From: Gammaproteobacteria bacterium
GTDB taxonomy: Bacteria; Pseudomonadota; Gammaproteobacteria; Arenicellales; Arenicellaceae
Reading direction: 5' to 3'
Assembly (NCBI GenBank): GCA_022447525.1
Contig: JAKVBA010000003.1
Span: 1 to 43,335, forward strand
Length of the DNA stretch: 43,335 nt
Notes under the pieces: model-generated
Databases searched by the model: none
What the model saw: the letters and a program-made list of their open reading frames with translations, nothing else
Told to the model about the DNA's origin: nothing
Position numbers and translations under genes: made by a program
Shown: in pieces, positions 1 through 43,335 of the stretch
Layout: every line of letters begins with the position of its first letter
How positions within the stretch are numbered: the first letter of the stretch is position 1

Positions 1-128
1 GAATCAGGCAAACTTACTACAAGTTGTAGACCCTACGGTAATGTTTGGGTTGGTTGTTTACTAGTTAGATAATCAGAACGAAGGCTTTAAAGAATTTTTT
101 ATTCATCGCCAATTATGGGAGACATTTA

Positions 129-470
129 ATGAGCAAGCGCGAAGAACTGATTGCAAAATATGCAAGCGATTTGGAAACGAAGTGTGGAGAAAAAGTTGAT
201 ATGAAATTGCTGACCGCGGTAACGATTGGTTGCGGTCCATCAATTTACAATAAGGATTCAAGCACGGTGTCAGCAGGAGATCCAAAGGAATTGGAGCGAG
301 TCAAAAAGAACTTTTTGATCAAGAAACTAGAACTTAAAGACTCGCCAAAATTAGACGAGGGGATCCAAGCCGTTATCGAACAGTACGGGCGTTCGAATCG
401 CAATAAGTATCGCGCGGTGGTTTACTATTTGCTGGTTAAGCATTTTAGAAAAGCATCTAAATTTAAATAA
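129..470 (+). CDS. DUF2853 family protein
   Basis: A 113-residue soluble, basic, helix-rich protein with no signal peptide or membrane segment. I recognise it as DUF2853 from the N-terminal block MSKREELIAKYASDLE, the central TIGCGPSIYN motif and the C-terminal block GRSNRNKYRAVVYYLLVKHF. It has the usual length for the family. The function is not known to me and I do not assign one. The ATG is preceded by GGGAG about 8 bases upstream, which supports the start. It is a single-gene unit: a strong hairpin with a T-run follows directly, and the next gene (trkH) is convergent on the other strand. Family call confident, role unknown. Confidence 0.9.
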   Translation: MSKREELIAKYASDLETKCGEKVDMKLLTAVTIGCGPSIYNKDSSTVSAGDPKELERVKKNFLIKKLELKDSPKLDEGIQAVIEQYGRSNRNKYRAVVYYLLVKHFRKASKFK

Positions 471-487
471 TTTGGGCATTTTCTTAC

Positions 488-519
488 AAAAAAGGCTGCG
501 TTTTCATGCAGCCTTTTTT
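488..519. terminator. Bidirectional rho-independent terminator
   Basis: AAAAAAGGCTGC at 488-499 pairs perfectly with GCAGCCTTTTTT at 508-519 across an 8-base loop. The A-run on one side and T-run on the other make it a terminator on both strands. It sits between the convergent DUF2853 gene and trkH, so it probably ends both transcripts. Confidence 0.9.
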
Positions 520-587
520 GGTATTGCACTGCACTGGCCTTCACTGCCCAAATATAATTTGGACCACGATCTGACTCTGGTGATTCG

Positions 588-2039
588 TTAATCTCGCCAA
601 AATGTGGCTGTAAAAAGGACTAGAAGAGTAAACAACTCTAAGCGACCAAGTAGCATTGCAAAAGAGAGAATCCACTTGGCTGCGTCATTTATCTGCGCAT
701 AATTATCTGCTACCAGTCCAAGACCTGGGCCTAAATTATTTAAGCAAGCTGCCGCAGCAGAAAAAGCGGTGATCCAATCTAGGCCAACTAAGCACAATGA
801 AAACCCAGTGACGGCGAAACTGAGCATATACATTGAAAAGAAAGCCATCACGGTATTGATGATTTTCTCACTGATGACTTGACCTCCTGTTTTAATCGAC
901 AGCACCGCGTTGGGGTGAACTAGTCTCACTATTTCCTTTCGTCCCTGTTTGTACATTAGTTGAATCCGCATGACTTTCATGCCGCCTGCGGTCGAGCCAG
1001 CGCATCCTCCCATGAAACTGAACAGTATCAACATTACCGGTAATGCCCCGGGCCACCAGTCAAAACCGCCCGCCGTAAACCCGGTTGTCGTAAAAATCGA
1101 AATCATATGGAATAGTCCAGATCTCAATGCAGCTAGATTCGAATCAAAAACGTTTTGACTCAGTAAAAGTATGACCGTAAACAGTGAAGCACCTAGCATT
1201 ACTATTAGAAAAAAACGATATTCACTATCGCCTAAATATGGATTGATACTTTTTCGTCTCCATGACAGGAAATGTAGGGAAAAATTCGCTGAGGCGATCA
1301 GCATAAAGATCATCGCGATACTTTCAATCAAGGCGCTGTCAAAGTAACCTAGGCTAGCATCGTGTGTTGAAAATCCGCCTATGGCTACGGTGGAGAACGA
1401 ATGGCCGATTGCGTCAAATAGGCTCATTCCCGCTGCCCAATAGGCAAGCATACAAGCCGCAGTAAGACCCAGATAGATATACCATAGCGCCTTTGCGCTC
1501 TCGGTGATGCGCGGGGTTAGTTTGGTGTCTTTCATCGGGCCTGGAGTCTCGGCTCGATAAAGCTGCATGCCTCCTACCCCGAGCATGGGCATGATTGCCA
1601 CGGCTAATACGACGATACCCATGCCTCCTAACCATTGTAGCTGTTGCCGATAGTAAAGAGTTGATGCAGGAAGCTGATCTAGATTCACCAGAATCGTTCC
1701 ACCGGTGGTGGTGAGCCCTGACATTGATTCAAAAAAGGCATCGGTAACACTTAGTGAGTTGGCGCTTGAAAAAATAAATGGTAGAGCCCCAAAGGTGGCT
1801 AGAACCGTCCAAAATAGAACCACGACCAAAAATCCATCGCGGTAACGAAGGTCTTTCCTCAGTTTTCGATTGGGAGCCCAAAGAATAAGACCAGTAGCTA
1901 AGGTCACTGAGAAGGAAATAACAAATGGAGCCGAGTTCCCATCTTCGTATAAAACTGAGACCAATAAGGGAGTTAAGTGTGTAACACTAAACATCCCGAG
2001 TAATACGCCGAGTATTTTTGCGACTGTTTGGTAATGCAT
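588..2039 (-). CDS. trkH: Trk system potassium uptake membrane protein TrkH
   Basis: The potassium-translocating subunit of the Trk system, an inner-membrane protein of 483 residues with many hydrophobic segments. The four pore-loop (selectivity filter) signatures of the TrkH/KtrB superfamily are visible in order: TTTGGT near residues 110-115, AIGGFST near 219-225, TTTGFTAG near 317-324 and NNLGPG near 434-439. Length matches TrkH. It lies 21 bases downstream of trkA, which encodes its cytoplasmic gating partner, and is the last gene of the def-to-trkH operon. The Shine-Dalgarno sequence before the ATG is weak, so translation may be coupled to trkA. No truncation is seen. Confidence 0.95.
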   Translation of the reverse strand: MHYQTVAKILGVLLGMFSVTHLTPLLVSVLYEDGNSAPFVISFSVTLATGLILWAPNRKLRKDLRYRDGFLVVVLFWTVLATFGALPFIFSSANSLSVTDAFFESMSGLTTTGGTILVNLDQLPASTLYYRQQLQWLGGMGIVVLAVAIMPMLGVGGMQLYRAETPGPMKDTKLTPRITESAKALWYIYLGLTAACMLAYWAAGMSLFDAIGHSFSTVAIGGFSTHDASLGYFDSALIESIAMIFMLIASANFSLHFLSWRRKSINPYLGDSEYRFFLIVMLGASLFTVILLLSQNVFDSNLAALRSGLFHMISIFTTTGFTAGGFDWWPGALPVMLILFSFMGGCAGSTAGGMKVMRIQLMYKQGRKEIVRLVHPNAVLSIKTGGQVISEKIINTVMAFFSMYMLSFAVTGFSLCLVGLDWITAFSAAAACLNNLGPGLGLVADNYAQINDAAKWILSFAMLLGRLELFTLLVLFTATFWRD

Positions 2040-2060
2040 AGGTAAATACTAGGTCGGAAC

Positions 2061-3440
2061 CTAGATAAAAGTGACCCCTACTTGAAAAAGTGCTTCGACA
2101 TCGCTAATACATGATTTGTTATCCATAAAAACGACCACATGGTCTTCTGGCTCAATCACGGTGTCTACATTAGGAATGATTACTTCGCCGTCCCTGACTA
2201 TTGCTCCAATACCAGTGCCGGCGGGGAATGGTATCTCTCTAACACCTCGTCCTATCACTTTAGATGAATTGGCATCTCCGTGAGCTATTGCCTCGATAGC
2301 TTCTGCTTTACCACGTCTGAGTGAATGCACTGCAACCACATCGCCTCTGCGGATGTGTGCTAGAACACTGCCTATGGTTGCAACTCTTGGAGACACAATA
2401 ACATTGATGTCTTTATGATCTAGGTGTTCAACATACGCTGGCTTATTAACAAGTGCCATTACTCTTTTGGCACCCAGTCGTTTTGCTAAATTTGCCGAGA
2501 GAATATTGATTTCATCTTTTTCGGTAACTGCGCAAAAGACATCGGCGTTCTCAATATTTTCCTGCAGTAATAGGCCTGCATCGGCCGCATCGCCATTAAG
2601 TACAACGGTATTGTTAACCATATCGGCGATTTTATCTGCTCGTTTGGGGTTGTACTCGATTAACTTGACGCTGTAACCCTTACGTTCCAGGCCTCGGGCT
2701 AAATTGAGCCCGATATTACCACCGCCGGCAATAAAAACTCTTCTGGTTTTATTTGTCTCGCCACGCATTTCTTGCATTACCTTGGCGATGTGTTCTTTGG
2801 CTGCGACAAAAAACACTTCATCGTTCACCTGAATTTCTGTCTCAGATTTGGGGGTAATTACTTCTCCGTCTCGATAGATTGCCGCAACTCTAGTTTCAAT
2901 AGATGGCATATGAGACTTAAGATCCGATAGTGGAGAATTTATCAGGGCTCCACCCTCGACCGCTTTGACGCCGACTAGTTGCACAAGACCATCGGCAAAA
3001 TCTAGAACTTGTAGCGCTCCTTGAAATTCTATCAGTCGAGTGATGTGGTCCCTGACAATGACTTCAGGAGAGATCACTACATCGACATAGAAGCCTGATT
3101 CATGATTAAAGAGCTCTTTGTTATTCAGGTATTCTTTCGATCTGAGTCTCGCTATTTTAGTTGGCGTCGAGAAAAAGGCTTCCGCGATTTGGCAAGCTAC
3201 AAGATTTACCTCGTCATTATTAGTGACAGCGAGTATCAAAGAGGCATCCTCGGCTCCTGCGGCGCGAAGTACTGACGGATGCGCAGCGTTTCCCGCGACA
3301 GTGCGGATATCAAGGCGATTTTGCAATTGTTGTAACGTACGTTTATCGATATCTACAATTGTTACGTCATTTTCCTCGCCAACAAGTACCTCGGCAATCG
3401 AAATACCAACTTGACTAGCCCCAAGAATAAGGATCTTCAT
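2061..3440 (-). CDS. trkA: Trk system potassium transporter TrkA (NAD-binding regulator)
   Basis: The cytoplasmic regulatory subunit that binds NAD(H) and gates TrkH. At 459 residues it is close to the 458 of E. coli TrkA. It shows the duplicated RCK layout: an N-terminal Rossmann fold with GASQVG near residue 7, a first RCK_C domain, then a second Rossmann fold with AGGGNIG near the middle, and a second RCK_C domain ending in the usual EPEDHVVVF-like segment. It lies 32 bases after ntrX and 21 bases before trkH. In enteric bacteria trkA follows def-fmt-rsmB directly; here the ntrYX pair and DUF4390 lie between. Identity is secure. Confidence 0.97.
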   Translation of the reverse strand: MKILILGASQVGISIAEVLVGEENDVTIVDIDKRTLQQLQNRLDIRTVAGNAAHPSVLRAAGAEDASLILAVTNNDEVNLVACQIAEAFFSTPTKIARLRSKEYLNNKELFNHESGFYVDVVISPEVIVRDHITRLIEFQGALQVLDFADGLVQLVGVKAVEGGALINSPLSDLKSHMPSIETRVAAIYRDGEVITPKSETEIQVNDEVFFVAAKEHIAKVMQEMRGETNKTRRVFIAGGGNIGLNLARGLERKGYSVKLIEYNPKRADKIADMVNNTVVLNGDAADAGLLLQENIENADVFCAVTEKDEINILSANLAKRLGAKRVMALVNKPAYVEHLDHKDINVIVSPRVATIGSVLAHIRRGDVVAVHSLRRGKAEAIEAIAHGDANSSKVIGRGVREIPFPAGTGIGAIVRDGEVIIPNVDTVIEPEDHVVVFMDNKSCISDVEALFQVGVTFI

Positions 3441-3472
3441 ATCTAATTAGTCAAACCCAGTGATCGTTTTAT

Positions 3473-4858
3473 TCATGTTGCTGTACCTTTGGTATTGAGG
3501 CCTAAACTCTTTAGCTTACGGTAAAGATGAGTGCGTTCAAGGCCAATTTTTTTAGCCAAAGCACTGACATTGCCATCAACCGTTTGTAAATGATGGCTAA
3601 GGTACGATTTTTCGAATGATTCCTTAGCGGAGCGCATGTCATGGCCGAAATAGTCTGGCACGCTGCTGGAACTCTGTTCTTTTTCGATATTAGCGTCGTC
3701 ACCCACGGCACGTTTTACATGCTCAAGATCAATTTCACTCTCCCTGTTTAATATCATCAACCTCTGAACTATATTTTGTAATTGACGAACGTTGCCCGGC
3801 CAGTGATAGTCATTCAGCCACTGTAAAGCCTCCTGAGTGACTTTGGGTGATGGCGTACTGGTCCTCGTGGCCATATCTTGTAAAAACATGGCAATCAGTT
3901 CTGGCAGATCTTGTTTGCGCTGCCTTAGAGGCGGGACTTCGATCGGAATTACGTTTAGATGATAGTACAAGTCCTCTCGAAAGAGCCCTGAGCTAACGGC
4001 CTTTTGTGGATTGCCACTGGTCGTCACGATCACTCGGACATCCAGTTCAACATATTGGGATCCGCCAAGTCGTAGAAATTGCCTGTCTTGCAGTGCACTA
4101 AAGAGCTGATTTTGCGTATCGGCAGTTAAATCAAGCACCTCATTGATGAATAAAGTCCCGCCTTTTGCGGCTTCGAACCTACCCATGGTTATCTTGCTGC
4201 CCTTTTCACTCCCAAAAAGGGCTTGAGGAACGTTTTCTGATGGCATTGCGGCTAAGTTAAGCTCGACAAAGGCATGTTTTTGTCTAGGACTATTTTCATG
4301 AACATGCTTAGCCACAAGATGTTTTCCTGTCCCTGCCTCACCGGTAATAAATACCCAGCTATCGGTGGGGCCAAGCAATTGCACTTGACGCATTAGTTCA
4401 CGACTCGCGTCACTGTTTGCAATCATTAGATCGTTGTTGCTGAGGCGCGATTTCAGCTCTTGGTTCTCTGAGCGCAGCGAAGCGTTCTCCAAACCTCTCT
4501 CCACACTCAGAAGTAGTTTGCCCGTGGAAAGCGGTTTCTCTAAAAAGTCATAGGCTCCGAGGCGCACAGCCTCCACCGCATTTTCGACCGTTCCATGCCC
4601 CGAGATCATAATCACCGGAGTGGTTTTCAATAGGTCTTTTTCTACCCAGCTTTTGAGCACACTGATCCCATCTTCGCCCGGCATCCATATGTCCAGTAGA
4701 ACTAAATTCGGTTTAACTTCTCTGAATTGAATTCTAGCTTGCTCTGCATCCTCAGCTAAGCTAACGATGTAGCCTTCATCTTGCAAAATGTCTTGCAGAA
4801 TGTCCCTTATATCGGGTTCGTCATCAACAATTAGAATGTGTGGAGGATTGGCTGCCAT
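3473..4858 (-). CDS. ntrX: NtrX-like response regulator with degenerate sigma-54 AAA+ domain
   Basis: A 461-residue three-domain regulator partnered with the upstream kinase. A receiver domain spans about 1-125 with phospho-acceptor Asp56 in NLVLLD. A central AAA+ domain spans about 145-370 with Walker A GEAGTGKH at 173-180. A Fis-type helix-turn-helix lies near 429-455. The AAA+ domain is degenerate. Where sigma-54 activators have GAFTGA the sequence reads GSKITMG at 220-226. Walker B is LFINE, with Asn239 replacing the Asp. The second arginine finger in FREDLYYRLNV is His300 here, while Arg294 is kept. The protein should still bind DNA and accept phosphate, but it is unlikely to remodel sigma-54 polymerase. 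It starts 11 bases after ntrY. NtrX as family name is secure; direct sigma-54 activation is doubtful. Confidence 0.88.
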   Translation of the reverse strand: MAANPPHILIVDDEPDIRDILQDILQDEGYIVSLAEDAEQARIQFREVKPNLVLLDIWMPGEDGISVLKSWVEKDLLKTTPVIMISGHGTVENAVEAVRLGAYDFLEKPLSTGKLLLSVERGLENASLRSENQELKSRLSNNDLMIANSDASRELMRQVQLLGPTDSWVFITGEAGTGKHLVAKHVHENSPRQKHAFVELNLAAMPSENVPQALFGSEKGSKITMGRFEAAKGGTLFINEVLDLTADTQNQLFSALQDRQFLRLGGSQYVELDVRVIVTTSGNPQKAVSSGLFREDLYYHLNVIPIEVPPLRQRKQDLPELIAMFLQDMATRTSTPSPKVTQEALQWLNDYHWPGNVRQLQNIVQRLMILNRESEIDLEHVKRAVGDDANIEKEQSSSSVPDYFGHDMRSAKESFEKSYLSHHLQTVDGNVSALAKKIGLERTHLYRKLKSLGLNTKGTAT

Positions 4859-4869
4859 AACTCAAAGCG

Positions 4870-7113
4870 TTAGCTAACTATTTCGGACTTTACGGCATTT
4901 TGACTTCGATTGCCACGGTAGGTTTGTAGAGCGTTGATCGGCAGCCTCAGGTGCATTGCCGCGCCGCCTAATTTACTATTTCTCGCCCAGACTGAACCGC
5001 TATGCTCTTCGACAATACGCTTGACGATGGCCAAACCTAAGCCTGAGCCTTTAGCTTTTGAACTCACATATGGATCAAATAGAGATTCTCGGATTTCCTC
5101 AGGTATACCGGGGCCGTTATCTTGAATAACCAGATCTATGTACTGGCCAGTCACCTGAGCCGCAGTACTCGTGGTCATAATAATTTTTGGATCTTCAGTC
5201 TCGTTACCATCAATCGCATGGAGTGCATTGATTATTAGATTATTCAAAACCTGTCTGAGCGCAGATGCATTTGCTTTTATCTCGGGTAAGTCTTCATCAA
5301 GATCAAGCTTTAGATCGACAGTGGTAAAGCTTGATGCGTGCAGCTCTACCACATCTCGGATCAGTTGGTTTAAGTGCAAGGGAGCCAATTTAGCTCTTAC
5401 AGGTTGAGCATAACTAGAGAAGGCATTCACCATTTCTTTCATAGACTCTACCTGATGAACGATGGTGCGTGTGCTTCTCTCGAGCATTTCTAGGTTTTCA
5501 TCCCTAACTTGACACGATAGTTTGTTCTTGATGCGCTCGGCTGACAATTGAATTGGTGTTAGTGGGTTTTTAATTTCATGAGCAAGTCGCCTAGCTACTT
5601 CCCCCCAAGCGGCATCGCGTTGAGCCTGAATTAAGTTAGTGACATCGTCAAAAACCACCAGATATGTCTTGGAATTACCGTTGGCGGAAGCTTGTTTGAG
5701 CAGGTTTCCCCTGACGATTAGCATTTGCCGACCGTGATGGCCTAGTAGGTTTATTTCGTCTTGCCAATGGTCTCTGTTTGATGATATTCCATTGTTGACT
5801 ACCTCAAAAAACCGACCACTGTGGTCTTTGTTTTTTGCCAGACTGTCGATCGAAAGGCCAATGGCATCGCTTAAGTTCATTCCTAAAATTTCAGCTGCGG
5901 CACTGTTTGCCATTTCGAGATTTCTGTCACCGCTGAAGGAAAAAACCCCTGATGATAAGTTGGTCAATACGGCTTCTAAATGACCCTTTTGCTGTTCTGT
6001 TTCTGCTTGACTTGCTAATGCCGTTTGCTGAGCTTCTTGAATCTTTTGGCTCATGTTGTTGAAGGAGCCGGTTAAAATCCCAAGCTCATCCCTGGTGGTG
6101 ATCGGTAGTTGAGCACCATAATTGCCCTCAGCGATATTTTGAGTCCCAGCGGCTAAATTCGAAATAGGTGCTACTAATCTTCTGGAAACATAAACGGCAG
6201 TCAAAATGGAGAATAGTAGGCTGACTAGCGATATAAGACTGAGTGTCACCATCAAGCTGAATTTAAGAGGCCCTCTAGCAAAAACCATTTGTTTGTATTG
6301 CTTATTGGCTGACTCAACGCTATTGGCTAGGGTTGCGTATCTTAACGGTAAGATTTTTATTGCTTGCAGCCCATAAAACTGACGACCAACTTCATTTAGA
6401 GTAATGGGGGCAACTACTCTAAATTGTTGAATATCTTTCGTAAGTGTTTCTAATTCTGTATACGTTTGATTTAAACGCAGTTGATTAAAGGCTTCCTCCG
6501 AAGGGGTGCTTGGTAGTATGTTGGCGGCATTTTCTCTGGAGAACGCGATGACTCGTCCATCGTCGGCATACAAAGATAGCTCGGAATAACCTTCTACTTC
6601 TCTAATATTGTCAAGCGTTCTAAGAACTCCACCTGCCGGAAGGGCTTCTCGTAGATTGTTCGCATAATTCTGAACATCCGCGGTAATTTCTTCTTTAAGC
6701 CCTTCAAGCGCCGATTGGCTTAACAGTAAAGAGTCTTGGACCGTTTGCTCAATTCTAACATCGAACCAGCCGTCAACACCTTTGTTTAGGAATTGGATTG
6801 AAAAATAGTAGAGTAGGGAAAAAGGGATTAGGGTAAGAAATAGTACAATGACGACGAGCTTGGTGGCTAATCGTGAGCCCATTTCTCCTCTCACGAATTG
6901 GCGCAATAAGCTGAATAAATTTATCGCAAGAAAAAGAGAAAGAATAACAATGCCACTGATTCCTAGAGATGTGACCCAAAACTGGACCTCCCCTAAACTA
7001 TCATCGCTAAATGATCTCACGATCAGAGCGCATAGCGCGAATAAAAGACTGGTTCCGATCAGTGTTATCGGAATTGGATGAGTCAGAGCTTTGACTAGTT
7101 TGTGCTTATCCAT
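4870..7113 (-). CDS. ntrY: NtrY-like sensor histidine kinase
   Basis: A membrane histidine kinase of about 747 residues. Three hydrophobic helices occupy roughly residues 10-110, followed by an extracytoplasmic sensor region to about 280 and a further membrane helix. After these come a HAMP linker near 310-365, a PAS segment near 375-490, a HisKA box with phospho-acceptor His512 in RRLAHEIKNP, and a HATPase_c domain with NLIINALHAI, DNGPGIPEE and GSGLGLAIVK. I place the start at the ATG at 7113 because GGGTGGGG lies just upstream; an ATG at 7140 would add nine residues. The start overlaps the end of the DUF4390 gene by 19 bases, which suggests translational coupling. Its substrate is the adjacent NtrX-like regulator. 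The signal it senses is unknown. Confidence 0.92.
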   Translation of the reverse strand: MDKHKLVKALTHPIPITLIGTSLLFALCALIVRSFSDDSLGEVQFWVTSLGISGIVILSLFLAINLFSLLRQFVRGEMGSRLATKLVVIVLFLTLIPFSLLYYFSIQFLNKGVDGWFDVRIEQTVQDSLLLSQSALEGLKEEITADVQNYANNLREALPAGGVLRTLDNIREVEGYSELSLYADDGRVIAFSRENAANILPSTPSEEAFNQLRLNQTYTELETLTKDIQQFRVVAPITLNEVGRQFYGLQAIKILPLRYATLANSVESANKQYKQMVFARGPLKFSLMVTLSLISLVSLLFSILTAVYVSRRLVAPISNLAAGTQNIAEGNYGAQLPITTRDELGILTGSFNNMSQKIQEAQQTALASQAETEQQKGHLEAVLTNLSSGVFSFSGDRNLEMANSAAAEILGMNLSDAIGLSIDSLAKNKDHSGRFFEVVNNGISSNRDHWQDEINLLGHHGRQMLIVRGNLLKQASANGNSKTYLVVFDDVTNLIQAQRDAAWGEVARRLAHEIKNPLTPIQLSAERIKNKLSCQVRDENLEMLERSTRTIVHQVESMKEMVNAFSSYAQPVRAKLAPLHLNQLIRDVVELHASSFTTVDLKLDLDEDLPEIKANASALRQVLNNLIINALHAIDGNETEDPKIIMTTSTAAQVTGQYIDLVIQDNGPGIPEEIRESLFDPYVSSKAKGSGLGLAIVKRIVEEHSGSVWARNSKLGGAAMHLRLPINALQTYRGNRSQNAVKSEIVS

Positions 7114-7643
7114 TGGCCCCACCCAGAGTCGTAATCCCATTGAGATGATGCAAATGCAGTCATACGTAATGGGGCTGGTAATTCGGTTTTGCTTAGGTAA
7201 ACCCTGAGCACTAGGCTAGGCTTGCCCTCAGAGTAGTCGATAAAATGTCTTTTAATAACTTTAGCAACTTGAATGACGCTCATCGAGCTGGATCTGAAGA
7301 TTTTAGGCGTCGGGCTACCGTTTTCGTAAAGATGGTAGCGGTCTGAAAGTGCGTGTTTGCTGATAACAAATCTATGCGTCTCTTTTTGTGTTTTCCAGTT
7401 AAGAAATCCCCATTGTTTAGGTACAGCGAATTCGCTAATAAAAGTTAAGCTGACGCCATTATCAATAGCGGATAGCGCTTCTTCCGACAAAGTTATGCTG
7501 ATTTCATTGTCTTGGGGTGAAATGCCAAAGCTAGCCGTGGCAACTGCATGCGCAATGACGGCTGATGAAAACACCATAGTCATGACGCATGTCTTTGTTA
7601 AATTACGCAACAGTGATGGCAAGCTTGGTTTTCGAACAGGCAT
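7095..7643 (-). CDS. DUF4390 domain-containing protein
   Basis: A 182-residue exported protein. The N-terminus has basic residues and then a hydrophobic stretch ending in AHAVATA, a probable Sec signal. The rest matches the layout of DUF4390: a beta-rich central part, a LSDRYHLYENG-like strand, and a conserved C-terminus ending SQWDYDSGWGQW. DUF4390 genes typically sit between rsmB and ntrY in gammaproteobacteria, exactly as here. The gene overlaps ntrY by 19 bases. The close linkage suggests an envelope protein working with the NtrY sensor, but this is inference and no biochemical role is known to me. Confidence 0.85.
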   Translation of the reverse strand: MPVRKPSLPSLLRNLTKTCVMTMVFSSAVIAHAVATASFGISPQDNEISITLSEEALSAIDNGVSLTFISEFAVPKQWGFLNWKTQKETHRFVISKHALSDRYHLYENGSPTPKIFRSSSMSVIQVAKVIKRHFIDYSEGKPSLVLRVYLSKTELPAPLRMTAFASSQWDYDSGWGQWISTN

Positions 7644-7679
7644 ATATCTTAGTATTTGGTTGTGCCGTATTCGTTAACT

Positions 7680-8978
7680 TTAACACTTTTGCAGTAAACA
7701 ATAATAAAATCCATCCATATTGTGCACTCCCGGAAGTGTTTGTAGTCCGTGTTTGAGTTCCAGTGCGTTGGGGTGTTTGACGTCGCAAATAATCAGATTG
7801 TTCTTTTTGGCGATGAATTGCTCGATTTGATTCTCATTTTCAGAGGGAAGAATTGAGCAAGTCATGTAAAGTAACTTCCCCTGCGGTTTTAGCAGTCCCC
7901 AAAGGTTTTCCAGTAAAGCCGCTTGAGATCGATTGAGAGCGGCTATGTCGCTTGGCCTTCTATGATGTTTTATATCAGGATGTCTTCTGATAACCCCTAA
8001 TCCCGAGCAGGGCGAATCAACCAATATTCGATCATAACCGTCTTCGGGTGCAGGCCAGCTTACTTCGGAGGAGGCATCACCGACAAAGCGCTCGGCCTTC
8101 AAGTTCAGTCGCCTTAGCGTTTCGTCAAGCTGTTGGCAACGCGCCTCCGAAATATCCACTGCGTGTAATAAACCGGTATTGTCTAGGCGCTCTAAAATAT
8201 GCGCTGTTTTGCCGCCTGGAGCTGCGCAGGCGTCGAGAATATGATGACCATGGCGGATGTCTAATATGTCAGCGGCAAGTTGTGCAGCGGTGTCTTGAAC
8301 TGAGCACCATCCGAGGTCGAAGCCAGGTAATAGTGAAACATTTACCGCTTTATCTAAGATGATGCCATCCTGTGAATACGGGTCCGAATTAGCCGCGATA
8401 CCCACGTCCTTGAGTTGGTTTAGGTAGTCATCTCTTGTATTAAAGCCTCGATTGACTCTAATACACATAGGTGGTCTTTGATTATTTGCGTGCTGGATGG
8501 CGAGGGCGTGATTCGGCCAAGCTTTGGATATTTCCTCTCGTAGCCATTTTGGGTGGCTGGCCGAAGTGGCATCGGCAACCTCTGCAGGGTTTCGTTGATA
8601 GTTACGAAGGCATCCATTGACTAATTTTTTCGCCCAGATCTTATTCAGTTGTTTGCAGGCTCCAACGGTCTCTGCAACGGCTGCGTGTTTGGCGGTCTGA
8701 AGATGACGTAATTGATAAAAGCCCACCAACAGAAGAAAGTGAATAACCCTATCTTTTTTACGTATAGGCGTCTTAAGATATTTGCTTGCTACAGAGTCTA
8801 ATTCGCCATACCAACGACAAACCCCGTAAACGACTTCTTGCACAAATCCTTTGTCTTTCGGATTTGGTCTGTATTGTGAGACGTAATCGGCAAGTGCCCC
8901 ATCTAACGATCTGCCTTGGTCAATGACTTGCCAGCAGATTTTTGCTGAGTGAGCACGAGTATTCAGTGATTTGGCCAT
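7680..8978 (-). CDS. rsmB: 16S rRNA (cytosine-967-C5)-methyltransferase RsmB
   Basis: Methylates C967 of 16S rRNA using S-adenosylmethionine. The 432-residue protein has an N-terminal NusB-like helical domain (about 1-130) and a C-terminal RNA m5C methyltransferase domain. Visible motifs are the SAM-binding DACAAPGGKT at 249-258, motif IV DSPCSG with Cys324, and motif VI YMTCS with Cys374. These are the two cysteines of the catalytic cycle. It begins 3 bases after the fmt stop codon and is followed after 36 bases by DUF4390. The fmt-rsmB pairing is conserved widely in proteobacteria. Full length, no oddities. Confidence 0.96.
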   Translation of the reverse strand: MAKSLNTRAHSAKICWQVIDQGRSLDGALADYVSQYRPNPKDKGFVQEVVYGVCRWYGELDSVASKYLKTPIRKKDRVIHFLLLVGFYQLRHLQTAKHAAVAETVGACKQLNKIWAKKLVNGCLRNYQRNPAEVADATSASHPKWLREEISKAWPNHALAIQHANNQRPPMCIRVNRGFNTRDDYLNQLKDVGIAANSDPYSQDGIILDKAVNVSLLPGFDLGWCSVQDTAAQLAADILDIRHGHHILDACAAPGGKTAHILERLDNTGLLHAVDISEARCQQLDETLRRLNLKAERFVGDASSEVSWPAPEDGYDRILVDSPCSGLGVIRRHPDIKHHRRPSDIAALNRSQAALLENLWGLLKPQGKLLYMTCSILPSENENQIEQFIAKKNNLIICDVKHPNALELKHGLQTLPGVHNMDGFYYCLLQKC

Positions 8979-8981
8979 AAT

Positions 8982-9929
8982 TTACGTTAGCCTTTCGCCT
9001 ATTTTGATGGGAAAGCCATTGCTGAACTCTTGCCAATCTAGTGATTTGCCACCATCGCGTTGCAGTGTCTCAAGCCTAAGTTGATCTTTACCACACTGCA
9101 CGGTTACACCGTTTACAGAAACGTCTACTATTTCGCCCGGTGAGACATTATCTTTTGCTTCATTTTCTATTACCGATGCTTTCCAAATTCTTATTCTTTT
9201 TCGGTCATACATACACTGGGCTATAGGAAAGGGTATGAAAGCCCTGATTTTTTGATTTATCTGTATAGCGCTTTCAGACCAGTTGATTTGAGCTTCTTGC
9301 TTAGTTAATTTTTTTGCGTAAGTTGCTAAGGCATCATTTTGGGGTTTTGGTTGCAATTTTGGATTCTCTGCTAACATAGCTAATGTCTCGACGATACCAG
9401 TAGCGCCGAGCTCAGATAGTTTGTCGTGAAGAGATGCGGTTGTATCCTCATCAGAAATTGGCATTTTTAGCATTTGGAAAACCGGCCCTGTATCAAGACC
9501 TAATTCCATTTGCATGATGGCAACTCCGGTCTCTTGGTCACCAGCCTCTATTGCTCTATGAATTGGAGCTGCCCCGCGCCACCGAGGGAGAATTGATGCG
9601 TGGATATTGATACATCCCAGTCTCGGTGTGTCCAAAATCGACTGTGGAAGTAACATTCCATATGCAACGACAACCATGACGTCTGGCTTTAAATCGCTAA
9701 TGATCGATTGTTGATCTGTTAGCGAGCTAGGTTGATAAATCTTTGCGCCGATACCTTGTCTATCAATAATTGAGGTGGCCGCTATTTTGACAGGCGGAGG
9801 CGTAACTTTTTTGCCGCGTCCGGCTTTACGGTCTGGCTGAGTGTAGATACCAATAATTTCATGATTGCTTGATAAAGCTTGCAATGCAGGTACTGCAAAG
9901 TCTGGTGTTCCAGCGAATAAAACTCTCAT
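8982..9929 (-). CDS. fmt: Methionyl-tRNA formyltransferase
   Basis: Formylates initiator Met-tRNA with 10-formyltetrahydrofolate in the cytoplasm. The 315-residue protein starts with a Rossmann segment, MRVLFAGTPDFAVPAL. It carries the hydrolase-like catalytic motif INIHASILPRWRGAAPIH with Asn108 and His110, and Asp146 in LGLDTGPV, matching the catalytic triad of the family. A C-terminal OB-like domain follows (about 210-315). It lies 38 bases after def, whose product removes the formyl group this enzyme adds, and almost abuts rsmB. Full length. Confidence 0.97.
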   Translation of the reverse strand: MRVLFAGTPDFAVPALQALSSNHEIIGIYTQPDRKAGRGKKVTPPPVKIAATSIIDRQGIGAKIYQPSSLTDQQSIISDLKPDVMVVVAYGMLLPQSILDTPRLGCINIHASILPRWRGAAPIHRAIEAGDQETGVAIMQMELGLDTGPVFQMLKMPISDEDTTASLHDKLSELGATGIVETLAMLAENPKLQPKPQNDALATYAKKLTKQEAQINWSESAIQINQKIRAFIPFPIAQCMYDRKRIRIWKASVIENEAKDNVSPGEIVDVSVNGVTVQCGKDQLRLETLQRDGGKSLDWQEFSNGFPIKIGERLT

Positions 9930-9967
9930 TTTTTACTTATGGGGTCTTTATCTTTGTGTGTAATGAA

Positions 9968-10468
9968 TTAGCTAGACTTTGCTCGTTTCACTAGTTTTTT
10001 CTTTACTCTATCCTGTTTTAGGCGAGATAAATAATCAACAAATACTTTGCCAGCTAAATGATCCATCTCATGCTGAATGCATACCGCCTGCAATCCTTCG
10101 GCTTCAAGTTCATAAATTTCTCCCTGTTCATCAAGAGCGTTTATCTTAATTTGCTCTGCACGTTTAACTGGAGCATAGTATTCCGGCACTGAAAGGCAAC
10201 CCTCATCGTAAACTTGCTCTCCGTTTTGTTCGATTACTTTTGGATTTATTATTACCAGTGGTTCATTTCGATCCTCGGAGAGATCCATAACAATGACCTG
10301 TTCATGCACATCAACTTGGGTGGCAGCAAGCCCAATACCGTTTGCACTGTACATAGTCTCTATCATGTCTGCGACTAACGTGCGTATGCGTTCGTCGACC
10401 TTCTGCACGGGCTTGGCAACTTTGCGAAGCCTCTCATCTGGGTAAACTAAAATATCTAATATGGCCAT
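9968..10468 (-). CDS. def: Peptide deformylase
   Basis: Removes the N-formyl group from nascent proteins. The 166-residue protein has all three family motifs: GIGLAATQ at 44-51, EGCLS with metal ligand Cys91, and QHEMDH with metal ligands His133 and His137 and catalytic Glu134. It is the first gene of the long minus-strand operon. AAGG lies upstream of the ATG, and TATAGT on the minus strand at 10523-10528 is a plausible -10 element, though I see no good -35. Length and motifs are those of the type I bacterial enzyme. Secure. Confidence 0.97.
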
Positions 10469-10592
10469 ACTTAGACCTTCTATTCTCTCGTTTGATTACA
10501 GTTTCTAAAGTAAATAACGTAAACTATATTCTACATTATTGACGTAACATGCTAAATTAGCTGTGATTATTGAAAAAATGCAGCTATCATGA

Positions 10593-10610
10593 TGACTCTT
10601 TGATGAGTCA
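10593..10610. promoter_or_regulatory. Inverted repeat, possible operator
   Basis: TGACTC at 10593-10598 and GAGTCA at 10605-10610 form a perfect 6-base inverted repeat with a 6-base spacer. It lies about 30 bases before the start of the HTH-like fragment, where an autoregulated repressor would bind. The function is inferred from position only, and a repeat this short can arise by chance. Confidence 0.25.
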
Positions 10611-10639
10611 AGTTTGTGTCTCGTTGAAGGGTAAAATTA

Positions 10640-10789
10640 ATGCGTCTTACCAAGCGTTCACGGCCCCTAGTTTTAAACGATGCAGAAAAAATCCGTGATG
10701 TAAAAAAGGCAGAGGGCCTAGCGATTAGTTAAGCCCAAATCGGGCTCATGATCGGGTCCCATGTTGCAGGAGCTTTACTTTTAGTCTAG
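10640..10789 (+). pseudogene. Probable broken HTH repressor fragment (LexA/XRE-like)
   Basis: An ATG at 10640, with GAAGGG upstream, opens a 30-codon frame ending at TAA (10730-10732). The same frame stays open for 18 more codons to TAG at 10787. Reading the TAA as a mutated CAA gives a segment containing LNDAEKIRDVKKAEGLAIS, then Q, then AQIGLMIGSHVAGALL. This resembles the start of S24/LexA-type phage repressors, where a charged helix with a KK pair leads into a TQ/SQ helix-turn-helix. No downstream repressor domain is present. The likely reading is a truncated remnant with a nonsense mutation; a chance frame is the alternative. Confidence 0.35.
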
Positions 10790-10950
10790 AAATAAAGCAC
10801 CTATATGTAAAAACTAAAGGCTGGATTATGAAGTAGCTGAAGCTTGTAGCCAACCTCTCAATCGATTTTAGTTGAACTGAATTCGATTTTAATAAATGGC
10901 TTATAGAGTTGTAATTCTAAGCGGATAACAAACGGTCTGTAGTAATTATG

Positions 10951-10989
10951 TTGTTACTGATCTATGTTGTCAGTGATCGCTAGTAACAA
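10951..10989. repeat. Inverted repeat with internal near-direct repeat
   Basis: TTGTTACT at 10951-10958 pairs perfectly with AGTAACAA at 10982-10989. Inside it, TTGTTACTGATC (10951-10962) resembles TTGTCAGTGATC (10967-10978), so two similar 12-base units lie in tandem about 65-90 bases upstream of the LysM gene. It could be a hairpin in the leader or a pair of binding sites for a regulator. No known motif is recognised. Confidence 0.35.
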
Positions 10990-11052
10990 GAAAAGGTCAA
11001 GTTGCATGGTGGTGCCGTGTGGTGAATATAAATAGAATAATTTTTGGCTAAT

Positions 11053-12120
11053 ATGAAATCTCAAATTACAGATTCTGAATTTGCAAAATGGTTTGCTGGG
11101 AAACTTATTGTTTTTTGCCTGTTTGTTGGTTTAAGTGGTTTGGCGTCGGCCCAGTCACCTGAACTAGCTGATGATTATCCCGATCGTTACACAGTTGTCG
11201 AGGGAGACACTCTGTGGGGAATTTCATCTAGGTTCTTGAGTGACCCTTGGCGCTGGCCTGAGGTGTGGCAAGGTAATCCTCAGGTTAAAAATCCTGATTT
11301 AATATACCCTGGTGATGTATTAGTCTTAACCTTTATAGACGGTAGGCCAGTGTTAAGAGCTTTGAGGCGAGAAACTGTGAAGCTATCACCCACGCCAAGG
11401 GCGACCCGTTACTCAGATGCTATCCCGCCAATCGACCCTGCTGCTATTCAAGCCTATATCAATTCTCCTTTGGTAACGAATCAAGAAGAATTGAGTGACG
11501 CTGGTTATATCGTTCAAGGTATGGACAATAGGCTTGTCTCGGGAAAATACGATCAAGTTTACGCTCGCGGAGTTTCTGAGGAATCGGAAGAATTTAGAGT
11601 ATTTCGTCCAGGGAGAACTTTCAAGGATCCGCAAACTGGGGAATTGCTTGGTTACGAGGCAGTCCATGTAGGGGATGCAAACATGCTGAGGCGAGGAGAA
11701 GATGTTTCACGACTTGTGCTGACAAAAACATACACGGACGCAGGGGTTAGAGACCGTTTGCGGCCGATTCTGAAACAACAGGCACTGCCTTTCTACCATC
11801 CCAAGCCAACGGCTAATGACGATGTTACTGGGTCGATATTGAAGACTGAAAATGAAGCTACAGAGTTGGGAGCGATGTCGGTTGTTGCTATTAATTTTGG
11901 CGAGAGAGAAGGCGTCCAGGCCGGAGACGTATTTCGAATTTTAAGTCAACAGGTCACTCGGAAAGATCCGTTCGATGGCTCGAAGTACGTAATTCCCGAA
12001 GAAAAAATTGGTCTGGCATTAGTTTTTCGAACCTTTGAAAAAGTGAGCTATGCCTTGGTGACCGATTCTTCTAGACAAGTTACCCCTGGCGATAAATTAG
12101 TCAGTCCAAATAAAGACTAA
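11053..12120 (+). CDS. LysM peptidoglycan-binding domain protein
   Basis: An exported protein of about 355 residues. A signal peptide ends near GLASAQS. A LysM domain follows: YTVVEGDTLWGISSRF, then a DPWRWPEVWQGNP block and a NPDLIYPGDVL end. The rest is a long beta-rich region containing GERE-GVQAGDVFRIL-type and PGDKLVSP-type segments. Proteins of this layout are commonly encoded just upstream of dprA in gammaproteobacteria. The role is probably binding peptidoglycan in the periplasm; no catalytic motif is visible. I prefer the ATG at 11053; a TTG at 11044 in the same frame would add three residues. Neither has a clear Shine-Dalgarno sequence. Family secure, function unclear. Confidence 0.88.
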   Translation: MKSQITDSEFAKWFAGKLIVFCLFVGLSGLASAQSPELADDYPDRYTVVEGDTLWGISSRFLSDPWRWPEVWQGNPQVKNPDLIYPGDVLVLTFIDGRPVLRALRRETVKLSPTPRATRYSDAIPPIDPAAIQAYINSPLVTNQEELSDAGYIVQGMDNRLVSGKYDQVYARGVSEESEEFRVFRPGRTFKDPQTGELLGYEAVHVGDANMLRRGEDVSRLVLTKTYTDAGVRDRLRPILKQQALPFYHPKPTANDDVTGSILKTENEATELGAMSVVAINFGEREGVQAGDVFRILSQQVTRKDPFDGSKYVIPEEKIGLALVFRTFEKVSYALVTDSSRQVTPGDKLVSPNKD

Positions 12121-12137
12121 CTGAGTCTTGTACCTCC

Positions 12138-12159
12138 GACCATGAATGGAATCATGGTC
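12138..12159 (+). terminator. Hairpin after LysM gene, possible terminator
   Basis: GACCATGA (12138-12145) pairs perfectly with TCATGGTC (12152-12159) over a 6-base loop, starting 18 bases after the LysM stop codon. Only a TT follows, so it is at best a weak intrinsic terminator or an attenuating hairpin before dprA. Confidence 0.4.
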
Positions 12160-12259
12160 TTGGCCTCGGTCTATTGTTATATTTTGTAGGCGAGGTGTAT
12201 TAACACTAGTTTGTGAGCCATAAATTTTTTATTTTTAACTAACACAAGGAGCGTGTTAA

Positions 12260-13441
12260 ATGTCAATCAATACCACAACATCCACCACGGCAAATGTTTG
12301 TCACAAGAACACAGGTCATGCTAGCTCATCGCTTTCGGATTGGCTGCAGTTGATTCGCAGTAGACGTTGGTCGAGACGTCAAAAATATGGTTTGTTGAAT
12401 CTACTTAGATCCCCATTAGAAGTGCTTAGATTAAGTGGATGCGCGGCCGACAAGTTATTGACTGAGATTGGTTTGGTGGATTCTGTGAAACGAAAAAAAG
12501 TACATCAGCAAGAATCCCGTTTTGATATTGCTCAAGACATTGATTTGATGCATCGAGAAGGCATCAAATTGATTACAATTTTAGATTCGGCGTTTCCTCC
12601 TTCACTTAAAGAGATTTATGACCCTCCCATAGCGCTCTTTTCAAAAGGAAATTTAACCTTATTGCAGGAGCCGATGATGGCTATTGTGGGGTCTAGAAGG
12701 CCAAGCCCTGTAGGAAACTCAACAGTATATAAAATCTCCGAAGAATTAGCTTCAATGGGTATCGTTATAGTGAGTGGTTTGGCGCTGGGTATTGATGCTA
12801 CAGCTCATCAAGGAGCGTTGGCTGTGGATGGCGGAACAATCGCTGTACTGGGGTCTGGGATAGACATCACTTACCCCGCGAGAAATAGTCATTTGTTTGC
12901 TCGAATTGAACAATCTGGTTTGATTTTGTCAGAGTATCCACCTGGCTTTAAACCAACAAGGTATTCATTTCCCGACCGCAACAGATTGGTCAGTGGTTTA
13001 TCTCTGGGGGTTGTTATCGCTGAAGCCGCCGAGAAAAGTGGCACACTTATTACAGCGAGGCTAGCGCTGGAGCAGAATAGGGAAGTCATGGTGATGCCCG
13101 GACCAGCTGTCAGTCAACAGTACATAGGCTCGCATCGTCTGGTAAGAGAGGGTGCTGCCTTAGTATCTTCAGCCACAGACGTGCTTAACGAGCTTTACTC
13201 TGGACTAGGATTTCATATTGATCGAAACCTCTCTCATTCATCATGGAATTGTACCAATGTGGGATTGAATGAGACACAGTTGTTGATTTTCGAACTTTTA
13301 GACTATGTGCCTATATCGATCGACAGCATTGTATTGAATAGCGGTTTACCGCACTCGATGGTAATCGAAACGCTGTTGGAGCTTGAGTTGGAAGGAGCGG
13401 TTGCCAGTTCCCCAGAAGGGGGTTACATTAGAAGGGTGTGA
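12260..13441 (+). CDS. dprA: DNA-processing protein DprA (Smf)
   Basis: Binds incoming single-stranded DNA during natural transformation, protects it and loads RecA. The 393-residue protein has an N-terminal helical region to about 100, then the extended Rossmann fold with IVGSRRPSPVGN, VSGLALGIDATAHQGAL, RNRLVSGLSLGVVIAEA and KSGTLITARLALEQ. It ends in a winged-helix domain (about 325-393) of the kind seen at DprA C-termini. AAGGAG sits 9 bases before the ATG. The N-terminal Thr/Ser-rich 20 residues are weakly conserved in general. It is followed 34 bases later by smg, the usual neighbour. Its presence with PilMNOPQ is consistent with competence, although no ComEA or ComEC is in this window. 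Confidence 0.96.
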   Translation: MSINTTTSTTANVCHKNTGHASSSLSDWLQLIRSRRWSRRQKYGLLNLLRSPLEVLRLSGCAADKLLTEIGLVDSVKRKKVHQQESRFDIAQDIDLMHREGIKLITILDSAFPPSLKEIYDPPIALFSKGNLTLLQEPMMAIVGSRRPSPVGNSTVYKISEELASMGIVIVSGLALGIDATAHQGALAVDGGTIAVLGSGIDITYPARNSHLFARIEQSGLILSEYPPGFKPTRYSFPDRNRLVSGLSLGVVIAEAAEKSGTLITARLALEQNREVMVMPGPAVSQQYIGSHRLVREGAALVSSATDVLNELYSGLGFHIDRNLSHSSWNCTNVGLNETQLLIFELLDYVPISIDSIVLNSGLPHSMVIETLLELELEGAVASSPEGGYIRRV

Positions 13442-13475
13442 GATGTTTTAACAGGTTTAACTTTGTGGGGGTATC

Positions 13476-13961
13476 ATGAAAGAAGACATGTTGGAAGTGT
13501 TGGTATATCTATTTGAGCACTATATGGTAGAAGGTCAGGATTTTGATGCTGATCAAGAGAACATAGAAGCGGAGCTCATCGGAGCAGGTTTTGAAGGGGT
13601 TGAAATTGACAAAGCATTTTTGTGGTTAGAAGAACTATTAATTGTTTGTGAGCAAAATGCCTTCGAACCATTTGTAAACGGGGGAGACAACTTGGTGCGT
13701 CACTACCTTCCTGAGGAAACTGGCAGGTTGACTGTCGAAGGGCAGGCGTTATTGGATCGTCTGGTTGTAGCGGGAGTTCTCGCCTTAAATTCGCGAGAAA
13801 TGGTAATAGACCTAGTAATGGCGCTGGATTCAAAGGATGTGAGTCTTGATCACATCAGATGGGTTGTTCTATTGGTTCTGAGCAACCAGCCTGGTGGAGA
13901 CGAAGTTGCCGAGTGGGCAGAGCCGATAGTCAATGGTGGCTCCGTGATGAAATTACACTGA
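13476..13961 (+). CDS. smg: Smg family protein (DUF494)
   Basis: A 161-residue acidic, helical cytoplasmic protein. I recognise the Smg/DUF494 family from MLEVLVYLFEHYM at the N-terminus, the ENIEAELIGAGFE block, the GQALLDRL segment and the C-terminal VVLLVLSNQPG stretch. GGGGG precedes the ATG. The order dprA-smg is conserved across gammaproteobacteria, often followed by topA, as here. The molecular role is not established to my knowledge. Confidence 0.94.
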   Translation: MKEDMLEVLVYLFEHYMVEGQDFDADQENIEAELIGAGFEGVEIDKAFLWLEELLIVCEQNAFEPFVNGGDNLVRHYLPEETGRLTVEGQALLDRLVVAGVLALNSREMVIDLVMALDSKDVSLDHIRWVVLLVLSNQPGGDEVAEWAEPIVNGGSVMKLH

Positions 13962-14203
13962 GCTGGTTTTGACTTAAAAGATCTCAGGCACAAACGTTTC
14001 TTTAATGTCAAGATGATAAGCTTTAAGGTCATTAATCGATGTGTCCAGCAACTAAGTTAGTCAGTTTGGAAATAGCACAAAATGATGCGTAAAACTTGCT
14101 GCGCTGGCTAAATCAGTGGATACTCGCGACCAAATAGACACAAGCATTAACAATTATTAGGTTGTCATCTTCTTCGCGGCTCGGCTATTGTGCAGTGAGA
14201 GTG

Positions 14204-14232
14204 TTGAGTAAGTGACTCAATTTTAATAATTT
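14204..14232 (+). promoter_or_regulatory. Candidate topA promoter overlapping a palindrome
   Basis: TTGAGT (14204-14209), a 17-base spacer and TAATTT (14227-14232) form a plausible sigma-70 promoter 27 bases before the topA start. TTGAGT also pairs with ACTCAA (14215-14220), so the -35 element lies inside a 6-base inverted repeat with a 5-base spacer, a possible repressor or supercoiling-sensitive site. The remainder of the 297-base smg-topA gap shows nothing I recognise. Confidence 0.4.
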
Positions 14233-14258
14233 AATATCGAGAAAGCGTACAACGAGAC

Positions 14259-16976
14259 ATGGGTAAATCTTTAGTGATTGTGGAGTCGCCGGCCAAGGCG
14301 AAAACGATCAACAAGTACTTGGGTAGTGATTACATAGTAAAGTCCAGCGTTGGGCATATTCGTGATTTGCCCACAAGCGGCAGCGATAAAAAGCCGATAG
14401 ATCCGAAAGAAAGAGCAAGGCAAGCGGCGATAACTCGAAAACTCTCCCCTGAAGATAAGATCATACACAAAAAGAAAAAGGCAAAAGAACAGCTTATTCG
14501 TAGAATGGGAATTAACCCTGAGCAAGATTGGGAAGCCCGCTATGAAATCTTGCCTGGCAAAGAAAAAGTGGTCGATGAACTCGTGTCGTTAGCAAAGAAA
14601 GCCGACACTATATATCTCGCTACGGATATGGATAGGGAAGGTGAGGCGATTGCCTGGCATCTACAAGAGGCCATTGGTGGAGATCCATCGAGATATCGTC
14701 GTGTCGTCTTCAATGAAATTACCAAACCGGCCATTCAAGCGGCCTTCGAGAACCCCGGGCCTGTAGATATGGCTAGAGTCAACGCTCAGCAGGCACGTAG
14801 GTTCTTAGATCGGGTGGTGGGATACATGGTTTCTCCTCTTCTATGGTCAAAAATCGCAAGAGGATTATCCGCGGGTCGTGTTCAGTCTGTCGCGCTGAGA
14901 TTGGTCGTTGAGCGCGAGAGAGAAATCCGAGCTTTTATACCAGAAGAATACTGGGATTTATTTGCGGACCTGAAAACCTCATCTGATAATTTAACCAAAT
15001 TCGAAGTTAAAAACTACCGAGGGAAAGCGTTCAGACCTGTTAACGAAGGACAGGCGCTTGCAGCGGTTGCTGATCTCAACAAGGAGCAATTCAAAGTCGA
15101 TGAGGTCAATGAGCGCCCCACCTCAACAAAGCCAAGCGCGCCATACATAACCTCTACTCTGCAACAAGCGGCTAGCACCCGTTTGGGTTTTGGTGTCAAA
15201 AAAACCATGATGCTTGCGCAACGCCTCTATGAAGCTGGTTATATCACCTATATGCGTACAGACTCTACCAACCTTAGCAAAGATGCTGTCGCTGACTGTC
15301 GAGAATATATAAGTAAAGAATATGGTGGTAGATATTTGCCGGCTGCCCCGATTTCATATTCTAGTAAGGACGGGGCCCAAGATGCGCACGAAGCGATCAG
15401 GCCCTCGAATGTGAGTGTAAAACCGACGCAGCTTAGTAATGTTGATCGAGATGGTGAGCGACTCTATACGCTAATTTGGCGTCAATTTGTGGCTTGTCAA
15501 ATGACACCAGCAAAGTTCTTGAGCACAAGAGTGACAGTTCAAGCAGGTGATTATGAGTTAAGGACTCGCGGGCGAGTAGTTGTATTTGATGGTTATCAGC
15601 GAGTTCAACCACCCATGAGTAAAGGTGATGATGACGGTGTATTGCCGTCCATGAAAGTGGGAGAAGTGCTAAATTTAATCAAGCTTTCCCCCAATCAGCA
15701 CTTTACAAAGCCACCAGCTAGGTACACTGAGGCTAGCTTGGTAAAAGAGCTAGAGAAGCGAGGAATTGGTCGACCATCTACCTATGCCTCCATAATATCG
15801 ACGATTCAAGATCGTGGGTATGTACAGGTCGAAAAGCGTCGCTTTTATGCTCAGAAAATGGGAGATATTGTTACCGAAAGGTTGGTAGAAAGCTTCAGCG
15901 ATTTGATGAGCTATGACTTTACTGCCAATATGGAGGCGGCGCTCGATGACGTCGCAAAGGGCAAAAAGCAGTGGCGTGATCTCCTGGATAGTTTTTACTC
16001 GGATTTCACCCACACTCTCCTTAGGGCAGAAAACGATGACGATGGGGGTATGCGCCCCAACCTGCCGACTGAGACAGAAATAGAGTGCTCTACATGTGGT
16101 AGGAATATGCAAATTCGAACCGGCAGCACTGGTGTATTTTTGGGGTGTTCCGGATATTCATTGCCGCCAAAAGAAAGGTGTAAGACCACGATGAATTTGG
16201 TCGCTGGAGATGAGGCAGTCAACGTTGATGAAGACGATGAAGCTGAAGCAAAGCTACTGATTAAAAAACGGCATTGTAAACTTTGTAATTCAGCGATGGA
16301 TGGATACTTCTTGGATGAGAGACGAAAGCTTCACATCTGTGGTAACAATCCAGATTGTTCGGGATACGAAATTGAAGAGGGAACTTTCAAAATAAAAGGT
16401 TATGAGGGTCCCGTACTTGACTGCGATAAGTGTGGCAGCGAAATGCAGCTTAAAAATGGTCGATTCGGAAAATACTTTGGGTGCACGAACGACAACTGTA
16501 AAAATACTAGAAAGCTCTTAAGAAACGGTGAGGCGGCACCCCCTAAGATGGATCCAGTGCCGATGCCTGAACTTAAGTGTCTAAAAGTGGACGATCACTA
16601 TGTCTTGCGGGATGGTGCCTCAGGTATGTTTTTGGCAGCAAGTGGCTTTCCCAAGAACCGAGAAACTCGTGCGCCCTTGGTGGCGGAGATTTTACCGTAT
16701 CGGGCTGAAATCGATAAAAAATACGACTACTTGTTTTCGGCGCCGGTGGCCGATTCCGATGGGATACCGACTGTTATAAGGTATAGCCGTAAAACCAAGG
16801 AAATCTACGTTCAATCAGAAGAGGAGGGGAAAGCCACTGGTTGGAAAGCTTTTTACGAGGGTGGTAAATGGATAGTCTCAGATGGCAAAAAGCCCATTAG
16901 AAAAAAGGCAAAAAAGAAAGCTAAGAAAAAAGCCAAAAAAAAGGCGAAAAAGAAAGTGAGTAAAAAAGCCTCTTAA
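14259..16976 (+). CDS. topA: DNA topoisomerase I
   Basis: Relaxes negative supercoils by a type IA single-strand passage mechanism. The 905-residue protein has a TOPRIM domain starting [11 protein letters not shown] with Glu9, and the acidic triad in [10 protein letters not shown] (Asp123, Asp125, Glu127). The catalytic tyrosine is Tyr331 in [10 protein letters not shown]. Three C-terminal zinc-ribbon modules follow: [16 protein letters not shown] and CDKCGSEM with their partner cysteines. After them come a further C-terminal domain and an about 25-residue lysine tail built of KKAK repeats. The tail probably aids DNA or RNA polymerase contact, as basic tails do in other topoisomerases. Compared with E. 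coli (865 residues) it is slightly long. Confidence 0.98.
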
Positions 16977-17002
16977 TACGCTTTATAAAGCTTAAGAGGT
17001 TT
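16969..17002 (+). terminator. Nested hairpin terminator overlapping topA stop
   Basis: CCTCTTAA (16969-16976, including the topA stop codon) pairs with TTAAGAGG (16992-16999). Inside, GCTTT (16980-16984) pairs with AAAGC (16987-16991). The left arm is preceded by AAAAAA and the right arm followed by TTT. The long imperfect stem lies between convergent topA and the PBP1A gene. The T-run is short, so efficiency is uncertain. Confidence 0.55.
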
Positions 17003-17062
17003 CGCTGTTGAAGCGCCAGTGGCTCCGTAATAATGCAACGCCGAGACGCTTGCCGTAGGTAA

Positions 17063-19834
17063 TTAAAATAATCCCTCGGTGTCTTCTTCGGTCTCTATGA
17101 TGCGATCCTCTAGTTCCTGCTCCTCTATCAACTCATTGTCCTGTAGATCAATTTCTGTGAGAGCGTCGGCGTTTCCCTTTTGATATTCAGTTAGGTCTTC
17201 TAGGTCGTTGATATTTTGCAGATCGCTCGGCAAGTTCTTCATATTGAGTAATGAGTGCTCTGGGGTGAGTCGGTCTATTACAAATAATTCTGGTTTCGTA
17301 TCTATTCTTTCTTCTGTGGTTCTCTCCCCCGAAACGCTGTCAACAAAGCCTGCCTCGATATAGGCTGGGAGAGTATTTGAGTCCTGTGGTATGTCTTTAA
17401 CCCCAGTCTGCATGTAGTCTACCCAAATTGGCAGTGCTGCCAAGCTCCCTGACTCACCGTCGCCCATGGTTTGAGGCTGGTCGAAGCCAATCCAGACTGT
17501 GGTCACAACCTTTGAGTTGAATCCAGAAAACCAAGCGTCAACGTAATCATTCGTTGTACCGGTCTTTCCTGCCAGATCCAGTCTATTAAGTGTTCTAGCT
17601 CTTTTAGCAGTTCCTCTGTTGATGACATCCTTGAGCATGTTAACTGTCAAATAGTTATTGGCATGTGTCATGATTCTTGGCGCTTCATAGGTTGCATCTT
17701 TGGCGCCGTCATCTTCGGCAGCCAATGTGTCAGTCGCTTGAGGTAAATCTTCAATATTTTCTGAGGCTAAAGTCTCGGTGTCTTCACTTTCTGCGGTGTC
17801 TTCACTTTCTGGTATTGTCGATGCCGATTGTTCGAGGGCAGATGACTGTTCAGGTTTTGGTAGATAATCTAATAAGCATGCGTCGCAAAAAACTGGAGTC
17901 TGGGCCTGATAGACCACTTCATCATTTCGATTTGTTATCCTTTGTATAAAGAAAGGTTCTATTTTGTAGCCACCATTTGCCAACACTGCATAGGCAGAAA
18001 TCATTTCTATTGGTTTGACGCCACCGGAGCCCAAAGCCATTGTGAGTGATCTAGAAAAGCGCGTCATGTCTAATCCAAAGCGTCCTGTGTACTCCCTCGC
18101 ATACGGAATGCCAATTGCCCGTAACAATCTGATTGAAACCAAGTTCATCGATTTGGCCAACGCCTCTCGTATTCTTGTCGGACCGAAAAATTTGCCGCTG
18201 TAATTCTGCGGCCGCCATCGCGTGCCATGAGCGGGATCAGTAAGAACTATGGGTGCTCCACTAACCATGCTAGAGGGGTTAAAGCCCTTCTCCAACGCCG
18301 CTGAATATATAAAAGGTTTGATATTAGAGCCTGGTTGGCGAATGGATTGCGTTGCTCTATTGTACTTATTGAGGAAAAAGTCATAGCCTCCTACCAGTGA
18401 TATAATACCCCCGGTCTGAGGATTGAGAGATATTATCGAGCCGCTTACCTGCGGTATCTGTGTTAATTCCCATATTCTTGCATTGGAAGTTTCGTCTTCA
18501 CCTTGCTGTTGATCTGTTATTGTGCTCTTGGGTTGTATGTAGACAACATCGCCGACAGAAAGTACTTCTGAGATATTTTTGGGACGATCTCCGCGACGAT
18601 TTGCATCGATATACTTCCTAGCCCATTTGGCATCAGCAAATTTGATCTCAGTGAAGCCTGAGTCACGACCCCAAACTTCGGCCAATCCGCCTTTGTTGGT
18701 TGCCTCAGGTTTGCTATTGACCGTTAACACAATTGCTGGCGTTTGCTCTCGGCTCCCTGGATAATCCTTTAATAGATCCTCAAGTTTTTCCTCATGGTTA
18801 AAATCTTCGACTTTATAAGTATTAATGAGCGTTTGCTCAGATATTTTTGCGATTGGCCCTCTAAATCCATGCCGTTTGTCGTAGTTTTTTAAGCCTTCAC
18901 GAAGTGTTTTTTGAGCCGCTATTTGCTTGTCTGACTGGATGGTTGTGAAGACGTTTAGACCTTGCCAGTACGCCTCTTCACCCAGTTCAGATATCAATTG
19001 TGACCTAACCATTTCAGCAATATGTGGGGCGTCGAGACCAGTGTCTCGAGCATGTAATGTAGCCGTCACCGGTGATTCTATCGCTTTCTCATATGAGATC
19101 TGATCAATCCACTCTAGTGTCCTCATTCGCTTGAGCACGTAGTTTCTGCGTACTGTTGCGCGTTCAGGATTTCTTATCGGGTTAAAGGTTGAAGGTGCTT
19201 TAGGGAGTCCTGCAAGCATTGCTAATTGTGCCAAACTGAGCTCGTCTAGATTTTTACCGTAGTAAACCTCAGATGCAGCGCCAAAGCCGTAGGCTCTGTG
19301 CCCCAAAAAGATCTTATTTAGATAAAGTGAAAGAATTTCTTCTTTCTCGAGGATTTGTTCCAGCTTAACTGCTAGCAGTACTTCTTTGATTTTTCTCGTA
19401 TAAGTCTTTTCGCGAGTAAGATAGAAGTTACGCGCCACTTGCATGGTAATGGTGCTCGCTCCTTGCCCTGTCCGACCGCTTTGAAGGTTGGCTAACGCCG
19501 CTCGTATAAGCCCCATCGGATCAATCCCGAAATGATTAAAAAAGTTATCATCTTCACTCGCTAAGACGGCGTCTATGAGTGCTTTGGGGGTCTCATCATA
19601 GTCGACTGGGATTCTTCTCTCGTTCCCAAATTCGCTAATTAATACCCCGTCAGCAGAATAAACCCTAAGTGGAATCTTCAGCTCTATTTCCTTTATCGTT
19701 GATGCATTTGGAAGTCCTCGACTGAATTGCAAAACTGCAAATGTACCCACTACCAACGCAAGGCAGATTCCAAAGCTAGCTAAATTTAAAAGAGTTAACC
19801 AAAAGGGATATTTGTTCACGATGATAAAGCCCAT
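17063..19834 (-). CDS. mrcA: Penicillin-binding protein 1A, bifunctional glycosyltransferase/transpeptidase
   Basis: Polymerises and crosslinks peptidoglycan at the outer face of the inner membrane. A short cytoplasmic N-terminus and one membrane helix come first. The GT51 domain has the catalytic motif SEDDNFFNHFG and GQGASTITMQVARN. The transpeptidase domain has SxxK in QPGSNIKPF, SxN as SMN, and KTGT in AGKTGTTNDYVDAWF. An OB-type insert lies between them. Two odd features: an acidic Ser/Glu/Asp-rich insert of about 70 residues in the transpeptidase domain (around 17690-17900), and a strongly acidic C-terminal tail. The start is uncertain: ATG at 19834 gives 923 residues with the helix near the N-terminus, while ATG at 19897 would add 21. 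Neither has a clear ribosome site. It is divergent from pilM, the classical arrangement. Confidence 0.95.
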   Translation of the reverse strand: MGFIIVNKYPFWLTLLNLASFGICLALVVGTFAVLQFSRGLPNASTIKEIELKIPLRVYSADGVLISEFGNERRIPVDYDETPKALIDAVLASEDDNFFNHFGIDPMGLIRAALANLQSGRTGQGASTITMQVARNFYLTREKTYTRKIKEVLLAVKLEQILEKEEILSLYLNKIFLGHRAYGFGAASEVYYGKNLDELSLAQLAMLAGLPKAPSTFNPIRNPERATVRRNYVLKRMRTLEWIDQISYEKAIESPVTATLHARDTGLDAPHIAEMVRSQLISELGEEAYWQGLNVFTTIQSDKQIAAQKTLREGLKNYDKRHGFRGPIAKISEQTLINTYKVEDFNHEEKLEDLLKDYPGSREQTPAIVLTVNSKPEATNKGGLAEVWGRDSGFTEIKFADAKWARKYIDANRRGDRPKNISEVLSVGDVVYIQPKSTITDQQQGEDETSNARIWELTQIPQVSGSIISLNPQTGGIISLVGGYDFFLNKYNRATQSIRQPGSNIKPFIYSAALEKGFNPSSMVSGAPIVLTDPAHGTRWRPQNYSGKFFGPTRIREALAKSMNLVSIRLLRAIGIPYAREYTGRFGLDMTRFSRSLTMALGSGGVKPIEMISAYAVLANGGYKIEPFFIQRITNRNDEVVYQAQTPVFCDACLLDYLPKPEQSSALEQSASTIPESEDTAESEDTETLASENIEDLPQATDTLAAEDDGAKDATYEAPRIMTHANNYLTVNMLKDVINRGTAKRARTLNRLDLAGKTGTTNDYVDAWFSGFNSKVVTTVWIGFDQPQTMGDGESGSLAALPIWVDYMQTGVKDIPQDSNTLPAYIEAGFVDSVSGERTTEERIDTKPELFVIDRLTPEHSLLNMKNLPSDLQNINDLEDLTEYQKGNADALTEIDLQDNELIEEQELEDRIIETEEDTEGLF
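17776..17810. repeat. Two-copy 18-base tandem repeat inside PBP1A acidic insert
   Basis: CGGTGTCTTCACTTTCT occurs at 17776-17792 and again at 17794-17810, a period of 18 bases. On the minus strand it encodes a duplicated SEDT-type hexapeptide in the low-complexity acidic insert, suggesting expansion by slippage. Confidence 0.7.
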
Positions 19835-19974
19835 GAGGGATTTTCTACATGCGGATAATATACGAATTGTTGGATTTCCTAAATAGAAGTGTGGCATTAT
19901 TGCGTCGGGTTGGTTAGACTTTAAGGTAAGTGATTATAAAAACAATATAAATATCGGTTTTTTATGGAGGTTTC

Positions 19975-21024
19975 TTGAAACTTTTTAACCCAAAATCCAA
20001 GGCGGTCGTTGGGATAGATATCGGAACACACTCTATCAAAGTGGTTGAAACTGCGGGTACAAGAGCTAATCCCCAGGTCGTCGCATGGGGTGTTGCTCCT
20101 CTGCCGGTAGGTGCTTTTTCTGAGAACTCCATAGCTAACGCAGAACTGATAGCCGACACCTTATCCGGGTTGCTAGTGAGTTCAGGCGTGAAAGGCACTG
20201 ATATGGCTGTGGCAATTTCTTCTTCCCATGCGATTACCAAAGTATTGGGAATGCCGTCAACACTTAGTGAGGTTGATTTAGAAGAGCAAATAAGTATAGA
20301 AGCCTTGCACTTTATCCCCTATCCGATCGATGAGGTCAATTTGGACTTTGAGGTTCTAGGTCCGTCTACTAGCAATTCGGAAGAAAACGAGGTGCTGTTG
20401 GTAGCTTGTCGTAGATCAATCGTTGAGGACTACATCGACTTGATAGAGGATCTGGAACTGAATTTGAAGTACGTGGATATTGACACTTATGCTCTAGAAA
20501 GGGTTTACCGGTCACAAGGAAGTATGGCGGCTGGTGCGAACGGCCCAGTTGCAATCTTTGATATCGGCTCAGCGAGCAGTCATCTTATGATCCTAGACGT
20601 TGAGAGAGTATTGTATTCCAGACACCAAAACTTCGGGGCTGCTCAACTGGTTAAACTTGTGCGCAAGGAATACGGAGTTTCAGCAGAGGAAGCAGAGGAG
20701 ATTTTAAATTCGTCTCAACCTCCTGCAGATTTCGTTCAGAGCGTACAGGAGCCATTTGTTGAAATGCTTAGACAAGAAGTGAGTCGAGCGCTGCAATTTT
20801 TCTACTCTTCAAGCTCTTTTTCTAATATAGATAGCGTCATTCTATCTGGTGCTTGTGGTGCTTTGGTTGGTATCGGTGGTGACTTAGAGGTAAAGCTTCG
20901 TTCCAAAGTCACCGTAATTGATCCATTTGCTGAGGCTACTGTGTTAAGTCGAAAAGACGCCATTATAGCTAAGGCTCCAAGTTTGGCTATTGCTTATGGA
21001 TTATCTTTGCGAGGACTTAAATAA
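19975..21024 (+). CDS. pilM: Type IV pilus assembly protein PilM (TTG start)
   Basis: A cytoplasmic actin-like ATPase that binds the N-terminus of PilN and joins the inner-membrane alignment complex to the pilus motor. The 349-residue protein has the FtsA/actin phosphate-1 motif GIDIGTHSIKVVE near residue 13, an EEQISIEA block, and a second nucleotide motif in AIFDIGSASSHLMI. The start codon is TTG: GGAGG lies at 19966-19970, five bases upstream, and the upstream ATG at 19963 meets a stop after four codons. It overlaps pilN by one base (TAATG), so the pair is translationally coupled. First gene of the pilMNOPQ operon. Confidence 0.96.
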   Translation: MKLFNPKSKAVVGIDIGTHSIKVVETAGTRANPQVVAWGVAPLPVGAFSENSIANAELIADTLSGLLVSSGVKGTDMAVAISSSHAITKVLGMPSTLSEVDLEEQISIEALHFIPYPIDEVNLDFEVLGPSTSNSEENEVLLVACRRSIVEDYIDLIEDLELNLKYVDIDTYALERVYRSQGSMAAGANGPVAIFDIGSASSHLMILDVERVLYSRHQNFGAAQLVKLVRKEYGVSAEEAEEILNSSQPPADFVQSVQEPFVEMLRQEVSRALQFFYSSSSFSNIDSVILSGACGALVGIGGDLEVKLRSKVTVIDPFAEATVLSRKDAIIAKAPSLAIAYGLSLRGLK

Positions 21025-21593
21025 TGGCAAATATCAATTTACTGCCGTGGCGTGAAGCCGAAAGGCAAGAAAGAAATAAGATGACGCTTGTCATGTGTGT
21101 CGGGATGTGGGCGGTAGCAGGCTTAATTGTTTTTGCCGCGAAAAGTGTAATGGATGCGAAGATCGATTATCAACAAGATAGAAATAGGTTTGTTCAAACC
21201 GAAATAAATAAACTATCAAAAATAATCAAAGAGATAGAAACTTTAAAAGATAAGCGCGACGCTTTGCTAGCGAGGATGGAGGTTATTCAAAATCTGCAAC
21301 AAAACCGCTCTCAAATAGTCCATGTGTTTGATGATCTAGTAAACAAGCTTCCCAATGGTGTGTATTACGACAATATTAGTAAAACCACATCCGGATTAAA
21401 CATCAATGGCAAAGCTCAATCTAATGGCCGTGTTTCAGCCTTAATGAGAAGTCTAGACGCGTCCGACTGGTTTGATGCAGCTACTTTGAAGGTAGTTGAT
21501 GTGGTCGATGAAAATGGCGCTTTGGTGAGTAAATTTGATTTGAGTGTCAAAGAAGAGCGTAGAACTAAGAATGACGCCTTTAACGATCTTTAA
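21024..21593 (+). CDS. pilN: Type IV pilus assembly protein PilN
   Basis: An inner-membrane alignment-complex protein of 189 residues. The short cytoplasmic tail carries INLLPWREAERQ, the motif through which PilN docks into PilM. A single membrane helix near 20-42 is followed by a periplasmic coiled coil (about 50-95) and a ferredoxin-like domain that pairs with PilO. Its ATG overlaps the pilM stop codon. Full length. Confidence 0.95.
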   Translation: MANINLLPWREAERQERNKMTLVMCVGMWAVAGLIVFAAKSVMDAKIDYQQDRNRFVQTEINKLSKIIKEIETLKDKRDALLARMEVIQNLQQNRSQIVHVFDDLVNKLPNGVYYDNISKTTSGLNINGKAQSNGRVSALMRSLDASDWFDAATLKVVDVVDENGALVSKFDLSVKEERRTKNDAFNDL

Positions 21594-21637
21594 TGGCTGG
21601 GTCCACTCTTGTATGAAAAAGTTATTGGTAAATTAAA

Positions 21638-22231
21638 ATGGGACTACTTGAAGAATTACAGGGTTTAGACATCAATGACATCGGCTCTTGGAGTAGGCGA
21701 GTCAAGTTGGTGATGGCGGCATTTCTGGGCGTCGGACTTGTTTTTGCCGGCTATCATCTTGTCATTAAAGACCAACTCAAGGAGTTAGACAAAGTTGAAA
21801 TGAAAGAGCCCCAGTTGAAGAAGCAATACCTCGATAAAAAAGCGCTTGCTATCAATCTAGACGCATACAAGCAGCAAATGGTAGAGGCAGAAGAAACTTT
21901 CGGTGTTTTGTTGAAGCAACTACCTAACGAAAGCGAAATACCTGATTTATTGATAGATATGACCCAGGTAGGGTTGTCCAGAGGGCTGCAGTTTCAACAA
22001 ATTAAACCAGGAAAAGTAGTCGAAAAAGATTTCTATGCTGAAAAATTTGTCAACGTAAGAGCGTCGGGGACTTATCATCAAATAGCTGGGTTTGTCAGCG
22101 ACATTGCAGGTCTGCAACGAATAATAAATGTAGATAATTTTAAGATCACTCGGAAATCTGGAACCAACGAGCTAACGTTGAATGCGGTCACCAAAACCTA
22201 TCACTATCTGGATGAAGCAAATGTTGAGTAA
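21638..22231 (+). CDS. pilO: Type IV pilus assembly protein PilO
   Basis: Partner of PilN in the periplasm. The 197-residue protein has a cytoplasmic N-terminus, a membrane helix near 25-45 (LVMAAFLGVGLVFAGYHLVI), a coiled coil (about 50-95) and a C-terminal ferredoxin-like fold with LPNESEIPDLLIDMTQVGL, typical of PilO. It starts 44 bases after pilN and overlaps the pilP start by about 11 bases, consistent with coupled expression. Confidence 0.95.
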   Translation: MGLLEELQGLDINDIGSWSRRVKLVMAAFLGVGLVFAGYHLVIKDQLKELDKVEMKEPQLKKQYLDKKALAINLDAYKQQMVEAEETFGVLLKQLPNESEIPDLLIDMTQVGLSRGLQFQQIKPGKVVEKDFYAEKFVNVRASGTYHQIAGFVSDIAGLQRIINVDNFKITRKSGTNELTLNAVTKTYHYLDEANVE

Positions 22232-22769
22232 GCGTCAAGTCACTACAAGAGCACTCTGTCTGGTATTGATGGCTTTGTTGTTACAAGGCTGTGTTGGTTC
22301 GGAAATGGCTGATCTTAAACGGTTCGTTGCCACTGCGCACAAGGATAAAAAGCCTGAAATTGAGCCGCTACCAGAAATTCCACCCTTTAAAGCCTTTGAG
22401 TACAGTGACGATTATGAAGTCGATCCCTTTAGTTCCTCTAACATCATTTCAAGTGAGGACAGAGGCTTGGGTAACGGAAATATTGCAAACCGCCCTCAAG
22501 CCGATCGTAGAAAGGAGCCACTAGAAAACTTTCCCTTAGACGCGCTGAGGTTTGTTGGCACTATAACTAAAGACAGTCTTTCGCATGTGGTGGTCAAGAC
22601 CAACGAAGGAACAGCAATGTTAGCCACCATTGGTAACTACATGGGTCAGAACGATGGAAGGATTAAAGAAATTGTTCCCGAAGAACAGAGAGTGTTATTG
22701 GTGGAAACGGTGCTGGATCCAACGGGTCGCTGGATAACCCGCGATGTTGTTATAACAATAGATGAATAA
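22221..22769 (+). CDS. pilP: Type IV pilus lipoprotein PilP
   Basis: Links the PilNO complex to the PilQ secretin in the periplasm. A lipoprotein signal ends in the lipobox LLQGC, with Cys24 as the lipidated residue if the start is ATG 22221. An unstructured stretch leads to the PilP beta domain (about 105-183) with LRFVGTI and a GNYMGQNDGRIKEI block. I prefer 22221 because GGATGA lies five bases upstream; ATG at 22212 (three residues more) is equally compatible with a signal peptide. It ends 21 bases before pilQ. Confidence 0.93.
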   Translation: MLSKRQVTTRALCLVLMALLLQGCVGSEMADLKRFVATAHKDKKPEIEPLPEIPPFKAFEYSDDYEVDPFSSSNIISSEDRGLGNGNIANRPQADRRKEPLENFPLDALRFVGTITKDSLSHVVVKTNEGTAMLATIGNYMGQNDGRIKEIVPEEQRVLLVETVLDPTGRWITRDVVITIDE

Positions 22770-22790
22770 AAATACTTAGGAAGTAAGACT

Positions 22791-25124
22791 ATGAGAGCAA
22801 GCCAAACCAATAACAGAGTGCGTTTCAAGCTCATGCGTATCTTGTCGGTAACTTTTTGTTTTTTGTTCGCCAATACGTATGTTGTCTATGCGCAGGAATC
22901 AAACCTAACCGATATTGTCTACAGTAAATTGGCTGGTGATGATGTCCAGATAAATATCGTTGCGGATACAGCATTAGACAAGCCCGGCGCTTTCAGCACC
23001 GATACGCCGGCTAGAATTGCATTAGACTTCTTCGGCATGAAGAGTCAGCTTCCGTCAGCTCAAACCATGGTAGAGTCGGGAAAAGTCAAGAGTGTCGTCG
23101 CAGTCGAAACTAGTGATAGAACAAGAGTTATCATTAACCTTTATGAGTCCGCACGATTTAAACTCAATGAAAGCGAAAACGGTTACTCAGTTACGGTTTT
23201 TAAAGAAGAAAGCGATGTAAGCGTTGCTGTCAGACCTAAGCCGTATGCCAAGAAGCCCGATATAACACCTGAGATTAGTGTCTCGAATATTGATTTCCGA
23301 AGGTCTGAGGCTGGCGGTGGTACTTTGATCGTTGATTTGAATGACGATGAATTTGCGGTTGATACACGCCAAAGAGATGGAGAAATCATCGTAGATCTTT
23401 TGGGAGTAAGTTTGCCCGCTGAATTGGAACAAAGTCTCGATGTGAGAGACTTTGCGACACCTGTTAGTAAGGTTGATTCATTCCAAAGCTCGGACAACGT
23501 TCGATTGGTTGTTGTCCCGCAAGGTAAGTTTCAGCATCTGTCGTTTCAATCTGGCGGAAGATTTACTTTGATTGTAGATCCGATCATTGAGACTGAAGAA
23601 GATGTAAGAAATCAAGAGGATCTGGCATTAGGCTTTCAAGGCGAGCGACTATCGATCAATTTTCAAAATATTGATGTGCGTTCCGCATTGGCTGTAATAG
23701 CTGACTTTACCGGAATTAACTTTGTTACCAGCGACTCTGTTCGAGGAGAGCTTTCTTTAAATCTTAAAGATGTCCCTTGGGATCAAGCCCTGGATGTAAT
23801 CTTAAGAACCAAAGGATTAGCGCAAAGACAAACTGGCAATGTCGTTTGGATAGCGCCCAGTAGTGAGATTCAAAAATATGAAGAAGAGGAATTAAAAGCG
23901 AAGCAGATTGTTGCTGAATACGCACCACTGACTACCGAGGTAATTCAGATAAACTACGCCAAAGCGTCCGATATTGCCGCCGTTGTCAAGTCTGTAAAGG
24001 TTGTAGCGCAAGGGAATATTGCCTCGGATACTCAAATTCCAGATAGCGCCGCAGGTGCATTCAACGCCACTGAAACCGATAAAAACTCACTTTTGAGTCC
24101 CCGAGGCAGCGTGACTGTGGATGAGCGTACTAATACCCTGCTAGTTCAGGATGTGGCTGAGTACATTGCTGATTTACGAGAGGTTATTAGTCGCCTAGAT
24201 AAGCCAGTGCGACAAGTTTTGATAGAGACCAGAATCGTCGAAGCGAATGACAACTTTAGTCGTGAGTTAGGCGCTAGGCTGGGATTTCAAAGAGTAACCG
24301 AAAACGCTCAGTTCCCTGGCTCCAATAATAGTAATATTGGAACCGTGGTTGGAAGTGGTACAACCGACGGTGTTACCACATTATCAAACTCTCTTAATGA
24401 GCGGAATAGGGCGCAGCAAGAGGCCGATCTAAATGGCGAAGACATTGTTCCACCTAGTCTAGTTTTTGATACAGGTCCAGCTGGACTTGCGGTTGATCTT
24501 GGTGCGAATGCCATCGGTGGAAGCCAAGCTGCTTCCTATGCGATCGACATTTTAAAAGCCGGTGCCGGTTACACTAATCTAATTACTCTTGAATTGTCTG
24601 CACTTGAAGCCGATGGAAGAGGAAAGATAGTTGCAAGCCCTCGCTTGGTGACGGCAAATCAAAAAGAAGCTAGGATAAGTCAAGGTCAGGAGGTGTTTGT
24701 TACTGTTCCCGGGAACGGTTCTGGCGTTGGTGGCGGTGGTGGCGCTGGCGGCGGCGGTGGCGGCGGCGTAGAGAGGATCGATGCCGTTCTTGAACTTATC
24801 GTAACCCCACAAATAACGCCTGATGATAGAGTAATCATGGACGTCCGAATTACTCAAGATCAACTGATAGCGGCGTCAGCTGCGGTGACAACGTTGGGTA
24901 CTAAAGAAATAGAGACCCAAATTTTGGCTGATAATGGCGAAACTGTGGTCATTGGCGGGATCTATCAAGAGACTGAATCGAGTGGCTCTACCAAGGTCCC
25001 ATTTCTGGGCGATGTGCCAGTGCTTGGAAATTTATTTAAAAAGAAGAGTCGCGAATCACGTAGAACGGAGTTATTGATCTTTTTAACGCCAAAAATCATA
25101 AGCCCAAAATTGAATTTGGGCTAA
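22791..25124 (+). CDS. pilQ: Type IV pilus secretin PilQ
   Basis: Forms the outer-membrane channel through which the pilus extends and through which transforming DNA can enter. The 777-residue precursor has a signal peptide ending near VVYAQ and two AMIN domains (about 45-145 and 165-270). Next come a secretin/TonB short N-terminal domain (about 290-345), a Secretin_N domain (about 375-480), and the secretin core to the C-terminus with LVTANQKEARISQGQEV, VTPQITPDD and VPFLGDVPVLGNLFK. Residues 641-659 are an almost pure glycine tract inside the region that forms the gate in other secretins, which is unusual. AGGAAG precedes the ATG. Last gene of the pilMNOPQ run. Confidence 0.96.
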   Translation: MRASQTNNRVRFKLMRILSVTFCFLFANTYVVYAQESNLTDIVYSKLAGDDVQINIVADTALDKPGAFSTDTPARIALDFFGMKSQLPSAQTMVESGKVKSVVAVETSDRTRVIINLYESARFKLNESENGYSVTVFKEESDVSVAVRPKPYAKKPDITPEISVSNIDFRRSEAGGGTLIVDLNDDEFAVDTRQRDGEIIVDLLGVSLPAELEQSLDVRDFATPVSKVDSFQSSDNVRLVVVPQGKFQHLSFQSGGRFTLIVDPIIETEEDVRNQEDLALGFQGERLSINFQNIDVRSALAVIADFTGINFVTSDSVRGELSLNLKDVPWDQALDVILRTKGLAQRQTGNVVWIAPSSEIQKYEEEELKAKQIVAEYAPLTTEVIQINYAKASDIAAVVKSVKVVAQGNIASDTQIPDSAAGAFNATETDKNSLLSPRGSVTVDERTNTLLVQDVAEYIADLREVISRLDKPVRQVLIETRIVEANDNFSRELGARLGFQRVTENAQFPGSNNSNIGTVVGSGTTDGVTTLSNSLNERNRAQQEADLNGEDIVPPSLVFDTGPAGLAVDLGANAIGGSQAASYAIDILKAGAGYTNLITLELSALEADGRGKIVASPRLVTANQKEARISQGQEVFVTVPGNGSGVGGGGGAGGGGGGGVERIDAVLELIVTPQITPDDRVIMDVRITQDQLIAASAAVTTLGTKEIETQILADNGETVVIGGIYQETESSGSTKVPFLGDVPVLGNLFKKKSRESRRTELLIFLTPKIISPKLNLG

Positions 25125-25187
25125 GAAACACTATATTATAGGGCCATGGTCTGCTCTCGTTGTGTGAGAGTAGGGATAATCAATATA

Positions 25188-25212
25188 AAGGCAGGAGCTT
25201 TGCTCCTGCTTT
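25188..25212 (+). terminator. Terminator after pilQ
   Basis: GCAGGAGC (25191-25198) pairs perfectly with GCTCCTGC (25202-25209) over a TTT loop, preceded by AAAG and followed by TTTG. It lies 64 bases after pilQ and is GC-rich, though the T-run is short. Confidence 0.65.
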
Positions 25213-25231
25213 GTCATTACTGGCTTATGTC

Positions 25232-25250
25232 GCACTCAAAAGAGTGCTTT
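25232..25250 (+). terminator. Second hairpin after pilQ
   Basis: GCACTC (25232-25237) pairs with GAGTGC (25242-25247) over an AAAA loop, followed by TTTA. With the hairpin at 25188 it forms a tandem pair, suggesting that pilQ transcripts end here and that aroK has its own promoter. It would be less convincing alone. Confidence 0.45.
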
Positions 25251-25337
25251 ATGGAATGTAAGCGACCGGGTGAAACTTTATATTCGATGGGGACTCGTTT
25301 CTTAAGTTTCTAAATCTACTTTTCTTTATTTTTACAT

Positions 25338-25841
25338 ATGCAAAATATTATTTTGATTGGGCCGATGGGCTCAGGAAAGACTACGGTTGGGAAGCAGTTA
25401 GCAAAGCGACTGCGCTTGGACTTTGTTGACTCTGATCATATGATTGAGGAGCGTTGCGGCGTTTCTATTTCGACTATTTTCGATATCGAAGGTGAAGATG
25501 GCTTCAGGAAAAGAGAAACGAAAATGTTAGGAGAGCTTTGTGAGCAAAATGGAATTGTCCTCGCTACCGGCGGGGGCGCAATCACTAAAGAAGAAAATCG
25601 TATCCTCTTGCGTAAGGGCTATGTTATCTACTTGAAAACTAGTATCGAAACACAGATCGCTAGAACTCAGAAGAATTACAATAGGCCGCTACTGGACAAC
25701 GTTGACGCTGAAGAGAAGCTTAGGCAGCTTATGGAAGAGAGAGGCGCATTATACGAACAAGAGGCTGACCTAGTGGTTGTTTCTGGCGAGCGTATTGTTT
25801 CGAAAGTAGTTGATGAAATCGTTGAAGCGTTAGATAAATAG
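25338..25841 (+). CDS. aroK: Shikimate kinase
   Basis: Phosphorylates shikimate at O3 in aromatic amino acid synthesis. The 167-residue P-loop kinase has Walker A GPMGSGKTT near residue 8, the shikimate-binding DSDHMIEERCG block, GGGAI (shikimate contacts) and the lid region around NYNRPLL with its arginine. Full length. No Shine-Dalgarno sequence precedes the ATG; the upstream bases are a T-rich run. aroB, which normally follows aroK after pilQ, is missing from this window; a non-coding gap and gltB follow instead. Confidence 0.96.
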   Translation: MQNIILIGPMGSGKTTVGKQLAKRLRLDFVDSDHMIEERCGVSISTIFDIEGEDGFRKRETKMLGELCEQNGIVLATGGGAITKEENRILLRKGYVIYLKTSIETQIARTQKNYNRPLLDNVDAEEKLRQLMEERGALYEQEADLVVVSGERIVSKVVDEIVEALDK

Positions 25842-26332
25842 GTTCTTTGAAGGCTACGGTTAGCCGAAAAATTCTCTGACAACCTACTATTGATAAAATA
25901 AATGCCCAGATATAAGGGTTCTCAATAGTTTCAAGTAGTCTAGAAGGATGACTTAGGAGGTAAGTTGCAGTATAATTTGCCTCCCATTGGAGTAAGGCAG
26001 AATAAAGTTCTGTTAATTTGGGTTATATAAAATAAAATTCAAAAAGGCGTAAACGCGTCACTAAGCTTTAGCAGTGGTTGGATTCTGTGCCAACTCCATG
26101 CAAGGCTTTCACTAACTCACGGAGATCCCATTGGGTTCTGGCTGAGTTTCAAAATGAAACAAGCTTACAGACTTGTATCGTATTCCTCAGTGGCATACGA
26201 GGGTGCGGTTCGGCACCTCTAAAAGACGAAGTGGTTAGGATCAGAGACTAACGCATTCGTTCTTTGTGATTGGTTTTTAACCATGGCGTTGTGCCTATTT
26301 GCTCTCGCCAATGATTAAGTAAGGTATGACTC
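25842..26332. other. aroK-gltB intergenic region and probable gltB leader, 491 bases
   Basis: No gene is seen. A strong candidate promoter lies at 25948-25976, so about 350 bases would be transcribed ahead of gltB. That leader holds several small possible stems: GTTGG/CCAAC (26077-26094), GTTTC/GAAAC (26146-26160), CGTAT/ATACG (26179-26199), a 7-base stem GAGG(G)TGC/GCACCTC (26199-26219) and GTTAG/CTAAC (26234-26252). The CGTAT and GAGG stems share base 26199 and would exclude each other. Five-base stems are common by chance, so a structured regulatory RNA is only a possibility. No trace of aroB or a SPOR gene was recognised here. Confidence 0.5.
25948..25976 (+). promoter_or_regulatory. Candidate gltB promoter with consensus -10
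   Basis: ATGACT (25948-25953), a 17-base spacer and a perfect TATAAT (25971-25976) give a good sigma-70 promoter. The -10 lies within an imperfect inverted repeat, GGAGGTAA (25956-25963) against TTGCCTCC (25977-25984), which could be an operator. Transcription would begin near 25983. Confidence 0.6.
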
Positions 26333-29300
26333 ATGACCAACATGTACCATAAAGAAGGTGGCCTATATCGGCCAGAATTCGAAAGAGATAACTGCGGCTT
26401 TGGATTGATCGCCCAGATGGATGGTAAAGCCAGCCATTGGTTAATAAAAACGGCGATTAGTGCTCTAGCTCGTTTGACGCACCGTGGTGCTGTTGCCGCT
26501 GATGGTAAAACTGGCGATGGTTGCGGAATCTTAATGGCAATGCCGGATTCGTTCATGCGAATAGCCGCGCAGGAGACCGGGTTAACTCTGTCGGACGACT
26601 TTGCTACGGGACTGGTCTTTCTCAATGCGGTAACGTCTGAGAATGCGAAAGCTGTTTTAAATAGCGAATTAGAAGCTGAGGGTCTATCGGTTGCTGGTTG
26701 GAGGATTATTCCAACCGATGAATCTGCTCTGGGTGAACAAGCGAAAGCATCGGTGCCCTTGATCGAACAAGTATTTGTTAACTCTCCAGACGGAGAGTCG
26801 CAGAACAGTTTTGAAAGAAAATTATTTCTCGCTCGACGCAGAGCGGAAAAAAAGATTTGGGAAACGGATCCTGACTTTTATATTCCAAGCCTTTCATGCA
26901 AAGTGATTTTATACAAAGGGCTGGTGATGCCAGAATACCTGCCTGTTTTTTATAAGGACTTGAATGATGAGCGCATGGAATCTTCTCTTTGTTTATTTCA
27001 TCAACGCTTTTCCACAAATACTCTGCCACAATGGAGACTCGCTCAGCCTTTCCGCTACTTAGCTCATAATGGAGAAATAAATACCATTCAAGGCAACCGA
27101 AATTGGGCAATTGCGCGTGGAGCCAAGCTGAAATCTCCAGTTCTTCCAAATCTGAGTGATGCCGCTCCGTTCGTAAATAAAACGGGGTCAGACTCCATGA
27201 GTCTGGATAATATGTTAGAGGTTTATTTGATGGGAGGCATGGATATATTTCGTGCAACTCAATCGTTGGTGCCTCCTGCATGGCAAAACGCAGAGCACAT
27301 CGACCCAGATTTGAAAGCATTTTATCGCTATCAAGCTATTCATGCCGAACCATGGGATGGCCCTGCCGGTATAGTATTGACTGATGGGCGATATGCCTCG
27401 TGTGCGTTGGATAGAAACGGGCTGAGGCCCGCTCGCTATGTCGTAACTAAAGACAGAGTCATTACCCTAGCCTCTGAGGTGGGGGTTTATGATTATGACG
27501 AGCTCGACGTCATAGAAAAGGGTAGATTAAAGCCGGGTCAAATGATGGCAGTGGACACGCAGACTGGGCAGATTATTAGTCCAGACCATATCCATGAGAG
27601 GATTAAAACTCAGCACCCATACAAGGCTTGGTTGAAGAAGCACGTTGTGCGCTTAAAGTCAGGGCTGACCGAGCAAGAGGAGACAGTAAAGCTTAACTCC
27701 GCGTCTTTGAAGATCTATCAAAAGCTTTTCCAGATTACTAACGAAGAGTGTACCGACGTTATTCGTGTGCTTGCTGAATCAGCTCAAGAAGCTACTGGCT
27801 CGATGGGCGATGATACGCCAATGGCCGTCTTATCTATGCGTCATAGAATGCTGAGCGATTATTTTAGACAACAATTTGCCCAAGTAACTAATCCTCCTAT
27901 CGATCCACTTAGAGAACAGATCGTGATGTCGCTAGAGACCTATTTTGGCGCAGAATCTGGTTTGTTTGAGCCTAGTGAAAGGATGGCTAAATCAATCGTG
28001 GTGGATTCACCTGTTTTGTCGACGGCAAAATATCAAAAGCTAATTACTCATGACGATCCTAATTTCAAAAGCCATATCATCGACATTACATATGGTTTGA
28101 ATGAGTCTTTATCTAATCGTGTGAAGGCCATACGCGATGAGGCCGAGCAAGCGGTCAGAGAAGGTACAAGAATGATTGTTCTCTCTGATCGAAATATTGC
28201 TAAAGATCGATTACCTGTTCAAGCACTGTTGGCAACTGGGGCTGTGCATCATGTTTTGACCGAGTCTGGCTTGCGTTGTAACGCAAACATCCTCGTGGAT
28301 ACTGCTACCGCAAGAGATTCGCATCAATTTGCGGTGTTGATCGGCTACGGTGCAACTGCGATACACCCTTATTTGGCGTATGAAACGATCAACGACATGC
28401 ACCGCGCAGGTAAGACCAAAGGTGAATTAACCGTATTGTTGAGGCAATACCGCAAGGGCGTCAACAAAGGGTTATATAAGATCATCTCAAAGATGGGAAT
28501 ATCCACGATTCACAGCTATCGCGGTGCTCAATTATTCGAAGCTGTTGGCTTAGCAGATGAAGTGGTCGAGACTTGTTTTAGTGGCACCACGAGCCGAATT
28601 CAAGGCAGTACATTCCAACACCTGGAAAATGATCAAAGAGTTTTGGCATCATTTGCATGGGATGCACAAACTGGCCTAGAGCAAGGCGGTCTGCTTAAGT
28701 TTATTCATGGCGGTGAGTATCACGCTTACAACCCTGATGTTGTCAGAACAATGCACGCGGCGGTTGAGAGTGGCGATTATGATCTCTACAAAGACTATGC
28801 CGATACGGTAAATCTTCGTAAACCGATGGTACTTCGTGACTTGATGAAATTGCGCGAGGATTTGGACCCTGTCTCGATTGATGAGGTTGAATCATGGGAA
28901 GATATCGTATTACGTTTTGATAGCGCTGGTATGTCATTGGGGGCATTGTCTCCTGAAGCTCACGAGTCGCTCGCTGAAGCGATGAATACCCTAGGTGGGC
29001 GATCTAATTCAGGCGAGGGTGGCGAAGATGCAGCACGCTACGGCACGCCTAAGATGTCTAAGATTAAACAGGTCGCGTCAGGCCGTTTTGGTGTAACACC
29101 GCACTACCTGGTTAATGCTGAAGTGTTACAAATCAAAGTAGCACAAGGCGCTAAGCCCGGTGAGGGCGGTCAGTTACCCGGACACAAGGTCAACAGCCTT
29201 ATAGCTCGCCTTCGATACTCGCGTCCTGGTGTGGCTCTGATTTCACCTCCACCACACCACGATATTTATTCAATCGAAGACTTGGCACAGCTCATTTTTG

Positions 29301-30790
29301 ATCTAAAACAAGTTAATCCTCAAGCCTTGGTGTCGGTCAAATTGGTAGCCGAGGCGGGTGTTGGAACCATTGCTGCTGGCGTTGCTAAAGCGTATGCAGA
29401 TTTAATAACAATTTCTGGCTACGATGGCGGCACGGGGGCAAGCCCTTTGACCTCAGTTCGATATGCTGGATCGCCATGGGAATTAGGACTTACTGAAGCG
29501 CATCAAGCCTTACGCGCTAATGATTTGCGTGACAAAGTCAGACTTCAGACTGATGGTGGCCTTAAGACCGGCCTTGATGTTGTCAAGGCGGCTATTTTAG
29601 GAGCAGAGAGCTTTGGTTTTGGCACTGGGCCAATGGTCGCATTGGGTTGTAAATATTTAAGAATTTGCCATTTGAATAACTGTGCGACGGGTGTTGCAAC
29701 ACAGCACAATGTATTACGCCAAAAGCATTATGTGGGAACCGTTGATCGTGCAGTGAACTACTTTAAGTTTATTGCAATGGAAACGCGTGAATGGATGGCG
29801 AAACTTGGGGTAACTCAGTTAACCGATTTGATCGGTCGAACTGACTTACTCGAGGTGCTTGAAGGTGAAACTGAAAAGCAGCGCGGTCTTGATTTGAGTC
29901 AAATTTTATCAAGCGACTACGTTTCTGACGAAAAACCACAATATTGCGTTGAGCCTAAAAACGATCCTTTTGATAAGGCTGAATTGGCCGAGCAGATGGT
30001 TGCTGAAATGCTGCCTGCTATTCAGTCAAAGTCTGGTGGTGAGTTCTCATACGAGGTTAAAAATATCCACCGATCTATCGGTGCTCGTCTATCAGGCGAA
30101 ATTGCTAAAGCGCATGGGCATGATGGTTTGATAGATTCCCCGCTAACCTTAAATCTCTATGGTAATGCTGGCCAAAGTTTTGCAGTATGGAACGCAAATG
30201 GCCTGAACATTAATCTAGAAGGCGATGCTAACGATTACGTCGGTAAAGGTATGTCGGGAGGCCGAGTTTCGATCTATCCCGCGAAGGGATCAAGAATCGT
30301 AGCGGCTGAGTCGACAATTATTGGTAATACTTGTCTTTATGGTGCTACTGGGGGTGAGCTATTTGCTGCTGGTAAAGCTGGTGAACGTTTTGCGGTTCGA
30401 AACTCGGGTGCTTTTGCTGTTGTTGAAGGGCTTGGTGACCACGGTTGTGAGTACATGACTGGCGGAGCCGTCTGTGTGCTCGGCGAAACCGGCGTAAACT
30501 TTGGTGCGGGTATGACGGGTGGTGTGGCTTTCGTTCTTGACGAAGACAGACGATTTATTGACCGCTACAACCATGAGTTGATCGATACCTATCGTTTGAT
30601 GCCAGAAGCCATGGAATCTTATGCGTTGTTCTTGCAAACCATGATCGAAAAGCACGTCGCTGCTACGGGCAGTGTTCGCGGAGCTGAAATTCTAGAAGAC
30701 TTTGCCGACTATATGCCGAGTTTTTGGATGATCAAGCCCAAGGCGAGTGACCTCGAGACCCTAATTGATTCACTGAGCGCCGCTGCATAG
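26333..30790 (+). CDS. gltB: Glutamate synthase (NADPH) large subunit
   Basis: Transfers the amide of glutamine to 2-oxoglutarate, giving two glutamates. The 1485-residue chain begins with a 20-residue propeptide; Cys21 in RDNCGFGL becomes the N-terminal nucleophile of the class II glutaminase domain. A central helical domain and the FMN-binding synthase domain follow, with [12 protein letters not shown] and the 3Fe-4S cluster cysteines in [17 protein letters not shown]-terminal GXGXG beta-helix domain ends the chain ([30 protein letters not shown]). The ATG at 26333 has AAGGT seven bases upstream. It is followed 21 bases later by gltD. Full length. Confidence 0.98.
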
Positions 30791-32224
<1,434 letters not shown>

Positions 32225-32837
32225 GAGTAAGCTGCTAAAAAATTGACGATGGTCACTAAAGAGATCATGCTTAATTTAGTTTAGTCCGTTGCCAGTGCTA
32301 TGGATGGCACTCAGTTGTCTCTTAGCGGCTTCCCCTTCACCTCTGCGAGAGTGCTTTCCTATGTCCTATATCATTTTTGGTCCCAGATCATTTTTGTATG
32401 TCTAAGGGTGCATTTCCTAGGGTAGCTACTTATGCCATAGGGGTTTACTCGATTGTAGCGATTTCTATAGTTGTCTCCTTATACTTTGATTGGATTGAAT
32501 GGTGCTTTTATCAAACTGAGTATTATCATGATAGTTGATGCATCAATATAGTTCTTGTTTGGTACTGTCTGGCAAATACGTAGGCATCGACCCATAGCTA
32601 GTTATTTTGCGTTTAGTAAAGCACTGCGCTGAATGAATTTAGGAAGGCATTTCTGTCCGATAAATAAATAGGCAGTTTGTAATGTAACTGAAACGGATAG
32701 GTATTAAACTCCACTCCAGCTTGATCGGCTCTTAGTGCTCGTCTTGCGATACCCTAACCACCGAATGCTCTGTTATAGAAATAGCTAATTACTTATCTCT
32801 CACAGATCTTTAACACATACCTTACCCAACAAACCCT
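32225..32837. other. Intergenic region after gltD, 613 bases
   Basis: This gap separates gltD from the exeM-like gene. It holds one short open frame (32398-32538) and a 10-base direct repeat ATCATTTTTG at 32370-32379 and 32387-32396. I found no convincing promoter, terminator or RNA gene. The region looks like the edge of an inserted or rearranged segment, but no integrase, terminal repeat or tRNA is visible. Confidence 0.5.
32398..32538 (+). CDS. Possible 46-residue single-helix membrane peptide
   Basis: ATG at 32398 opens a 46-codon frame ending at TGA 32536-32538. The product has a short basic N-terminus (MSKGAFPR), one strongly hydrophobic helix (about residues 10-30, AIGVYSIVAISIVVSLYF) and an aromatic, acidic tail (DWIEWCFYQTEYYHDS). 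That is the profile of bacterial small membrane proteins. Against it, there is no Shine-Dalgarno sequence and I know no homologue. It might also be the relic of a longer membrane protein. Low confidence. Confidence 0.3.
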   Translation: MSKGAFPRVATYAIGVYSIVAISIVVSLYFDWIEWCFYQTEYYHDS

Positions 32838-35534
32838 ATGAAAACAAAACTGCTATCGGCAGCGTTATTGGCGATCTTTTCGGCTACTGTTAATGCTGTC
32901 CAAATAAACGAAATTCGTATTGATCAGCCAAGTTCTGATGTTGATGAATACTTTGAATTAAAAGGCGAACCCAATGAATCTTTGAATGGCCTGAGTTATA
33001 TCGTAATTGGTGATGGTTCCAATGGCGACGGCAACTTGGATGCCGCTGTAAGTTTAGACGGACTTAGCCTGAATTCAGATGGTTTGCTGTTAGTTGCCAA
33101 AAACTATCTGACACTTGGAACGCCAGATGAAATACGCTCATTTGCTTTTGAAAACAGTGACAATGTGACTCACGCTTTGATCCGCAATACCTCATTGTCC
33201 GCCAACGACGATTTGGATACAGATAATGATGGTGTGTTAGATGGAGACTTTAATAGCCAAATCGTAGATTCCATTGCATTGCTCGAAACACCTGATTCGG
33301 GTGATGCGTTCTATGGCTCTAACACAGTAGGACCCGCAGGTAATTTTGTTCCTGCTCATGTCTTTCTTTGTCCTGAAGGCTGGCAGATAGGAGAATTTGC
33401 ACCCGAGGACAGCAATGACTCGCCTGGTGCAAATAATGACTGTCAAGGTGGCGGCGGTCCTGTCGACCCTGTTATTTCGGTGGTGAAAATTTATGATATT
33501 CAGTCTGACATGGACAGCAGCCCTCTAGAGGGTCAAGTTGTGAAAACAACCGGTGTGGTCACTGCCGATTTTCAAGGCAATGATGAGTTGCGCGGCTTTT
33601 ATCTTCAAGATGAAGATGGTGATGACAATGAGTCCACTTCAGATGGAATTTTCGTGTTTACGCCGTCTTTGTCAGATGAACTTGATGTCAGTGTCGGAGA
33701 TCGAATTGAGGTAACTGCTGAGGTCGATGAGTTCTTTGGTTTGACCGAACTGAAAAACGTAAGCCAAGTAGTGGAGCTGGGAACTGGCACAATTTTACCT
33801 ACTCCGTTAATTCTGCCTGAGCTAGAGGACGGTGATCTTGAGCGAGTCGAAGGAATGTTAGTTGAGACAACTGATACGATGACGGTATCTCAAACGTTTT
33901 TCTTGAGCCGCTTTGGTCAATTGACTCTTGCTTCCCCGAACGATGAAGGAGGTGCGGGTCGTTTATTTCAACCTACCAATCTGTTTGCAGCCAATTCTCA
34001 AGAGGCTCAAGAGCTTCGTGATAGCAATGCACGTCGAAAGCTGGTGATCGATGATGGAAGTCGCCTGCAAAACCCCGCTGTAGTTCCCTATTTTACGGCT
34101 CCTGAAGATCCAATCCGAGCAGGGGATCAAATTACCTCGCTTGTGGGTGTGATTGATTATGGTCGCGTTGATGCAAATAGTCCTGCTACAAGTGATTATA
34201 TTCTTCAACCAATCCAAGCACCGATTATTCTAAAGTCTAATCCAAGAACCAATACTCCAGCTAACGTGGCTGGTTCACTAAAGGTGGCTAGTTTTAATGT
34301 TCTCAATTTTTTCTCTAATATTGATAGTGGACAAAGTGTTTGTGGGACCGGGAATCAAGGTTGTCGTGGAGCCGATAGTGAAGAGGAATTGGAGCGTCAA
34401 ACTGACAAGCTAGTGGCGGCTATCGAGGCTATTGATGCTGATGTGTTGGGTGTGATCGAAATAGAGAATAATGGTTTCGACGAATCCAGCGCGATAGCTC
34501 AGCTAACCTCAGCCATTAATTCTGCGTATGGCAGTGAGGTATATAGCTTCGTAGTGCCAGAGGGGACCCAGTTTCTTGGCACTGACGCGATTGCCGTTGG
34601 ATTTTTATACAAGCCAAATTCCGTAGAAATTGTGGGGTCATCTGCGACGCTTGCAACTGGTGCATTTGATCAAACTTTGGAAAATGGTCGTTCACGTCAG
34701 CCATTGGCTGTGAGTTTTAGAGATCTTGGTGCCAACGCCATATTTACTGCGGTAATTAATCACTTTAAATCTAAAAGGCCCTCGAGCACTCCACTTGGTG
34801 ACCTAAATGACGACCAAGGGGATGGACAAGGCGCATTTAACCTCAGAAGAACCGAAGCTGCGAACGATTTAGTAGCGTGGTTAGCCAGTTCTCCAACGGG
34901 TGTTGAGGAGAGCGATATTCTAATAATGGGTGATTTAAATGCCTATGCGGAAGAAGATCCAATGTTGGCATTAGGCTCTCAGGGTTATGCCGATTTGATT
35001 CAAATCTACAATGGAACAGAAGGCTACTCCTTTACCTTTGACGGTCAAGCGGGCTCACTTGATCATGCTCTTGCTTCAACAAGTTTAGTAGATCAGGTAA
35101 CGGGAGTGACTGAATGGCACATCAATACAGATGAATCGCCAGTGTTTGACTACAACTCTGAATTCAAGCCAGAGGGATATCATTTTAACACCCCCTTTAG
35201 ATCTTCAGACCACGATCCAGTAATTGTGGGATTGAGCCTCGTGCCAGAGTTTGTGGATTTGGACGGAGACCTGGTAGACGATCGTGAAGACGATTTGTGT
35301 GTTGCAACACCAGCTGGTGCATTGGTTAATTCCCAAGGGTGTAGTGGCCAACAATTGGTCGATTTAAGCTGTGAGCCTGTCTTCGCTGCTACGCCTTATA
35401 AATATAAGCGTTGCGTTATTAAACAAGTGGTCTCTGCCTACTCAGAAGGGCTCCTTACTAAGCGAGAAGCCCGATGGATTTATTGGAGAGCGGTGATTAG
35501 AGTATTTTTTCACTACTTTAAGAAGCGCCACTAA
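32838..35534 (+). CDS. ExeM/NucH family extracellular endonuclease
   Basis: A secreted, metal-dependent nuclease of 898 residues. A signal peptide ends near ATVNA. A lamin-tail-like domain covers about 20-200, an OB-fold region about 214-330, and an endonuclease/exonuclease/phosphatase domain about 478-800. The last shows the expected catalytic motifs: ASFNVLNFF, VIEIENNG, INHFKSKRPS, GDLNAYAEEDP, GSLDHALAS and SSDHDPV. After it come an Asp-rich, calcium-binding-like DLDGDLVDDREDD segment, four nearby cysteines and a basic C-terminus. Relatives degrade extracellular DNA for nutrient use or biofilm remodelling. No Shine-Dalgarno sequence precedes the ATG. It ends at a shared terminator, convergent with the barrel protein gene. 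Confidence 0.93.
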   Translation: MKTKLLSAALLAIFSATVNAVQINEIRIDQPSSDVDEYFELKGEPNESLNGLSYIVIGDGSNGDGNLDAAVSLDGLSLNSDGLLLVAKNYLTLGTPDEIRSFAFENSDNVTHALIRNTSLSANDDLDTDNDGVLDGDFNSQIVDSIALLETPDSGDAFYGSNTVGPAGNFVPAHVFLCPEGWQIGEFAPEDSNDSPGANNDCQGGGGPVDPVISVVKIYDIQSDMDSSPLEGQVVKTTGVVTADFQGNDELRGFYLQDEDGDDNESTSDGIFVFTPSLSDELDVSVGDRIEVTAEVDEFFGLTELKNVSQVVELGTGTILPTPLILPELEDGDLERVEGMLVETTDTMTVSQTFFLSRFGQLTLASPNDEGGAGRLFQPTNLFAANSQEAQELRDSNARRKLVIDDGSRLQNPAVVPYFTAPEDPIRAGDQITSLVGVIDYGRVDANSPATSDYILQPIQAPIILKSNPRTNTPANVAGSLKVASFNVLNFFSNIDSGQSVCGTGNQGCRGADSEEELERQTDKLVAAIEAIDADVLGVIEIENNGFDESSAIAQLTSAINSAYGSEVYSFVVPEGTQFLGTDAIAVGFLYKPNSVEIVGSSATLATGAFDQTLENGRSRQPLAVSFRDLGANAIFTAVINHFKSKRPSSTPLGDLNDDQGDGQGAFNLRRTEAANDLVAWLASSPTGVEESDILIMGDLNAYAEEDPMLALGSQGYADLIQIYNGTEGYSFTFDGQAGSLDHALASTSLVDQVTGVTEWHINTDESPVFDYNSEFKPEGYHFNTPFRSSDHDPVIVGLSLVPEFVDLDGDLVDDREDDLCVATPAGALVNSQGCSGQQLVDLSCEPVFAATPYKYKRCVIKQVVSAYSEGLLTKREARWIYWRAVIRVFFHYFKKRH

Positions 35535-35564
35535 ATTTGATTTAAACAGGTGTAGCGATGCCGA

Positions 35565-35593
35565 AAAGCCGAGGCCATGCCTCGGCTTTTTTA
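35565..35593. terminator. Bidirectional terminator between exeM-like and barrel genes
   Basis: AAAAGCCGAGGC (35565-35576) pairs perfectly with GCCTCGGCTTTT (35580-35591) over a CAT loop, followed by TT. It terminates both convergent genes; the stop codon of the minus-strand barrel gene lies at the edge of the stem (35591-35593). Confidence 0.92.
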
Positions 35594-36601
35594 TAGGCTG
35601 TATCGCAATGAAATAGTTGCTGTTGTGTCATTTAGGTTTATCGGGTCAAAAGCCACAATATCAAAACTTTGATCCTGATGATTAATCCCGAGGTTTAAGC
35701 TGAAACCGCGAGCTAGGTCCTTGCTTAGACCTATTGAGTAAGCATTGCTACTGCCGTCTTCTAACTCACCAAAATATGCCTCTACTGATCCACTCCACGT
35801 GCCTATTTTGCGTGTCGCCCCTAGAGCGATGAATTTGCGGTTTGCAGTTAGTTGATCAAATGACAAACTTTCCAGACCAATACTCGCATCGATTACCAAG
35901 TCACCGTAGGTCATTTCAGCGGTGAGGATGCCTGATTCGGACTCAATATCAAAGCTCTGCTCAGCAATTTGTATTGACTCGGTGTTACGAAAACGAATCG
36001 AAAAACGATAATCCTTGTTGCCGAGTGGACGCTGATATCCGGCTCCAACTTCAATGTTTCCATCTTGATCAGCCAGCGTGAAAATCTGACTGGGTCCAAG
36101 TCTTACGGTGTATGACACACCGTAATCGGATAAGCTTCCAAAACTATTATCTAGGTTTAAATTGGCGTTCCCCACGCCTCTTTTACGCCGAGTATTTTCT
36201 CTTACTTCCCCAGTCACATTGCCTAGAGAAACGCTACCCCAGCTACTGCTCAAATAAATGGCTACATTATCGGTGTAATGATCACCTTCCATATCTTCTG
36301 AATCGAGAACTCCCAAGTAGGCTGCCCCCAAAGTCCATGAGTTATCTAATTGGGTTTCAGCTCCAAGTTGAAACACGGAAGAGACAGACTCTATATTATC
36401 TCTCTCATTTGAGAGATCGAAACGAATATCACTTATCGAGCTCAACGTGAATGTTGTATCAGCGATGTGGGTAGCAATAGGTTCTTCGAATTTTGAGAGG
36501 CCTTCGTAATTTAAGTCTAACGAATGAGCGACCTGGCTCATACAGGCGAAGGGTAGCAAGGATAAGCAGCCTAGTTGATGTAATGATCTATCGAGTTTCA
36601 T
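35591..36601 (-). CDS. Outer-membrane beta-barrel protein, porin-like
   Basis: A 336-residue exported protein with a signal peptide (hydrophobic core near 10-25, likely cleavage after AHS). The mature part is made of alternating-residue beta strands with short turns, such as GAAYLGVLD, NVAIYLSSSWGSVSLG and RFSIRFRNTE, and it ends in a strand, TATISLRYSL. This is the pattern of an outer-membrane barrel. It resembles general porins, including a SWGSVSLGN segment like the strand preceding the constriction loop, but I cannot assign a substrate. Its start lies 2 bases after the haloperoxidase-like gene, and its ribosome site AAGGG is inside that gene's last codons. The two are therefore co-transcribed and probably act together at the cell surface. 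Confidence 0.8.
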   Translation of the reverse strand: MKLDRSLHQLGCLSLLPFACMSQVAHSLDLNYEGLSKFEEPIATHIADTTFTLSSISDIRFDLSNERDNIESVSSVFQLGAETQLDNSWTLGAAYLGVLDSEDMEGDHYTDNVAIYLSSSWGSVSLGNVTGEVRENTRRKRGVGNANLNLDNSFGSLSDYGVSYTVRLGPSQIFTLADQDGNIEVGAGYQRPLGNKDYRFSIRFRNTESIQIAEQSFDIESESGILTAEMTYGDLVIDASIGLESLSFDQLTANRKFIALGATRKIGTWSGSVEAYFGELEDGSSNAYSIGLSKDLARGFSLNLGINHQDQSFDIVAFDPINLNDTTATISLRYSL

Positions 36602-36603
36602 AG

Positions 36604-37977
36604 CTAAACCCTTCTTGTAAAGAAGTTTGAAAACGACTGTCTAGCGATTGATCTCCCAGCCTTCATGGCTTGGGTATGATCTAGCTCCCAATGCACGCCA
36701 CCATATAAGCGGCTCATGCCGTTTTCCTCGGCGATTTGATCCAAGCTGTACCAGCGCCTAACTATATTTCTCAGCTGCGGCCAGATAACTAAATCAGGTG
36801 ACTGTCCTGTAATATCTATCTTGTCAGTATCGATGATGAGTTTGATTAATTCCGTACCCGCGGCACCGAACGTTGAATGACCAGATGTATAAGCGGGAAA
36901 GGAAGGAGTTGGAATATAACTACGCCAGTCAGGCTGTAATGTGACTTCAGCGGAGGCATTATTAAACTGAGCCGCTCTCTGACGAATCGCGCTTTCTGGT
37001 CTGAGAATATCATGATGGTATTTGCTGTCCCAAGCTGAGATTGAGGCATCACACTGTGTCATGCCAATCAATGCGAAGTACTTTGCCAGCTCAATAAAAT
37101 CAAAACTTCTATCCTGTAAAATTTGCATTGCCAGATAGATAAAATGACCTGGTGGTGTAACTCCCCAAGGGCCGTCCTCCCAAAACAGCGCTATTTCGGA
37201 CTCATCCTCTGTTCTTTCTGTGCTGTCGGCACCGCCCAGAAGTCGAATTCGATTGAATTCATCCGCGAACTCTTGACTTCTAGGGTCATAAAAGTCGACG
37301 GCGCGAAACTGGTCCGAACTGCTCATTGTCCAAGGCTGAATTTGGCCGTGACCTGGAAACAGGCCTCGCTCGAAACTTCCAAAAGCAGGTCCAGGGTTGG
37401 CACTGTAAAAGGGTCCGGTAGGACTCCACTTCAATGTATCTTCGCGACGGCTATATCGATCAAAATAAAAATTAACTTCGCTCGGTTCAGAGCCATCATC
37501 ATTCCTGTGTCGAATAAGAGCTTTACCTACTTTTTTACCCCAACTAACCGCAGCTTGTTTTGCAGTCGAGTCAGCGAATTGATTTAGGAACCTTCTTTTT
37601 TCTAGCAAAAACGGTTGTTGAAAGACTTCGGCGGCCGCAGTGGCAAAGGCAACACCGTAGGCAATCTCAGGGTTGGCATCCTTTGGCCCTTCACCAATCT
37701 GGAAGTGTTCTGAAAAAGTCTGAGTAATGCCGTTGGCAGCTAGAAAACCCGCTACCATTGGCATGGCAAAATTATATGCAGCTCGCGGAGGCGTGATGCG
37801 CTGATCACGTACCTGTTGCAAAGCGGTATCTATCCAAAAAAATACGGTGTTTTGATTTTCAGGAAGAAGAAATTGACTAAGATATGAGTGCTTGCTGCCA
37901 TAAGGTTTAGTAGAGCATGCAGCTAAGTGCAGTAAAGAGATGCCGGCGGCACTCTTCAATAATTGTCTGCGATTCAT
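36604..37977 (-). CDS. Vanadium-dependent haloperoxidase / PAP2-fold lipoprotein
   Basis: A 457-residue protein of the vanadium haloperoxidase and PAP2 acid phosphatase superfamily. All oxyanion-binding residues of the fold are present. Lys319 and Arg326 lie in the KX6RP motif (KYHHDILRP). Ser365, Gly366 and His367 lie in TSGHS. Arg423 and His429 lie in SRLYGGVH. The N-terminus MNRRQLLK, followed by a hydrophobic stretch and LHLAAC, looks like a twin-arginine lipoprotein signal with lipidated Cys21. The same site can bind vanadate (halide oxidation) or phosphate (hydrolysis), so the reaction cannot be settled from sequence. The bacterial VHPO-like length and Trp/Tyr-rich body favour the haloperoxidase branch. 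No Shine-Dalgarno sequence precedes the ATG. Co-transcribed with the barrel gene. Confidence 0.87.
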   Translation of the reverse strand: MNRRQLLKSAAGISLLHLAACSTKPYGSKHSYLSQFLLPENQNTVFFWIDTALQQVRDQRITPPRAAYNFAMPMVAGFLAANGITQTFSEHFQIGEGPKDANPEIAYGVAFATAAAEVFQQPFLLEKRRFLNQFADSTAKQAAVSWGKKVGKALIRHRNDDGSEPSEVNFYFDRYSRREDTLKWSPTGPFYSANPGPAFGSFERGLFPGHGQIQPWTMSSSDQFRAVDFYDPRSQEFADEFNRIRLLGGADSTERTEDESEIALFWEDGPWGVTPPGHFIYLAMQILQDRSFDFIELAKYFALIGMTQCDASISAWDSKYHHDILRPESAIRQRAAQFNNASAEVTLQPDWRSYIPTPSFPAYTSGHSTFGAAGTELIKLIIDTDKIDITGQSPDLVIWPQLRNIVRRWYSLDQIAEENGMSRLYGGVHWELDHTQAMKAGRSIARQSFSNFFTRRV

Positions 37978-38035
37978 GTTGTTATGTTAGGGCTCAGTTA
38001 AGATATATTCTGCAGTTGAATTGCATGGTCCGATG

Positions 38036-38041
38036 ATTATA
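38036..38041 (-). promoter_or_regulatory. Candidate -10 box upstream of haloperoxidase-like gene
   Basis: On the minus strand 38041-38036 reads TATAAT, a consensus -10, about 59 bases before the ATG at 37977 and after the end of the SDR gene. The hexamer 17 bases upstream (GATGCG) is a poor -35. It suggests separate transcription from the SDR gene. Confidence 0.35.
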
Positions 38042-38105
38042 CCGCTCACTACTGCAATCGCATCAGTTTATAGTACCTAAACCGAACTTACCAATACCCA
38101 ACTTG

Positions 38106-38774
38106 TTACCAGCTAATTTCGGTTCCGTCCCAGTTAAGAAATTGGCCTGTTCTGCTTGGTTCTAATCCATTGATAATGTTAATGATTCTCTCTGCGGATT
38201 GCTCAGGGCTGTAATACTTGTCTTTTGCTACTCCTGCAGCAAATGGTCTGGAGAGATTGCCTTGGGTGGTGCCTGGGTGGATTGCGCAAATCGAAAGATT
38301 TTTGTTTGTCCTTGATAATTCGATTGAAGCGGTTTTGATCATCATATTTAGCGCGGCCTTAGAGCTTCGGTAGCCGTACCAGCCCCCTAGCTTGTTGTCG
38401 CTGATGCTACCTACCATTGCACTTAAAACGGCGAACTTTGATGGATATTGTTTGCTCAGGAGTCGGCTAAAAGCACTAACACACAAGGCGGGTATTATCG
38501 TATTGATCCTGAAATATTCTTCGAGGGCTTCGTGATTTAGTTGGCTTAGCCTTTTCTCAGGAGAAACAGTCGAATTGTGGAGTACTCCGATGCAGCAGAT
38601 TATTCTCTCGAAATCGCCAAAAGATCGCATCTCTTTGGCAATAGACGCGAGCGAAGGCTCACTGTAGTCAGTATCAGTTTGTGTTAATTTGTACACCGAG
38701 TGTGTATTTTCGAGCTGCGCTGCTATTTCGGCTCCGATGGTGCCGTTTGCGCCGATGACTAGTGCGTTTTTCAA
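38106..38774 (-). CDS. SDR family oxidoreductase (TTG start)
   Basis: A 222-residue short-chain dehydrogenase/reductase. The cofactor motif is GANGTIG at 8-14. The catalytic residues are Asn91 (FRINT), Ser118 (VLSAM) and Tyr135/Lys139 in YGYRSSKAA. HPGTTQGNLSRPF follows, as in the CsgA/C-factor-like branch. The substrate is unknown. The start is TTG at 38774, with GGAGAGGAG a few bases upstream and no better ATG in frame. It is transcribed in the same direction as the haloperoxidase-like gene 128 bases downstream and is divergent from hemE. Confidence 0.88.
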   Translation of the reverse strand: MKNALVIGANGTIGAEIAAQLENTHSVYKLTQTDTDYSEPSLASIAKEMRSFGDFERIICCIGVLHNSTVSPEKRLSQLNHEALEEYFRINTIIPALCVSAFSRLLSKQYPSKFAVLSAMVGSISDNKLGGWYGYRSSKAALNMMIKTASIELSRTNKNLSICAIHPGTTQGNLSRPFAAGVAKDKYYSPEQSAERIINIINGLEPSRTGQFLNWDGTEISW

Positions 38775-38925
38775 GTTAAACTCCTCTCCCTTTTAAATAT
38801 TGATTAAGGATTACATATCGATGGTGATTTAAAGGTCGTAGTATTCACCAGAGACGAGTTGTTTTAGCTATAAATTAATTCAGCCATTCAACGGAATTCT
38901 TGATCTAAGTTTGAAGTTTTGACGT

Positions 38926-38931
38926 TATACT
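38926..38931 (+). promoter_or_regulatory. Candidate -10 box directly before hemE
   Basis: TATACT at 38926-38931 ends 7 bases before the hemE ATG at 38939. Transcription would then begin at or next to the A of the ATG. There is no Shine-Dalgarno sequence, so a leaderless hemE mRNA is possible. No good -35 is seen at 16-18 bases; TTGATC lies 20 bases upstream. Confidence 0.35.
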
Positions 38932-38938
38932 TCGCGGC

Positions 38939-40015
38939 ATGAAAAATTTAAAGAACGATTTGTATTTACGCGCATTGCGCGGTGAGAAGGTAGAGAGAAC
39001 TCCAATCTGGGTTATGCGACAAGCTGGCCGATATTTACCAGAATATCGAGCTACTAGGAAGCAGGCCGGTGATTTTCTGACCTTGTGCAAAACTCCGGAG
39101 CTAGCGTGTGAGGTCACCATGCAGCCGATCGATCGATTTGGTTTGGATGCTGCGATTCTTTTCTCTGATATTTTAACCATACCAGATGCCATGGGTCTTG
39201 AGTTGGTATTGGAGGAGGGAATTGGACCTGTATTCAATAAGCCAATACGAAGCCAAGGCGACATTGACGCTTTGGGTGTGCCAGATGCGGAACAAGATTT
39301 GGGCTACGTTATGAACGCGATCAGAGTAATTCGGGGCGCGTTGGATGGCAGAGTGCCACTGATTGGTTTCACTGGCAGCCCCTGGACTCTGGCCAGTTAT
39401 ATGGTCGAAGGTAGTGGGAGTAAGGAATTTCGTCGAATCAAGGGGCTTATGTTTGAGTCTCCTGAGTCGGCTCATCAGTTACTGCAAATCGTAACTGATT
39501 CGGTAATTCAATACCTAAAAGCTCAAGTTGCGGCTGGTGCACAATCTTTGATGGTCTTCGATACCTGGGGTGGGATGCTCTCCACTCAAAACTATCAGAC
39601 TTTCTCGTTGGCTTACATGCAGCAAATTGTATCGGCGATAAAAAACGATGAAGCTTGCAATGGTGTTCCAATTGTATTGTTTACAAAAGGCGGTGGGCAA
39701 TGGCTTGAATCCATGGCCGACACTGGTTGCGATGGTTTAGGGCTCGATTGGACTGTTGATATCTCATCTGCAAAGCAGCGTGTCGGTGATCGGGTAGTAT
39801 TGCAAGGAAATATGGATCCGGTTGTGATGAATACCAGTCAGCAGCAGGTCGCAGACCATGCTCTTGAGGTTTTGCATGGCTACGGCCAACATCAAGCTCA
39901 AGATAAAGGGCATATTTTCAATCTTGGACATGGCATCCAACCTTTTGCTAAGCCAGAGAATATGCAAGCTTTGGTCGAGACAGTGCAACAACAAAGCGGT
40001 CAGTTTCACGAGTAA
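38939..40015 (+). CDS. hemE: Uroporphyrinogen decarboxylase
   Basis: Converts uroporphyrinogen III to coproporphyrinogen III in haem synthesis, in the cytoplasm. The 358-residue protein has both family signatures: TPIWVMRQAGRYLPEYR near residue 21, including the catalytic-site arginines, and GFTGSPWTLASYMVEG in the middle. FSDILTIPDAMG carries the conserved Asp. Full length. It lies 12 bases upstream of the phosphatase gene. In Pseudomonas it follows gltD; here accessory genes intervene. Confidence 0.97.
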   Translation: MKNLKNDLYLRALRGEKVERTPIWVMRQAGRYLPEYRATRKQAGDFLTLCKTPELACEVTMQPIDRFGLDAAILFSDILTIPDAMGLELVLEEGIGPVFNKPIRSQGDIDALGVPDAEQDLGYVMNAIRVIRGALDGRVPLIGFTGSPWTLASYMVEGSGSKEFRRIKGLMFESPESAHQLLQIVTDSVIQYLKAQVAAGAQSLMVFDTWGGMLSTQNYQTFSLAYMQQIVSAIKNDEACNGVPIVLFTKGGGQWLESMADTGCDGLGLDWTVDISSAKQRVGDRVVLQGNMDPVVMNTSQQQVADHALEVLHGYGQHQAQDKGHIFNLGHGIQPFAKPENMQALVETVQQQSGQFHE

Positions 40016-40027
40016 GTAGGCCGTCGA

Positions 40028-40498
40028 ATGATCAATTTTAGTCGTATCGAGACCGATTTATTTGTAGGTAGCGCCCCCCAGTCTGAATTAGACGCTTCAC
40101 GTTTAGCGCAGATGAAAATCAGCGCCGTCGTTTCTCTACAAAGCGATGCTGACATAAAGGCACACAAAATAGATTGGCAACAGCTTCAGCAGGCATATAC
40201 TGCGGCTGGTATATCCGCTCACAGATTTCCAATTATCGATTTCGATGAGGTTGATTTAGGAAGACGTTTACCAGAACCAGTAAAGAGCCTCAACAAACTA
40301 TTGGCTGTTGGTCATAGAGTGTACGTTCACTGTAATGCTGGTATCTGTCGAGCCCCGGCAACAGTATTAACGTATTTCTGTCATTACAGAGGGATGAGTG
40401 TTGATGAGGGCCTAGCTAAGCTTAGACAAGAGCGCCCTCAGGTTCATCCTTACATCAGTGCCGTTGAATTAGCCCTGGAGGCACTTGGCTCCAACTAA
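40028..40498 (+). CDS. Dual-specificity protein phosphatase family protein
   Basis: A 156-residue soluble cysteine phosphatase. The active-site loop is HCNAGICRAPAT, with nucleophile Cys102 and Arg108 (CX5R). Asp71 or Asp73 in IIDFDEVD is the likely general acid. The residue after the arginine is Ala rather than the usual Ser/Thr. This signature is close to the CXAGXGR loop of glucan phosphatases such as laforin and SEX4, but no carbohydrate-binding domain is present. The substrate could be phosphoprotein, phospholipid or phosphoglucan. It starts 12 bases after hemE, so the two are co-transcribed; a functional link is not evident. Confidence 0.85.
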   Translation: MINFSRIETDLFVGSAPQSELDASRLAQMKISAVVSLQSDADIKAHKIDWQQLQQAYTAAGISAHRFPIIDFDEVDLGRRLPEPVKSLNKLLAVGHRVYVHCNAGICRAPATVLTYFCHYRGMSVDEGLAKLRQERPQVHPYISAVELALEALGSN

Positions 40499-40522
40499 AC
40501 AGCTCGTTTATTGAGCAGCAAT

Positions 40523-40816
40523 CTAAGTGCATGATTGCATGATAGATAATTCCGGTGGAGCTGCCAAAAGAGGCCCAAGCTCATTCCCAATCGAGCGGAA
40601 ATGCTCAGTTTCTCTGTGAGCTTCGAGTGCTGCTTGATCAACATAACTCTCCAGTACCACATAAGTATCTGGTTCTTCGCTATGTTTATAAATTTTGTAA
40701 AACTCACAACCGTCTTCATGCTGGTTTACCTCCGTCGCAAGACGAGCAAAGGCTGCCTCGAAGGTTTGATTTTTTCCGGGTTTAATTACTAATTTTGCGG
40801 TTACGCCAATTGCCAT
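40523..40816 (-). CDS. Putative quinol monooxygenase (ABM domain)
   Basis: A 97-residue dimeric alpha/beta-barrel (ABM) protein like YgiN. It shows MAIGVTAKLVIKPGKNQTFEAAF, a CEFYKIYKHSEEPDTYVVLESYVDQ strand pair and the AHRETEHFRSIG helix with its conserved histidines. Family members oxidise quinols or other small aromatics without added cofactor; the substrate here is unknown. GAGGAGG lies upstream of the ATG. It is convergent with the phosphatase gene, with only 24 bases between them, and lies downstream of the glutathione transferase on the same strand. Confidence 0.87.
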   Translation of the reverse strand: MAIGVTAKLVIKPGKNQTFEAAFARLATEVNQHEDGCEFYKIYKHSEEPDTYVVLESYVDQAALEAHRETEHFRSIGNELGPLLAAPPELSIMQSCT

Positions 40817-40866
40817 TTTCTAGCCTCCTCAGAAATTTCGTGTTTTGAACCAGGTGTTTTAAGTTT

Positions 40867-41502
40867 TTAGCAGAAATCTAGTGCCCTTTTTGCCGCTGGT
40901 CTGGAGTACATCGTGTCGCGATAGTCTAGGTACACTTTAGGAACGTCAAATTTAAATCGATCAGCCCAGTTAAATGTTTGTGCTAATAGTATGTCTGCAA
41001 AACTGAACTCGTTCCCTAAGGCAAAGCCTCCTTGTTGGTTTGGTGATGCTGTGACTGCGCAGAGACTTGGGAGAGTATTAAGTGCTTTCTGGAACTCCCA
41101 TTTCGCTGTTGCTAGCACCTCTGGAACCCTGTATTCCGCTGGTATTGCAAACTTATGTTTGCCAGTCGTCCACAACGGTTGTTCCAATTCGGTCAGTACG
41201 AAAAATGCCAATTCATCGTATTTTGCCCTGTCTTGAGGTGCCTGTGGAATGAACGATTTGTCAGTGCATGCATTGATGTAATTTACGATCGCTGCACTTT
41301 CAATCAATACAAAATCGTTGTGTACCAAAGTCGGTACCTTTCCCTGTGTATTGAGTTTCAAATAGGTAGGAGATTTGCTGCCATCGTCTTCTGCGCTGGC
41401 GAAATCTAAGTTCACAAAATTGTAATCCAATTTGGCTTCTTCCAGGGCCCAAAGACATCTGAATGAACGAGAGTGCCCCATTCCATAAAGCGTCATCGTC
41501 AT
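40867..41502 (-). CDS. Glutathione S-transferase family protein
   Basis: A 211-residue cytoplasmic protein. The thioredoxin-like N-terminal domain (about 1-80) begins LYGMGHSRSFRCLWALEEA and has the cis-proline GKVPTLV and the glutathione-binding ESAAI motif. The helical C-terminal domain contains FSFADILLAQTFNW with the conserved Asp. The residue near the glutathione sulphur is Ser10 or Ser12 within GHSRSFR. The substrate is unknown. GGAG lies upstream of ATG 41502. It begins 2 bases after the tesA stop codon, so it is co-transcribed with tesA. Confidence 0.9.
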   Translation of the reverse strand: MTMTLYGMGHSRSFRCLWALEEAKLDYNFVNLDFASAEDDGSKSPTYLKLNTQGKVPTLVHNDFVLIESAAIVNYINACTDKSFIPQAPQDRAKYDELAFFVLTELEQPLWTTGKHKFAIPAEYRVPEVLATAKWEFQKALNTLPSLCAVTASPNQQGGFALGNEFSFADILLAQTFNWADRFKFDVPKVYLDYRDTMYSRPAAKRALDFC

Positions 41503-41504
41503 TT

Positions 41505-42155
41505 TTATTTCTCCAAAAAATTGTTGTCCAGTAAAAAATTAATAACAAGGTCTTTGATGATTGGCTGTGTGATCTCGGTTGGGTGTAAGCCATCTTCCTG
41601 AATAAAACCGGGAGTCTCGACAAAGCTCGGTTGGTATAAATCCAAGAGAGGAATTGTGTGTTCTTCAGCAAGCTCAAAATAGACTTCGCGAAAGCTGTCT
41701 ATGTATCTCGGGCCATGAGTTGGAGGCAAGCTGATAGCAGCAAGCACCAATTCAGCCCCGGAAGTTTTGGTCGCCACGATCATTTTTTCAAGATTCTTTT
41801 TTAGCAACTCTGTCGAATAGCCACGAAGACCATCATTTGCACCAAGCTCCAAAATTACCAAATCTGGCGCTATTTCTTCCAAGGTGATTTTGAGTCGAGC
41901 TAGTCCGCCGGAGCTCGTTTCTCCGGAGATGCTCGCGTTAGTGACTTTAAGATCATGATCCGCTGTGGTTGCAAGCAAATTAACCCATCCTTTTTCTTCG
42001 TCCATGCCATACGCGGCACTCAAGCTATCGCCGTAAACTAATATATGTTTGGCGGAGGCCTCGAAACTACTGAACAGAACAATTAGCAATGTGGTCGCGA
42101 CAAATCTGAAGCGTAGTTTTAATGTGAATAAATTGAAAAGTCGTTTGAGTATCAT
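41505..42155 (-). CDS. tesA: Arylesterase / multifunctional acyl-CoA thioesterase I (GDSL)
   Basis: A periplasmic SGNH hydrolase of about 216 residues. A signal peptide runs to FEASAK. Catalytic blocks follow: VYGDSLSAAYGM with nucleophile Ser44, GETSSGGLARL, LGANDGLRG with the oxyanion Asn, and DGLHPT carrying the Asp and His. It hydrolyses thioesters, aryl esters or lysophospholipids in related bacteria. I place the start at ATG 42155 because AAGAGA is upstream and the signal peptide then begins properly; an in-frame ATG at 42224 would add 23 residues of no visible meaning. It is divergent from ybbA, as in E. coli. Confidence 0.93.
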   Translation of the reverse strand: MILKRLFNLFTLKLRFRFVATTLLIVLFSSFEASAKHILVYGDSLSAAYGMDEEKGWVNLLATTADHDLKVTNASISGETSSGGLARLKITLEEIAPDLVILELGANDGLRGYSTELLKKNLEKMIVATKTSGAELVLAAISLPPTHGPRYIDSFREVYFELAEEHTIPLLDLYQPSFVETPGFIQEDGLHPTEITQPIIKDLVINFLLDNNFLEK

Positions 42156-42325
42156 AACGTGTCTCTTTGAATGCTTGGTCTTTGAGATTTTGCCCCTATC
42201 AAATAGAACTAAGTTGTTACACATCAGGCGGCAAGGCGATGGCGTTCAAGTTCTAAACGCCGAATTAACATACCCGTATGGCCTTGGTAACATTAATCAC
42301 AGTCCGACTAAATCTAATTATATAA

Positions 42326-43036
42326 ATGTCCGAAACTATTTTACGTGTACGTTCTGTTAATAAGACCGTTAATACCGCAGATCAAGAGTTAACGATATTA
42401 CAAGATATCAATTTTGACCTGGAAGCTGGCCAAAGTCTTGCAATTGTTGGGCCTTCAGGGGCAGGTAAGTCAACATTGTTGGGGTTGTTAGCTGGGTTGG
42501 ATGAGCCCAGCAGTGGGGATATATGGCTGGCAGACCACAAAATCACCGATATGAACGAAGAAAGCCGAGCAAGTGTTCGTGCGGAATTAGTCGGCTTCGT
42601 ATTTCAAACCTTTCAACTGCTCGGAAGTTTGACGGCCCTAGAAAATGTCGCTTTGCCAATGGAACTTGCTGGGACCAAAAATGCTCAAGATAGGGCGAAA
42701 GAATATCTTGCCAAGGTTGGTCTGGCTCAAAGGACCAGTCATTATCCCAAGCAACTTTCTGGTGGAGAGCAACAGCGTGTTGCCGTTGCTAGAGCTTTTG
42801 CATGTGCGCCAAAGCTATTATTCGCCGATGAACCAACGGGTAATCTCGATCAAGCTACAGGAGCCAAAATATCCGATCTGTTGTTTGAGCTTAATGAACA
42901 AGCTGATACTACATTGATTCTAGTCACGCATGAGCAACGGTTAGCAGAGCGCTGTCAAACCACAATAACAATAGATGGTGGTCGGTTAACTAAAACCAGT
43001 GCTAGCCGACTCTTATTGACGCGGGCGAGTGCATGA
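42326..43036 (+). CDS. ybbA: ABC transporter ATP-binding protein YbbA
   Basis: The ATPase of a MacB/LolD-type ABC system. The 236-residue protein has Walker [10 protein letters not shown] at 42-50, the Q-loop VFQTFQLL, the signature [14 protein letters not shown], Walker [13 protein letters not shown] and a VTHE switch histidine. Its position opposite tesA and its overlap with the permease gene (ATGA, 4 bases) identify YbbA of the YbbAP pair. The substrate is not established; release of lipid or hydrophobic compounds has been proposed for the family. No Shine-Dalgarno sequence precedes the ATG; TAATTATATAA sits directly before it. Confidence 0.94.
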
Positions 43037-43335
43037 ATTTTGTAGATATAAAGCTGCTGTATCGTGATTGGCGCGGTGGGCAGTTAAACCTCGTTGTATC
43101 CGCGTTGATTTTGGCCGTAACGGTGGTAACTGCGGTCAGTTTGTTCGCCGATAGAGTCGAACGTGGGATCGTACAGCAGATCAGTGCATTTTTAGCCGCT
43201 GACTTAGCAGTCAGAGGAAATATCAAGATCGATGACAGGTACAGTCAAGCTGCAGAGCGGTTTGGCATAGAGCAGGCTCAAACGACCTCTTTCGGCTCAA
43301 TGGTTTTTGCTGGAGATAAAAATCATCTAGCGGCT
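43033..43335 (+). CDS. ybbP: ABC transporter permease YbbP, N-terminal part (runs off window)
   Basis: The first 101 codons of an FtsX-like permease. The cytoplasmic start [19 protein letters not shown] is followed by a membrane helix (LVVSALILAVTVVTAVSLFA, about 20-39) and the beginning of a periplasmic region with DRVERGIVQQISAFLAADL. This matches the start of YbbP. The ATG overlaps the ybbA stop codon, so translation is coupled. The frame is open to the last base of the window and the gene is therefore incomplete at its 3' end. Confidence 0.9.
   Translation, partial: MNFVDIKLLYRDWRGGQLNLVVSALILAVTVVTAVSLFADRVERGIVQQISAFLAADLAVRGNIKIDDRYSQAAERFGIEQAQTTSFGSMVFAGDKNHLAA

Follow-up and report, generated by a model that had tools for sequence, protein, structure and literature searches.

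An NtrX-family regulator encoded beside trkAH with a GAFTGA-less loop and an altered ATPase site

The ntrX gene, its protein and its neighbours

The window analysed here, a stretch of 43,335 nucleotides from a gammaproteobacterium related to Arenicella, encodes an NtrX-family response regulator that has the domain order of a sigma-54 activator and changes at key sites of its AAA+ domain. The locus raises the question of whether such a protein can still remodel sigma-54 polymerase and, if not, for what its AAA+ domain is kept. The gene, ntrX (3473..4858, minus strand; 461 aa), was assigned from its open reading frame, Pfam matches and a tree, and the plus-strand reading of the same interval contains many stops. 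Pfam recognises receiver, Sigma54_activat, AAA lid and HTH_8 domains; the NCBIfam model NF051870 (NtrX) scores 460.6 bits, below its cut-off of 600, yet is the top-scoring model, with NtrC second at 347.8. Among named genomes, the closest are MAGs that carry the label Arenicella (80 and 76% identity). A PADLOC match of RtcR/PspF type was set aside, as it reflects common AAA+ and HTH domains.

The initial annotation held that GAFTGA, the Walker B Asp and the second arginine finger were changed and that receiver Asp56 and the Fis HTH were retained; codon-by-codon re-reading confirmed the former, and re-translation and Pfam the latter. On the minus strand, the receiver domain (residues 8-119; 4502..4837) keeps the phospho-acceptor D56 together with D13, S86 and K108, and the Walker A motif GEAGTGKH (residues 173-180; 4319..4342) keeps Lys179. 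The L1 loop is shortened to FGSEKGSKITMG (residues 215-226; 4181..4216), which replaces FGxxKGAFTGA... and is modelled as a short beta hairpin; the L1 stretch as a whole has 14 residues, against 19 in canonical activators. In the Walker B motif GGTLFINEV (residues 233-241; 4136..4162), Asp is replaced by Asn239 (4142-4144) and Glu240 is kept, and in the arginine finger motif FREDLYYHL (residues 293-301; 3956..3982), R294 is kept and the second finger is His300 (3959-3961). Sensor II R358 is also retained, as is a Fis-type HTH (HTH_8 in Pfam, residues 413-450; 3509..3622). Exact-codon re-translation reproduces D56, Walker A, the FGSEKGSKITMG loop, N239 and H300. With no GAFTGA in L1, NE at Walker B and R294/H300 as fingers, the protein falls, by sequence, outside bEBP group 1. 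Sequencing error was considered and is very unlikely, because Asn239 and His300 recur in same-genus orthologs from separate genome assemblies (17/17 and 3/17, respectively). All 17 orthologs of the genus keep the catalytic Glu240, and all 17 have Ser281 in place of the sensor I Asn, at a site that is variable in canonical activators too (Asn in 10/28).

Eight genes follow one another on the same strand in the 5'->3' order def, fmt, rsmB, the DUF4390 gene, ntrY, ntrX, trkA and trkH. The plrS-like ntrY (4870..7140, minus) encodes a histidine kinase with HAMP, PAS, HisKA (H521 in HEIKNP) and HATPase domains and ends 11 bp upstream of ntrX; a Pfam search of NtrY detected no PDC domain. Next to ntrY lies the gene for a protein (7095..7643, minus; PF14334, 66.2 bits) with the domain of Bordetella PlrP (PMC13001219), and rsmB (7680..8978, minus; RsmB model, above cut-off) lies upstream of it, an arrangement that characterises PlrP-associated NtrYX systems. 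On the other side of ntrX are trkA (2061..3440, minus) and trkH (588..2039, minus), both identified by Pfam. This order is that of the Bordetella PlrSR locus, rsmB-plrP-plrS-plrR-trkA-trkH, for which PMC13001219 describes the DUF4390 protein as a third component, reports from genetics that PlrP restrains the phosphatase of the NtrY-type PlrS via its PDC domain, and states that the cluster is not one operon. Seventy own-class loci with both flanks covered, out of 75 picked from the class sample described below, were compared: an adjacent ntrY is found in 69, rsmB in 64 and plrP in 42, the last by tblastn of limited reach.

Three changes of different age

NtrX orthologs were gathered from the organism's own genus, order, class and phylum, with the best hit taken per locus. 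The 241 distinct own-class NtrX that were aligned comprise 17 from the genus, 22 from the order, 125 from the class (distinct rows, part of the 215 own-class genomes with NtrX) and 77 from named genome contigs; because these 77 were chosen by similarity to the query NtrX, own-class fractions are not unbiased. Comparison sets were 32 NtrX from elsewhere in the phylum, outside the class, and 28 canonical activators, the latter drawn from the source genome and six own-class NtrX genomes lacking an rpoN hit. Two short rows (L215 and L227), duplicates over residues 20-360 and non-NtrX hits from the source genome were removed before counting; a long, odd row (L340) was counted and was omitted from alignment A1 (76 rows). 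Within the genus, 17 of the 18 genomes searched have an NtrX ortholog, the exception being G010, which is 85% complete.

GAFTGA occurs in none of the 273 NtrX (0/241 own-class, 0/32 other-class), whereas 22/28 canonical activators have it and 6/28 have a one-letter variant. The L1 stretch is 14 residues long in 211/241 own-class NtrX, 15-19 in the 32 from other classes and 19 in 28/28 canonical activators. A 92-row tree, made by a quick method with the trait columns omitted and with long activator branches, separates NtrX from six canonical activators (SH-aLRT 99) and recovers the genus (100). As judged from these alignments, the loss of GAFTGA belongs to the whole NtrX family. The view that this NtrX has lost the sigma-54 machinery therefore stands in that the changes are real and fails in that GAFTGA loss is family-wide, not special to this protein, and the initial suggestion that the loop is absent from some alphaproteobacterial NtrX was right and too modest. 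Absence of the motif is already in print for Caulobacter NtrX (PMC10274813), and a table in PMC5744179 gives an NtrX without it for the gammaproteobacterium Thioalkalivibrio; the sampled Acidithiobacillus NtrX proteins also lack it. A looser pattern picks up one NtrX, L157 (GAFPGA), which together with L158 (GAFGEA), likewise from another class, preserves loop remnants that fit descent from a GAFTGA activator. Residue 86 is Ser in 273/273 NtrX versus Thr in 22/28 canonical activators, and Ser86 is a possible signature of the NtrX family.

The two ATPase-site changes are younger in their spread. Asn239 unites the genus with L030, which belongs to a neighbouring genus (support 92), but two further members of the family, L034 and L273, do not have it; His300 is confined within the genus to the query, L010 and L011 (support 100), and His at the second finger is also widespread elsewhere in the class. 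On this tree, Asn239 arose inside the source genome's family and His300 in a three-genome subclade. Because GAFTGA loss, Asn239 and His300 differ in their spread, the three changes date from different times. The alignment with NtrX and NtrC families that the initial annotation had proposed thus gives three ranges (the whole family, the genus plus L030, and three genomes within the genus), and the idea of one loss special to this protein is not borne out. In the genus, the first finger is Ser or Leu in 13/17, with the second finger then kept; first or second (His, 3/17) is replaced, never both, and L019 retains both.

Of the own-class NtrX, 102/241 keep the Walker B Asp, 144/241 the Walker B Glu, 85/241 the second finger and 203/241 the first, while 220/241 keep the Walker A Lys and 212/241 the sensor II Arg. 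Receiver residues D13, D56, S86 and K108 are invariant (241/241 own-class, 273/273 of all NtrX). Other-class NtrX have the Walker B Asp, both finger Arg and the Walker A Lys in 32/32 and the Glu in 23/32, and canonical activators have all five in 28/28. The complete set of K179, D239, E240, R294 and R300 is found in 43/241 own-class NtrX, 23/32 from other classes and 28/28 canonical activators, so loss at the ATPase site is not universal, 43 own-class proteins having escaped it. On a FastTree tree of 301 rows, in which loss and gain are indistinguishable, the own-class rows require at least 25 changes at D239, 19 at R300, 15 at R294 and 12 at K179. Losses of the Walker B Asp and of the fingers showed no detectable coupling (four comparisons, few informative pairs; median sign-test p = 1). 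Read together, the counts and the tree indicate that the own-class hydrolysis site has been eroded repeatedly while the Walker A Lys and the receiver residues hold; the Walker A Lys persists in 124/139 own-class NtrX that lost the Walker B Asp. Since 21/241 own-class NtrX lost the Walker A Lys, ATP binding is not essential everywhere, and nucleotide binding may have been lost in some lineages of the class. Among the 125 class rows, 18 have Arg in place of Lys179 and 3 have some other residue. A literature search, which was not exhaustive, found no publication on NtrX proteins that have lost Walker B or finger residues; this repeated erosion is the fresh part of our findings, GAFTGA loss being already known.

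What the AAA+ domain is kept for

The NtrC of the same genome (L371), which scores over the NtrC cut-off and adjoins an NtrB over its own cut-off, has the same domain order as NtrX at 35% identity but, unlike NtrX, preserves GAFTGA, Walker B DE and the two fingers. With its orthologs from 15 more genomes of the genus it formed a control set of 16, in which Walker A and both fingers are present in 16/16, Walker B DE in 15/16 (DD in L359) and a GAFTGA-type loop in 16/16 (13 GAFTGA; one-letter variants in L357, L359 and L369). The AAA+ domain is the most conserved domain of NtrC in the genus (0.905). In NtrX that place is taken by the receiver, at 0.844 versus 0.808 mean identity for AAA+, and the lid is lowest (0.582). 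Six genus pairs give pN of 0.011-0.097 against pS of 0.77-0.89 for the NtrX AAA+ domain, silent sites being saturated or close to it, and by this comparison the AAA+ core is under strong purifying selection. In the structural model (pLDDT 92.1; pTM 0.67, which makes domain placement less certain) the AAA+ fold is kept, with short strands at the former L1. Conservation, the model and the retention of Walker A favour a nucleotide-binding or structural role for the domain over a motor or a ruin.

The six best PDB matches of the model are chains of Brucella NtrX. The Brucella abortus protein (PDB 5m7n/5m7o/5m7p) is the best match in both sequence and fold, and like the NtrX here it has a REC-AAA+-HTH arrangement without GAFTGA. 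By their PDB entry titles, the Brucella structures are with ATP and with ADP. The Brucella protein keeps the Walker B Asp and both arginine fingers, whereas Asn239 and His300 are found here. Brucella NtrX, in work attributed to Fernandez in 2017, reportedly has no ATPase activity. A second comparison is offered by NtrC of Caulobacter and Rhodobacter capsulatus, in which the GAFTGA loop is deleted, sigma-70-type promoters are used and phospho-Asp is needed (PMC10274813). Unlike the NtrX here, Caulobacter NtrC pairs with NtrB and keeps and needs its Walker B Asp, which is described as vital for hydrolysis, not for binding, and as required by this GAFTGA-less protein for growth on ammonium (PMC10274813); GAFTGA loss alone does not, therefore, make hydrolysis dispensable. 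As to DNA, phosphorylated S. meliloti NtrX is described as binding promoters with both activating and repressing effects (PMC9223101), and PMC7240162 likewise describes phospho-NtrX as binding promoters that it activates or represses.

Our direct observations are the altered residues, how widely each is shared and how old each is relative to the others, the constraint on the AAA+ domain, the intact NtrC control and the gene cluster. The reading that we prefer, with a probability of roughly 0.8, is that this NtrX is a DNA-binding regulator controlled by phosphorylation and independent of sigma-54, its AAA+ domain being a probable ATP-binding scaffold. NtrX is predicted to work with NtrY, which, probably tuned by the DUF4390/PlrP-like protein in a role like that of Bordetella PlrP, would phosphorylate Asp56. 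Phospho-NtrX would bind DNA via the Fis-type HTH and repress or activate what are probably sigma-70-type promoters, depending on position, and would not remodel sigma-54 polymerase. The AAA+ domain would still fold and, with Walker A kept, probably bind ATP, would no longer hydrolyse it, and would serve as a dimerisation or nucleotide-binding scaffold. That the protein is not a sigma-54 activator, as initially proposed, agrees with the missing GAFTGA, the changed hydrolysis site and a genus NtrC intact save for small variants, and the proposal of a phosphorylation-driven DNA-binding regulator paired with NtrY is likewise supported.

A bolder proposal, which we would sooner bet against than for, is that own-class NtrX is a pseudo-ATPase in the making, with the AAA+ domain kept, once GAFTGA had gone, as a phospho-gated, non-turnover ATP/ADP module, hydrolysis residues lost repeatedly and in no order, and a graded series leading towards AAA+-less beta-proteobacterial NtrX; such a module, encoded beside TrkA, may report adenylate state to a K+/envelope regulon. 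TrkA is regulated by ADP/ATP. In beta-proteobacterial NtrX the AAA+ domain is said to be missing altogether (PMC13001219), and here it is kept in catalytically changed form. That account of the beta proteins, the poorly conserved lid and the frequent catalytic changes without detectable coupling would also suit a domain decaying without a role, in a protein of which only REC and HTH matter, but we consider such decay unlikely because the core is held by strong purifying selection and high mean identity in the genus, and because the Walker A Lys so often outlasts the Walker B Asp.

Potassium uptake, candidate promoters and sigma-54

In the 70 own-class loci, trkA follows ntrX in 54 and trkH does so in 50, and trkA follows in 16/16 same-genus loci; the own-class fractions exceed the 27% and 23% given for trkA and trkH among 198 PlrS homologs (PMC13001219), although the two sets differ. 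A link between NtrX and trkAH is plausible from this gene order. We doubt, however, that NtrX is a dedicated regulator of K+ uptake via trkAH: 16/70 loci have no trkA after ntrX, adjacency does not make a gene a target, the NtrX targets in print are genes of the envelope and the cell cycle (PMC7240162, PMC9223101), and in Bordetella the loss of trkAH is described as not reproducing the persistence defect that deleting plrS causes in mice (PMC13001219). Nor were NtrX site motifs clearly enriched upstream of cluster genes; the published motifs CAAN2-5TTG and GCAN9TGC, taken from alpha NtrX, were sought in the genus upstream of def, plrP, ntrX and trkA (eight tests), the closest result being CAAN2-5TTG at trkA, with 4 matches versus 1.5 expected and as many in 16/200 first-order Markov resamplings.

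Two other places in the cluster drew attention. The 3' end of ntrY (codons 742-756; 4873..4917, minus) has the top synonymous conservation in the genus among the eight cluster genes (ratio 1.54, z 4.4, 2944 overlapping windows), a signal that is only suggestive because runner-up windows are close (the ntrY 5' end overlapping the DUF4390 gene, z 4.1; rsmB 383-398, 3.9; the def start, 3.4) and z is not a probability. Bordetella plrS is described as holding the stronger internal promoter at its 3' end (PMC13001219), and by analogy the ntrY 3' end is suggestive of a candidate internal promoter or operator. Upstream of def, at 10510-10559 (minus), the block TTTAGYATGTTACGNNAACAATGTAGAATAYAGTTTACGTTAT is conserved, judged by eye, in most same-genus loci. 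It is an imperfect inverted repeat flanking a -10-like TAGAAT and is perhaps a candidate operator-promoter heading the cluster; its sequence is divergent in L252 and L256, and those relatives from the order that the comparison shows are without it. A relaxed form of the dyad matched 16 rows in 12 of the 18 same-genus genomes, with no match in the source genome, and the shared dyad sequence occurs at one place each in 10 genomes, 8 of these upstream of def (positions in G006 and G010 are unplaced). The dyad was rejected as a regulon site, since a reversed-pattern control gave 8 hits and 6 rows were unshared.

Absence of sigma-54 does not account for the loss, as rpoN and an intact NtrC are both in the source genome. 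Among 370 own-class genomes, NtrX is present in 215 and rpoN in 309, and a sigma-54 hit was obtained in 209 of the 215 NtrX genomes. Of the remaining six, five hold six to nine Sigma54_activat matches above 200 bits besides NtrX, so their rpoN absences are probably assembly gaps, and an argument for sigma-54 independence from these genomes was dropped; G097, 99% complete and without an rpoN hit, has two Sigma54_activat matches. A second sigma-54 family, searched in all six, gave no match in any. Outside the class, 23/168 NtrX genomes lack a hit to the one sigma-54 family searched (three are below 1.5 Mb), a co-occurrence that supports, without proving, NtrX function without sigma-54. These genomes (G457, G482, G494, G571, G690, G700 and 17 more) are natural systems in which to study NtrX in the absence of sigma-54. 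The proposed look for -24/-12 promoters was carried out within the window, where such matches are at chance level (46 versus 37.9 expected; 15/100 shuffles had as many) and were not taken as sigma-54 promoters. A residual sigma-54 activator, with weak hydrolysis and sigma-54 contact, perhaps in a mixed hexamer with NtrC, would be at home in a genome with rpoN and intact NtrC and in a class where rpoN so regularly accompanies NtrX, and could draw on the retained Glu240, R294 and sensor II R358, but is highly improbable given a family devoid of GAFTGA, chance-level promoter matches in the window and the other-class NtrX genomes without a sigma-54 hit.

These results bear on how the family is annotated. 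Annotations tend to present NtrX as a nitrogen regulator and to place it with the sigma-54 activators; for Acidithiobacillia, for example, one paper infers that, within the set of such activators, it has a nitrogen role like that of NtrC (PMC12194929). With GAFTGA in 0/273 NtrX, sigma-54 regulons inferred through NtrX, such as those of Acidithiobacillia, are doubtful. The uncoupled and repeated loss of the fingers and the Walker B Asp, against a largely preserved Walker A, provides many natural variants for the study of post-motor roles of AAA+ domains.
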